DNA from: Xylogone sp. PMI_703
Lineage: Eukaryota > Ascomycota > Leotiomycetes
Direction: 5' to 3'
NCBI GenBank assembly: GCA_021399445.1
Contig: JAJTUQ010000004.1
Coordinates: 3,968,001 to 4,032,000, forward strand
Length of the DNA stretch: 64,000 bases
Numbering within the stretch: position 1 is the stretch's first letter; each line of letters opens with the position of its first letter. This document shows, one piece after another, positions 1 to 64,000 of the stretch. Position numbers and translations under genes: made by a program. The notes below the pieces were generated by a model that saw nothing but the letters and a program-made list of their open reading frames with translations, was not told the DNA's origin and ran no database searches.

Positions 1-1064
1 CTCAATAACCCACTGCTGACTACAGTTGGGTCATTGATCGGTGTGAGCGGTTCCATTCTGTCGTATATTATGGTAAGATATTGTTACCTTTTCAAGCCAC
101 GCTTTATGGAACATCGCTAATCATGTTCATAGTGCGTTGCTATGAATCGCTCCCTGACGAATGTCTTATTTGGTGGGATTTCCGCGCCTGCTGCCGATAA
201 TGAGTACAAAATTGAGGGCCAAATTACGAAGACTAATATTGATGAGACTGTTGAGGCTCTTGCAAATGCTGAAAATGTCATCATCGTAAGTTTGATCATG
301 ACTACCTATGCTTCCCAATAAGGCTGGTGCTTATATTGACCTTAGGTTGTTGGATACGGAATGGCAGTGGCAAAAGCCCAATATGCTATCTCGGAAATCA
401 CCCGTTTACTTAAGGCTAAAGGTGTTAACGTCCGCTTTGCTATTCACCCAGTTGCTGGAAGAATGCCTGGGCAATGCAATGTGCTCCTTGCGGAGGCTAG
501 TGTTCCTTATGATAGTAAGTGCTTCATTCTTATTACGCCTCCATAGTTTTTGCCGATGTTATGAATTGCGGCATAAGATACAACAAAGGCTGGGCCATTG
601 CTAATAAACTTCACTTAGTTGTCCTTGAAATGGATGAAATTAACGATGACTTTTCGGACACTGACGTGACCCTTGTCATTGGTGCAAACGATACTGTAAA
701 CCCGATTGCACTTGAACCTGGTTCTGCAATTGCAGGTATGCCAGTCCTGCATGCGTGGAAGAGCAAGCAGGTTGTTGTGATGAAACGAGGAATGGCTAGC
801 GGTTATGGTAAGGCTTGCTGCTTCATTGTTTTTCAATTTATCCACAGCGTATACTGACCTGAGTTCCTTAACCTAGCTGATGTGCCAAACCCAATGTTTT
901 ACATGCCCACGACGAAGATGTTGTTTGGAGATGCCAAGGATAGCTGTGACGGTTCGTAATATTCCTTTCTAATGTGATATTAGATCTCTGTATACTGACA
1001 TTTTCTCCTTTTAACAGCTATCAAAGCAGGCCTTGAAAGCCGAATCCGCATGTATGACGTCTAA
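1..1064 (+). CDS. NNT: NAD(P) transhydrogenase, mitochondrial, C-terminal part (partial)
   Basis: This is the 3' end of the proton-translocating NAD(P)+ transhydrogenase of the inner mitochondrial membrane, which makes NADPH from NADH using the proton gradient. The gene starts before the window. The exons are 1-72, 133-285, 346-514, 619-807, 877-951 and 1018-1064, which join in frame to 235 codons. The encoded part covers the end of the membrane domain and the whole NADP(H)-binding domain III, with the family stretches [50 protein letters not shown] and [12 protein letters not shown], and it ends [10 protein letters not shown]. The exon join VPYD-IVLEMDE places the third acceptor at 618 rather than at the nearer AG at 546. 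The family assignment is essentially certain. Confidence 0.93.
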
Positions 1065-1756
1065 ACAGTCCAACTCTCACAGCTATTTCCCATCCATCTT
1101 TCTAGACTTTCAAAGAGCTGCAAATGCATCAGACTCGGCGTCGCCCTCGCAAATTCCATCGATTTTCCTGCATTGCATGTAAGGTAGACCTTGTCAAGAT
1201 ATTCCCATTCCGGTTCTTAAAGAATACTACTGTATAGACGCCGCAGATGCTCGGTTAGCTTAGAGAGATTCTTGGGGAAACACAGTGTAGACAGTTTTTG
1301 CGTTTCCTGTTTTGCTCTCGCCCCATCATATTTTTTGTTATCGTTTATTGAGAGTAGTAGAAACCTGAAGATATTGTCTTGCTTGTTCCGTGCTTAGATT
1401 GGATTTCCATCTTTTTCATTTTGCACGCACTTAGCTAGCCTTTACGTTGCTTCTGCTTCTTGGACCTGCTGTCATTGTCTTGCCCTCATTGATCTTTAGT
1501 GTCAAAGATGTGAATATAGTTTGTGAATACAATTTGCAATTTAACTTTTGATTGGTGTAAGCTTGCGTGACTTCAAGAATACATCACCGTCAATACGTAT
1601 CTTTCATTTGTATTCTGATGGGTCCAAATCTGCCTTGGGGCAACAGGTGCACAAGGATACGTTATTGGATGGCTAGGTCTAAGTATCAATTCTATATAAC
1701 ACTACGACAATTCCTTACTATCTCTTACTGTTGCTATACTTCCTTTGTATATTCCT
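1065..1756. other. Intergenic between convergent genes
   Basis: This stretch holds the 3' flanks of the transhydrogenase (+) and the GNAT gene (-). I see no convincing reading frame, RNA gene or repeat in it. Confidence 0.5.
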
Positions 1757-2599
1757 TCAAAGCTTTTTAGCTGGCCTTTCAAGCCAGTAGCACTTTATAT
1801 CGGGCCTGCTCCTCCATTTCTCAGATGCCGGGACAACGATCCAATCATTTGGGTTAGCAACGAAGCCAAACTGCTCATACAAGAACCGACCAGCTCCAGA
1901 CGCTTCAATGTAAGCTTTAAGACCAATAGAATCAGCAAGTTCAGTGCCCCACTTCATGTGTAATGCTCCAGCTCCACGCCGTTGGTAATCAGGATGGGTA
2001 GAACAAATTTCTAGAACTACGATCTGTCAGTAAAGTAGCAAGGATCAATATATATGTTTTGTGTATAATGCAAAGCATAGCAAGTATGTGAACTCTAAGG
2101 AATATTGAAGGAGATTATTTCGAGACTCACTAATACACGGTTTTCCTTCTGTTACCTGCACACGTCGTTTATGAAGCCAGTTCATGCAATGATCGCAGAA
2201 TGCATTGTCATCCGGATCCACATGCCAATCCACCTTTATAGTCTCATTCCTTTGCTCTTCGGTGAGTGGTTCTCTGTTGACAATCCATTTTGCGGCACTA
2301 ACTATTTTACCTAGTCTCACTCGTTAGCCCCGCAAAAAGAGGAAATTTGATTTCCAAAAGAAACTCACCTGTTTCCTCATCAACGATCTTCATATACGTC
2401 GCAACCGGATTTCCTTTCCACCAGCCAAGGGTTCTCTCTACGGCGTTTTCAATGGGTTCATCTCGTGGGTATAAGACGTCTATATATGGTTCTAGCGGAT
2501 TTCGGAAGACTCGAGATGCATCTCTAAAATTTCCCGCATATCTGAATGTTCGGCGGGGAGAAGTTTGAGCCCGCTTCGTTTTTCTGTGATTGAGCCCAT
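1757..2599 (-). CDS. GNAT-family N-acetyltransferase with probable frameshift in exon 1
   Basis: The exons read 2599-2369, 2310-2131 and 2016-1757. The joins give VDEETG-KIVSAAKWIV and EGKPCI-ILEICSTHPDYQRRGAG; the latter is the acetyl-CoA-binding motif A (Q/RxxGxG/A) of GNAT enzymes. The C-terminal part (ASGAGRFLYEQFGF) fits the last two GNAT strands. From the ATG at 2599 the first exon reads MGSITEKRSGLKLLPAEHSD and continues to about 2508. There the frame hits a stop, while the family-like continuation FRNPLEPYIDVLYP lies one base out of frame. An ATG at 2660 opens the second frame, but its first 50 residues are Arg/Thr-rich and unlike a GNAT start. Either one base is missing (sequence error) or the gene is a recent pseudogene. 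The substrate is unknown; such single-domain GNATs acetylate small amines or proteins. Confidence 0.7.
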
Positions 2600-3290
2600 A
2601 GTTGTAGGGATGAGTGGGGCGAATAGTTATATTTTTATTTCTAGAAGACGTGGAGGGCAACTAACTGTCCCCGGCGCTGGATTATCAAGAGAAGATTTAT
2701 CTAATGCTAGAATCTTGAATAAACTTCCTGGCTACATATGTTTTTGGCAAGAATGTGGAATAGGTAAATATTAAATACGGTAGAGTCTTAGCTAGGCGTA
2801 GATACCGCTGGCTTAATATAGTAAAGCTACAGTGAGTAAATCCCCGAATAAGTTAAGTTTGATGGGGATTCGCAGAAAAGTGTGGGCAAGCCTTAGCTAG
2901 TTATGTCTACCCTTATGTACATAGCTCTACGGTAACGCCCATTCCCCACAAGTATTTGGTGGACATTAAGGATGTCGAGTACCCGAGGGGCACAGAATAG
3001 GGTGGCGTGACCTGGCCTGCATGCAGTGAACCTGCATGCGCCAGATTAATTAGCTACAAGGGCTAAATACGGCATCTTCTTCGGGGTATAGCCTCAGGTA
3101 TTACTGCAATTATGTACAGTAAGATGTCAAAAGCCTGGGACCAACCCACCACTTATTTCTCCTCCTATGCCCTCTTCAAAAAAGTACAGAGCACAATTTC
3201 TTTGTAAACTATCGAAAAGTCTACAACAGATAAAATCTACAAACTTTTGTACAAAACGCCGACACAACATAACTCGAGGAACATCAACCC
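2600..3290. other. Intergenic, no gene seen
   Basis: This holds the promoter side of the GNAT gene and the 3' flank of the permease. The motif CCTGCATGC occurs twice around 3017-3040. I see nothing else. Confidence 0.4.
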
Positions 3291-5310
3291 CTATTGCCGT
3301 CGGCGGATGGGGTCCACAATCGGCCACTTGTAACCATGTTTTCCGAATAACAAATAAAACAAGACGCTAAATATGATGCTGGCTCCATAGATCAAGCAGC
3401 TCCAGTTCATGCTAACTGGAGTGACAGTTGACGTTGCTGGAAAGAAGCTGAAGAATAGTGCTAGAATGGCGTAAATGAGCGCAACAGCATTGACAATAGG
3501 GCCAATTACAGGGCCCATCTTCCAAGGGCCCCAGTGTATCTGGTCCTTTTCTGAGTCATTGCGAAGACGTCTGAAGAGAATAAGCCCAATAGGAAACATG
3601 TAGGAGCTAAAAAACGCTGCACAGTTGACAGAGACAATAGCATTGAGGGCAGTAGTGCTTCCTATGTTGATAAGGGCAAGAAGTAGTGAAATCATGCAGG
3701 TAACGAAAATCGAATACAAAGGAAGAGCAGTGGGAGCATGGACCTTTGGGCTGTATTAGCTATAGTTTCTATAACGAACAGCAAGAATGAGAAGTAGGAG
3801 TTTATAGATGGTAATTCTTGCAACTCACCTTGCTGATATATTTTGAGCCAGGAACACCACCATCCCTAGCAAAAGACCACAACAAGCGCGATGCGGTGGC
3901 CATGATACCAACAGTGGCAGCAATAATCAGTACTAAAAGTACGGAAACCATACCAGTCGCTCCTGCTTTGCTATTCACACCTTGGGCAAAGATCTCGATA
4001 AAGGGATATCCCGTTGGGCTTGCAAAGGCATCATCGATGTTACCCAGACAGAACAAAATGGCAATGAGAGCAGCAAAGCCTAGAACCCCATTGAGCATGA
4101 CACTAGCAATCATAGCCCAAGGAACGATAGTTGAAGCATTGTAAATTTCTTCAGCCATATGACATGCGCTGTCGGCACCTAGTAATCTAGTGTTAGAAGA
4201 GTCTGGATGAACCTCAAAGTGTATCTGTCAAAGGTTCACATACCGAGGAAAGAAAATACGCTGGTCACAATACCAACAAAAAATGATAATCCGTTGGACT
4301 TCCAGCCCCCACCATTGATGAAAGTAGCAAAGACATCGTGAGCGCTTCCATGAGGTGCGAGGTAGACAAGTGGAATAATGATCCCAAAGAATCCTAGGAT
4401 GTGTAGACAGAGAACAAGGCCTTCGATTCTGGGAAGCCAACGTGCTAGGTATGTGTTCGTAAATACAATTATGGCCATGAGCGCGTACAGGATCAACGTT
4501 CCGTGCCAACGTTTTGGAACATAGCTGTCGTAGTTTAAAACTGCAAGACCCTGAATAATGGTAGCGCCTAAGAAGGCTACGCTGGCTTGCGCAGCTTGCC
4601 AACCGATGACAGTGACCCAACCTATAAAATAAGTAAGGTTAGATACCAGGAGCCATTCGTGACAGGAGTTTTGTACATGCCTGTAATGTAACTCAAAAAT
4701 TTTGCCCATCTAGGGGGTGCTAGAATTGATACCCAGTGATATTGGCCTCCAGATAGTGGCATCCTAGTATTATCAATCAGGTTCAAAGGTTATCTCAGCC
4801 TTTTCGGAATTGAGGGGGCACCTACATCGACGCTAGTTCTGACATAGAAGCGACCACTGCAAGTGTTCCAATCCAACAAAAGATGTAGCCATAGACCAAA
4901 CCAGCTGGACCGCCGTTCTGAAAACCATAAAGAAAAACACTAAGAAAAACCAAGTCAGTTCCTCTGTTTCTCTAAAGAGAATACATAAGACCTAAATGTA
5001 ACTATGAAGAACATACGCAAACATGCCCTCCCAGGTGGAGAGCAAACTGCACACAAAGCCAGCGATAGAAAGGAATCCAAAGTTACGCTGTATTATTCAC
5101 CGTCAGTTAAGTCTACAAAGTGAGATTCGCAAAGTTAAACACGTGTTTCAAGTGCGCTCTTACCTTCAATTGCTGACGTTTACCATAGTACGCCATTTCT
5201 GCCTCATCTCTGTTGACGGTGCCATTTCCTAATTCCTGAGACGCAATGACAGCGCCACGATCGGAACTGCCTTTCTCGATGATGCCAAGTTCGTGAGTTT
5301 TGCTATCCAT
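3291..5310 (-). CDS. APC-family amino acid/GABA/choline-type permease
   Basis: Seven exons (5310-5164, 5087-5017, 4939-4826, 4763-4681, 4621-4244, 4178-3829, 3743-3291) join in frame to 531 residues, the usual length for this family. After a hydrophilic N-terminus come about 12 hydrophobic segments. Family stretches include RNFGFLSIAGFVCSLLSTWE, NGGPAGLVYGY, SGGQYHWVSILAP, DSACHMAEEI and ATASRLLWSFARDGGVP. This is the eukaryotic amino acid/choline transporter branch, which includes fungal GABA permeases; the exact substrate cannot be read from sequence. It acts at the plasma membrane or another membrane as a proton-coupled uptake carrier (family knowledge). The intron at 4680-4622 starts with GC rather than GT, and the GC-AG reading is the one that restores SYITGWVTVIGW. 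The gene stands alone. Confidence 0.88.
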
Positions 5311-8010
5311 TGTGCTCGTAGTATGTACCCTTGTGCGTCCGTAACTGATTTAACAGTGGTGTTTCTCCCCTAACAGGCGCAATAAATAAAGGATGACAGA
5401 AAGAGCTCAAATAAAAACAATCAAAGGCTTCATTCATGGACGAGAAGAATGCGAGAATAGAAGTTCTAGAAAGCAAACAGAGTAGTATGATCTTGGCTCT
5501 TGGACACGCTCCTCGTCGTCTTTGAAATCAGAAGACCGCAGAGCTTATCAAGCGGCGCCCAGGACACAACTACTCACGTTTGTAATAGGGCACACAATTT
5601 CTAGAAATCTATTGCTGCGGGGGGTTATTGAAATCTTGGATCAATGAGCTTCCAGTTTCCCTTCCATCTACCGGAGCCTACTATGTGATAGAATGGATAT
5701 GGAAGAGAAAGTCTCGTCCGGGATCGAGTGGAAAACACGGAGAGCAATAATGCAGTACAGTAACAACGATTGTCAGGAAGTAAGCATGCGTATCCAGCGA
5801 TTCCTAGTGGGCACAATTCCTATCCTGGAAAAACCATTTCTCTCCACTTTCGCAACCATCACCTTTTTGTCTCATCGTATCCAGGACCGCCTCCGTGGGT
5901 GCTGCACCCCGGCCGCTTTCTGCAGCAGGGTCGCAACGGAGTTAGATACAGCAGGGGATGGCCATTGAGGTAGGTAGTGGGGTCTGACAGTGCGAGAAAT
6001 GGAAGCATGTCGTTATGGTATTGTATTATCTAGCGGAGAGAGGAGCGCTGAAGTGCACTACTGCAAGTATAACCTTCACCCCTCAGATCAGTCTTAACCA
6101 ACATAGATTACCTTTATTACCATACTAGCTTGTATCCACCAGATTCAAACGAGGGGTTACTCTAAATTTCTGTGGGACTCAGCACCAATACCGTGCGACT
6201 AGAAGTGATACCACAGAAGAATTTGACGTTCTGAACTGCGGTATGGAAGCACAGGATACAACACTGTGCACGACTTGTATTGCATTATTGCCCAATCGAT
6301 ATCGGGACCGAGAAGCACAAAAGATGCAACAGCAACGACGCCACCAACTAGGGCGAAGGCCCGAAGAGTGAGATCAAATGGAAGACACGCAATGGCGTTC
6401 TAGCTGGTGGCAACAGGGCTTGCACTCTTCAAAAGTCTACCGTGTCTGAGACTCTTCATTGCGCAGCGGTAAGTTAAGCAGACCAGAACCTCTGTTAAGC
6501 CAATACATACCACACCTCCATAAGCTATTCTATCTGCTCTTGATCAATTGGGACACTCAATACCTTCAACTTATTACCTTTGGGGCCATTGGGGCCATTG
6601 AAAGGAAGATCAACCTGTACGGAGTACATAAGGGTTGCATGGGTCAATCTTTGATCCTTGAAGATGCGCTCACTTCTGCGAACAATGCATCGCCATTGAT
6701 CTTGTGCGGACCGTGTCTCCTGTCCGGTCCCACCTGGAAAGAACACAAGGTTACATTTGGTAGCAGAAATACGGAGTAGAGGAGACTGATGTACCATTGT
6801 ACTGTTCTGTACTACTGGTAAGGGCGAGCACGGTTAAGGGGCCAAAGTTTTCTCGGTGACGCCTCTTTACGCGTGGCCGAAGGGCTCCAATCCTATTGGC
6901 TGGTGGATGAACATGGGGCGAACCGTGCCACTAGAGGCGGGAACAAAACGCTGGTGGCCATAGTGCCCGCCTGGTCCGTGTAAGAGTCCATCAGCGCGGA
7001 TCTCTTTGAACGTACCTCGGTACCGGTAACAGCATCCAAGGCCAGGACAAGATGGCTCTTACCTATTAGCCTTTGTAATCATGCATCCTTATCCTAATAC
7101 TCTGTTCTGCAAAACGTGGGACATGAGCAGGGAGTTGCTGGATTGTCGAGTTGGGGGAAGGTCCGAGATCAGAATCTTACTGCATGTGGGCCCTCGTCAC
7201 GGGTCTTCCGAAATGCCTAATGGGGAGATTAGGGGATCCAGATAGGTGCAAGGAAAACCACGGTGCTGCATAAGGGTGTAAAATTTTACCTTTCTGCGTC
7301 TGTCAATGTATCGGTGTCCCCATGAAGGAAAAAGAATCTTTTAACAACAACTTCACCAAGTCATAATGCTGACGCAGCTTAAATTTTAGTTACATGGTAC
7401 AAGATTTAATACTCCCTGTACCACTTCGACAAAGAGCACGACAATCCCTGTGTTTGCAGTTGCAATAGACCGGCTTTTATTAATGATCTTAGGACTACTG
7501 TGCAAGTGTCTAGAACTAGCGCTATTCCATCTCGTGTCGGAAACCGATGGGATGGTTCCCACCTTACGGAGTATTTATTTTACCAGTACCAATTTCTCGC
7601 GTTACTTGCTATTGATAAAGCATCGCGGTTCCAAATGGCTCCCTTCTTCATGGCCTATTACCCCATCAGGATATGTGCGCAGGTTTGAGAATCAGATGGC
7701 AGGTGATTAGCAACAGAGTTGCAATCTTCAATGCTACCTGCCGAATATATCTTCCACATCCCGGCTCCCAAAAACTTGGATTGCGATATAACTGGACAGA
7801 TACATGGATCCCCGGAAACGCCACAAATACTGTATCACTTATGCCACTTGTTCCCATACCGTTGAGCAGTAACGCTTGCAGAAACGAGGGTGGCTTATGA
7901 TCGGAGATCACCCCTCTAAGTGATAGAATGTGGGTACGGGGCTGGCCCGACAGATTCCCGTCCATTCTCTCTCAAGTAACTTATTGGAGTTTGTTAGAAG
8001 GTAGAGCCAT
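5311..8010. other. Long intergenic stretch, no gene seen
   Basis: The left end must hold the permease promoter. The open frames here are short, carry no recognisable motif and have no convincing splice structure. A short direct repeat (GGGGCCATT twice, 6581-6600) is the only local repeat I noticed. Confidence 0.4.
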
Positions 8011-8193
8011 ATGTTTGCATTGTTACTTGCTCTCGGTGCTGGAGCCATCTTGGGAGCTTCGACCGTCAAGATAGTCATCCTCTTTCAGGTAATTGTTTCA
8101 TTATCGATGAACTCTGGTTTACATACTGGCTTTCACAGTACTAACTACTCCAGAACCTAGGCCTAGATATCCAAGGACTTTAAATTCTTACCT
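8011..8193 (+). CDS. Possible two-exon micropeptide with hydrophobic N-terminus (speculative)
   Basis: An ATG at 8011 opens a frame starting MFALLLALGAGAILGAS, which looks like a signal peptide or membrane anchor. A plausible intron runs from GTAATT at 8089 through a CTAAC motif to TCCAG near 8154. The spliced product would be about 35 residues, ending NLGLDIQGL. Without splicing the frame stays open to about 8162. I recognise no family, and this may be chance. Confidence 0.2.
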
Positions 8194-8800
8194 AGTTGGT
8201 CTTTACCTTTCTTATTTGTGTGTCTGTTCAGCAAGCCACTCCCGTTCTTCCCATTTCTCTCCCTGTCCGGTTATATCTTACTGGACCTCCCCTGATCGGA
8301 CAGCGGCGCCTCTTTTTTTCGTCAACAGACTATTGTGCGTTATCTGCAACACCGTTTCTTGGCTAGCACGGAATCCTAAATCTGTGTGATTTACTCCCCC
8401 TGGTCGATTGTGAAATGTATGGCAGAGGAGCTGAGGTAAACCCTTACTACTGCTCACGCGCTCCATGTAAGACATAAGGCACACACACACATTGTCGTAT
8501 CTCGCGTGTAACACCCCTGGGAACATACGAATCTCTTCTGTCGCTATGTTATTTGAGCTCGCATTGTCCTGCATAGTTGAATGTTATGTGACTTGGCGTT
8601 CGGAAATCAACAGACGGATATCATGAGAGACTTAGATGCCTCAGTTTGTTTGTTGCCGCCGTGCGCAAAATCCCATCGCCAGTCCAACCAAAATAATAAC
8701 AATGAAGCGTAATCTCAAAAACCAGTGGAACTAAACGCCGTTGAGTGGACAATAGGGTCAATCATCCGCAACACTGACTCTTAACGGGGTCCCGGGTTTA
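8194..8800. other. Intergenic upstream of the SAT4-type gene
   Basis: This is the promoter region of the downstream gene. There is a short CA repeat (ACACACACAC) near 8480. No gene is seen. Confidence 0.35.
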
Positions 8801-10429
8801 ATGATGACTCCGGTCATGCACCTGCTTAATCGAGCTGTTGTTATTGATAGTCACAATAAAGGTCCCATCATCAATCTAGCAGCATGGATCGGAATGGTGA
8901 CGATGGTATTGGGGGTAGTAACTCGTCTAGGCAGCAAATATGCAGTGGTTAGATCTCTATCGCGAGATGATGGAGTCATTGCTGGAGCTATGGTATGTAA
9001 TGTTATTTAAAAAGGCGTGATATATCACTGCTTCTGAACCTGACATCCTATAGGTGCTGGGCATCGTACATACCGCGATGCTCTCCTCTATGGTCACCAA
9101 TGGTTTAGGCAAGTATCAAGACAGTCTGAGCTCTTTGGAGATAGAGAGATTTGAAAAGGTAAGCCGTCTTTGCTACTGATCGTGTTCTTACTTTGCGAGT
9201 CGTTAACTCAGTCCAAATAATAGTTCGGATACGCATCACAGCTAGTCTATGTTCCAGCCCTTCTTCTGGCAAAGATCTCGTCCGTTGTCTATCTACGTGC
9301 GCTGTCTCCAGCAGAATTCTACGAGTACTTCACACTGGCATTGGGTCTCTTCATTGTCATTTGGGGTGTTGCTTCCGAGTTTGCAATTGCTTTTCAGTGT
9401 GGACTGCCATATCCGTGGGCAATTATCTCAAGCACATGTTTCGATAGGGTACGAAGTGGCCCCGGCTTCATTCTTTCTAGTGTATTGGATCTTACTGACA
9501 TGAGTGCAATGCTCTAGCAAACCTTTTGGGATTTCTTCGGTACTCTCGACATTCTCACTGATATTATTGTCATTCTTATTCCTGCATACCTTGTATGGGG
9601 TATCCAGATGAAAATGAGCAGGAAAATATTCGTGTTTGCTGCCTTTGGAACAAGAGCAACGTTAGTACTTCTTCAATATCATTTCTTCAAAGCAGGACCA
9701 TGCCTTTCCAACAGTATATTTAGGAGTTGTGCTTATTACTAATGTTCATATAGCATAACTCCTTTAACCATACTCCGAACTTATTACATTTCCACGAAGA
9801 GTTCAGAGCATCTCTCCAACCAAACCTTTGTCGCCTACTACGCTTACCTATTCACAACTATTCAGCTTAACCTCTCGATCTTCGTAGCTTGTGTGCCATT
9901 TTTGAAACCATTCATGGAATCACTATCCTCCGGCGCGATGGGAGGGACCGTCGTACCATTTGACTCGAGCTATCAACCGGGAAGTGCTCTCAGCGGCAAA
10001 CTTAGTACCCTCATATCAGGGATTTCGAGTGGAAGACGGCCACAGAAGGGGAGCTTTAAAATGGACAATCTGACTGAAACCATTCTTGAGACCCGGAACG
10101 AAAACGATAATGACGATCACGATTACATCAACATAAACAACACAATGAGATCCCACAACCGTAATATCAGTAATCCTCTGCGAGCCATGTCTCCTGAGGT
10201 ATTAGGCAAAGAGGACATTGGCCCGCTCCGACCAGATAATGTTAGAAATTTCAGCCGTGTTGTTCACGTTGCCCCTGAGCATAGCGACTCCCGGAGCTCG
10301 GTTGGAAGTGATAAGATGATTATCAAGCGTACCACTGAGTGGGAAGTCCAGGAGTATTATGAAGAGCCCAGGAGGCTTAGCACGAGCGAGGGAGGAGACA
10401 TCGGCCTTCATGGCGTGCATGCATCATGA
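8801..10429 (+). CDS. SAT4-type rhodopsin-like integral membrane protein
   Basis: Five exons (8801-8992, 9054-9158, 9224-9448, 9518-9660, 9754-10429) join in frame to 446 residues. The first 290 or so carry about seven hydrophobic segments with the layout of the large fungal family with a rhodopsin-like domain (Pfam Rhodopsin_dom_fung, SAT4 family). Examples are HNKGPIINLAAWIGMV near the start, VPALLLAKISSVVYLRALSP, and DILTDIIVILIPAYLVWGIQ. The rest is a polar, Ser/Asn-rich cytoplasmic tail of about 160 residues. Members sit in the plasma membrane and some resemble receptors of the PTH11 type, but the function of this one is unknown. The start is one of two adjacent ATGs (8801, 8804) just before the conserved first helix. 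Confidence 0.85.
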
Positions 10430-11316
10430 GCATAAGCCATAACTGGAGAAAACTGAAGATCAGGAATGCAGAAAAAAAAGTCAGAACACTAACTATGACT
10501 AGGCTTGTTTCGAGCTTTGCAATACGCTTTGTTTGTTTTACGTACAGATATCCTTGTTCAAACAGAAATGAGTGTAGGAATTCGTTATAAAGGGGAATCA
10601 ATCAGGAATTGAGGGAAATAGGGCAATGATATTAAGGTCCAGCACTTTTACCATCGCATTTACTTTTCCCTATCTTTCATCCCTCTTTCTTTGAGGGAGC
10701 TGTAACTACCCGATTCAATGTACATGTATATAGTCCGAAATGAAATTGCTATTAAATCAACCAAACTGTGTTGTACCTAGTTCTCTTTGTCCCTTTTTAC
10801 CTCTTCGCATCTACCATCCCATGGACATTCAGTTAGCAAAGACCCTAGCAAGATTTATGCCAGATCTATCTTGTCAGAATATACTTACTCGGTAATTATA
10901 TCCATGCATAGCGGCACAATTCTAGTTAGTGTCTACCCCGCAACACCTTCCTCCCCACTCCACTCTTTGTAGCTGCGTTAGCCGTTACCGGGCTTTCGGG
11001 TAGTGTATTGCGTGCCAAAAGCGAAGCTACCTAGCTTTTATTTCACGTTTGCCTCGGGACGAGCTATGGTGGTTGGGTTTCCCCTCACGTACCGATTCAA
11101 CCACTCTTTTGCTCGTAGATAGTCGTATTTCAAGTGAAAATGAAACTACTTCGTTGCATTATCCTTGTGATAAGTGTTTTATAGCCTTTTCAATTCTTAA
11201 AGAAAAGGGAATAATTTAGAGAGATTGAGCGTTCTGCATTCTTCATTTATTGGTGCTTTCAAACTATTGGCACTACAAATCAAGCTGAGTTTCTTTGGGA
11301 TAAAAATACAAAAAAA
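10430..11316. other. Intergenic, no gene seen
   Basis: This is the flank between two plus-strand genes. The right end (A/T-rich with an A7 run before the ATG) is the promoter of the AtuA-like gene. No other feature is seen. Confidence 0.4.
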
Positions 11317-13425
11317 ATGACACAGCGAGTTTGTCCTATTCGAATTGCAGGTCTGGACCATTTTTTCTTTTTCTATTTGCGTTCTGCATGAGATACACCG
11401 CATATAAGTGGTATTAAGTTGTTGCATTCAACTTAAAGTTCCCTTTCTAATCTTGGAGGTTATACAAAGAGTATAAAAAAAAACCTCTATATAGTTTCTA
11501 TCGAGTACATGAGATATAATACAATGATACGCACATAAGACACCAAACTAATATCACCTAGGAGCTTCCGGCAGCGCATCAGATCGTCGACATGCGTTTT
11601 CGACCTTCGCATCCAACTACCCTAATGATCCTGTTGATGTCATAATCGGCGACTGGTTGTCAGAAGCTAATCTCACATCTCTCAATGCAAAGAAACTAGC
11701 TGGAGATATAGGCTATGAACCGACATTCCTTGAAGCACTCGAACCAGCACTAGATAATATCTCTAGATATGGGATTAGAGTTGCCGTTAACGCAGGCGGA
11801 AATGATTGCAAAGCTCTGGTCGAGGAGGTGAAAAAGATGATTAGACAGCATGGGCTGGAAGGACGTTTAAAAGTAGCCTGGATCGAGGGTGATGACTGTT
11901 TGCCTGTCGTGAAAGAGCGGCTGGCTAAATCAGGCGGCAAAAAGAACGCGGATAGTGACTTCGAGAATATCTGTACCAAAGAAACCTTAGCCGACTGGCC
12001 CTTTAAAGATAGTATCATAGGTGGTCAGGCGTACCTTGGTGGGCTAGGTATAGCTAAAGCATTTCAAGAGGGTGTCGACATCGTACTGGCTGGGCGTGTT
12101 AGTGATGCTTCACCGGTTATAGGTGCCGCATATTGGTGGCATAACTGGTCTCGTTCCGACCTAATCCAACTAGCAAATGCATTTGTTGCTGGCCACCTTA
12201 TTGAATGCTCCAACTATGTCTGTGGGGGAAATTTTACCGGATTCAAGGAACTCGAAAAAGGGTGGAATGACGTTGGATATCCCATCGCGGAGATAGGCCG
12301 TAACGGAGATGTAGTCATCACGAAGCAGAAAGGGACTGGTGGTGCCGTGACTGTGGATACTTGCAAAGCCCAGTTGCTGTATGAAATCCAGGGCCCTTGG
12401 TATTACAACAGCGATGTGACAGCAATCCTAGATGAGATTGCCTTCGAGCAAAAGGGCTCTGATCGAGTTGCACTAAGCGGGGTTAAAGCTGGGCCACCAC
12501 CTCCAACTACGAAGATCGGGATCACGGCGAATGGAGGCTACCAAGCTGAAGTCCATTGGTTCTTAGTCGGTCTGGATATCGAGGATAAGGCTAAGATGCT
12601 TGAGCAGCAAATTCGACATGCTCTAGGCGATACCTCTCGATATCATGTATTGAAATTTACGCTGAATGGAAGTGCTCGGGAGAATCCAACCGACCAGAAT
12701 TCTGCAACAGTAGACTTTCGAGTTTTCGCGCAATCACGAGATGTTAATGCTCTTGCACCTAATAGATTCCTGCGTCCGATCATCGATCTTGTAATGTGTG
12801 GCTACCCCGGTGCCACCTTCCACTTAGATTTCCGCCAAGGTATCCCAAAACCAGTCTTTGAATACTTCGTGACACTTTTGCCACAAGTTGATCTTCAACA
12901 CACCGTTCACTTAGACGATGGGAGGGAAATTACTATTCCACCACCAACCAGGACCAAGATATATCCATCACAACAACCTAGTATTGACGCTACAACGATA
13001 TCGAATAAAGACGTTGGTGAGACAGTTCGAGGGCCACTAGGATGGCTTGTTCATGCAAGATCTGGAGATAAAGGTTCCAATGCAAATGTCGGATTCTGGG
13101 TGAGACATCAAGATGAGTATGATTGGTTACGGACGGTTCTCAATACCAAAGAAATGAAGAGCTTACTTGCCAACGAGTATAGTGGTAATAAAATTGTGAG
13201 ATCACTTAAGTTCTATAATCAAAATTCGAAGAAGCTTATTGATTGTTATAGGACCGATTTGAATTACCAAACATCCGGGCAATCCATTTTCTCCTCCATG
13301 ATCACCTCGACCGAGGCGTTAGTTGTTCAAGCACATATGATTTCCTTGCCAAGAATGTTGCAGAATATGTTCGAAGTCGTCATGTCGATTTACCAAAGAG
13401 ATTTCTAAACCGAGGAAAGCTGTAA
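11317..13425 (+). CDS. AtuA-like / DUF1446 family protein
   Basis: Three exons (11317-11350, 11562-13195, 13252-13425) join in frame to 613 residues. The first exon encodes only MTQRVCPIRIAG and joins across a 211 nt intron to ASGSASDRRHAFSTFASNYP, which restores the conserved start of the family. The last intron (GTGAGA to TATAG) brings the frame to DRFELPNIRAIHFLLHDHLD; reading through it would give an unrelated tail. The order is a large DUF1446 (AtuA N-terminal) domain with the stretches VDVIIGDWLSE, VNAGGNDCKAL and DIVLAGRVSDASP, then a smaller AtuA-like ferredoxin-fold domain near the C-terminus (LVHARSGDKGSNANVGFWV). In Pseudomonas AtuA belongs to acyclic terpene use, but the biochemical role of the fungal members is unknown. 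It converges on the next gene with 34 bp between the two stops. Confidence 0.88.
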
Positions 13426-13459
13426 AATTTGCGAGTTCCTGATTAGAGAGCTGGAAAGT

Positions 13460-13981
13460 TTAACCATTCGATGCTGGCTCGTTGATATCTACATCTCTTG
13501 ATTCTGGACTTGACCTCACCGAACATTGCGTGTAGTAAGTTCGTATTGTGTCTTTAGCTGTAGAGGAGACTACCAAAACACACTCATATATATCCTGGAC
13601 GAAGAAAAACACACAGGTGAGAAGAAGGGCAATAATTCCAATAAGACACATAGGTGCAGCTCGCAATACGTTTCCTCTTAGCTGTCGGTACTCCTCCTGT
13701 GATTTGTAGAGGCCCTTTGATTGGAAAAAAGCTGCCATGATTAATTGGAGAGGGCACTTCACTGCTGGTTGAGATGTAACAAGAGGTTTGGGATGCTCTT
13801 GTTCTACCCCTGATTTTGGTGTTGACTCTGACTCCTGCCGCGGCAAGCTTACTTTGTCTTTGTGGGGAGCTGCATCGTATGAGTGCCGTTTATTATGATG
13901 GTGACCATCGGTATGCTTGTGGCGATGTTTGGTTCGCTCGTGCCTGTTGCTAGAATTCTTTTGCTTCCCTGTTAGGGCCAT
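13460..13981 (-). CDS. Hypothetical one-pass membrane protein with His-rich N-terminus
   Basis: A single open frame encodes 173 residues. Residues 14-40 are rich in His, Lys and Arg (HRHKHTDGHHHNKRH). A polar stretch follows, and then one clear hydrophobic segment at about 108-129 (PMCLIGIIALLLTCVFFFV). The end is Ser/Asp-rich. I do not recognise a family. The His cluster could bind metal ions, but that is a guess from composition. The stop lies 34 bp from the stop of the convergent AtuA-like gene, so the 3' UTRs must overlap. Confidence 0.6.
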   Translation of the reverse strand: MALTGKQKNSSNRHERTKHRHKHTDGHHHNKRHSYDAAPHKDKVSLPRQESESTPKSGVEQEHPKPLVTSQPAVKCPLQLIMAAFFQSKGLYKSQEEYRQLRGNVLRAAPMCLIGIIALLLTCVFFFVQDIYECVLVVSSTAKDTIRTYYTQCSVRSSPESRDVDINEPASNG

Positions 13982-14937
13982 ATTGCATATTCTAGTATCC
14001 TATCCAATGTTGTGTTGCATGTATTGCTGTAGGATAGATGGATGCTATACAGACGGCGGTATATGTATCAAATTTATTGCCTAACCCTGATCCCAACAGA
14101 ATATTTGATAGTAGTGTGTCCATGGTGTCACAATAGCATAGAGGGGATTATCCTACACCTGAACTGGGCGTACATTCTCGGGAAGAGACGAGAGGGTGTG
14201 CAGCTCGAAGGCGATGCTGGATGATACGCACCTCTGGCTCTGCCTCAGCCATATAGTAGATCTTCGTACATGCTTAGTACCATGAATAAGACTAAGCAGC
14301 TAGCCTTGGAAAATCGCAGAGACTTCGCCTTGGCGACGAATTCGTGTTACAGACATAGCCCGCAAATATGCCTCTTCCAAGAGCCATATTCAGTGGGCAT
14401 GTCTGCCTAGCAGCGGGAAGCAGAGTAAGCAAGGATTGCCTTCTTCATACATGGATTTCGCCTGGCCGAGTTGTGCATGACCATCGGAGACGCGACAGCC
14501 TTACCCAGAGCGGATGAGACGATAGCATGTGGACGGAGTTATTTCAACCATAAGACGTTTTTTGGCGTTCCACAACATCATGAATCAAAGAAAAAAGAGA
14601 GAAGCGAGTGAAATTAAGATAAGACTGGCAGTAGGGGGTGATAAGAGTAGTTGCTAAGAGGTCGCACCTACATAGTGCATAGATTTCTCTTCGACTTGAT
14701 GATGCGCGCGGTAGAAGCCAAATGAAAAGACAGAAGTAAACCAAACCTGATGCCGCGTGGCGGTTGATTGACTGTAGAGCCGCCTTCATGCCGCCTCCAT
14801 GCAACCACCATTAACAGGTGTGGCAGTCCTGGTGAACATGGTGGTCATGGTCTGTGGAATGTTCACCTTTTTGAGACACCGAACTCACAGCTTGTGCAGG
14901 TTGTTAACTGCCAATTTCTAAGCCCCTCTTATGATTA
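13982..14937. other. Intergenic, no gene seen
   Basis: This is the promoter side of the 13460 gene and the 3' flank of the 14938 gene. Short open frames here lack any recognisable feature. Confidence 0.4.
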
Positions 14938-15222
14938 TCATGAGTGGTTGTCAGGTGTGTTGTTATACATTTCATCCGAGATAAATGGAGAAGGTGGTGG
15001 TATTCCAACCAGAAAATAGCCCGTGACGAAGCCTCCTTTGGCAATCCATGACGAGAGTAGAGGACCAGAGACGTCTGTTTCCGTTCCAGGGGCTGTGAAA
15101 GTGACTTCCAATCCGCCGCGAGACAATTCTGTGGCGTCAAGGCCGACTTTGGAGAATTCAGGAATGACTCTCTGGACTTTGTCCTCAGTAAGTGGAGGAG
15201 CGAAGGTGCAAGAAAACTGCAT
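14938..15222 (-). CDS. Small conserved-looking hypothetical protein
   Basis: A single frame encodes 94 residues. The composition and periodicity look like a folded small domain: a beta-like start (MQFSCTFAPPL), a helix-like stretch (EDKVQRVIPEFSKVGLDATEL), then GGLEVTFTAPGTETDVSGPL and an aromatic/Gly segment (GGFVTGYFLVGIP). I cannot name a family. It points away from the 15604 gene and shares a 381 bp promoter region with it. An overlapping frame on the same strand (14904-15275) looks like a shadow. Confidence 0.5.
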   Translation of the reverse strand: MQFSCTFAPPLTEDKVQRVIPEFSKVGLDATELSRGGLEVTFTAPGTETDVSGPLLSSWIAKGGFVTGYFLVGIPPPSPFISDEMYNNTPDNHS

Positions 15223-15603
15223 GTTGGAATAGATTTGAGAGATAAAAAGATCGATCGATGTTCAAATAACTTCAAGGTTTGGAATGATGCCTGGTAACGC
15301 CAAGCACAAGGCTGGGAGGTTGAAGTGATGCGGAAGCTCTGGGGAAGTAGATTTCAGTGGAGCGGAGCGGCCCAGAAGCAAACTGAGCAAACGATCCAGG
15401 CGGCCCGCTTACTACGCTACCTTTTTGCATTGGCACCACCACCAACAGACGTCACCAGTCCCTCCCTCACTCGCTTCTCAAGCTTCATCCAAGCTCTCCA
15501 ATGTAGCTCGTCAAAACCAACAATCCCAGTTACAGCCGTCCGTATGCACCTGCAATCAATCTGTACGAACCATATACATTGACATACACCTCAATTCTCT
15601 ATT
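15223..15603. promoter_or_regulatory. Shared divergent promoter region
   Basis: These 381 bp separate two divergent start codons. The right half is CT-rich, common for fungal 5' leaders. No specific factor site is claimed. Confidence 0.35.
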
Positions 15604-16869
15604 TTGTTCGGCCAATTGCCCGCCATGGTCCTGCCCGACTCCTCCCAATCCGACTCAATGGATGATACCACCCCTCCATCCGACACCGACCCATACTTCA
15701 GTCCCGACTCCTCAAGCTCAAGCTCAAGCTTCAGCACCTTACCCTACAACATAGACACCACCAATTTCCCCAAGCCAGTCCCCGTAATCAGTCCCATCTT
15801 CGGCTTCACTCCCGCCCTCCAATCCAAAATCATCCAGAAGCGTCTTCAAGAGATGCAGCATGTCCTCAAGCGTCCCCCAACCCACGACGAAGCTAATGCC
15901 CTGGCATATTGGTCCGCGAAGCAGCTCTCTCTCTACTCCTACGGCCCTCCGGTGGGCATAGCAGGCGGCTGCTACCGCGCCTATGCCACCATGTCTACGT
16001 TCCAATTTCCCTTCTTCAAACCTAATCCCGAGACATTCACCCCAACGGTGTTTCCACCCGTGATGCCCTTCCTGGGAGGGCGCGCCGCGGTGATAGCATG
16101 GCATGTGTTACGGTTCTTCACATATGGCGTGACAGGGAACTTTATCTCCCAGGTGCTGTTTGGGAGTTACTCCGTGAGCGTTGCGACGGTAGGGGAGATG
16201 GGTGATCCAAGGTTAAAGAACTATCTAGAGGCCGTGAGGAGGATGTCTAGAGAGAGAATGGGCGCTGCAGTTCCTCATGCTGGAGGACCTGGATCTCCAG
16301 GCCCACTTGGACAACCACAGCAACCACAGAGATTACCGCAGAGTCAGAAACGCCCGATGGTGGATGATGCTAGTCCCACGGCTGGATCGTATGGCGACGA
16401 GGATTTTAGCTACGGAGATGCGCCATCCCCAGATTCAGGAGACAGGTACCAGAGCTCCAATCCGCAACAAAAACCAGTACAACAACCACAGTCTCGGTCC
16501 GGATTGTCCATTCCACAAAGGACTCGTCCCTCTACAGTGCCTACCTCACCATCACCTTCAGCATCCTTACCTGATTCCTCACAACCTTTTGACTTCTTCG
16601 ATGAAGCGTCTCCAACTGGTGGCCAAGGCTCCGTAGACACTCCATCCTTCCAGCAGCAACAACAACGAGCTAAAATCACAACATCACCATCTGGAGAATC
16701 GTCTTGGGCGAAAATAAGAGCGGGCGCATTATCTTCGTCCCCTGGATCCACTCCTAGACCGTCACAAACTGTGGAGGGAGGAGAAAGCCAGCAAGAGTTT
16801 GATGCTAAGCTTGAGAAAAAGAGGAGAGATGGAGACTTTAACGGGGGTAGTGAACAGAAGCGGTGGTAA
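15604..16869 (+). CDS. Conserved fungal membrane-associated protein of unknown function
   Basis: A single frame encodes 421 residues; the ATG at 15625 is an alternative start. Residues 1-50 are Ser/Asp/Pro-rich. The region at about 60-210 looks folded: an amphipathic helix (LQSKIIQKRLQEMQHVLKR), then segments with Gly and aromatic residues (SLYSYGPPVGIAGGCYRAYA) and two moderately hydrophobic stretches (GGRAAVIAWHVLRFFTYGV, NFISQVLFGSYSVSVATVG) that may lie in a membrane. Residues 220-421 are low-complexity Pro/Gln/Ser sequence ending in Lys/Arg. I do not recognise the family and assign no function. Confidence 0.65.
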   Translation: MFGQLPAMVLPDSSQSDSMDDTTPPSDTDPYFSPDSSSSSSSFSTLPYNIDTTNFPKPVPVISPIFGFTPALQSKIIQKRLQEMQHVLKRPPTHDEANALAYWSAKQLSLYSYGPPVGIAGGCYRAYATMSTFQFPFFKPNPETFTPTVFPPVMPFLGGRAAVIAWHVLRFFTYGVTGNFISQVLFGSYSVSVATVGEMGDPRLKNYLEAVRRMSRERMGAAVPHAGGPGSPGPLGQPQQPQRLPQSQKRPMVDDASPTAGSYGDEDFSYGDAPSPDSGDRYQSSNPQQKPVQQPQSRSGLSIPQRTRPSTVPTSPSPSASLPDSSQPFDFFDEASPTGGQGSVDTPSFQQQQQRAKITTSPSGESSWAKIRAGALSSSPGSTPRPSQTVEGGESQQEFDAKLEKKRRDGDFNGGSEQKRW

Positions 16870-17194
16870 TGGTAAATGAGGCTTGCGAATTATGATAGGT
16901 GACGGTGGAGATTTATGTATAAATTATAAATTAAGATCTGTGTATACGTGAGTTTTGGCAGTGTGTACAAATAAGAGCATCAAAATATTCTCCACTTATA
17001 CTAGGCCAAACTGGGACGTTTCGGTTCATATCGACAATTGTATTGGCAGCTTTTGGCTCAGTTTTGGAATGTACGTCTCGGAACAAAAAGGAAGTCATCA
17101 ATTAGAATCTGTTATCTCAGTTGTTGTCCTGAGTCTAAAAGCTTTCACTACATTTAGAATCCAACAAGCCATCATCAGATCCGGTATCCGATGC
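16870..17194. other. Intergenic between convergent genes
   Basis: These are the 3' flanks of the 15604 gene and the mannosidase. No feature is seen. Confidence 0.4.
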
Positions 17195-19016
17195 TCAGAT
17201 GCTTGGGCCCGCAACCTTAACAGGATGAGCTTCAGTGTTGAATACATACTGATTCTGTCCGTTGTGGTTGACCTGCCAGATGTTGTCCTAATCAAAGAGT
17301 CAGTATAATTGTCTGGATGATATCTTCAACGATGAAGAGATCAAACTTACCGGTGCATGGATTAAGTAGCTATATTTCATGACCTCTGCGAATAAGAAAC
17401 TGTCTTGGTTGTCAAAGAATCCTCCGCCACCTGCGACATTGACGTCCTTAATTTCAGAAAATCCACTACCAGTTCTCGTAGTCGCGTTGATTGCTACAAA
17501 AGCGTCCCATGCCCAGTCTCTGTACATCTGATCGCCAGTAACGCGGTATGCATAGTAGTAACTCTCGATAACCTCTGGGCGAAGAATGTAGTTTCCATTG
17601 GTGATGAAATAGCCCGTTGTGTTGTAGAAGGCTTGCTGGTCAGCTGGAACGGGTTGATTGTTTCCGAGTGGCCCATCAGTTACCCAGTTAAACCCTTCTG
17701 GGCCGATATGTGTCGCGGTTGAGGCGTAGGTGTCATGGCAGCCGGCCACAAGCTCAAGGCCGTAATCAATATATTTCTGTTCGTTGAGCACGGAACCACC
17801 AAGGAGGAAGGAGCCTCCGTCAAAGCAGGCAACTAAGTCACCAGGTTAGCCAAGAATCGTTTAACATATCTAGAATGAAGAGGCTTCTTACGATGCCCAG
17901 AAGAGTAGAACAAGTCTGTGCCAGAGTACTGTGCAAGAAATGTCAAGTCTGGTCTGCTTGAGGGGTGGCTTGTAAGATTTGCAATGGTCGAATCTGCAGC
18001 GGCAATCCACCTATCCTTGTAGCTTGCAAACCGAGTCGAGTCGTAAACATACATCTTCAATAGATACTCGTAAAAACTGTCATCTCCACCGTTCCAACCG
18101 CCAGAGGCATCCTGGAAAAGTCCAGTGTTAATGTCAACATTAGTGCCTACCAATCCGGGGAAAGGCTCAGAGGAAGCAGGCTGGGGGTTTAAGAGGAAAG
18201 ACTCTCCCTTTTGAGATAGTTCCCCGTATGTAGCATTTCCAGTGAGATCGGACAACCGGGTCCATTCCAAGACGAGTGTTCCAATGGTAGCTAGACCATT
18301 TGTGGTAGAGCCATCTGTCCTGGACGGATGAAAGAAGAGGTTGTTGCTTGGAATTCCCGTAGGCGTGTCGAATGCGAATGACAAGTTATCGGCCAAGTTC
18401 TTAGCTTGAGCCAGCACAGTGTCCACAAGCGTCTTATTTGATGCAAGATTTGCAAGAGGCCCGGTCAAAAGGTCGTAGCCTGAACAAATCAGTTCCAGGA
18501 TGCTCTCTAAACTCCACATATTACTACTTACCAGAAACCAGCCCTCCCAGGTAACGAATGGTCGTCTCAAAGAGGGAGATCTCCGTGCTATCTGCGGAGG
18601 TTGTGCTAAAGTCAATAGTGGGAATGTACTCTAAGATCGTGTTTACAACGTCCTTGTTCTGCATCAAAAGTGCAGTCGAGAAGGCGTCAATAGCACTAGC
18701 TCCCCATCCATTCCTATAAATAACATTAGAAAATCACGTAAAGAAGCCGATCCACTTATAAAAATTGAACCTACCTTGAGTTTCCAAAGCCATTCGATAC
18801 CGGATGAAGCTCATCGTGAGGGAATGCGAACTGCTTGTATCCATCCCAAGCAACCTGGAAGGCAGCCTTTACTGCATCCGCACGCTCCACATTGAGGGTG
18901 TGGTTATCTGGACGACTGCTCTTTCTGGCAGATAGAGTATTACCTCGAGGTGCCGCGAGCACAGTGCCGGCAGAGCACAAGGTGAGCGCCGAACCAAGTG
19001 ACAATTTGGAACGCAT
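17195..19016 (-). CDS. Secreted class I alpha-1,2-mannosidase (GH47)
   Basis: Five exons (19016-18775, 18713-18532, 18479-17892, 17832-17351, 17287-17195) join in frame to 528 residues, normal for GH47. The enzyme trims alpha-1,2-linked mannose from N-glycans in a calcium-dependent inverting reaction (family knowledge). The start is chosen at 19016 because it gives a clean signal peptide (about residues 1-21, [20 protein letters not shown]); the frame is open further upstream. Family stretches are [51 protein letters not shown] and, near the end, [13 protein letters not shown], whose Thr in the TEAHP motif is the calcium ligand in the family. The last exon starts DNIWQVNHN. Several N-glycosylation sites (NxS/T) are visible. 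Entry to the secretory pathway or outside of the cell follows from the signal peptide. Confidence 0.9.
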
Positions 19017-20587
19017 GGCGAAGGACGACGCAAGCAGACCGCTATATCTTCTCTGTCCGAAAGCAAAGGAAAATAGCAACAGAGAAGGAGTTCTCTCAAT
19101 TGACAATGAGAGACTCGTCAATTGAACTTATTTGAGAAGTTAAAGAGAAAAAAGAGGAAAGAGGAGGAAAAGAAAACAGGTGGGAAGCGGCGCGGTCTTA
19201 CCTTTCGAGCTCGAAGGGTCTCATCTAGAAGGAGCCAGCTACCCCAGCTTCGGAGGGGCCTTACAGCTCATCATTATCGTCAGCAGCATCATCGCGTGTT
19301 CCTTGCCCTGCTTTTGCATGGTTATTATGCGAGGGGAGAGGAGAGTGAGCGAGGAAGGAAGGAACGAAGGAAGGGAAAGCATGGGGATGCAGGAAGGAAA
19401 ATGCCGTGCGCGTCCATCTAATTGAATAATGAGGCCGAGAATCACTCCAGCATCGCCATGACGATACCGCAACTCCGCCCCTGAGGGTATTCCAGGCACG
19501 CGTAGTGCAGCTGCGAATCGAAAGGCGCTGTTGATGGGTTGGACGGAAGATGAGTTCCTAGAAGGGAAGAGGCACGACAACAATCCATGGAGATTTGCGG
19601 GGTATCGAGGACGATCCGCACTCAACTTCCTTGAATGTCTTAGAACCTGGTTTGTTCGCTCCAACCAAACATAAACAATCATCCGCCGGTGCTTCGCTGA
19701 GTGAGATTTCCACTCTCAATTACTGTACAACTCCCAGGAATGCGACTAACTTAGGATGGACTAATAAGTAGCTCGATCGCGACTTCGCCATGATTCTGGT
19801 TCCACAAACGCTCGAGTAACGTTGTGTTCTGCTTAGTTACCGGTGCCGATGCAGATAATACGTGCGTTATTATCATGCCGTGACCTTACTTCCCCGGGAT
19901 TATTGATAGTTCTTACCAATATGAAAGAGACACAAAAAGCTTTACGCGGAAAGCGGGGGAGACGCAGCTATGTATAATGCTTAGGTTATCTTAACTTTTC
20001 TTACTCAAACGGCACAGCCGGCCCTTTTCTTGAAAATGTTCATGTACCTGTCGGACCATAGATCATAGGACGAACATAACCACAAGTTGCAGCACGCGCG
20101 ACCAGCCAGTTGCACTGACTGTTATTACAGCTGCATCACGCTTAAGCATCGAGTCTTCTCCGAACCGCTTTAAGGACAAGCTTTCTGATAGACTCTTCTA
20201 GCTTGAACAGGCAGCTATTTGACTTGGTGAGTTGTAACCCTGTTTATTGCGTAAGTAAAAGGTTGTAAGCTCGAGTTTGCCTATATAAGAGCTAGTATGG
20301 AACTAGCTTCTGCAAGGATGACATTTTACTTGAACCAGAAGGGGACTTTGAGTAGAGTATTACAACTATTGAATGTGCATAGGCATTTTCGGACCAAGAA
20401 TAAGTGTGACACATGAAAAGAGAACTATCAGCACGTTCAGCCTCATGACGAACCAAGACAGCAATCAGCTTGACCCAAACTCAATACCGATATCCCGTAT
20501 ACGCAGAACACCAACAGAAGTCATATACCAGCCATAAAATCGTCACGAATAAAAGACCTTGACCATATGATATCAACCTAGACTCCT
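19017..20587. other. Intergenic with purine tract
   Basis: The left end is the mannosidase promoter and contains an almost pure purine tract (about 19137-19190, plus strand), so a CT-rich leader on the coding strand. A second GA-rich stretch lies at about 19332-19400. No gene is seen in the rest. Confidence 0.4.
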
Positions 20588-22387
20588 TCAATAAGTCCTC
20601 AAAACATGTAGTCCTTTCTCTATCCATGCCTTTCTCCTCTCTTTAACGACTTTCACCGATGTCAATGCCCTCATCACTCCATCGTGCATTGCGATATGCT
20701 CCAGATTCCGAATACAAAATTCTGCTATATCCTCACTAACACCGATTCCCGACGCTGCAATCATTAGCGGCCAGATAATGAGGAATATGCCATTCATTTG
20801 TGGCCCCAGCGAGTTTAGCGTCCGGTCCATAGCCAGGTAGTACTGGCTGATAACACTAATACATGTATCTGTTGCAAGTGAGAATATGACCGCAAGGGAC
20901 TTTTGCTGCACCAGTGAGTAATCCACCGAGAGAGAAGTAGGGGCGATCCTCGCGAGATAAGTGAGGATGATGTCGTTCACCATGATCCGTATCCATCGAT
21001 AGTTATTGTATATTCGCGAGCTCCACGGGTCACTATAGACGTGGTATTCCCCGTTAAAGTTAATCAAGCTATCTCTTTCTTCTGGCATCGTTGATTTGGT
21101 AGGATACTTCCAATGAGGTGGCAGGCTTGAAAACCAGGCGCCCAAGTCTGCTTCGAGCGAAAGTGCCTCGCAAATGGTAAGTAATGGATCTATAACTTCT
21201 CTGGCATGCAAAGATGCAGATATCTGAACAAGGCGAATCGCTAAGCTCAGAAGAACTGCGGCCGGTTTGTCTGCTTCGGCTTGTGCTTGTTGATTTTGGA
21301 AGAACAGTTCTTGATGATACTCCGGAAAGGTTTGTCCAGATTGAGCATAACTAACACACTACTGGTGATCAGTGCAAAGTCTTTTCCAAATACGGGCTAT
21401 CTATGCATACCGTGTGAATCAAGAATTGAAGTTGTATTCTTGCATTGGGCATATGTGGATTGTCTCTCGGAAGGACCTTCCGCAACAACGCAGCTGCTCC
21501 CTCGAGATGTATCCTCCAGGAGGAAATATTATCAGGTGTAGCATTAACCATCTAACGAAAGTTTTAGTCCAAATCTTTCAGTCCTGGTAGGGACAGAGAC
21601 CACCCACCTCAAATGCTGATAACAAGATGATTGCTTTAAAAGTATGACCAAGTTTCTCATCATTTTGCTGGGGATTAGGCAGGACTTCCATCACCTGACG
21701 GATAATAGCTGCATACTTTTCTCTAGCGAGGACCATATATCTCTCATCATTCTTCACGTTAGCTAGTCCAGCAAGGCCCACGCATGAAACGGCATCAAAT
21801 GCCATTTCATTGGTTGCAACTTCATTCCACAGTGACATTCGGATGGTTTTTAGTGGGCTCTTCTGATTGACTGCTATGAGAGTCGAGTAATGTGTAAAAA
21901 AGAAGCTAATACCTTGATGCTCTAACGGAGCATCGGGCTTACAGAACTCAAGGCATGACTCCAAAGGACTGGCGAGAAATTTCTCTCCTGGTAGTAATGG
22001 TGGTGACGGAGATAGGGATAGTGATGGGGGTGAAGGAGAGGTCGAGCTCTGTCTATCGTCTCCAGTATGCCGTTTTCGTCCTTTGTAGACTTTCTTGATG
22101 ATTCTATCACTTTCATCGCGGAACATGAGAGATAATGCGTCGCGATAGCCAGGACATGGCTTGTCAACTCTCATACACTGGGAGCAACCAGTCTCGCGCA
22201 AGTCACACTAATGATCGATAAGCAACAGCACGGTGATACCAACGTTCGAAAATCAGATCGGAAAACTTCGAGAGGTGATGAAACAAAGATGATTGTAGCA
22301 TATTTAGATCAATAACAATGGTCATACCTTGATTCTCCGCTTCCGACAGTTGGAGCATCCCTTGCTTGCTATGCCGCAGTAAACCAT
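20588..22387 (-). CDS. Zn2Cys6 fungal transcription factor
   Basis: Four exons (22387-22328, 22207-21608, 21551-21411, 21358-20588) join in frame to 523 residues. The first two exons together make a perfect zinc binuclear cluster: C11-x2-C14-x6-C21-x6-C28-x2-C31-x6-C38. The first intron falls between K20 and C21, so neither exon alone shows the motif. The following CPGYRDALSLMFRDE is typical of a large fungal subfamily. The remainder, including FEVGGLCPYQD-free splicing into MVNATPDNISSWRIHLEGAAAL, matches the helical fungal-specific regulatory region. The third acceptor is set at 21359 because it restores CVSYAQSGQTFPEYHQ. It is a DNA-binding regulator in the nucleus with unknown targets. 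The neighbours (RTA1-like gene, mannosidase) are candidates only by position. Confidence 0.85.
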
Positions 22388-23016
22388 AACTAACAGAAGC
22401 TACGAATTCTTTCGATTTAACACACAACACTGGCAACAATACTGAAAGACTCGAAATGAAAGATAGTCCCTGAATTAAAAGATCTGGATTACGAAACGTC
22501 TTCATGATCAACCTCCCTTCTCCCCCCTAGTGCCACGAACGGAACTTTGCTGTACCGACAAACCGTCGTCATGTATTGTGGCTCTGCCTGCTAGCGCTGT
22601 CGGGCTGCAGCTCCACTAATAACGGAACATCGCGGGTATAGGCGGCCGACACCGATTTCAATTAAGCATATCTTGGATTGACTATTTGAACTCGCCGTGG
22701 TTCCTTCCTACTTGTGACCAAAGGTATCGAAGTATAGCAATAGTAAGTTTAAAAAATGTAAATTGTGAGAATTAGATACTCTCCATAATTTACAGTAGCT
22801 TAGATTTGCTTGAAACAAGGTATTATACATTCTTCTAGCACTGTTAGCTAACCCCCTCGATAGGTGTGCTCCCTCTTATTCAAAATATTAATAATCAACA
22901 TACAGCCCAATCAAATATATATCTGGTTTTCGCCGGTCGAGTCCAAGACGCAATTATGATTTCAGCATGGCTATCCTGAATTCAGACCTTTGGGTGTCAT
23001 CTGGGATCCGCTTATC
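22388..23016. other. Intergenic, no gene seen
   Basis: This is the promoter of the Zn2Cys6 gene and the 3' flank of the RTA1-like gene. It is AT-rich. No further feature is seen. Confidence 0.4.
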
Positions 23017-24344
23017 TCATATACGCATCCCACCTTGCCGCATATCGAGAAGCTGGTGCTCTACCACTCCCTGGCGAACATATTTAGGGAGTCTGAAACC
23101 GAGATAAGGAAGATATTTCGCTGGATGCCAGTATGTGAATAACGCGACACAGGGAAAGATTGGCAGTGCGTCGAAAACATAAGCACTGTACAGTGTCACA
23201 AAGTGTTAGCTTGGGGAGACAACGGCAGAAGGAAAGGAACAAGGCCGTCTGCAACATACCACCACTCATGTTTTTCAGTATACCCGGTTTTTCCAAGCTC
23301 AAAATCAACTAAACGGTAGATTGAACGAATCTGGAACATGTGTCAACAGGGAAACATTCTTAGCTCTTCAACTATTAAGACGGCGATCCTTAGGAAAGGA
23401 CTCACCGTGATCAAAATGCAAGCTAAGTTCACGCAGAGTAACAATGCTTGCCAGTTACGCTTGAGTTTATGCTGGCCATCTATCAAGCTATACTTGCCAT
23501 CAATATCGGTCACACGCTTATTAAAATCGTTTTTGAAACGCTTCGATGTGAAGTTGAATCTACCAGCAATAATGCTAAAAAGCCCAAAGCATGCCATCTG
23601 AATGACAACCCCAGTGATAGCAATGTTTTTGCCTTTCTGGAGCTTAGATGCAGCATTTGAAGTGGTTACGGATGTAGTGGTAATCAGGAGGGCACCGCCT
23701 AACTGGAGCAGCAAGGCAACTGATTGGGCTAACAGTGAGAATCTGCCTAAATCAGGGATAAGAGAATCTACTTACGGATATCACAAATGACAAAAACCGG
23801 CGTAACGAAACGGGCTTAGTGAGCTAGGTCAGCAGTTCATTTCATAGTCTAATTCAAAGCAAAACATACGAGAGATCCAAAGCAGCTTGAGTGTTCTTTC
23901 ATGTGCCGGAACAACATGGAAGACAATTCTACCCTAATATTGGCGCTGGTTAGTAGTTCTAACATCCTATCTGAGGCTTTCACTCACAAAAATGACATAG
24001 TTCGCCGCTGCCATCATGACAGGGGATAATACAATTAGGGCGAACTGGGCAACATAAATATTTTTCTGGTCAACATGCTTAGCAGAAATGCTTCTTGCAA
24101 TATATCCAAAAGCCTCCACTGCGTCTGGTCAGATCCAATCTCATAAACAATCTTTTAGTGGGGAGAGTTAAGATAACATACTTCCAGCAGCTATTACCAT
24201 AACTACCCAGACCCAGGCACGATACCTGATCCACTGGACCAAGGTAATAATGAAAGCAATGGAATATATTACTGCTACAGCAATAGCAGCAGTCTGAGAG
24301 GGATCATAACCATATCTGCTGGTTTGACTATCGGAATTCGCCAT
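23017..24344 (-). CDS. RTA1-like seven-helix membrane protein
   Basis: Seven short exons (24344-24182, 24118-23988, 23933-23870, 23814-23776, 23728-23406, 23330-23260, 23185-23017) join in frame to 319 residues, the usual length of the RTA1/lipid-translocating exporter-like family. Family stretches include RYGYDPSQTAAIAVAVIY at the start, EAFGYIARSISA, FVTPVFVICDIPQSVALLLQ, TIRSIYRLVDFELG and EWCAYVFDALPIF. RTA1 and RSB1 of yeast are linked to resistance to toxic lipids and to phytosphingosine release; a membrane site and a stress or lipid role are inferred from the family. One internal exon is only 39 nt, and it is needed to keep the frame. It lies upstream of, and in the same direction as, the Zn2Cys6 gene. 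Confidence 0.87.
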
Positions 24345-25605
24345 GGCGATAGGTGATCGTTGACAAGGGGCTCAAGAAACGAGAGATATATTGCTTAGAG
24401 AGCAGACTATCACTCCAACAGGCCCACACCTTGAAGGCAAAGCACTGAGAATCTCTATGATCAATCGAAGCAAAGGAAAATGGAGGAGTAAAGGTACAGT
24501 AGGCTTCAAATAGGAACACTGGCTTTATCTAGTTTATAAAGAACGGACGACCACAAACATGGCTAGGCAAAATAAATCGAATACTATAGTATACAAAAGA
24601 AATAGTGCCTAGGCAGGCGTGTTTGGCTTATATCTTCGCCGTCTTACCAAGTATAACTGACCTGTTTCCTGAGTCAATCCTCGCTCGAGCGGGCAAACAC
24701 TCAAATTATGTTACCGTTTCCGCGAGACGAGCTGGTATCCCAATCTGGAACTACCGGGCAACCTAGGAGGTGGCGGTTATAACACTCAACCATACGGCGA
24801 GCAAAAGCCATGCATCCAGATTCTAGCATTACATCTTCACGTAATACTCCATATCCACTGCCATGGTAGCTACTGTGTTATACGACAATTGGTGCAGCAC
24901 CGGATCGTCACTATCGAAAGCTTATCGCTTCCAACCCTGAGGCGTGAAGATTGACCAGAAGTTTACTTTCTGATTGGTGACACGGCCATCGGAGGCGATT
25001 TTGGCCGACCGCGTGCTAACTGGATCTCGAGGTCACATAGCTGTGTCTTCTCCCCTGATTCACTCACAAAACAAAAAGTTGCCCAGCGGTACAGTTTAAG
25101 GAAGGCTTAGATCTCCCACAAAATGATACGCACTCGTATTGCTGGTGAATCGATTCGACGTTGGTAGCAAAATTTCCAGCCTCCGTTCCCGTTTCGAGAT
25201 TCAAAGGAGGAAGTCTGTATGCAAGCATGATGTCGGATTTGGGTTGACAAGCCACTTCTGGGGGCCGTGCCCCGTACTAAAGAGGTAACCAGCTCGGGGA
25301 GTGCCTAAGGACTAGAATATTTTGGCCGCCTCCAATACTCCCTTAAGCCCCTGATTTCAACCATATCGGTCGTTGCCGAGGATGCTTTGTTGTTGAAACT
25401 GAGATGTGGAAAGAAGGTGGGTTCAGCGAATACTCTCCGACACAACTAATCAAATAGCTTATAAACTATAAATCACCAGGCCTCATTCTATCACGGGCGA
25501 ACTTGACTTGAAGGCGTTATGGACCTTGATATAGAAACTGGTCACATTTTATTACATTGAAAAAGTGTGCTTGTAAAACCCAAACACTGATTATTTTCAT
25601 GCGGT
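24345..25605. other. Intergenic, no gene seen
   Basis: This is the RTA1 promoter and the dehydrogenase 3' flank. Open frames are short and featureless. Confidence 0.4.
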
Positions 25606-27592
25606 TTAGTAATGCCCAGCAAGAGTGAGTGTTCCAGTCTTAGAAATGAGATACTCATTCACCGCCACATCTTTACCTGATTCCTTGCCATAACCAGATT
25701 CTTTGATGCCGCCGAATGGGGATTCGGCAGCTGAGGAGTTACCTGTGAAAAATATCAGCATCATGTTGTGTCCTTAGTACGTATGTTTTCAGTCAATCGA
25801 TAGTGAGAATTACCTGTATTCATTCCGATCATGCCAGCTTCGAGATTCTCCAACAATCTCCAAGTACGATCAACATCCTTGGTAAAGAAGTATGATGCGA
25901 GTCCCATCTGTTCAAAGTATCAGCCACGCGAGAACTCAAAATATACTAGACAGAAGCCTTGTGGAAGTAGAATTCTTACACTAGTATCATTAGCTTGCGC
26001 AACGGCCTCGTCCTCCGTGTCAAACTGATAGAGTGCCAAAACTGGGGCAAAGCTCTCCTCCTGTGTGATCAGCATCTCCTTCTTAGCGCCAGTAATAATG
26101 GTAGGCTCAAAGAAATATCCGCCTTTGTCTGTAATCTTCTTGCCGCCAAGAATGATGTTGCCTCCGTTGGCTTTCGCATCTTCTACGTGTGCAACCGCCT
26201 TATCCAGACCACGATCGGTAGTAACAGGGCCCATAGTGGTCTTGCTATCAGCGCCATGTCCGATGACTAGTTTGGCGGTTCGCTCTTTGAGAATGTCGGC
26301 GAATTTCTGATACACCCCTTTCTGGATATAGACGCGGTTGGCAGTTATGCATGCTTGGCCTGCATGTCTCCACTTGAGGGCCATTAAGGCTACTAAAATT
26401 AGCAAGGGATGAAAGACGAACGATTCTTCAACTTACCGTCCGCAGCCTGATTTAAGTCTGCATCATCAAAGACAAGAACCGGGCAGTTTCCTCCAAGCTC
26501 TAAAGTGACTTTCTTCAGGCCATCGGAGCAGAGTTTTGCAACTAACTTGCCTACTCTTGTCTAATTATTGTCAGTTTAGTCTGCTCATCATCAAAATCCC
26601 ACCTTGGAAACATACTGATCCAGTGAATGTGACCTTCTTAATGAGTGGGTGCCTGCAAAGAGCTTCACTCAACGGAGGTGTATTCTCATTACTGGTTGGA
26701 AGAACGCTCAAAACACCCTTAGGAAATCCTGCCTTCTCAGCCAGATAAGCTAAAGTCAGGACAGAAAGTGGAGTTTCGGGTGAGGGCTTCACGATCATTG
26801 TGCAACCAGCTGCCAAAGCTGCACCAGCTTTTCGCAAGATCATGCTTCCATCGAGTTAGCTGTCTGGTGCTTACAAATACCCAATAACTTACGCAACAGG
26901 AAAGTTCCATGGTACAAGAGCTGCAGCTACGCCAATTGGTTGCTTTACGGTGAATACTCTCCGATTCGGAAACGAGGCTGGCTGGATCGTCCCATTGATT
27001 CTTTCAGCCTCCCCGGCAAACCACCATGTAAAGCCTAGGGCATAATCGATCTCACCAATGGCCTCCGCAATTGGCTTTCCAGTTTCATGAGTAATGATCT
27101 TTGCCAGATCTTCTTTGTTTTCTCGGATCAGTTCGTCCCACCTCAATAGCCATCTGGCCCTTGTGCGGGCTGTAAGTTTCCTGTACGATTGGAAAGCTTC
27201 GTGTGCTGTGACAACAGCTGCATCGACATCCTCGACATTATTATCTGGAGCCGACGCCCATACCTTCCCACTTCCCGGATCTAGAGGGTTTTATAGAATC
27301 AGGCTAAATGCAGCTAATATGGTTCAACAAAGAAATGGAAGCTTCAATAAGCTAACAAAGAGAAGATGATAAGCTATGAGACCATGTCTTACCTATCACA
27401 TCAAATCTTTTCCCTGATTTTGCCTCCTGCCAGGTGCCATTCACATATGACTGATCTTTGAATAGTTCGGGGTTTTTCAGCTAACGCGGGGCAGTCAGTA
27501 TGCGGTTTCACAAGTACCTCGGCTCGGAGGAGTCCCCTGATAGGTACTTAGCTCTGTCACCGACGTACCTCAAATGGTAGCTTGACCGTCAT
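25606..27592 (-). CDS. Succinate-semialdehyde dehydrogenase (NAD(P)+)
   Basis: Eight exons (27592-27569, 27480-27393, 27280-26893, 26844-26616, 26560-26437, 26392-25980, 25907-25814, 25742-25606) join in frame to 498 residues. It is an aldehyde dehydrogenase of the GabD/UGA2 type, which oxidises succinate semialdehyde to succinate in the GABA shunt. Visible landmarks are VPWNFPVAMILRKAGAAL, the nucleotide site KKVTFTGSTRVGK, the general base Glu264 in LELGGN, the nucleophile Cys299 in GQACITANR, and the C-terminal SPFGGIKESGYGKE. The first exon encodes only eight residues (MTVKLPFE). It is divergent from the short-chain dehydrogenase gene with 474 bp between the starts. No extended N-terminal targeting sequence is seen, so a cytosolic site is likely. 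Confidence 0.92.
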
Positions 27593-28066
27593 TTTGAAAG
27601 GATTATGAAATACGAAAATCTTGAAGATTCGGATAGAAGAAAACAAAGAAAGAAGAGCACTTCCCCTCTTCCTGGGAATTTTCGCAGCCCAGGTTTTATT
27701 CCCCAGGGTGGGATGGATTTGTTAAGTCACGTTTTCTTATCCCCGATCCCCGCATCTCTCGGCCAGTAATTAAGGGTGAAAAGTGCTTGAACTCCGATCC
27801 TGGCAGCCAGGTTGTGATTGGGTGAGTTTGGGAGCTGTTAACTTGCGCGGGGAGCAGGGCTGGAGCTTCCGCCAAACAGAATCTCAGCTGCCAAAAGCAA
27901 GCACAAGCTCCTGGGCAATTTCATATCCTGAGCCACGCCTCGCCCCCTCAATTGAATCTCAATTCCTCACCTGTGTATATATTCATTCATCTACGAAACA
28001 TCTAAATCCATTTGTCTCATCACATAATATTCCGAGACCCCTTTACCTTGGGTAGTCTCAACCATC
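27593..28066. promoter_or_regulatory. Shared divergent promoter region
   Basis: These 474 bp lie between the divergent start codons of the succinate-semialdehyde dehydrogenase and the short-chain dehydrogenase. CT-rich stretches lie towards the plus-strand start. No specific site is claimed. Confidence 0.4.
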
Positions 28067-29307
28067 ATGGCACCTTCAACCATTGGGCTTGCGACTAACC
28101 CCGTCATAACAGGAGCGCTACTCTATGGGCTGTTATACCATCCTGAGCAGCTTCTATCGATAATACCCGAAAAGTTACACCCATTGGTCTCATCTCCAAA
28201 GCTGATTGCCGCACTGAAAGCTTTCTTCGCTCTAGGAGTTCTCAGCACAGCTAGCCAGAAGTTTTCGGACTTAGTAGTGAACAATTGGAAAGGTCCCGCA
28301 AAATTCAACAAAAATGAAGAAGTAGTATTAATAACTGGAGGAGCTAGCGGCATTGGTGCGGCAGTGACTGAGGAGCTCGCAAAGCACCAAGTTAAAGTCA
28401 TTATCTTAGACCGCAATCCTCCAGCCGGTTCTCTCCGTAAGCCATTATCTATCTAGCTTTCACCTAAACTGGGTTAATTTTACTCAATAATACTTAACTA
28501 ACGTTACCTAATGCAGCGCCAAATGTCTCCTTTTATCGTGCTGACGTTACGTCACGAGCCGAATTGGCGGAGACAGCCGCCCAGATTCGCAAGGAGCATG
28601 GTGATCCTACAGTGCTGATTAACAATGCTGGGGTTGGCTCTGGTGGTAGCATCCTAGACAAATCAGAGAATGCAATCAGGAAAATTTTTGATGTCAATAC
28701 GATCAGTCACTGGTGGACGGTCAAGGAGTTCTTGCCGGCCATGATCAAGAAAAACCATGGACATGTAATCACAATGGCGTATGTTTCAGAGAACCCTCAA
28801 AAATCCTCTCATAGTCACATACAGAAAGCTGATGATTGTAACCTCATTAGGAGCGCGGCAGCTTACATATCAGTCGCGCAAATGGTGGACTACTCTTGCA
28901 CCAAAGCATCTGCTCTAGCGTTCCATGAGGGACTTTCATCGGAACTCAAATACATTTACAAGGCGGATCAAGTGAAGACAACGTGAGATTCATTCAGCGT
29001 CTCTATTTTCGAAGCAGTCCTACTGACATACCTTAATAGTGTCATAACGCCCATGTGGATTAAGACCCCTCTAATTGCGGACTTGGCCAACAATCCCAAG
29101 TTCAAAGCGCCCATAATAGACGTCAAACCAGTTGCAGAGGAGATCACAGAGCATATTTTCAGCGGAAAGAGTGGCCACCTAGTGATGCCCAAGAACGTCA
29201 ATCAAGTTAGTGGCATCCGTGGGTGGCCTAGTTGGCTGCAATATGGATTGCGCAACAAATATGGGGCAACAAGCCACACCCTTGAGTTCGGTAAAGGTAC
29301 TTACTGA
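28067..29307 (+). CDS. Short-chain dehydrogenase/reductase (17-beta-HSD11/RDH10-like)
   Basis: Four exons (28067-28436, 28517-28778, 28851-28982, 29040-29307) join in frame to 343 residues. A hydrophobic N-terminus (about 1-35, possible membrane anchor) precedes a classical SDR fold: nucleotide motif TGGASGIG at 90-97, NNAG in VLINNAGVG, and the catalytic Tyr225 and Lys229 in YSCTK, with a Ser in SAAAYIS ahead of them. The layout with an N-terminal anchor resembles the lipid-droplet/ER branch that oxidises or reduces retinoids, steroids or long-chain alcohols. The substrate here is unknown. The divergent neighbour is the succinate-semialdehyde dehydrogenase; a shared pathway is not implied. 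Confidence 0.88.
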
Positions 29308-29417
29308 GTTGGCTTTTTTTTCCTTTGAAAAGTTATATAATGAACCGCGGGAGTAATATATATAAGAGTTGTTTAAAATTGTCGGTCTCAGGGCAATGCG
29401 GATGGGATTAAGACTTA

Positions 29418-29486
29418 GATGGGGCATGGGGGCGGAGTCGGGTCGGGGAGTCGGGCGGTTGGGTGGTGGGATGGTGAGGGCGGCAA
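29418..29486 (+). repeat. G-rich tract with GTCGGG/GGTGGG-like units
   Basis: Short irregular units of GTCGGG, GGGG and GGTGGG follow each other. There are more than four runs of three or more G within 70 nt, which could fold as a G-quadruplex. It lies about 110 bp after the short-chain dehydrogenase stop. Confidence 0.55.
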
Positions 29487-30007
29487 ATAGTGTTTATTTC
29501 ATCTGCTAATTTCTCAGCTTTATATCCCGATGTTAGTAACGAAACAGGAACGTCTAGTAATTGACTTTTAGTAGCTTAAATTTCCTCATTACTTTGAAGT
29601 CACTTAGCATTCACTCAAATGCGGAGATGCTCCTAACCACTCAACCCTGACTATTATTCGTGAAACTTTGAGTCTTAGAGTAGCCATGCAATTTTGGGTA
29701 GACTACTCATATCGTGCAGCTTCCAATACCCCCAAACAATACGGAGCATAACGAATAAACTGATTATTCTTAGAAGTGAGAAAATCATTAGAGTTTCCAG
29801 ATCGAACAGATATAGACTTTTCTTAGTTTTGGTACCAATGACTTCAATGTAGAATTTGGAGACTCCTTTAAACCCTCTCTACTCAAAAAAGTTCCTCGAT
29901 CACATCTTCTTCCCTCGTTTCCACACTAGCGATACCACGCCCGCTCCTGCCAAGAACCAAACCCCTTCTATATAACCCCAGATAAGAAAGCACTACACCG
30001 TGGGTGG

Positions 30008-30063
30008 GCAAGACCTGACCCCTCTGCCAGAGTGGTCAGAGTGCCAGAGGGGTCAGGTCTTGC
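30008..30063. repeat. Perfect inverted repeat, 19 nt arms, 18 nt loop
   Basis: The left arm 30008-30026 and right arm 30045-30063 are exact reverse complements, beginning GCAAGACCTGACC and ending GGTCAGGTCTTGC. The loop also repeats parts of the arm (AGAGTGGTCAGAG). The RNA or DNA could form a very stable hairpin. It may be a foldback element or the core of a small non-autonomous transposon; no target-site duplication was identified. Confidence 0.75.
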
Positions 30064-30909
30064 AGAGCAAGGAATGTAATGTAGGGGCCAATCCTAATAG
30101 TGAACTTCACAGAAGAACACTGAGATATTAGGGAAGATGTAGGCATACAAGCTATCACAGCTTGTATAGCGCCGAACTTTTTTGTCATTCCATCTATTTT
30201 TGTTCCGTCTTTCTTTTTTTTAATAGAGCCTGTATTGTTATTAAATTTTTTTTTTTTTGAACCATGGGATGGTAGGTGGATATACTCCGAGCTGGAAACG
30301 TCGTTAAGGTCAACGAGATGTCCATTGTTATGTAAAAGTTTATAACCAGTAAATTGCAATAGATTATTCTTAATTCTATTAAATTGCTCATCTCTTCAGT
30401 ATCCCACTTCATGTGAAAATACCGAGAGAGCAAGTTGTTACTGTGGATAGCATTGTTCTCCAGCATTCTTCAATCCGGGGGACAACCCAGAGGACACAGA
30501 AAGAGAAAACGTCATCAACGTTCATCTCTAAAGCACTAGAAACGATAAGGAAAAATTCAGCTAGGAAAAGTCCACGAACTGGACTCTGCAAAGGGTAGAT
30601 GGGAAAAGATGAATAGAGGGTGAAATCCTTACACACCAGGTCACAAGTAGCCAAATCCTTTCTGGCTCCCAATATTTAGTCTTCCGTAAGCTTGTCAGAA
30701 AATGACCTAGGTTAGTGCCTTAGCCCAGTTCTTAGACTGTAGCCACATGCCAAAGACGCATATGAACCCTGAATAATAAAGATGCAAACAAATCAGAGAT
30801 TAGTCCAATACATGACTTTCAGGAGTGCAAAGCAACCTCTCTTATTTGGTATCCGTTATCCCTAATCCAGCCAACAATCAACGGTCGCTTAGCTCAGTTG
30901 GTTAGAGCG

Positions 30910-30963
30910 GTTAGTTTGCATTTACGCACAATGCTTCGGAGCATCAAACTAATATTCCACCAG
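30910..30963 (+). other. Spliceosomal-type intron 1 in tRNA-Ile (54 nt)
   Basis: It begins GTTAGT and ends CCACCAG, with ACTAAT 12-17 nt before the end. It interrupts the tRNA between nucleotides 26 and 27. Inside lies a perfect small hairpin (ATGCT-TCGG-AGCAT). It has no run of four T that would stop Pol III. Confidence 0.8.
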
Positions 30964-30974
30964 TGGTGCTAATA

Positions 30975-30991
30975 TTCCCTTCACGGAAGAA
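30975..30991 (+). other. Canonical tRNA intron in tRNA-Ile (17 nt, position 37/38)
   Basis: The insert follows the base after the anticodon AAT, where nuclear tRNA introns cut by the tRNA splicing endonuclease normally sit. Exact ends are uncertain by one base because of flanking A residues. Confidence 0.8.
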
Positions 30992-31011
30992 ACGCCAAGG
31001 TCGCGAGTTCG

Positions 31012-31064
31012 GTATGCATCATCAATGTCTCTACGTGATAATTCAACTTCTAACGTCAAAACAG
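31012..31064 (+). other. Spliceosomal-type intron 2 in tRNA-Ile T loop (53 nt)
   Basis: It begins GTATGC, has TTCTAAC about 15 nt before the end, and ends ACAG. Removal joins TTCG to ACC, restoring the T loop and the B box. It has no run of four T. Confidence 0.82.
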
Positions 31065-31085
31065 ACCCTCGTAGTGACCATCAAA

Positions 31086-31092
31086 TTTTTTT
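31086..31092 (+). terminator. Pol III terminator (T7) of tRNA-Ile
   Basis: Seven T residues start 5 nt after the discriminator base, the usual distance and strength for an RNA polymerase III terminator. Confidence 0.8.
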
Positions 31093-32579
31093 GCCTTCGA
31101 AACTTAACGTTACTTTGAAGACGGAACTCTTGCCTTTTCATTTTTATTTCTTTGATATTCGTTTTTATCGTACTTGGAGACAATAGGAAGAATAAGAGAA
31201 CAAACGTCTCGAATTTTCTCTTTTTGGGTGTAAGTCTATCTACTTCGGACACGCTGGATACGTCAGACTGCACTAACTTTTCACACCTCCCTCCTCTTTT
31301 CACTGGGTTCCTATCCTAGACCTCTGAATTTCTCCTATCTCTTTCCCTCATTTTCCTCTTTCCTGCACATATGAGCAGCCAAAAGAAACAGACTTTGGGG
31401 GCACTCTCCGGCACAACTTTCCATTCTCCTCGCTTATAGTTTCCTCAATATGATCTCGTCTGTTCATAAAATTACCAAAAATAGGCTAGGGCAAAGCTTA
31501 TTGCAATGTCGACACGGCGTTCTATCAAGACGAGACCCCACAGCAATGCCCAACGGGGCCCAATGATGATTGACTTTATCAAAGAAAGTGCATCAAGCGA
31601 TGAAGCTCCACTTTTTCAGTTTTCCCACTGTACACAGTCACGATAGCTCAGGATTTGGTCGTTCCAATAGATTTTGTAGTAGCATCTTCTAGACACTAAA
31701 CTAAAGTAAAATGAAAATTATAGTTGGTGACCTTCTCATAGTTTTGCTACTTACCTCTTTAGAGCAAAGTGGTCTACACAATGGAAGGGTAGTCGTTGAC
31801 AAATGGTTTCGACGAAGGTACAGGCATATAAAAGAGCTGGAGAGGTTGCAAATACTTGATGTTGGTCTAATATCGAGTGGTTCAAAGCAGATCGCTGTGC
31901 CGTCAGGGTAGAACGTTGTCCATCACCTATATCCGGCGGGAAGATACGGGATGTCGGTGGTGGAGCACTCCAAGTGCTCCCTCATTCCACAGTTCCAGTA
32001 TCTATTCGACTTTGATAAGCGAGGCCCTTCCTTTGAATTGCAAACAAATCAGTCCTCTCAAAACCCCATCGTCCTCAAATGCGTCATAGCTAGCCATTAT
32101 GAGAGTGACAGTAATAGCTCCTAGTGCTAGGAATCAATGAAGATATCGATAAGCCATGTACGCTGGGTGTGAGATGTTAATTATTCGCTTGAATAGCACC
32201 TTTGGATCCTTTTTCTCTTGGTCCTGGCTTTTTCTGTCCCCCGCTCTCTCGTCGTAGTACACGCTACACTACGAACTATCATTTCTGCAGAAATAATTGA
32301 ATCGTATTTATATAGTAGAATCTTAAGACAATTAATAGATTCCTATAGTCCTGCCAGGAAACCTAAACCGTCAAATCCATTCTCAGAGACAGGGCACATA
32401 CCCCACCTTCTCTCTCTGTGCACTCAAATTTCATCTCGGTAAAAAAAACTCCAAGCAGCGCGCTCTCATAAAAAGGATATAACAAATAATTATGGTCAAT
32501 AGGGATGAATCAAATAGACTTCTTTATAAAAATATAAAAATATAAAAATATAAAAAAAATCATAAGGATAGAAAACGTT
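31093..32579. other. AT-rich stretch between the two tRNA genes, no protein gene seen
   Basis: The only frame worth naming is 31711-31911 (+), 66 residues starting MKIIVGDLLIVLLLTSL, which has a hydrophobic start but no recognisable family. The right end holds an A/T microsatellite listed separately. Confidence 0.4.
32526..32559. repeat. A/T microsatellite, about four AAATATAA-type units
   Basis: Units of ATAAAA/ATATAAAA repeat next to each other and end in a run of A. It lies about 20 nt beyond the terminator of tRNA-Pro. Confidence 0.7.
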
Positions 32580-32587
32580 AAAAAAAA
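32580..32587 (-). terminator. Pol III terminator (T8) of tRNA-Pro
   Basis: On the minus strand eight T residues start 5 nt after the discriminator base of the tRNA. Confidence 0.8.
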
Positions 32588-32628
32588 GTGAAGGCGCAAT
32601 CCAGGGATCGAACCTGGGACCTCTCGCA

Positions 32629-32647
32629 TATTGACTTAGAGTTATAT
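32629..32647 (-). other. Canonical tRNA intron in tRNA-Pro (19 nt, position 37/38)
   Basis: It follows G37 directly after the anticodon AGG. Only five exon bases (TAGGG) separate it from the neighbouring spliceosomal-type intron. Confidence 0.8.
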
Positions 32648-32652
32648 CCCTA

Positions 32653-32710
32653 CTGTGGAATTTATTAGGCACTGGTTCCGAGGACACCTTAGAAACATCT
32701 TGCTACTTAC
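32653..32710 (-). other. Spliceosomal-type intron in tRNA-Pro anticodon loop (58 nt)
   Basis: It begins GTAAGT, has CTAAT about 13 nt before the end, and ends CCACAG. Removal joins CTCGCT to TAGGG, restoring the anticodon loop. It has no run of four T. Confidence 0.83.
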
Positions 32711-32727
32711 AGCGAGAATCATACCGC

Positions 32728-32782
32728 CTGGGAAAGTTGTTAGTTGAAAGTTCAATGACATGTTGACTTGGTTGTTACTCAC
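32728..32782 (-). other. Spliceosomal-type intron in tRNA-Pro D loop (55 nt)
   Basis: It begins GTGAGT, has CAACTAAC about 15 nt before the end, and ends CCCAG. Removal joins GGTCTA to GCGGTATG, restoring the D loop and the A box. It has no run of four T. Confidence 0.83.
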
Positions 32783-32796
32783 TAGACCAATTGCGC

Positions 32797-33735
32797 TATT
32801 TAGGCGGTGGAGTGCAGGATGCTTAAAAGTGTTGATATATCGCTCCGGGGAATTCAGCAGGGGGAAAGAAAATAGGAAGAACTAGACGGCCATAGCAGAA
32901 TCGATGCTTAACCTCTAGAGAACTTGCGGGTAGCTAATTCTATAGTTTTTGAGGACTTGTTACGATACCTCTTAATCACCTGCGCGCCCCGTGCAACCAA
33001 AACAGCGGATGACATTCCCCTTCTCTAATTCGCACAAAGTTACCATCTATTCCCACTGTTTTTTCATCCTCATTATCATTTCATAACTGCCTAACTACTA
33101 AAGTTACTAAGTTGGTATACGTTCCGTATAGGGTACATGCTTTCACTCTTCAAGTAAGCATCATTGTGTCATGTCAAGCTTAGGAATAGTAGGAGTAGCA
33201 CGAGAAAACAGTGACATAATTACGAAACGTCGAAATGTGCAATTTCCCACATTATCACACAAAAATAAGATACAAATGTAAACATTCTTTCAGCTTATTA
33301 TATTAATAGATGGAAGAAAAACGAAAGCTAAGACACAGTGATGAAACTAATGATTTTGCCCCATTACTTTTTCCCATCAGAATCCCCGATTCCCTTACTC
33401 ACCCTCCTTTTTTGGTACCCGGCTGCCATGTACCGCGCGAGCAGCAAACATGCGATCTCGGAAAACTTTTCTCTTTTATTTTTCCCCCTCAGGTTTCCTT
33501 TTTTTGGTCCACCGTGGCCTCATTAAGTATTCTTCCGCAAAACCCGTCCTTCAAGTAGTATCGTATGACAAGGGTGCATCTGCACTCCTTGTCAAAGAAA
33601 AATCCCTAGAAACAGCAACCTAGCCAGTAAACTCCAATTGGAGCCAGCTAGTTCTAATGCCCAGCTAAAACTCAACCCAGAGACGCCGTCGTTAAGATAC
33701 CGTAGATAGTAAGCCCCAAAAATGCAGTCGTACAA
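32797..33735. other. Intergenic, no gene seen
   Basis: This is the upstream flank of tRNA-Pro and the 3' flank of the DapA-family gene. No reading frame is convincing. Confidence 0.4.
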
Positions 33736-34887
33736 TTACAATGCCATCTCAGTCTGCACCAATTCTCTAAAGCCCTCCTTCCACTTCTTGTTCTCCTCGG
33801 CTGTGGGTCTTGGAAGGGGACTTCTGCCATATCCTCCGTATCCGAACCAGTTTTGCAGGCCAGCCTTGGTGCTCACGACACCGCCTTGAATGGCTGTCCA
33901 GTCGCCCCGAGCAACAATTTCTTGCATTTTCAGTGCCTCGCCCATCTTGCCCTCGCGATAGAGTTTGACGACCTCGAGACAAGACTTTGGTGCAATGTTG
34001 GCCAATCCAGCCAGGATTCCATGACCGCCAGCGACAAGGGCTTGCAATGTGAAGTCGGCGGAGCCAGCCAGAACGAGGAACGGTGGCGCCGACGAAGACG
34101 TGTTTGATGTGGCCTTGGACGATCGGGTGGCTGCTGCAACTCGGTTCAACTTGCCGGTGTTTCCGCACGTGAGCTTCACACCCGCGATGTTGGGGTGCTG
34201 TGATAGCGTGATGATGGTGTCCGAGGAGAGATCCACGCCATTTGCACCGCCGGGGTAGTTGTAAATGATGAGTGGGATGGGCGAGTTATCCGCAACGCTG
34301 GTGAAGAATTCGATCACCGATGCAGCCGCAGGCTTGAGCAGTCCAGCATAGTAGGAAGGCGGCAGAACAAGGGCATAGTCTCCTCCAGCTTCGAAGGCCT
34401 CGCTGCACAGCTGGGTGGTTTCTCGGACGGACTGAGCTCCGCATCCCACGATGACGGGTATATGCGAGTATCCCGCACCGTCCAGTGCACGGCGGGTAGT
34501 GCGTGTAACCAGCTGGCGCTCAGAGTGAGTGAGATGAACCGCTTCGCCATTGGAACCCTGGGTTGTGAGGCCGGTAACACCAGCACGGGCAAGGTAGACG
34601 GCATGACGGGCAATGGTCTCGGTGTCAACATCCTCGGTAATGGGATCGAAGAAGCACATGGTTGGGACGTAGACTCCTGGAATCAGAGGTCTCTCGGGTC
34701 TGGGCTCATCGTCGGCGTCCAGGGAGCTGGTGCTGCAGGATGATGAGTACTGGGCATCAGTGTAGCCACCGTTGCGTGTGATACTGGGGACCTGTAGTGG
34801 TGCACTGGCAGCCTGTCTGAAGGTAGTGGGGTGGAACCCGGCGTTGTAGCTTCCAGCAGGAGAAGGAGCGTCGTTGTGTGGTGCCAT
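33736..34887 (-). CDS. DapA-family (dihydrodipicolinate synthase-like) lyase/aldolase
   Basis: A single frame encodes 383 residues from the ATG at 34887; an ATG 66 nt upstream (34953) is in frame but adds a stretch unlike the family. After a disordered N-terminus of about 65 residues comes the TIM-barrel domain of class I aldolases: GVYVPTMCFFDP, LTTQGSNGEAVHL, the catalytic Tyr209 in IIYNYPGG and the Schiff-base Lys238 in IAGVKLTCGN. Fungi make lysine through alpha-aminoadipate, so this is not lysine synthesis. Relatives act on 2-keto sugar acids or 4-hydroxy-2-oxoglutarate, and the substrate here is open. The gene is intronless. It is followed upstream by the longest gene-free stretch of the window. 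Confidence 0.85.
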   Translation of the reverse strand: MAPHNDAPSPAGSYNAGFHPTTFRQAASAPLQVPSITRNGGYTDAQYSSSCSTSSLDADDEPRPERPLIPGVYVPTMCFFDPITEDVDTETIARHAVYLARAGVTGLTTQGSNGEAVHLTHSERQLVTRTTRRALDGAGYSHIPVIVGCGAQSVRETTQLCSEAFEAGGDYALVLPPSYYAGLLKPAAASVIEFFTSVADNSPIPLIIYNYPGGANGVDLSSDTIITLSQHPNIAGVKLTCGNTGKLNRVAAATRSSKATSNTSSSAPPFLVLAGSADFTLQALVAGGHGILAGLANIAPKSCLEVVKLYREGKMGEALKMQEIVARGDWTAIQGGVVSTKAGLQNWFGYGGYGRSPLPRPTAEENKKWKEGFRELVQTEMAL

Positions 34888-37800
34888 TGTGGAGGAAATG
34901 TATGAAGTTGTGATGTGTGTTGAGTTATGTGATATATCAAAGAATTGATGCAATTAGCTGACCCAGATGGAGGCAGGCTGGTCTTATAGCTGTCTGTCCA
35001 GGCGGATGGCTTTAACAGATAGCGTGAGGAGGTATGAGTTGTGGCTGACGTTCTAAGTCCCTTTCGTATAGTGAGTGAGACTTTTTGGCTATTTTTTGAT
35101 CTCTGGGGTAAGAGTCTGACTGTTTATCGGGGAGAAAACTAGTTCAGATTGAGAAGGTGTGGCGGCAAAAGGAGTCAGATCAGATCGAGGCCCCAGAAAG
35201 AGGATTACACCCAAGTGGAGTAAACTTTTTAAAAAGAGATGAAGAATCAAAAAGGATACTTTTGAAACTCCGGCCAAAGTCAAGAGAATCACACAAGAGA
35301 GATGAAGGAGATGATGGTCAGAGAAGAGAGAGATCGAAAACCTTGGGATAGGCAGGAGAGGGCAATTAAGTACTTGAACTGCTCACTGCACTTCTCGCCA
35401 TTGCTTACCCCAAACCAGGAAAGATGGCGGTTCCTGGTGGCGCCCATATGGGAGGGGGCACTGGGGCGGGGCATTGAAGACGAATCTACGGTACTGCTAG
35501 GAAAGAGCGTCCGGCACGGTAATAGCTGGAAAAGCAGGACGGCGGAAGAGAGAGGTTCACGAAAAGGGTCTGCTGAGGTGTGGAGGGAGAGGTGAGGGCA
35601 AAAGGTACCTGGCTGACTTCCGCTCAGTCACCGGCGCGTTCTGGGTCACCGACCACGCAAACCCCAGGGCTGGCGGGCATCAGGTGTGGGGGTGGGGCTT
35701 TGCCAATACGGTCGGAACGCAGCGGCGCTGTTGCCCAGTTCCAGTCGCTCCATGTACCGCCAGGTACTTGGGTACGGTCCTTACTCTGTCCTGACTGTAC
35801 TTACCCGTCCTGGACCTATCCGTTGGCCCATCCTTTCAACCCACTTTCTCAACTCTTGCTCGTGCTCTTACCGTAATTACTGTACTTTCAACCCTTGGTA
35901 ATTCCTACTGCCCATGCACTCCCACTGCGCTACGTTACTTCAATCTTACAGTACCATACTCGGACTCGCCACGGACAAACAATCCACCACGGCTTGCCAG
36001 AGATAGATAGAAAAAAGAGGGATTAATCTGTCCGGGGGGCTGCAGTGAGGGAGTGGCAGCAACTCTAATTCCCGCTGCAGAACAACCCGACCACTCCAGC
36101 TGGGGGACCCGCTCGTGTCTGGACCGCACTCTGGATGCCCGAGGTCCTCGTGGCATGTTTGATCTGATCGTGATCCCATTTTCCCACTTACTTGCCTTGT
36201 CCAGTATGATTCTTTCTTCTTTTTTTACTTCGTACTCTCTTGTAGTATAATTAGTGATCTGTGCTGTCCTTTTGTCTGAACTACCGGTGCCAGCCGGCAG
36301 TGGAGTCTCTGATGTCAATTGGCCTCAGGTTGGTATCTCTTAACCGTGATTTACCACGGTAACCAGACAGCCCTTCCATCACCAATTTTCAACTACATAA
36401 TCATCTTACTCGTACTTCGTAATTCAATAATGCCCTCAATAATATATGCACCCCTGTCACAATTGTGATTGCTTTGGGCCTTCTTGCTGCCTCAAACGTG
36501 GAGTTCGTACTTACTCGCTCGGGCAATGCCATCTTTTGATTGCAACCCAGCCTGGAGTGCTGGCTGCTTGGGGCTATCTACTTTCCCGATCTGGCTGCAC
36601 CCCTCGGGCAATTGGCAAACGGCGGCCAGGCGAACCCTCGTTTTTCCCGTCACCACTCTTTTCTCCATGCACTTGTTAACCACCATCAACAGCAGCAGCG
36701 TGGAGGAGCAGATGCGCACTCGAAGGTGGTTGTCCTTTGGGACAAGAACTCCGCGATCGCAAATGCTGCAGCCCAGGCATGGCTGTGGGGCGTTGGCGGC
36801 CTGTCCCCTTTCTTTCTCCTCATGTGATGATTCTCAGGGTTTCACGGAGCCAGAAAGTGCGTTGTGCTCATTGACCAGTCACCGTTGCGCAAGGCCCTGT
36901 CTCACACAGGTCATCATTTTCTCTCTCTCTCACACAGGATTACGAGGACATTTAGAAGACTCGGCCACTGAAGCCGGCTTGTGAAGGTGGGTGTATGTAT
37001 GTGTGTTTGTATGTGGCTACGTCCCAACTCACAAACATGAGCAGAATAACACTTACAGCCTGGAAGAACCGAGCTGAAGTGAGAGAATGGCGCCGTCGAC
37101 AGCAGAGGGACAGTATTTTTTTTTTTTTCGTTCCGTACGGAAACTGGGGCTCGATTTCATGATCCACACCAAAGAAAACTGATTCGTGGCGGCTTTGGCT
37201 CCATGACCCTGTCGGGGATGAGGTCACTTGCTCGTCCGCTTTCAGAATGTAAACCAGGCGCCCTTTGATGTGGTGATCCGCGGCGGTGCCTGCAGGAAGC
37301 TGGGGAAGGAGGCATTTCCCCCTTTCCCATCTGACACCTGAAGCCCTTAATTCGGGTCTGGTCCGTGGGAGAGCCTTACCAACTACCGGTATCATATCTC
37401 ATCCCATCTGGAATCGATCGTATGGCGGTGTGGATGGGCTCATATTGCTTTTTTCCTTCCCTCCCAAGCACCAGGAACCGTGCTCGCCGTGATCGTAGGC
37501 CAGGAATAAAAGTGCCTGGCAGCACGCTGCTTCAGTGACAGGAAGAAGCAAACATAGTGCAGACGCCGCCTGTACTGTACCGCCGTTCTGGACGGATGCA
37601 AAGCCACGCGTTGCAGATTGACATCACGACCCTACCTAGAATCAGCCGACTATCATTTTTTTTTCTATTCTGCGCTGTAAATGTTGATACACAGTCACAG
37701 CGTCTTTCTGTTCCCTGGTTCCTGGGCTTTTGCTTCTCCTTTCTCCCTAGTGCTGTATGCAGCGCTTGCCAACAACATGTTTTTGTGCATCCCTTGTGCA

Positions 37801-40800
37801 GCCCCAGGTGCTTCATCACAGCATTTGACGGTCAATCGTCAACCCCGCCTTCTTGGCCCTAGGGCATTTAATCGCGCACACACGGCCAACGAACGTGAGC
37901 CAGGTATTTTCAATAAAGTCATGCTGACGGTCTCTGATCAAGACTCTGGTGGTTGGTACATGCAGTGGTGCATAGGATGCAGAAATGCAAGAATGCACAA
38001 CCGACGGTCGATTATGTTTGTCTGGCTCTCGTTGTCCCAGAGAACTTGCAGCGTTCGTCTTTCTCCACCAGTCAGCTTCAGCTTCTCGAGTCGCTCCAGG
38101 TCTCGCTGAGATCGCTAGCACCGCCTACAAAGTAGCTACCGCAAAACCTCCGCCACAGACCAGTGGGATTGGCTGAGGACATGACCTCCGCCTACTGCCC
38201 ACCGAATGGCGGGGTTGTCACGCACCCCACCCTACACGCGTAGATCGGCCTAATCCGGTGTAGCCGGCAACCCAGGCTCGCGGTATCCGGGATCTGGGCC
38301 AGGGGGGTTCGTGGGGGAGCATGTGGCCCCTAGTCGACCATCACGAGATCTCTCGCCCCAGAGGGCAATTTGGAGTTGGCCCTCAATGCCCCCCTTGCCC
38401 GGCTCCTCTCAGCTGGGCGATGCCGGTACTCTCTGCTTGCTGCTTCATCTGGCTTTGTTCCCTTCCTTTTTGTGATTTCTGCTTGCTGCTCCTTGACGTG
38501 TCCATGACCGATACGCGGCCGGATGGGATCAATCTTTCTCCTCTGAAACTGCATTTCGGTTCGGAGCTTTCCTTGATGATACTGTGCTCACGCTCCATAT
38601 GCTTCTGACAAAGGGCATCCGCGAGTCCTATCGTGACAAATGCGCAGCTACCCTCTCCGTGCCATTGACCCAGCTGCGATCCGTCCGTAGTCTGCTGATC
38701 AGCATCACTGCGCGTGGGATGAGAAAAAGCGGCCTTCCTACTTGGTACAACAGGATTACGGTGAAAAAGGTAATGGCGTAGTCAGCGTCCAAGGGAGTAC
38801 TAGGCAGTACCTCACCGTGACGCGCGTAGAAGGGCAAACTTGCGGTACTTGGATGTACCACGGCGATTACCCGCGGATACGTCGAGAGGTCGTTCTGGTT
38901 GCCCGCCAGAGCGATACGTCAGGGAGCACTGCAAGATCGGATCTTCGATTTTGCCCTTCTGGACCTTCCCAGCGGGGTTGGTCGTTGAGTCCCCCACGCC
39001 CAGCACGCCCATCGCCTTTGCCATGTCGCGCGCCACCTTTCAGCCACGCCTGAACGGTTCTCACATCGTCAACAACTCAGGTCACTCTAGGTATTGTTCG
39101 CTTGCTGACGGAGACGAGAGTGCTTGCTCGCTTGCGTGGTCTCCAGTCCCTCAGCTTTGAACTGGCAACATCACAGCTCACGAGAGCCACTCGATGCCAG
39201 AAGCGATGATAGCCGCCGCGTCTCAATTCAAGGCTGCCGCCTGCTGGTCGTGTGCTGCGACTATGGCACGTTCAAACGCGTGATATTGCGTCGTTGGAGC
39301 AGGCCTCAGGGAAGGCTGATTGGCACGCCCTGTAACCCAATAAGCAGCATCTTGAGCCTCAAACGGCTGGCCAGGTGCGAGGTTGATCGGCCTCTCGCCG
39401 CATTCGCTGTCTGATTCTGGATTCCGCTGACATCAGGATCGTTCATCCTGCCAAATATCTGCCCCTGGTCCCAGGCTACCAGGACGGGAGGCTCCATTAG
39501 GGCATGCTTTGCTTACCGTCCAGCCATTCTACAAGTAGCTCCCGACAAAGGGAAGCCGATGGGGATGTACTCGCAAGTACTGTACTTTGCGTCACGATTT
39601 CTTTTCTTTTCTTGTCTTCTTTTTTGCCTCTGACGCTTCTCTAACATCCCACGCTCACGAGTCAACCCAACAATCATGGATGCTGTCTTCGGAGATCATG
39701 ACTCGGACATCGCAATTTGATAGAATAGCTAGTTTCTCTTTTGTGGTTGACGTTTGCAGAAAAGTGTCGCGACTCGCGATGTCGTTTGCTTTCGGCACGC
39801 ACCAGCAGCTGGCCCCTTCCCTAGGCTCCACCCCGCTCATGCCGATGGCAGCCCTCTCCTACCGAGTGCAGTGCCGTGCCGGGGACACCTGATGCAGAGT
39901 AGGATTGACGACTGAGGATTTTGGTTCCAGCCCCCATTCTTATTACAGTATTATTTCTTTCCACCTCCTTCTCGCCGCCTCCGTGTTGCGGCCCCGAGTC
40001 CTCTCTCCCCTGGTGTCTCCATCTGTCTCCTTTTGTCTCCTAGACAATACATACTATTACCGGAAACCACCATCTTTTACCTAAAATTAGGTAAGAAATA
40101 CGTCTACCTTTTTTTCCACTCCCGAACCTCCTTCATCCCATACAACGACACAATCTGAGACCATAGCATGGTTCTTGCATTACGTTTACTGCAAAATAGA
40201 CACCCATCGCTAGCAGTCTGCCTTGCTAGGTGCTATACGCCTTTTTCTCTTCTTCGGGCCAAACTTCCAACAGCGCGGCACTTTCTGCTGCCGAAGATTC
40301 TCCATCCATACATCTTCGGCGTGCTGCCTCTAACTTTGTATTCTCTCAGAGCGGGGGCTTAGTTGCTAATTTTTTCCCTCTGTTATTCCCACGGAACCCC
40401 CGGTGCCACAGCAGGCCTCAGCAGACCTAGGCGCGTGGGATGCCAACGGAGTGCCCCAGCTTCCCAGCAGTGTTGGAGAAAGAGGCAAAAGGTAGGAGAC
40501 GAACTGCCCTCTCTCGAAGCCTTTCAGCGCACCTCGGAATAGTTGCCGACCTATGACGTGCATGAGCCACCGACTCTATTCTTGTGCATAGCTCCTTCGC
40601 CGATTCCAGGTGCCTGGGATCGTCCACCGCGATGGTGGTTGGTGATCCGCAGCTGGCTCGTCCAGGCTCCTCTCATTTCAATAACCCTACTCTCAGTGCC
40701 CTTCCTCTGGTCTCATTCTTACGAGTTCTGTGTCCATCAAACTACACTGCACCTCAAGTAGAGCATCTCAGCATACACTCACACGGCGTACGTGTACTGA

Positions 40801-41625
40801 AAACAGGCAACGCGCCCCAGAGCAATGGGTTCCTGGTAACAACAGCTGCACCCCGATGCCCACTATTACGAGTCAGTCCAATAGCTCTCATATGCTTTGC
40901 CGCCTTCTTACCATTGTCTTAGTGCCACTCCTGCATATTTTCCAGCTCATTCTCACGTCCAGCCCTCGGAATGCAACTTCTCGTTCTGGCCTCGGATGGA
41001 CAGAGTTACTCCATTAGCCCTAGCTCTGTGACTACACTAACCCTAGACGCTCTTCACTCCATCGCGCTCACCTCATGCTGCTGCTCTCAATGCCGCATGG
41101 CCAGCTTCGTGGCGCAATGGCGTATATGCAGCCCAACCATGAGGTTTTTGTGGGGAAAGGTTGGCCAAAATGTGGGGTAGGAAAAGCAATAATCACTGCG
41201 CCGGACCTTTGTTGCAAGAGGGACTCACTCAGCACGCGATTGGTGGCAGATATCTCGATGGCTTCTGGGCTTGCAAGTCCAGGCCTAGATCATTTGTCCA
41301 CGTCTCTGTGCCTTTAACTTGGGAAGCTTTAGCTACATGTAGAGGTCTCGTGAGGTTTGCATGAGGATTGCCAACTTCGTTCTTCGAACGCTGCAACCAG
41401 TTCTTCACTCGGCCAAGAGTCAGATCAAAAGTGGGCTTGAAGTTTCCTCGCTGTGGTATCCTCAGAGTATGATTTTGTTTTTGAAAATCCAGATCTATGA
41501 TCGGTTGGTCTAAAAGCATTGAAAGGAATCTGAGACCATACCATCAAGCATGGTTCCTCTCATGTATTCTATTCGTGTGAGAAACAAGGTCTAAGTAAAA
41601 CAAAAAAAGGCAACGGTCTAGATCT
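34888..41625. other. 6.7 kb gene-free stretch, locally GC-richer
   Basis: Many frames of 60-170 codons occur on both strands, but none shows a family motif, a convincing splice structure or conserved-looking composition. From about 35.4 to 41.3 kb the DNA is visibly richer in C and G than the flanks, with CT-rich runs. Possibilities are a very large regulatory region, long non-coding RNAs, or degraded sequence; the sequence alone does not decide. Confidence 0.4.
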
Positions 41626-44302
41626 TCAATCATCACCGAGATGAATATCCCATAGTTCATCTTCCAAAATTCTCGCCAACCAAAGTAACTGCTCATCTAA
41701 TCCACTTCCAGCAAGAATGGTAACCCCAAAGGGCAGGGTCTCTTCCTCCCATTCTTCGTTGTCTTCACTGATTGTATAGTTCCCGCAAGGCACAGCAATG
41801 GCGGTAAGGTCTAACACATTTGCAAAATGTGTGAAGGTGCCTAGCTGCGAGTTGATGCCAATTGGATCTTTGAGCACCTCTTCAATCCGGGGATGGAATG
41901 GTGCGGTAGGGACAATCATGACCGTGAGCACGTTGTCCTCTATATACGGCTTGTGCCTATGCCAGTCGTCACTCATGTCATCCTCATCAATCTTCTCATC
42001 CACTTCAAGTGTCAAAATCTCCTCTACAGCTCTCTTACACTCTGCTTGTTTATGCAGATCTTTGAACACATCCACTGCCGAGCTGTTCCGTGCCAGAGCT
42101 CCCTCAAACACCTGTCTGACAACAGGGTGCAATAGCTCCTTGTTTTTGTCAAACCAGCCATCTGGTAAAGTGGTGAGGCGCTCTAGAACGAATGTTCCAT
42201 TGTAAAGAAGGTCGTTCGCAATGGCAAATGGCGTCCAGTCCATATCGATGAGTGTACCCCCTCCTGACTGAAGTGCCTTAACAGCAGCATCAAACATTGC
42301 TCTATAATTCGGACAGCATACTTCCAATACTGATGCGGGAGGAATTCCAAATCTATATCTGAGCCTCGATCTCCCGCGTGGAACATCAAACGACAGTGGT
42401 ATTACTTTAGGAACCTTAGCAAAATGGTCCTTGTAGTCATACCCTCTACATACCCCCCACACAGTCTCAGCATCGCGAACAATCTGCGTAAGAATAGAGA
42501 CACAGTCCTGATGCTTACAAGCCGGCGCAAGTCCGTGGGCCGACACTGTTCCTTTTGTAGGTTTAAATCCTACTGCCCCGTTGAACGCTGCAGGAATGCG
42601 AATTGAACCCGCGGTATCGCTACCCAGCGAAAATGCCACAAGGTCCTTGATAACACTCAGAACACTCCCACTACTGGATCCGCCCACAACATATTCTTCA
42701 TGGGAATCACAATGCAGTGTCCCATAGACACTTCTGCACCCCGTCAATCCCGTTGCTAGTTGTTCTAGGTTCGTCTTCCCAATGAAGAGAGCACCAGCAT
42801 CGAGACAGCGCTGAACCACTGTCGCTGTAGTAGTGGGCGTGTATGCTAGTGGAGGACACCCTATTGTGGTCGGGACACCAGCTACATCGATACTATCTTT
42901 AACACTAAAGGGGATACCCCAGAGTGGTGGCCTCGTAGATCGATTGGGCCATCGAGTAAGCAGTGCCTTGGCCTCCCTTTGGACAACCTCTTCTGGCTGC
43001 AGATGAGTCCACACAGATGGCTGCTTCCGTTTATATACATCGATGCGTTCGTAGACTGCTTCCACAACCACCTGTGGCTTCACTCCAGCGGCGTAATCCT
43101 TCTTCAACCACTCTATCGTGAGAATTGAGTCCCATCGATCCAAACTCCCAATATCATCATCATCCTCTTCCTCTTCATCATCCCCATCTTCCGCCCTATC
43201 CTCTCTTTGCATAATCTTCCGTCTAGTCCGTTTAGTAGTAACGCCACCCTCCTCTTCCCAATCCCGCAACATACAGACCTCCTCGTAGACATACTCTCCT
43301 CCATACTCTCCCATCCCAGGCAGCGTCATAGAAAACCTACCATAGATTTCGAACCCGAGTTTCAAGTACAGTGATGACGCTGGTATGTCGCTCTCCAGAT
43401 ACACGGGGACGTTGTCGGCCCTCGCCCGCTCGAGACCCCAGTTGAGGAGCATGGTGGCTGCACCGCGGCGGCGGTGATCGGGGTGGGTGCCGAGGAAGGT
43501 TAGGTCTGTAGGTATGTGTTAATGTATATACTGCTCTGTAGCTAGGTAAAGGTATTTTTATGAACGCGAGTGTATTTTAGTGAGTTTGAAGGAGATAGGG
43601 TGAGATTTTGTGAGGGAAATGCAGGAGGAGGGTGACTTTGAAAATAGAGAACGTCGTAGAGTATATATTAGGAAAGATAGGGGTTTGTTTGTGAGTGATG
43701 AGTGTATGTGTATATTCATACATAAGTCTGCTCATTTAAAGTCCTTAACATCATTTTAGACATAATGAGTAGGTAATCAAGTATCTTAAAGAAAAGCAAA
43801 GCGTAAAACCAATAGAACAATGGCATTGCTGGGTATTCCATGCCATAGAACTGCTTTAAACATAAATGAAAGAAGAACCCAGAGGAAATAGAAGAGGAGA
43901 AAAGAAAAGAAAATTCTTACGATAACACGCCCCATTCCTAATAATCTTCCTCATACACTCCCCCGCCTTATCTACATACTCATCCAAGTACTCCTGTCGA
44001 CAACTGTCGGGCCACACAGACTTCGAATGCGCCGTCATCCACATCATCCCATCAACAGGCACCTCCCACTCCGCGAAGCTAATGATACTCCCGGTCTCCC
44101 CATCTCGCACTACCATCAGCGCTCGCCTGTGATCCTGTGCCGCATCAGTGAGGTCCTTGACTAGGACATCATGGAAGTCTTGCAGCGCTTGTGGCGAGGG
44201 GAATTGCGCATGGAGAAGGACGTTTTGGGAAAAGGAGGTGATGCGGAGGGAGGCTATTTCTTTGGCGTCGGAAGGTGTTGCTGGGGTGAGGTGGGGGGGC
44301 AT
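41626..44302 (-). CDS. GNAT acetyltransferase-amidase fusion protein
   Basis: Two exons (44302-43921, 43505-41626) join in frame to 753 residues. Residues 1-205 form a GNAT domain, with HLTFLGTHPDHRRRGAATML carrying the acetyl-CoA motif and YLKLGFEIYGRF closing it. A linker at about 228-245 is almost all Asp/Glu. Residues 250-753 form an amidase-signature enzyme: Lys330 in SVKDSIDVAG, the GGSSSGS loop near 404-408, the nucleophile Ser428 in GSDTAGSIRIPAA, and GAVGFKPTKGTVSAHG. The amidase part resembles allophanate hydrolases and related amidases. Both halves look catalytically complete. One continuous exon spans the join, so the fusion is not an annotation artefact. It presumably acts on an amide and an amine or ester of one pathway. 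The single intron is 415 nt, long for this genome. Confidence 0.85.
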
Positions 44303-44793
44303 TTCTCTTCTCGTTTTTTACTCTGGTTCCCTTCCCCGTGGGTTATATTATTCTCTTCTCTTTTCCTTTTTTCTATATGGATATGCATGTGTATATGCAT
44401 ATGCACGTGTTGTATGTACAATGGGATTAGTTGGTGTATTGGTCCGGTGGTGGCTCGGGGTTAGGAGTCGGGTGGGTTTTCAAGGTCGTTTGACAAACGA
44501 TCCGGGCTTACTACATTCAAGTGCACCCAACCAGTGTGGGCGTAGGCTCTTTAGGGCCCCCCACCTCTGCTATAGGCGATGCTTATTACTTGCTGGAAAG
44601 CCTCATCGCAGTAGACACGGCGTATCGGAACTCGCCTGTATTAGTTATGGTAGTGAAAAGCTACAGGTAAAAGATAAGCTACAGAGATAGTATATTTCCT
44701 ATATAATAAGCATAGCATGGAACTATCTCTTATGGACTACTTAACATATACAAACCAGGTGAAGAAAAAGTCGCTCTAATTGGCTTCTTGAAA
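44303..44793. promoter_or_regulatory. Divergent promoter region
   Basis: These 491 bp lie between the starts of the GNAT-amidase (-) and the DUF4326 gene (+). There are repeated ATATGCAT/ATGCATATG-like words near 44380-44405. No specific site is claimed. Confidence 0.35.
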
Positions 44794-45208
44794 ATGTCGG
44801 TAGTAGATTGGCATAACGCTCCCTACGACGTCTACATCGGACGCTTCGTCCCTGATGGCCCGCCTGGCATTGGGCCCGACGCTGTAAGACATCACTCTGA
44901 TCAAGCCTGACAGTAATAATAACCACCCTTAACAAAAGTGCCCATATGGCAATCCCTTCGTTATCGATGATCCCTCGGATCCTGCACAGCGCGCCGAGGC
45001 TATCGCTCAGTACGAGCGGTGGTTGCTTGCCCCAGAGCAGAAAGATTTAATAGCAAGAGCAAAGAGAGAGCTAAAGGGAAATGTTGTACTTGCGTGCTGG
45101 TGTAAGCCGCGTGCTTGTCATGGGGATGTGTTGAAGGCCGTAGCAGATGAGACGGAGGAGGAAACGGAAAAGAGGAGGGAAAGAGTGTTGGGGAACGGGA
45201 AGGTGTAA
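44794..45208 (+). CDS. DUF4326 family protein
   Basis: Two exons (44794-44883, 44939-45208) join in frame to 119 residues. The layout is that of DUF4326: an N-terminal strand with YDVYIGRFVPDG, then CPYGNPFVI, then the helical part EAIAQYERWLL, and the Cys/His stretch VVLACWCKPRACHGDVL, which is the family hallmark and may hold a metal or act catalytically. Members occur in phages, bacteria and fungi, and no function is established. The end is Glu/Arg-rich. A horizontal origin is possible from the family's spread but not shown here. Confidence 0.82.
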
Positions 45209-47305
45209 AGAAGTTTCATATTTTCTCTGTGAAAATTCAATATGAGACTCAGTATTGTATGCGTATATATATCGCTAATACTATCAAGAGTGTAACTCAA
45301 ACATCTCTCTTATATTCAAAAAAAAATCATTTCACCCTGAAGGTTATTGATTTCGAATACCATCTTGCAGATTGCCAAGGGGAAGATCACCTCCTATATA
45401 AAGATGATCATTCGCGTCACTGTTGAGCACATTATAGCTTCTGATTTTATAGGCATGTCAAGACATTTAATGATGTTGTATTTCTTATTGATACAACGCC
45501 TCATATAGTGGTCATTATATCGCTTGTCTATTTCTTCTTTCTCGTAATCTTATCTTCGCCTGCATGAGATCTGTCAGATAGTCCCATGGATGTTAGACCG
45601 AATGCAATGCTACACTGCATTGCTGGATTTGAAGTCGCCGTGCCATCATCGCTGTGACGTTCCTCGTATCAGCATCTGTTGTATTCGTCTCGTATTAAGT
45701 CCCGTGCCGATGAAGAATATTAGACAATACCCCTGGGGCCAACGTGGAGGTTGTCATCCGCGTTGTGCAGACTGTCGGATTGATGAGATCGTCCCGGCTG
45801 CATGATCTGCATCATAATGGTTGGCTGGATATCTATCCGGCTGCAACCCTGGATCTGGTCGATGACAGGCTGAAAAAGAAAACATAAAGAACGTAAGTTT
45901 GCTGAGGCCCCTTTCCTCTGTGATATGTGATAGGGGAGATGTTTGGCGATATTAGTGAACTTGGGCCAAGTGGTGATCAATCTTCGGGCTGGCCCAGTGG
46001 CTTGCTTATCCGTCTGCAAGCGCGGACTTGAGCCTGTTCACACCAAAACGCTATCTAATCCTTCTACGTGGCGGCTATGTGCAGCGGCTATAGAGCCTAC
46101 AGCAGCTAATTACAGTGATTGCTACTCTGTAGGCAACGCATCCGGAGGTACTCCCGAGCAACGACTATGTCCGCTTTCTAAGGCAAGTCCCGCAGTGACT
46201 CGTGACAACATATCGAATTGAACACATCAGGGATCTCTATATGGTTCTGATTTGAAGAGCATTGCATCTGAGAAGGGAGGAACAGCGTCCGAGAATTGGG
46301 GTATTTCAGGCTAGGTTAGATTAGAACCTGCACTGACACGGTTGCGTTAAATGCCTCGAGGCCTGGAAGATCCAACTAGTAGCATGGATATATTTGCCAT
46401 TCTTAACTATAGCTTAGAACTGTACCCTAAAAGCTCTAAATACAACACTTATCGTGGATAGACTCTCTGTTGGCTTTGAATTAGGAATTGGTGTTCGCTG
46501 GTGGGTAGTTGCGCTGTAAGATCGGATTAACCGGCTGCCTGGATCAGCAGGGAGTTGACCTTACATTGTCCGAGAGCAGAGGCCAACTCCTAAAGCAGCC
46601 CTCGACCGCAATGTCTCATACAGTAACGATCCTGCATATGCTTACTGTCAACGCACTAGTTGGACAGCAGGTGCGACCATAGCTCTGTAGATCCTGAATA
46701 TCGTAGCAGTGCAATCAAAGCAGTGCACTCTCCATTCCCACTTTGAGCCAGTTGTTGATAGGCATTGTGGTTCTGGGCTGTGTTGTCTCGTGTGTAGTTG
46801 ACCGTGCTTGACAGTCTCCTGCTCCTTGACTCCTCATCCTAGAGATCACCATATCGCTGCAACGCGGTCTCGCACGGTATTCGCTTGGCATGGGCCCTGA
46901 GTTATGACGTCGCCCGTATCGAATCCTTTGGATATGATAGCTGGAATGGGAAGAGACAGGAAGACATATGTCTGTGGGGGCAGTTGACTGGAGCTGGAGA
47001 GATGCTAAACATGTATCAGCTATGAGCTAACTAGTAGCTGGCAGAGCACTGGAATACGAGGGACCTTTTCAAGAGAGCAAAGGCTGCACTCTACCATGGG
47101 TTATAAGTACATGAGACCTAATTTCCTAGAGCTTGATGTCGGAGGGGAAAAGAAAGTTCTCCCTTTCCGCCCCCCTTGTCCCATGTCGCTGCTGCAGGAG
47201 GCCTTGACCGAGCCAACCCCAATCTGCCAACCGCCTGCATTTTTATTTCTTGGTATTTTGTAGCCCATTTTCCGCATTTTTGGTTTGATCTTTATTTCTT
47301 TCACG
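45209..47305. other. Intergenic, no gene seen
   Basis: This is the 2.1 kb upstream of the tyrosinase. TATAAG occurs at about 47102, some 200 nt before the tyrosinase start. No other gene is supported. Confidence 0.4.
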
Positions 47306-49527
47306 ATGCTTTGGAGACAGGCTTCTATCTGTTTCTTGTTAACTAGCATCTCTCTCTTTTCTTGCGCTGCTGGCGCCCAGACGCAGAATGTTACCATCAC
47401 GGGAATCCACACAGGTGTCAACAATAAGACGGGCGAGAGGCCTCCTAGGCGGAATATCTTAGATCTCCAATATGATACTCCACAATGGTATGCTCCAATT
47501 CAACGTGGTGCATCGCTACATAACTAATATTATGGCTTTAGGTCGCTCTATATCTTAGCACTTGCTGTCATGCAGACATCTGCTGATAGTGATTTACTGG
47601 GATATTATCAGATTTCTGGTAAATAAACACCGAAATTTATTCCTTTAATCCGGGATTTAACATTGGTATAGGCATCCATGGTAGGCCATATATCGCATGG
47701 AATGGCGTGAACACCGTGCCAGGTGCCCCTTCCACGGGATATTGTACTCACGGTATGTAACTCAAGGAGTAAAATATCTCGCAATACTTGTGACTTATTA
47801 ACCTTTAGATTCTGTGTTATTTCCAACTTGGCATCGACCATATATGGCTCTGTTTGAGGTGAGATAGCTCTTCGTATTTACGGCATCCTTGACTGACCAT
47901 TTTCGACAGCAAATCCTCGTTACTTATGCTCAGCAAATAGCAGAGATGTACCCCGCCAGTTTCAACGATACCTATAAAACTGCAGCAAAGAATCTCCGCG
48001 TCCCGTTTTGGGACTGGGCCTCAAATGCGACTATACCATCTGTAGTCAACCAACCGTCAGTGGTCATCCAGACTCCTTACGGGTATCAGCCTTTCGCCAA
48101 TCCTTTATATCAATATCAGTTCAAAAGTTTCCCTTTAAACACTACTCTATTCCCACCGGATGCATACGATGGAGAGCTTGCTCAGTATAAGACTACTGTG
48201 AGAAGTCCAGATAAGGCCGGAGGACCGTCTAACTTCGCAACTGCAAATAGCCAATTGACGCGCGATAATCTAAAGCAGAGGACTGTAAGCATAACGAATC
48301 CGCCGAAATATGGAGACAGGTTTCTTACTCATTACTATAGTACGATGCATTGGTAAAATCGACTACATTCAACACGTTTGCGACAGTTACTTATGGAAGT
48401 AATGCCATCGAAGGAGTCCATGGCTCAGTACATGTGGACATAGGAGGTACATATGGCCATATGTCACAGCTGAGTTACTCTGCATTTGATCCTATATTGT
48501 GAGTGCCCCTATTTTTGCTTGACTAGCTGACAGTGCTGATCTCGTGAACGAAGTTGGTTACATCACGCCAATGTGGACCGTCTGTTTGCCATCTGGGAAG
48601 CACTCTACCCCGACCAGTTTCTCGAATCAGCAAAGGATATTTATGGCACTTTCACTATCCCTACAAATTCTAATGATACGATCGATACGCCGTTAACACC
48701 ATTTTCGAAAGACGGCACCGCATTCTTCACTTCAACGGGTGTTCGGAGCATGAGTGTTTTTGGATATACCTATCCGGAAATTCAAGACTGGAACCAAACT
48801 CCCACTCAACTCAAAGCAAATGTTACCTCTCAGATCAACAAGCTATACAATCCCAATGGCGTGAATACAGTTTCTAAGAGATTTATGGATGGCGAACCGA
48901 AACTGATTAGACGCCCACATGCCAAGGCGACTGAGCGTGTCGAGAAGGATCGCGCTTGGTCGGTCAGTATCCAAGTGAACAAGTTTGGCCTCGATGGGAC
49001 TCGATTTTTTATAAGAGTGTTTCTTGGAGCTGTACCCAAGGACCCAAATGACTGGTCAAGTGCCTCCACTCTCGCTGGCTCAATGCCAGTTCTTCCGGCT
49101 CCCCATGGAATGGGCCCGCTGCCTGTGGTATTAGTCAATGGCGAAGTCAACTTAAGTCAAGAACTGGCCGAAGCTGGATTTGATGGCAACGAAGTAGACG
49201 AAATTCTGCTTTACCTCAAAAAGAATCTACACTTCAAGATTCAAATGGTGCGTAACATAACTCCCCGTTCTAGTCATTCATAATACAATCCCCACATACT
49301 AAATCCAGGGGGCATAACAGTTCAATGGCACAGCCGTCGAAAACCGACCAGACCTATGCTTAACCGTCATGGTCCAAGACGAAGAAGTAACACCAGCAGG
49401 TGCAGTAACTGAGTTCCCAACATTCGGGGAAAAGACACTGCATCCGGACGTGTTGGGGATAGTGTACGCAGCAGCAGGTGCGTTAGGGGATGCCGTATCG
49501 AAAGTTGCGAGAAAGAAGACTGGATGA
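47306..49527 (+). CDS. Secreted tyrosinase (type 3 copper enzyme)
   Basis: Eight exons (47306-47487, 47542-47618, 47672-47752, 47809-47858, 47910-48284, 48341-48498, 48554-49247, 49321-49527) join in frame to 607 residues. The enzyme oxidises mono- and diphenols to quinones, as in melanin formation. Residues 1-24 look like a signal peptide (SICFLLTSISLFSCAAGA). The copper A site is H89 (GIHGRPY), H113 and H122 (FPTWHRPY). The copper B site is H282 and H286 (EGVHGSVHVDIGG) and H311 with H312 (WLHHANVDR). The intron at 48285-48340 is required to reach YDALVKSTTFNTF. The C-terminal 200 residues, ending LGDAVSKVARKKTG, match the cap or tail region that keeps fungal tyrosinases latent. Several N-glycosylation sites are present. 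Confidence 0.92.
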
Positions 49528-50151
49528 GAGAGCATATGAGAAATACAGGAGGATTAATTGAATCATTATTAGATACCGAAACGCTGGGATTGACTTTACG
49601 GGAAAGCAAGGAGAGGGATTCTGGATTTACACATCTTTTACCACTATTTACCATCTCATTGAATATTGCTGTAATATAATAGAATCTTGAGAGATAGATA
49701 TGCCCCAGTGCATGTGATGATAAAAGCTTCTGAACCCTCAGCTTTTTAACCATATATTAACAACTCGTACTTCCTTCAAGATCTCACTAAGATAAAAGTC
49801 ACCACATCATGTTTTATTGGTCACTATTTAAAAGTCTTCGTTTAAAACCTTCTATTGATGAAGCGGAATTGTTCTGCTCTAATGCGCCTAAACGACGACG
49901 AAATCTCTGAACCCTTTAATAACTAAACGGTGCTAAAATATAACAGATAGAAAAATTGACACGATAGAAACAATGTCTGAAACGAGGACTCTTTGAAACC
50001 CCCTAACCCCTATTTTCCCTCCGAGTACCCGTCCCATAACAGTAATACATGCAATATTAGAACTCCAGTGTATCCTCCCTATTCCAGAGCCCGTGAAAAT
50101 CAAATACAGAGAAGGCGAAAGCTAATTACAAGGAAAATTCTTTTTAGGTGT
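49528..50151. other. Intergenic between convergent genes
   Basis: These are the 3' flanks of the tyrosinase and the SREBP-type gene. It is AT-rich. No gene is seen. Confidence 0.4.
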
Positions 50152-52902
50152 CTAGCAGGCATCAGACTCACAATCATCATCACTCATAGTCCCATACCCA
50201 TCATCAACGCCCACACCTTCCATTCCGACTGCCTCTCGAGTAAGTTTAAGGCATTTTTCAACCAATTCTCCCTTGAGAACTACATCTAAGCCACTGTTCT
50301 CTGCATCCCTGCCCCCAATCCAGATCCGTAGTTTACCTGCAAGACCCTCTAACGCCTTCGCACAGTTCTGTGAAGCCGTCTCATGGGATCGAATCTTCTC
50401 CACAAGCATGTATAAGCTGGTAAATCCTAGCAGATTCATACCGGTTGGAACAATGGAATTAATGATATCGGTAGCAGTGTGAGGATCGGCAGGTGGTGGA
50501 GAGCAATCAAGTTCAGCAATAGCATTAGCGCATTGAATGGAGAGGTTTATTTCAGGAAGGTTGACTGTAGATGTTGGCTTGCTGATAATTGCCGGAGTCT
50601 CTGCAAGTTCCTTGGACTTTTCGACCATAGGTGACTCGAGGGGTCCGAGAGTTTGTGAAGCTGTTGCAATATTCGAACCGCGTTTCTCCTTGACAAGGAC
50701 GGCACGTGCTACTAGAGCGCGAATCTGTGCGCCAGAACCAATTGGCGCAGTTTTGATAGCGAGATCGATATCTTTATTGATATCATTCTCGACATCTATA
50801 TCGCCAGTAGTCAAACCTTGATATGATGCAAGACTGTGCGACAGAGCACGCTGAAGGACGTAGCTAGACCACCAAGCCGCAACAGCGTCTAGAGGACCTC
50901 TGACAGCGAAATCATCAACGACACTATCCATACTGTCACTGAATTCTGGTAGATTGTGGGTCGTAGGTAGATTCCAAGTGAGATTGTGTGCGCGTTGACC
51001 AATGCAGTCAATAAGAACGTCGTCGCAGTCTTGTTCAAGTAGGGCAGCGAGGTGTGGAGGTAACTCATCTTGTCGAGAATCTTGATTAAGAGCGAGTGTG
51101 TTTTGCATCTCTTGCGCTTGTTTCCATTGCCACCGTGCTAACTTAGCAGCAATCTCTTGGAATCTGTAAATAGACGCAAACCCAGAGTTGCCAAGTTCCC
51201 AGAGGAGAACTCGAATATGTAGTGCTTTAAGCATGAAGCGAGCAGGAGTATCAGGGAGGGTACCAGAGGCCAACAGTGTTAAAGTCAATCTACTCTTGTT
51301 GACTTCCACGTCACCTCCAGCTAGCTGGGCATCGAGGGCTATTTCCCAAGCTCTGACGCGGGCTGCTTCTTGCTGATCAGTAGTACCTGTAAGGAATGTG
51401 TACCATTTGGTGCCAATGGTGTTGCGGAGGCTGAGCTTCGCCATCTTCAGGCACAACGCCGCAGCTTCCAGGAAGAAGTTGTGGCGTGGAACCCATACTG
51501 TTTGAATTGCAGTAAGCCACGCTTGTCTTCGGACATGAATTGAAGAAGCGAGCGATGGCGCAGCCGTGAGAGATTGTGATTGGGTCTTCCCATCCTTTGG
51601 CTTTGGCTTCGAGGTAAATGAAGGCAAGAAGACGTAAAGTAAGACGCCAATCACTAGTAGAATCTTGATGTAACCTATTGATTGTGCAGCTGAAATGTGA
51701 TGTCCGGCAACGTTGAAGTGGAGACCCGAATGGAGTTTCTGGCTTGCTGAGTAGAGCAGTTGAGTCGGCACACTGAATAGGCCACGTGCGGCTGGGCTGT
51801 TGGTATCTTGCTCTTGCTCACGGAAACCCTCCATCACCATTAGACCTGCTAATGATCCAACCATCAACTTTCCAAACGCTCCACCGCGATTCTGCCATCC
51901 TGACTGTCCATAAGGTGGACGAGGGGGGGGGTAATGTTCCTGTGGTACAGGATATGCTTGCTGGCTCATCTGAGGATGCATCCGACGCATCTCCTCGGGC
52001 ACCTGTATCATACCTTGAGGCTCAACAGGGGTACCAGAGGAGCTCTCGGCGTATTGAGGATAGGAGAATGGCGGTCGTAACTGGGGAACTGCATTTACGC
52101 CCATAGAACCAGACATAAAGAGTTTCTCGAAGGCATTGATACGCGCCTTCATGATCGCATTCTCGTCCTGTAGGCGAGAGTTTCGCTTCTCCAAGTGCCG
52201 AATGTATTCGGTGGCTTTGCTAAGAATCGTGGCTTTATTCAGCTTGTGAGCAGGAGTCAGACCCTGTAGATCCTCTCTATCATCCGTGGTATCTTCGCCT
52301 CGCTGGCTCTTGGTCATGATTCTCAAACTTGGAACGCTGTCCCGCAGGTCCGCAATCTTGTCATTCAGGTTGGTTCGGTACCGTTTCTCGATCATGTTGT
52401 GCGCCGTCTTCTTAACGGGAGGGCCCTGCCCAGCATGCTCATCCTCCTCCTCTTCCTCGCCCTCAGTAGAGCTCTTTCTCTTTCGACTAGGCACGGCTGT
52501 CTCCGGCGACGATGCAGAGTTGCTGTGGTTGGGGCTCGCGGAGGAAGTCGAGCTGGGTCGGTGCTTGTACTGGATGCCTGGAGGCATGGCGATGCTACGG
52601 AGTTCCTCTTGCTGGGCACGCGTGAGGGTATTCGAGGATGAGGTTGGGTAAGAAGCGCTTGGAGCAGTGGCGGGACTATCGTCTTCGACCTTGGGCATTG
52701 GGGGATCCCAGGACAATGGAGTTGAGTAGAGGCCGTTAGGAGGGGGAGAGTCGTCCAAGTCCCATTCCGTGGTGAACAGAGATTCTTCGCCTTGCTGCAG
52801 CGAGTCAGCAAATGCCATAGTGTTCCCAAGCTGCGCGCTGGGATCGGATGCAGCAGTCGCGCGGAGCAGAGCAGCAGGATCTATAAAGGCCCCGGAATCC
52901 AT
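50152..52902 (-). CDS. srbA: SREBP-type bHLH-Zip membrane-bound transcription factor
   Basis: A single frame encodes 916 residues from the ATG at 52902 (MDSGAFIDPAALL), which gives the usual acidic N-terminus; the frame is open to an ATG at 53133. The bHLH-zipper spans about 165-262, and Tyr175 in IEKRYRTNLNDKI is the residue that marks sterol regulatory element-binding proteins. Two hydrophobic segments follow at about 343-357 and 409-428, the hairpin that anchors SREBPs in the ER. The long C-terminal part matches the fungal DUF2014-type region. Fungal SREBPs (SrbA/Sre1) are cut from the membrane under low oxygen or sterol and switch on ergosterol and hypoxia genes. An acidic run (EGEEEEEDEHAG) lies before the bHLH. 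There is no intron. Confidence 0.92.
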   Translation of the reverse strand: MDSGAFIDPAALLRATAASDPSAQLGNTMAFADSLQQGEESLFTTEWDLDDSPPPNGLYSTPLSWDPPMPKVEDDSPATAPSASYPTSSSNTLTRAQQEELRSIAMPPGIQYKHRPSSTSSASPNHSNSASSPETAVPSRKRKSSTEGEEEEEDEHAGQGPPVKKTAHNMIEKRYRTNLNDKIADLRDSVPSLRIMTKSQRGEDTTDDREDLQGLTPAHKLNKATILSKATEYIRHLEKRNSRLQDENAIMKARINAFEKLFMSGSMGVNAVPQLRPPFSYPQYAESSSGTPVEPQGMIQVPEEMRRMHPQMSQQAYPVPQEHYPPPRPPYGQSGWQNRGGAFGKLMVGSLAGLMVMEGFREQEQDTNSPAARGLFSVPTQLLYSASQKLHSGLHFNVAGHHISAAQSIGYIKILLVIGVLLYVFLPSFTSKPKPKDGKTQSQSLTAAPSLASSIHVRRQAWLTAIQTVWVPRHNFFLEAAALCLKMAKLSLRNTIGTKWYTFLTGTTDQQEAARVRAWEIALDAQLAGGDVEVNKSRLTLTLLASGTLPDTPARFMLKALHIRVLLWELGNSGFASIYRFQEIAAKLARWQWKQAQEMQNTLALNQDSRQDELPPHLAALLEQDCDDVLIDCIGQRAHNLTWNLPTTHNLPEFSDSMDSVVDDFAVRGPLDAVAAWWSSYVLQRALSHSLASYQGLTTGDIDVENDINKDIDLAIKTAPIGSGAQIRALVARAVLVKEKRGSNIATASQTLGPLESPMVEKSKELAETPAIISKPTSTVNLPEINLSIQCANAIAELDCSPPPADPHTATDIINSIVPTGMNLLGFTSLYMLVEKIRSHETASQNCAKALEGLAGKLRIWIGGRDAENSGLDVVLKGELVEKCLKLTREAVGMEGVGVDDGYGTMSDDDCESDAC

Positions 52903-55341
52903 GATGGGTGGTTCAGCAGGTTTAAAATGCTGGCGAGAAACAGGAATCGACAGATCTGGCGCTTGAACTTCCTCAGAGCAGACGCATTTCCTGGACCGGG
53001 GCAGGACTGCAGAAGGAGCAGGAAGTGAAGCCTCGTTGGGCGGGCGCTGGCATTGGGGGAGGCCCGTCGAGGTGCGGATGATGTGACTTTTGCTGCTGCC
53101 ACCAAGAAATCGTACGATACGGTTAGGATGCACTGCGATGCTAGGCCCAATTCGGCTATGCTGGGATCATCTCCGGCTGCAGTGGACTGACGTGTTGCCT
53201 GACTTTTGCGGGCGCAGCGCTGCGGTGGGTCACGTGCTGCTACCTCGGTGGTCGACGCCGGGTCGAGGTCGAGATTGTGAGAGATTGCGCCGAGCAAACT
53301 GGTGGTGAACCCGCGCAAGATATATATATACACTTCGCTTCTCCCGAGACCTTCTCGGGTCTTGAGCTACGGTGCCTTGTGAGATTCGGGGTCCGTTACA
53401 TGTAACGGCGTCTCGCCCATGAAGAGCCCATGTCTTGCCGGTTCTGTACCTATCGCGAGTCTCCCTCAAGACATAGGAGAGCGACAGTAAACTACGGCAG
53501 TTATCCGAAGGGCTCCTCGGTCACCACCCAAGCTCATCATATGTCTTCGTGTGCGGGCCATGAGGGCAAACAAAGGAGCTTGTAGTCTTCCTTCCTGGCT
53601 GACCGATCCTTTCGACTCCAGGGTACAAGACAGATGGGCTGTTGTTTGACTCATTAACAAGACACCGAGCATCCACAGCTCAGGCTACGCTGCGTACATT
53701 TCGTGCCTCTCGGCTCTTCTTTGTTGTCCCCTTGCAGCAATGCAAGAGTTGCAACTTTGCAACTGTCGTTCCTCACTGCGTCGGTTTCCTGTTCTAGAAC
53801 TCGTTCCATTCATCTAAGTTAATGGTGGCCTCAGGCTTTAGAATAAGAGCGTTATCATGTGATTGCACGGGCCGCTTTCTTATCAGATGCAAGATCCTTT
53901 CAGCCTCAGGCACTTAATTATATCATGACAAACACAATTGAAGCTGAGGTTTTGGTTCAGAAATCTACGGTAGGTCGGGTTAATATAATATGGTTGTTGA
54001 CATTTTTATGAGATCCGCTAGGTTTCTAGTCACTAATTTATAGCTGACAGTGGTTCTAATGCGGAGTAATGTGATATGTAGCCGTAGTTGTGGCTTGCAA
54101 AGAGAATTATGGAGAAGGCGACAGGAGAGCTATATAGATCAGACAGACTGAATATTAGGACCGCTGTCGCAAGTTCTTGCTTGTCCAGCTGCAGTGCAAA
54201 TCCAATGATGCAATGAGAATACGTGTTCCCATCATCTCAGATTATTCTTTACAATGGAGAGGTTGATGTAGCAATGTGATGTTGGAAGTTTTACCGGTCG
54301 CCCGCAGCTAAACACTTCCAGGCTACTCCACCCTGTAATTATGGCGAACTTTAGGCATCGCAATCACTCTGAGGCTCTATAACTACTAAGCTACGGTACA
54401 TCCGTACCTAGTAGCCTGGGCATCTCCTACCCCTCTATAGCGGTGAGGACCTTTATGTCTTCCTCTACCCACAATATATTAAATACTCAGTCTAAGGCAG
54501 TTCCAAGCATTCCAGGAAAACATATCATCCAAGCATTCTGGCAGAGGACACTTGACTCCTGCTTTGCTGTCAACGACAAGAAATCCGCAGTGCGCCAATG
54601 TCCGTACGGCCAGTCCTTCGGTTCTACCTCATGAAACCGCCCTCGCCAGCTCGTCGCTGCTGGCTGGTCCAGACTCAGCCGAAACACAAGCCGTTTCAAG
54701 CGAAACGAGGCGTGGCTTGGGTCCAGGGGTGGCACAAACCTTAAAAGCATCCACACGTGATCTCGCGTCCAATGGAATCGCCGCCAAGGAGCCACCAGGG
54801 GTTCGAAGCCTCGACTCTGGGAGACCCCCGACGTCTGAGATCTTGTCACAGGCTTCATGGTTGGAATACACCGTGACGGATGTAGATTTTTGTCGTGGGT
54901 GTGCGATCCAAGTCGCCATTCGAGCATCTGGTATCTAATTCTAGGTAGGCTGGGAAGGGAAACGGATCGTCATCGAAGACTGCAAGGCTCTCTTTTGGTG
55001 CCCAGCTCCGCACGGTTGGTACGGTATGTACGGGTACTATTCGAATCGTGGCACTCGCCTCAGGTTCAAGCTCCCATTTCGTCCTCGTCCCTGATACCTT
55101 TTACATCTTCCTTTCTCTTTCCCCCCCAGCAATCTCTCATTGTTGTTGTCATCACTGTCGTAGCAGACCGTGGCGGCCAGCACGCGTTGAACGAGACAAT
55201 TTACATGATGGGATTGTGCATCTTATAATAATACCTTTTTAAACGTTCCTTACCTTCCTTTCATTTATCCCCATTGATTGGGTTCTGTTTTATTTCATAT
55301 TCCTTTTTTATCATCTGCCTTTCTTAAGCGGCGGCGCCGCG
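52903..55341. other. Intergenic / divergent promoter region, no gene supported
   Basis: The left part is the SREBP promoter with a short AT repeat (TATATATATA) near 53321. A frame of 146 codons on the minus strand (54487-54927) and overlapping plus frames lack recognisable features. The right end is the leader of the large membrane protein. Confidence 0.4.
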
Positions 55342-58300
55342 ATGGCCATCTCAGATGCGGTCCAGACTTCACTGGCCGCCTTCTTTTTGTCAGTATTTTC
55401 TCATAACATTTCTCTATTCTAATTAGACAACTGACAATTGCATATCTCCAGTGGCATTTTATTAACTGCAGGTTCGGGTTCTTTATTAGTAAATTATGGG
55501 CGATATGGAGGGATAGTCTTCAAGGACGGCCCGAGGCTGGTCCTCGTGCTATTTCTGGTCGCCGCTATGCTCTGGTCGGTCTTTGAATTCGTGAACCTAC
55601 TATTGCCGACGGTGAGGAGTACCTGCCAGGTCTTTCTAGTCTTCTCAACACTTTCGGATCAATTTGCGCGGGTGGCGGTGGAACAGGTGTTGCTGTGGGC
55701 AGTGGGAAAGGCGACGAAAGAATTCTCGATGATCTCGTGGATATCGCATCTATTCCTCCAGGTGATAGTGGCAGTTCGGTTCATTGCTGGGATTGTTCTT
55801 GTTGCTTTCACAAGACCACAATTTGCGCCAACGTGTGTAGCGCGTACATCGGTTCTCCCGGTGTCCATTGTGACTATCAGCTTGGATGGTATCATTCTCA
55901 GCGGCTTGTTGGTTCGTGCGGTCTACCAAAGTACACAACAGGGTGCTATCGCAAAAGAGGAAAAGAATTTTGGTGTGCTTTTCAGCGTCGTAGCATTTAT
56001 TGCATGGACTGGGGTATGTCTTTGATTTTCAGCCGCATTGCAGATCCATATAGAGAATGCTGATCAGTTCTGCAGACTAGTATTCCGATGGTGCTCGGTA
56101 TCCATTCTATCACATTGATATTTAGAACCACTCTGCCTGCCATTGGTCTTCTCCTGCTTCTGGGTAAGAAGACAGTTCTCAACTCTGGATTGTAACTGAC
56201 GGTCGCAGGTATTCTCACGCCTTTCTTTGGGGCTGTGCTGTCCTTGAAGGATGGGCAAAGTATTATTCCTGAGGCTCGGTCTCCATTTGTTGCACCACCA
56301 TCACAAACCCGGGAGGTCGTCGGTACTGGCACCCCAGTAACTGGTCACCGTTATACGGGTAGCGGAACCTTATACATCGTCAATCCTTCTTTGACACCCG
56401 GCGAATCCCCCGCTCCCACCTTTCCGAACTACAGCAGACCGGACGGCAGAGGAATTTCGAAGTATGGCAACTTTAAGACTCGCGGTAATGAAGATGAGAG
56501 ACAAAACCATCTCACGCCCAACTACATTGCAGGACGCCGAGGCTCGAATGGCATTTTCCCACCCGTTCCGGCTGTACCCTTTACCGACCTTGCAAATTCT
56601 CCCGGCAATGTTCCAATGCCTCGTCTCGCTCCCGTTGATATCTCTAGAAATGCCCCTGTCAAATTCTCTCCTCGTCCTACTCTGGAGAAGAGATCAATGT
56701 TTGGCCGGTCGAAGACTCCAAAAAAGGACAATGTTAGAGGTCTGGGCATCTCTCATCCAGTTCTTATTGAGCAGGATAGATCTACTAGCCCCTTTCCAAA
56801 GATCCCTACTGTCGACCTCCATACTGCCGCTGAAATGGAACGCACACGACGTGAAGGGCTTAGAACTAGGACCAGCCTCGTTGCTTCTAGACCAGCTCCC
56901 GCTCCGCCAACAATGGCAACAGAAGAAGCCTTCAAACGAAGTATCAGTGTTAAGAGAAAAGAGGCTCCTCCTTATACCAGAGACTTGACTGCCACAGTTT
57001 CGAGCCCTTCTTCGTCACAACTCGCCATTCCAAATGGTAGCTCAACTTCTGCTTCTCTCTCTCCGGGACAGGAAGACATGCGTCGTCGTTCCCCAAGGAA
57101 CCTTACCGCTTTCAATCCGCATGTTGCCAGTCTCAATAAGCAGAAAAGAGTAAATATCGGTCTCCCTGCGAACCCTAGATCCCAGCTGATAACAATGAAC
57201 TGGGAGATGCCATTGGAAAGAGAACCAGTACCCAAGGTCGTGCATGATGCGGCTTATGAGAACTCCGACATGGTGAGGAATCTCATAAAGGGAACTAATC
57301 AAAGAAATGCTTCAGTAAAATCAGCGAAACCGGCGAAGTTACCTCAAGAACAGCAAGCAAATGACATAAAGACTCCTACGTCAGTCATCCACAGACCCAG
57401 ACCAGTAAGGCGCCATACTGAAACAGAACGAATCATTTTCCCGACAGATCCATCTCCTACTCATAAACGCTCTAAATCCAGTGGCCACGTTTTGACTCGA
57501 AAACCTGCATTTTACAATTATCCGGGTAGTCCATCACAGTTACCAGAGCTTCCTCGTCCACCTACTAGCGCTGCTGAACTGAAACGTCTACTACCTAATG
57601 ACACAAAGAGCATGACATTTGATGAAAAGATCCAACTTCTCTTTCCGGCTCCACCAGGAGCGGCTTATGTACACCATAGGACGTCTTCAGTACCATCTGT
57701 ACCGCGAATTTCATCGCCCTTCCTAGCCTTCGCAAAAGGAGCCGATGCGCCTGCTTACGAGGATGATATGACGAGCCAGCGCTCTTCCAAGAGATTGACA
57801 ATTGCTTCCTTCGATCATCCAGCAATTTCCGAAACGACCAAAGCAGAAGTATCTAAGTTAAGGCAACCAGAAGTCTCTCATTTCAGCACCACGACCTATC
57901 GATCTGTCATAGATGATGTAGGTGATACCTCATTTCTTAGAATGTCAAGAAACACGTCGCGGGAATCGGCTGCTCAGAAATCCACTAAAGGACGTAATAC
58001 GGAATATGACATGCGCAAATCCACTTTCACGGATGTGACTACGAGTGATGAATCCATGACCAACTGGGGCTCTATTCATTCAGCTGTACCTCCTTTTGAT
58101 ATCTCCCAAGCAATGCAGATGGCACGAACTACCTTTGTTCAAGCACGGGATAGGCATGACCAAACGACTCAGTTAAAGCCTTCTTCTCCAACAATGAGCG
58201 AGGCAAAGAGCACAGACGGGTATATGACAATCATGTTAGACACTAACAACACTTCTCCATCAGCTGTAGAGAAGGTCAATAGTCCTCACGAGTCAACTGC

Positions 58301-61300
58301 TCGAGCTCTTGAAGATTCTACACGTAATAGTCGAGATGGATATTTCCGTATTGGTGATGAAGTCCCCACCTTCTCTGAGCGAAGAAGGGCAAGAAAATCC
58401 CAGAAAATGCCACCACCAACACCTTTACTCCTAAAGTCGATAACGTATGGGAGACAACCTACTATTGCAGTCCGTCATGCGGAGCCCTCGCCGCCGCTTG
58501 AGTCGCCTGAACATGCTCTCCAGGAGATTGAGAGTCAGCTGCAACGCTTGGAGTCAACAGATCGAAGTTCAGTAGGCTCAATGATAAGGCATGTGCCTGA
58601 AGTAAACTCCAAAAATCCAAGTCTCAACATTGCCGATAGATTACGACTCCTTGAAAACCTGGAGAAAGAAATGGGCCAACAAGAAAGCCAATGGCTCCAG
58701 CTTCATCATAACCTGGACCGTGACTCGACTTCAACCTTGGCAGCTACTCCCGTGGCTTCAAACCGCTCCGAGATTTCTTCCCCAACCTCGACTCAGGGAT
58801 CTCAGAAAGGAAAGTCAACAACTAGGACTCCACCTCGTGTCCTCTCTCGTCGCGAGCGTATCAGGAATGGCTTGGCACGTCGTGCTAGCAACAGCAGCGA
58901 AGATACTGCTAGCAGGCGATCATCCCAAGTTTCTGCCATCTCGAGAGCTAGCGTGCTACAGAAGCGCCTTGTCCAGTCCCAGACCAAGTATTCAGAGAAC
59001 ACAAGCTCTTTACTGAGCACCAGAAATCTCAATCTGGCCACCGCCGATAGGGCAGAGGTTCACATGGCACTTGGAAGCCCTACGCCACCAGATAGTGCTA
59101 GTGATAATGAGAGTGAGCTTGAGGCAGTGATAGAACATCGAGAATCCCAAGACGAAAAGCCTTCAGCAAAGATAACTAAACCCTTATTGTGGGAGAAAGT
59201 TGTGCCTGAGATTCACACGGAGGGACTACTATGGACACCATCATCATCAAGCGTGGAGGTTGAACGTGTCTCTTTTGCACCCCCACCAAAGGTTTCCCGA
59301 AGAAACTTGCATAAGGATGATAAGTTACAGCCTCTTACAAGCTCTTCTCTCTGGGCAAAGCCACTTCCAGTGAATAAGCGGCCCTTGGCTGGTCTTTGGG
59401 GCTCAAAGCCTGCCAGACCGAAGAGTATCGTGACTCGCCCAGTTACACAAAGACCCCCTCGTAGATCTAGGCGTGTCACGATGCTTCCTGATATTGGTAA
59501 GTAATCATCCGAGTTTCAAACTACGTATCACAGCATAACTAACCGTTTATCAGTCGAGAGTCCAGTACCGCTTCCAAACAACAGAGAAACACTTGGTATA
59601 TTCCAGTTTCCTTGGGGAGAGACTTCTGACAACGCAGTCTACCAACCAGTTGTGCCTCCTGTCCCTTCACAGCCCATACCAATGGACATTGCCTCTCGAC
59701 TCAACGCCCGGTCAATGGAGCTCGAACCGGAAGGCGAGATGGAATACTCGTCATCCTTCTTTGATGATTACGATGAGGAAGATGCCGATCTTGACCAGTA
59801 TGCTGCCTCGGAAAGTGATGACGACTTCGATGAGACTACACTTTGGGAGATCGCAAGTCTATTAAAGACTACTGAGCTTCCGAGTAAGGATAGCTTAATA
59901 TACTCGGGAAGATCCATAGACGTCATCGAAGATTACGATTATGAAAGTGGGTCGGACTACGAGAAGGAGAGAGAGGAAGAGGAAGATGATGAGGATGAAA
60001 TTCTTAAGCCAACGGTATATCAGATGAAGCTGCCCATCCCCCCTCTTGCCCCTATCAAGTCTCCAAGACTGCCAAAAGCATCGCTATTATGGGAGCCCTC
60101 TATCAAGGTTCCAGCTAGCGTTCATGATGGTCTTTTCTCCACTATTGCGAAGAGAAATGATTACCGGTACTCCACTCTTCCTCCAGCTGCACTCAATATG
60201 AGCTACAAACCCTACACATCTTCCGCCCCATTGCAGAGTCTGACTTCTACCACTCTCTGGGAAGGTCCCCTGACACTACCCACTGAAAGAGACTGGATCT
60301 CAGAATCCTCAATCCGCCCTAGAAGTCCTTCAATATATTCCCCTTCATCCCCTTCATCCTGCACATCACCTCTCTCCGAAATCGATGCATCCGATGCTTC
60401 TTCCATAGCGTCAACAAGCACGAAAGCCTCTTCACTGTGGAGTTCTATTAGCTCAGCTGCAACAAAGAAGATGCCTTGGTTCGAACGGAAAAAGGGCGCT
60501 AAGGCTGCAGATGGTAATGATGTCAAACATTCAAGGACGCCCACTCGGAAACTCTCAGTTTCGGCTCTGCCAGCCCTTAGAGAATCTAGGGTTTTTGATT
60601 CTAATGATTTATGGATATCTGGAGGAGCAATTTCAACTAAACGGGCGGAGAGCCCGTATGATTCTTCGGTATGCCATCCGGTGTTTTTCACCGAAACACT
60701 TGTCTCTGGCACAGCTGATATTCACCCCGCTGCGATAGGACATGTTAACATCCTGTCACAAGAGATGAAGGTCTCACAACTTTGGAGTATCGATAAACTA
60801 CAACGTGGTCCTTCGGATGCTACTTCTTCGCTATTATGGTCCAAGCCGTCTGATGCCAAGCAAGAGGCTGTCAACACGAACTTCCAGGGACACTTTCTTA
60901 CCCGACGATCAACGAATCAATCAGTACCTGCCCTATCTGCTTTAGTCTCAACCGCACTCTTCGTCCCTATTGCAAAGTCCTCTGAATCAAAGCATTGGTT
61001 ACACTCAACCTCTCAACGCCGCACTTTATCTGCAAAGACATGGACTCCTCCGGTACCCAATGCAACTCGAGTTGAAGTTTCCCTGTTGTGGTCTCCAGTT
61101 TTGTCAACTAAACAAAAGGATAATTATGCGGACTTTGAAGGACACCAAATGCCAAGACGTGCAAGAAATGAAGAAGCTTCAATCCTAGCCCCTCTTGTTT
61201 CTAGAGGGTTATTCAAACTAGAGCCACAAGCTGCATCCAAGAACTGGCTAATGGTAGCCTCTCAGCGACAAACTTCTCCTGCAAGGATGTGGATACCTTG

Positions 61301-62036
61301 TTTGCATGCTAAGGCTCCCACAAATGACTCCTATCTTTGGTCTAAACCCTCTCGAGTCCAGGAAAAGGAGAACCATGTACCCTTCAGAGGACATGCGATG
61401 ACGAGACGTGCGCGAAATCAAGAGTCATGGACTGTATTATCGATCTCCACAACGGAGCTGTTCCAGCCATTGCCGAAATCCACTGTATCCAAGAACTGGT
61501 TAATCGAGACCTCTCGGCGATGTGAAGCCTCAGGTATAAAACTATGGTCACCTTCTGCAGTACAGATCTCTCAGGAAGATAGTTCACCTCTATGGTCTAA
61601 ACAATCAAGCTTAAAGAAGAGAAACGATTATTTCGAAGGACACTATACGATGAGAAGATCAAAGGCCCCAGAACCAGTGGCGGTCCTCGCGCTTGAATCT
61701 TCGGAGCTATTTAAAGTGATACCCAAAGCTTCAGCCAAAAACTGGCTGATTGCTACTTCCGAGCATCAGTCCCTGGCTAAGACATGGGCTCCTGCTGCCC
61801 CTCAATCAATATCCAACAACGGATCACTCTTGTGGTCACGTAGAGCTTCAATTGAGTCAAAGAGCCAGGGATCCAACTTCAATGGCCATGAGCTCATCCG
61901 ATCGTCTAGACCTAAGTACACACCAAGCCTTCCCGTCCTTACCTCTACGGAGTTCTTCAAGCACACCCTAGAGTCCGCCACTATCTCAAAGGACTGGCTC
62001 GCCACAACTTCTGAACTCGCTCGTGCTCAACGCTAA
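55342..62036 (+). CDS. 2155-residue membrane protein with Trp-containing C-terminal repeats
   Basis: Five exons (55342-55388, 55452-56013, 56076-56163, 56209-59496, 59554-62036) join in frame to 2155 residues. Residues 1-290 contain about seven hydrophobic segments (for example FGILLTAGSGSLLVNYG and RLVLVLFLVAAMLWSVFEFV). Then follows a very long Ser/Pro/Arg-rich region with no fold in sight, with many RS and SP pairs and one predicted helix (LRLLENLEKEMGQQESQWLQ). Next comes an acidic stretch (EKEREEEEDDEDE), and from residue 1754 there are about five repeats of roughly 80 residues. LW-S/E/P motifs also occur singly before the repeats. I do not recognise the family. A seven-helix front with a huge cytoplasmic tail suggests a sensor or scaffold in a membrane, but that is inference. 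Confidence 0.8.
60831..62036 (+). repeat. About five tandem protein-coding repeats of roughly 80 codons
   Basis: Units start at about 60831, 61083, 61333, 61588 and 61827. Each has the order LLWS-x(15-20)-F-x-GH-x(2-3)-RR, then a Leu/Pro-rich piece ending S-x-ELF, then SKNWL-x2-TS-x-R and a TW-x-P before the next LLWS. The units are diverged at DNA level, so the repeat is old and held at protein level. Confidence 0.75.
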
Positions 62037-62832
62037 TCTTTCTGTCCTCGAAGGGGACAATATTTCTTTCTTTATTTTCCTTTTACATACCTACTAGAGG
62101 GCAACTTGTTGTAAATATATCAGTGTGATACCAGGATAGGCTAGGCTGGGTTTCACGATGTACTTCTTTTCCAATAAGGCCCTCAACTTACATAGAAAAT
62201 CAACTCCCCAGTGGATAATGATAAATTCTTGTGTCAAAGTATTTGGTTATTGTAGATTTCTACTTTGTGAATGATAGTAAATACGCCGAGAACCCTGTCG
62301 CTAAGTGAATTATCTACACTATTTAATCTATTACTTGAATAAGTATTTGTACATAGTATATATAATGTTATTTCTTGTATGGCATAATGATTAGCTCTAA
62401 TTCACCGCAGACGGCTGTATGGCAATGTGGAGAGGTAGGGAAGGATCCCGACAATAGAAATCTTCATTCTCCAGCTTTCCCGAAAAGTATGCTAGTTTAA
62501 CTGCCCTCTTATTATATTGAATATCCGCATTAGATGAGCATACTGAATGGCCGAATTGACTATTCATATTGAATACCTATGTTGAACATCCATATCAAGC
62601 GTCCATATTGAATACTCATATTGAATACAATTTCATCTGTGCTATCTCTCTCCCTTCGGAGCTCCGGAACTTTTGCAAAATATCTCCCATCGATACATCT
62701 CATTATTTCTCAGTCTCATCGTACAATACCTTTGCGAGGAAGAAAATGGCAGGAATCTCGACAACTTGCTATAGAGTTACACATCAAGTTGTGATTAGAT
62801 ATCATTTGCGATGATCTATAAACTGAGAGACA
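62037..62832. other. Intergenic with short tandem repeat
   Basis: This is the 3' flank of the large membrane protein and the leader of the next gene. It contains the tandem repeat listed next. No other gene is seen. Confidence 0.4.
62559..62630. repeat. Degenerate 13-14 nt tandem repeat (CATATTGAATAC)
   Basis: Five adjoining units are variants of CATATTGAATAC (two nearly exact, others such as CTATGTTGAACAT and CCATATCAAGCGT). Similar words occur just upstream near 62515. Confidence 0.75.
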
Positions 62833-63306
62833 ATGACGTCCATTTCGAGATTGGCACAGAAGAAACTTTGGTACATCGTGCCATGCACTTTCCTCATTCG
62901 ATTCCTTAGCTCACCTCGACTGTTTACAATATTCTGCCGACTTACCTCCATTATTTCTTCTTTACTCGATCTCAGGTCTAATTTACTGAGCTCTCTGGCA
63001 TTCAACCTTTTCGCTGAATTCAAACTGGCTGATATCCTCAACAAAGTTATGTTAGAGCTGCTTAAAGCTACACTTGACGACAGAATGCTGGATCGAACTG
63101 TATATGCAAGGTCGGAGCGTGTAAAGAAACGGCTTCGAGATGCATTCCCTTCTAATGGTGATGACTCTACAAGGGTCAAAAGAATTAGAATCATCGGGGC
63201 GGACGATTATCAGACCATGGGAGACTTCACGGATAACGTTGAATGCCCTCTCATGGAGGTAGATCGGCTTGAACCACGGCCTTCCAAGGAAGCCGAAACA
63301 TCCTGA
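62833..63306 (+). CDS. Hypothetical protein, possible lineage-restricted family
   Basis: A single frame encodes 157 residues. The first half is hydrophobic and Leu/Ser-rich (FLIRFLSSPRLFTIF, LLDLRSNLLSSLAFNLF), with the stretch ADILNKVMLELLKATLDD after it. The second half is charged (RSERVKKRLRDAFP, VKRIRIIGADDYQTMGDF). I do not recognise a family. A second open frame (63269-63493) overlaps its end in another phase and continues as coiled coil, so the true gene may be longer and interrupted. Confidence 0.45.
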   Translation: MTSISRLAQKKLWYIVPCTFLIRFLSSPRLFTIFCRLTSIISSLLDLRSNLLSSLAFNLFAEFKLADILNKVMLELLKATLDDRMLDRTVYARSERVKKRLRDAFPSNGDDSTRVKRIRIIGADDYQTMGDFTDNVECPLMEVDRLEPRPSKEAETS

Positions 63307-63900
63307 TCGAGCTAATGGTCCTTTGGGAGAAAGATGCTTCCTCCACGACTCGGACCTCCCATCAAGCACTATAGTGTCGCATAATGAGAAGTTGAATGCA
63401 GCAGATAGAAAGAGCGAAGCCCAAATGAACACCCTGAGGCAAGAAATGAGCACTAGAGTGATCACCCTACAGAAAGAAACTATCACTCTGTAGAAAGAAA
63501 TAAACAATCTACAGCAAAACATGAACACATTGCTGCAAGAAATATTACAGGGGAAAGCAAGATGTGGTCATATTGATGGATTGCAGAGAGAACTGAGGCT
63601 ACAGGAAGAGCTACATACAAGGGATTGGCTGGATTCTTGGGCCACATGACTCAACAACAAGAAATGAACACGCAGCAAAAATCTTGCAGGAAGCTCCGTG
63701 CATATAGCCTTGCGGGAGGTCAAATCGGTGTGATGCTGTGAGAGATCCTGGCGACAGAAGAAGGCCCAGGTGAAGAAATGGACACATGGCTGGAGAATAT
63801 AGTTCGGGGAGCTCTCCGTCAATACACCGTAGAGAGTGCGAAATGGATGGTCCGCGAGTCGAATTCTAAAGAAGATGAACAACCTGATGACGCAGAGTGG
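63307..63900 (+). pseudogene. Decayed coiled-coil reading frame
   Basis: Downstream of the 62833 frame the DNA encodes heptad-like pieces (QMNTLRQEMSTRVITLQKE, then after a stop KEINNLQQNMNTLLQEILQ, then LQRELRLQEELHTRDW), broken by in-frame stops near 63491 and 63647 and probably by frameshifts. The repeated MNTLxQEx(4-5)L pattern suggests expansion of a short coiled-coil unit, followed by decay. Whether it was part of the preceding gene cannot be decided here. Confidence 0.45.
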
Positions 63901-64000
63901 ATGAAGTATGCATGATATGCAATGAAAATACTATGAAGTATCACTGCCTCATGCTATACAAGAAGGGTAGAAAAGATATCATTGAAACATTATCATAATC

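Follow-up and report, generated by a model that had tools for sequence, protein, structure and literature searches.

Putative U2-type spliceosomal introns in the nuclear tRNA genes of a fungus

At least 25 tRNA genes of the genome under study, specific for Pro, Ile, Thr, Arg, Phe and Leu, are interrupted by a total of 29 short inserts at 11 positions, and these inserts are very likely to be U2-type spliceosomal introns residing in nuclear genes transcribed by RNA polymerase III (Pol III). We favor this interpretation because all 14 inserts tested against paralogues fit GT..AG boundaries, the inserts carry splice signals and resemble mRNA introns, in line with the control provided by the ordinary introns at 37/38, and because the exons have stayed alike over diverged inserts, TTTT is scarce, and no uninterrupted Pro(AGG) gene was reported. 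A precedent is available as well in the spliced U6 of fission yeast, also a Pol III transcript. Two of the interrupted genes lie in the window, i.e., the whole stretch of 64,000 nucleotides that was analyzed; the genome searched comprises 50.1 Mb in 25 contigs. A dihydrodipicolinate-synthase-like protein encoded near the window locus has 88% identity to its counterpart in Scytalidium lignicola and 72% to the next named match, from Chlorociboria aeruginascens, and on the basis of this comparison the genome is assigned to a leotiomycete near S. lignicola.

The tRNA-Pro(AGG) gene of the window, as read from the sequence, occupies positions 32593..32796 of the minus strand and contains two spliceosomal-type inserts together with one 37/38 intron (the position numbers within the tRNA, such as 14/15, 19/20 and 32/33, follow a numbering assigned in this analysis). 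Exon 1 (positions 1–14; 32783..32796) is followed by a D-loop insert of 55 nt at 14/15 (32728..32782; GTGAGT..CTAAC..CAG), exon 2 (positions 15–32, 17 nt; 32711..32727), and an anticodon-loop insert of 58 nt at 32/33 (32653..32710; GTAAGT..CTAAT..CAG). The third exon measures 5 nt (32648..32652), and its sequence, TAGGG, consists of U33, the anticodon AGG, and G37. It is separated by an ordinary endonuclease-type tRNA intron at 37/38 (19 nt, not GT..AG; 32629..32647) from exon 4, which extends over 36 nt from position 38 to the discriminator (32593..32628). On direct reading of the same strand, a run of eight T resembling a Pol III terminator is found 5 nt beyond the gene (32580..32587). The initial annotation had given these gene, exon and insert coordinates, and when the sequence was re-read and the segments removed all of them were correct; it had also described the GTGAGT/GTAAGT, CTAAC/CTAAT and CAG signals of the two longer inserts and placed one in the D loop and the other at 32/33, where it parts position 32 from position 33 only five nt before the 37/38 intron, and this too is what we read.

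Removal of the three segments leaves, as had been claimed, a 72-nt tRNA-Pro, which ARAGORN calls tRNA-Pro(agg), while the unspliced 204 nt of the gene give no ARAGORN call. The cloverleaf with an AGG anticodon obtained after splicing scores 111.6 in ARAGORN for the window gene with the 37/38 intron kept, and 122.8 for the two further copies on contig C1 discussed below. Minimum-energy folding of the spliced RNA of 72 and 91 nt did not return a cloverleaf (z −1.3 and −1.6, respectively). Genes of this kind can be missed by tRNA finders: ARAGORN, for example, reports no tRNA over the whole window, and an Rfam search of window positions 30000–34000 gave no tRNA match. The description of tRNAscan-SE 2.0 states that a eukaryotic tRNA gene has no more than one intron.

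An independent second case at a distance of 1.5 kb had been cited by the initial annotation, and it is real: it is a tRNA-Ile(AAT) gene on the plus strand (30883..31080) in which two spliceosomal-type inserts accompany a 37/38 intron. The first insert, at 26/27, is 54 nt long (30910..30963; GTTAGT..CTAAT..CAG), and the second, of 53 nt, lies in the T loop at 57/58 (31012..31064; GTATGC..CTAAC..CAG); the 37/38 intron between them has 17 nt and is not GT..AG (30975..30991). By direct reading, a run of seven T that resembles a Pol III terminator follows on the plus strand 5 nt beyond the gene (31086..31092). Because the B box is interrupted by the T-loop insert, the promoter would be expected to be weaker. 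Another copy in the genome (L103) has an insert at the same 26/27 site, and the paralogue L083 on contig C12 has the 37/38 intron only, its exons being identical at all 74 nt to those of the window gene after splicing. ARAGORN misnames the anticodon in both L083 and the spliced window gene, and the Ile(AAT) identity is a manual reading of the loop CTAATAA.

In the genome-wide search, two further Pro(AGG) copies were located on contig C1 (L005a and L005b), each of which is interrupted once, in the D loop at 19/20. Both the 32/33 insert, for which alignment with the paralogues permits only one placement, and the 37/38 intron of the window gene are missing from the two C1 copies. The comparison with other Pro(AGG) copies of the genome that had been proposed at the outset thus yields a D-loop insert located 4 nt away and, after splicing, a mature 72 nt that is identical in the window gene and both C1 copies. 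The window gene including its inserts matches only these two copies at E 0.001; the 36 nt of exon 4 were reported at three genomic places, and the spliced 72-nt query, at E up to 10, likewise returned three places, none of them uninterrupted. When the interiors of the D-loop inserts were aligned, the window gene and L005a gave a score of 9.0 (shuffle maximum 8.5 in 500), and the window gene and L005b a score of 2.5, which 2 of 500 shuffles reached. Judging from these alignments, the inserts at 14/15 and 19/20 are probably one ancestral intron that would have shifted by 4 nt between paralogues with the mature tRNA unchanged. That the two sites represent separate insertions is less likely, given that the interiors of the window and L005a inserts align above all 500 shuffles.

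With the Rfam tRNA model, 57 matches were obtained in the genome, 55 of them over the cut-off. Six of the 57 fall in interrupted Arg(TCT) genes (two), interrupted Thr genes (two) and Glu-like copies (two); the remaining 51, all of which were read except C12:6680811, are apparently tRNAs without such inserts. A pattern combining the B box with a T-run matched 84 genomic sites, versus 24 for the reversed pattern, and many of the matches are tRNA 3’ ends missing from the Rfam list. The interrupted genes that were read comprise Pro(AGG) (3), Ile(AAT) (2), Thr (3; AGT, CGT and TGT), Arg(TCT) (2), Arg(ACG) (3), Phe(GAA) (3), Leu(AAG) (4), Leu(TAA) (2) and Leu(CAA) (3), and these counts are a minimum, as the B-box search is blind to genes with a cut T loop and part of the pattern matches were read. 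The Arg(ACG)-like L107 (C19:7290813), which has lost its 5’ half, was excluded from the 25. Two of the Leu(AAG) genes, L108 (C22:2598591) and L109 (C12:4131574), were analyzed without full 5’ ends; each has two spliceosomal-type inserts, in the D loop and the variable arm, and the D-loop site is empty in both L068 copies. Fifteen of the 25 genes additionally carry a 37/38 intron. ARAGORN accepts 22 of the 25 after splicing, although it assigns a wrong anticodon or isotype to some, namely the window Ile gene, both Leu(TAA) genes and the Leu(CAA) gene L101.

For inserts with a suitable paralogue, the boundaries were examined with splice signals ignored, by finding the single-insertion placements that best explain an interrupted copy versus a paralogue. 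GT..AG was among the 1–6 equivalent placements in all 14 of these tests (Pro 4, Thr 3, Ile 3, Phe 3, and the D loop of Leu(AAG) 1). Those tests in which the reference’s insert, or the other insert of a two-insert gene, was first removed, the latter at its GT..AG limits, are not fully independent. The reference site was truly empty in 11 of the 14; for the other three, all on the Pro D loop, the reference’s own insert, 4 nt off, was taken out first. Eight tests had no mismatch outside the insert, and the other six had 1, 3, 3, 4, 4 and 10. The paralogue test replaced a free deletion scan in which every deletion of 38–75 nt was scored with ARAGORN, because that program accepts D and variable loops of unusual width and reports spurious tRNAs (9 of 23 unspliced interrupted genes gave such calls); of the 25 insert tests in the scan, GT..AG came out on top in 2, and 4 returned no hit at all. 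The remaining 15 of the 29 inserts fall outside the paralogue test and were delimited by hand, at GT..AG or, for two of them, at the tRNA boundary.

The inserts are 49–64 nt long (median 54; n=29), and none is located at the canonical 37/38 position. At the 5’ splice site, all 29 have GT with a G at +5 (GTNNG); +3 is A in 18, G in 6 and T in 5, and +6 is T in 23. The branch motif YTAAY is present in 27 of the 29, its A lying 9–15 nt from the end, compared with a mean of 5.7 and a maximum of 13 in 500 dinucleotide shuffles; the other two have no strict YTAAY near the 3’ end. The 3’ AG occurs in 27 as well, the exceptions being two of the three counted Arg(ACG) copies (CTG and CCG). As a control, the 37/38 introns of the interrupted genes were examined, and 0 of 15 have GT..AG, with YTAAY in 5 of 15. 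Taken with the 14 paralogue tests, the excess of the branch motif over shuffles agrees with the earlier judgement that chance is very unlikely. Group I and group II introns have a structured core of some hundreds of nucleotides. Such self-splicing introns were rejected as candidates, the inserts being too short for a core of that kind.

The mRNA introns of the window served as a yardstick. A GH47-type gene on the minus strand (17300..19127) has three inferred introns of 61, 52 and 59 nt, which start with GTAGGT, GTAAGT and GTAAGA, contain the branch-like sequences CTAAT, CTGAT and CTAAC, and end in TAG, CAG and TAG, respectively. The 3’ part of a tyrosinase-type gene on the plus strand (48341..49283) has one inferred intron of 55 nt with GTGAGT, a branch-like CTGAC or CTGAT, and the end AAG. 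Thus the same kinds of signal are found in the window mRNA introns (52–61 nt; n=4, inferred) and in the tRNA inserts (49–64 nt). Eight mRNA joins were attempted, of which two had no candidate, two had no convincing one, and four were used; these were picked among frame-keeping joins by protein continuity, and two of the four had been ranked second by the script. A run of five T occurs in 2 of the 4 mRNA introns and in 0 of the 29 tRNA inserts. Elsewhere on the plus strand of the window (56196–62033), two long open reading frames of 1102 and 843 amino acids lie in the same frame with a single stop codon between them, and neither gave a Pfam match.

The anatomy of the interrupted genes is like that found in Cyanidioschyzon merolae, which raises the alternative of bulge-helix-bulge introns in atypical places, excised by the tRNA splicing endonuclease as happens in that species and in archaea. 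A four-pair central helix, sought in strict registers only, is however possible in 1 of 28 testable inserts, compared with a mean of 1.9 when the exons are re-dealt, and bulge-helix-bulge introns do not require the GTRAGT, CTAAC and YAG signals that are near-universal in the inserts. We regard this alternative as exceedingly improbable. The spliceosomal-type reading that the initial annotation had given for the Pro gene is upheld by the likeness of the inserts to the window mRNA introns, by the same mature tRNA being obtained from the other Pro(AGG) copies, and by the many other tRNA genes that are interrupted likewise.

The likeness of exons and inserts between copies bears on a second alternative, in which the interrupted copies are pseudogenes, i.e., spare tRNA genes that harbor introns or intron-like elements, while uninterrupted copies do the work. 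With the 37/38 introns removed, the Pro exons are 100% alike versus 68% for same-site inserts; the corresponding values are 100% versus 65% in Arg(TCT), 96–100% versus 54–66% in Phe, 98% versus 62% in Leu(TAA), and 96–99% versus 67–71% in Thr. In these five families, exons that are 96–100% alike over inserts that have drifted to 54–71% argue against pseudogenes, although gene conversion could preserve exon likeness without selection on each copy. The contrast is 94–97% versus 79–91% in Arg(ACG), 86% versus 66% in Ile, and 82–84% versus 54–67% in Leu(CAA), and the four variable-arm inserts of Leu(AAG) are 59–70% alike. The inserts are also depleted in TTTT, the Pol III terminator: it occurs twice in 1573 nt of insert, versus 13 occurrences of AAAA and a mean of 7.3 in shuffles, 3% of which reach two or fewer. 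Two inserts contain TTTT.

Uninterrupted copies speak on both sides of the matter. They are present for Ile(AAT) (L083), Thr(AGT) (L007), Thr(TGT) (L010 and L015), Phe(GAA) (L097) and, by manual reading, Thr(CGT) (L096), all of which would suit the pseudogene explanation. Two sites, C21:5038121-5038179 and C12:89379-89437, match positions 14–72 of Arg(TCT) without interruption at 90% and 86%, respectively, and may represent either Arg(TCT) genes that lack an insert or a different Arg tRNA; because of these matches, Arg(TCT) was left off the list of families without uninterrupted copies. That list, whose absences are of unequal weight, consists of Pro(AGG), Arg(ACG), Leu(AAG), Leu(TAA) and Leu(CAA), and it counts against pseudogenes. 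At the sensitivity of the search, which recovered 3 of 3 known copies, there is no uninterrupted Pro(AGG), and genome searches with spliced queries reported none for Arg(ACG) or Leu(TAA), with known copies recovered in 3 of 3 and 2 of 2 cases. The absence of uninterrupted Leu(AAG) and Leu(CAA) copies from the spliced-query searches is weak because only 2 of 4 and 1 of 3 known copies were recovered. Some Arg(ACG) copies appear to be decaying, among them L107 with its lost 5’ half. L062 and L064 (C1:6080975 and 6083428) have lost the AG of the insert, and one also has a shortened D loop, their exons being largely intact, the appearance expected if splicing was lost first and decay followed; L095 is the only Arg(ACG) copy found with full splice signals. 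Insertions in the D and T arms of eukaryotic tRNA genes are mostly pseudogenes according to Yoshihisa 2014 (PMC4090602). On balance, we consider it decidedly improbable that the interrupted copies are pseudogenes.

With regard to origin, the inserts might descend from recently spreading mobile introns (introners), an explanation that would not conflict with removal by the spliceosome. Because many genes were hit, at 11 positions, several insertion events must be assumed. The similarity of inserts between isotypes is, however, barely above that of shuffles (best score 10.0 versus a shuffle maximum of 10.5; two higher scores are both between Thr copies), at E 0.001 the interrupted Pro gene of the window matched the two C1 copies and nothing else, and same-site inserts have diverged, so that these at least are not recent. 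A recent spread of introners is considered unlikely.

Under the favored U2-type spliceosomal reading, which is inferred from the splice signals, Pol III would transcribe the full precursor up to the T-run, and the spliceosome would recognize the GTRAGT-, CTAAC- and YAG-like signals and remove each insert of 49–64 nt. The tRNA would then fold, and any 37/38 intron would be removed last by the tRNA endonuclease and ligase, because in the genes with a cut anticodon arm that arm can, for reasons of geometry, form only after spliceosomal splicing. We further consider it reasonably probable that the spliceosome is an obligatory tRNA-processing machine in this lineage, with several isoacceptor gene sets all needing it before the tRNA endonuclease. 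Among the candidates for such dependence, Pro AGG and Arg ACG are best supported, and Leu AAG, Leu CAA and Leu TAA are likely. If this is true, decoding capacity depends on the spliceosome.

The U6 snRNA of fission yeast has an mRNA-type intron that is spliced from a Pol III transcript and is thought to have arisen by reverse splicing (PMC10484740). It is like the tRNA inserts a spliceosomal-type intron in a short Pol III RNA; it concerns one snRNA gene, itself part of the spliceosome, whereas here at least eight tRNA anticodon families are involved. Several introns per tRNA, in the D, anticodon and T arms, are likewise described for C. merolae, where ectopic introns, e.g., of tRNA-Ile(UAU), have hBHBh’ motifs (PMC9602550 and PMC3978253), in contrast to the fungal inserts, in which the bulge-helix-bulge helix is not enriched and spliceosomal signals are present. 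Ectopic tRNA introns of archaea have bulge-helix-bulge motifs according to the same two papers and PMC4090602. The tRNA-Pro(UGG) of Pyrobaculum islandicum has two non-canonical introns and one canonical intron (PMC4090602), as does the window Pro gene, but these are archaeal bulge-helix-bulge introns in an organism without a spliceosome. In the nucleomorph of Guillardia theta, the removal of tRNA introns was shown by sequenced RT-PCR products, and its eukaryotic introns lie in the D and T arms with up to three per gene, as here; at 3–24 nt, with a mechanism given as unknown in PMC4090602, they differ from inserts of 49–64 nt and are, we would argue, too short for known spliceosomal removal. 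Ordinary eukaryotic tRNA introns sit at 37/38, where none of the 15 examined here is GT..AG, and the inserts sit elsewhere. An mRNA-type intron was reportedly described by Rogers et al. in 1993 in fungal 18S rRNA genes, which are structural RNA genes of fungi as here, but for rRNA and not tRNA.

The open-access literature that was searched yielded no account of nuclear tRNA genes with spliceosomal introns. Within those sources, what is new is a known class of intron in a class of genes for which no such report was found. If the interpretation is correct, the spliceosome is able to process Pol III precursors of very small size, including one in which an exon measures just 5 nt. Such genes would also show, as an experiment of nature, if Pol II is required for splicing to be efficient, and would document, one site after another, how introns were gained and shifted where gene structure is known.

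Other short RNA genes of the genome were surveyed with searches that cannot show interrupted copies. The U6 search gave one strong match over the cut-off, which spans 1–105 and is uninterrupted, and all 28 reported 5S matches are full length and scattered over the contigs. L060 (C1:4404705), where a peculiar anticodon region precedes a 3’ end like that of a tRNA, resembles a degraded or further split tRNA. At L040, three Glu(TTC)-like copies (C19:7489993, 7490833 and 7491920) show mispairing in the acceptor stem or lack the 5’ half, and these are probable pseudogenes.
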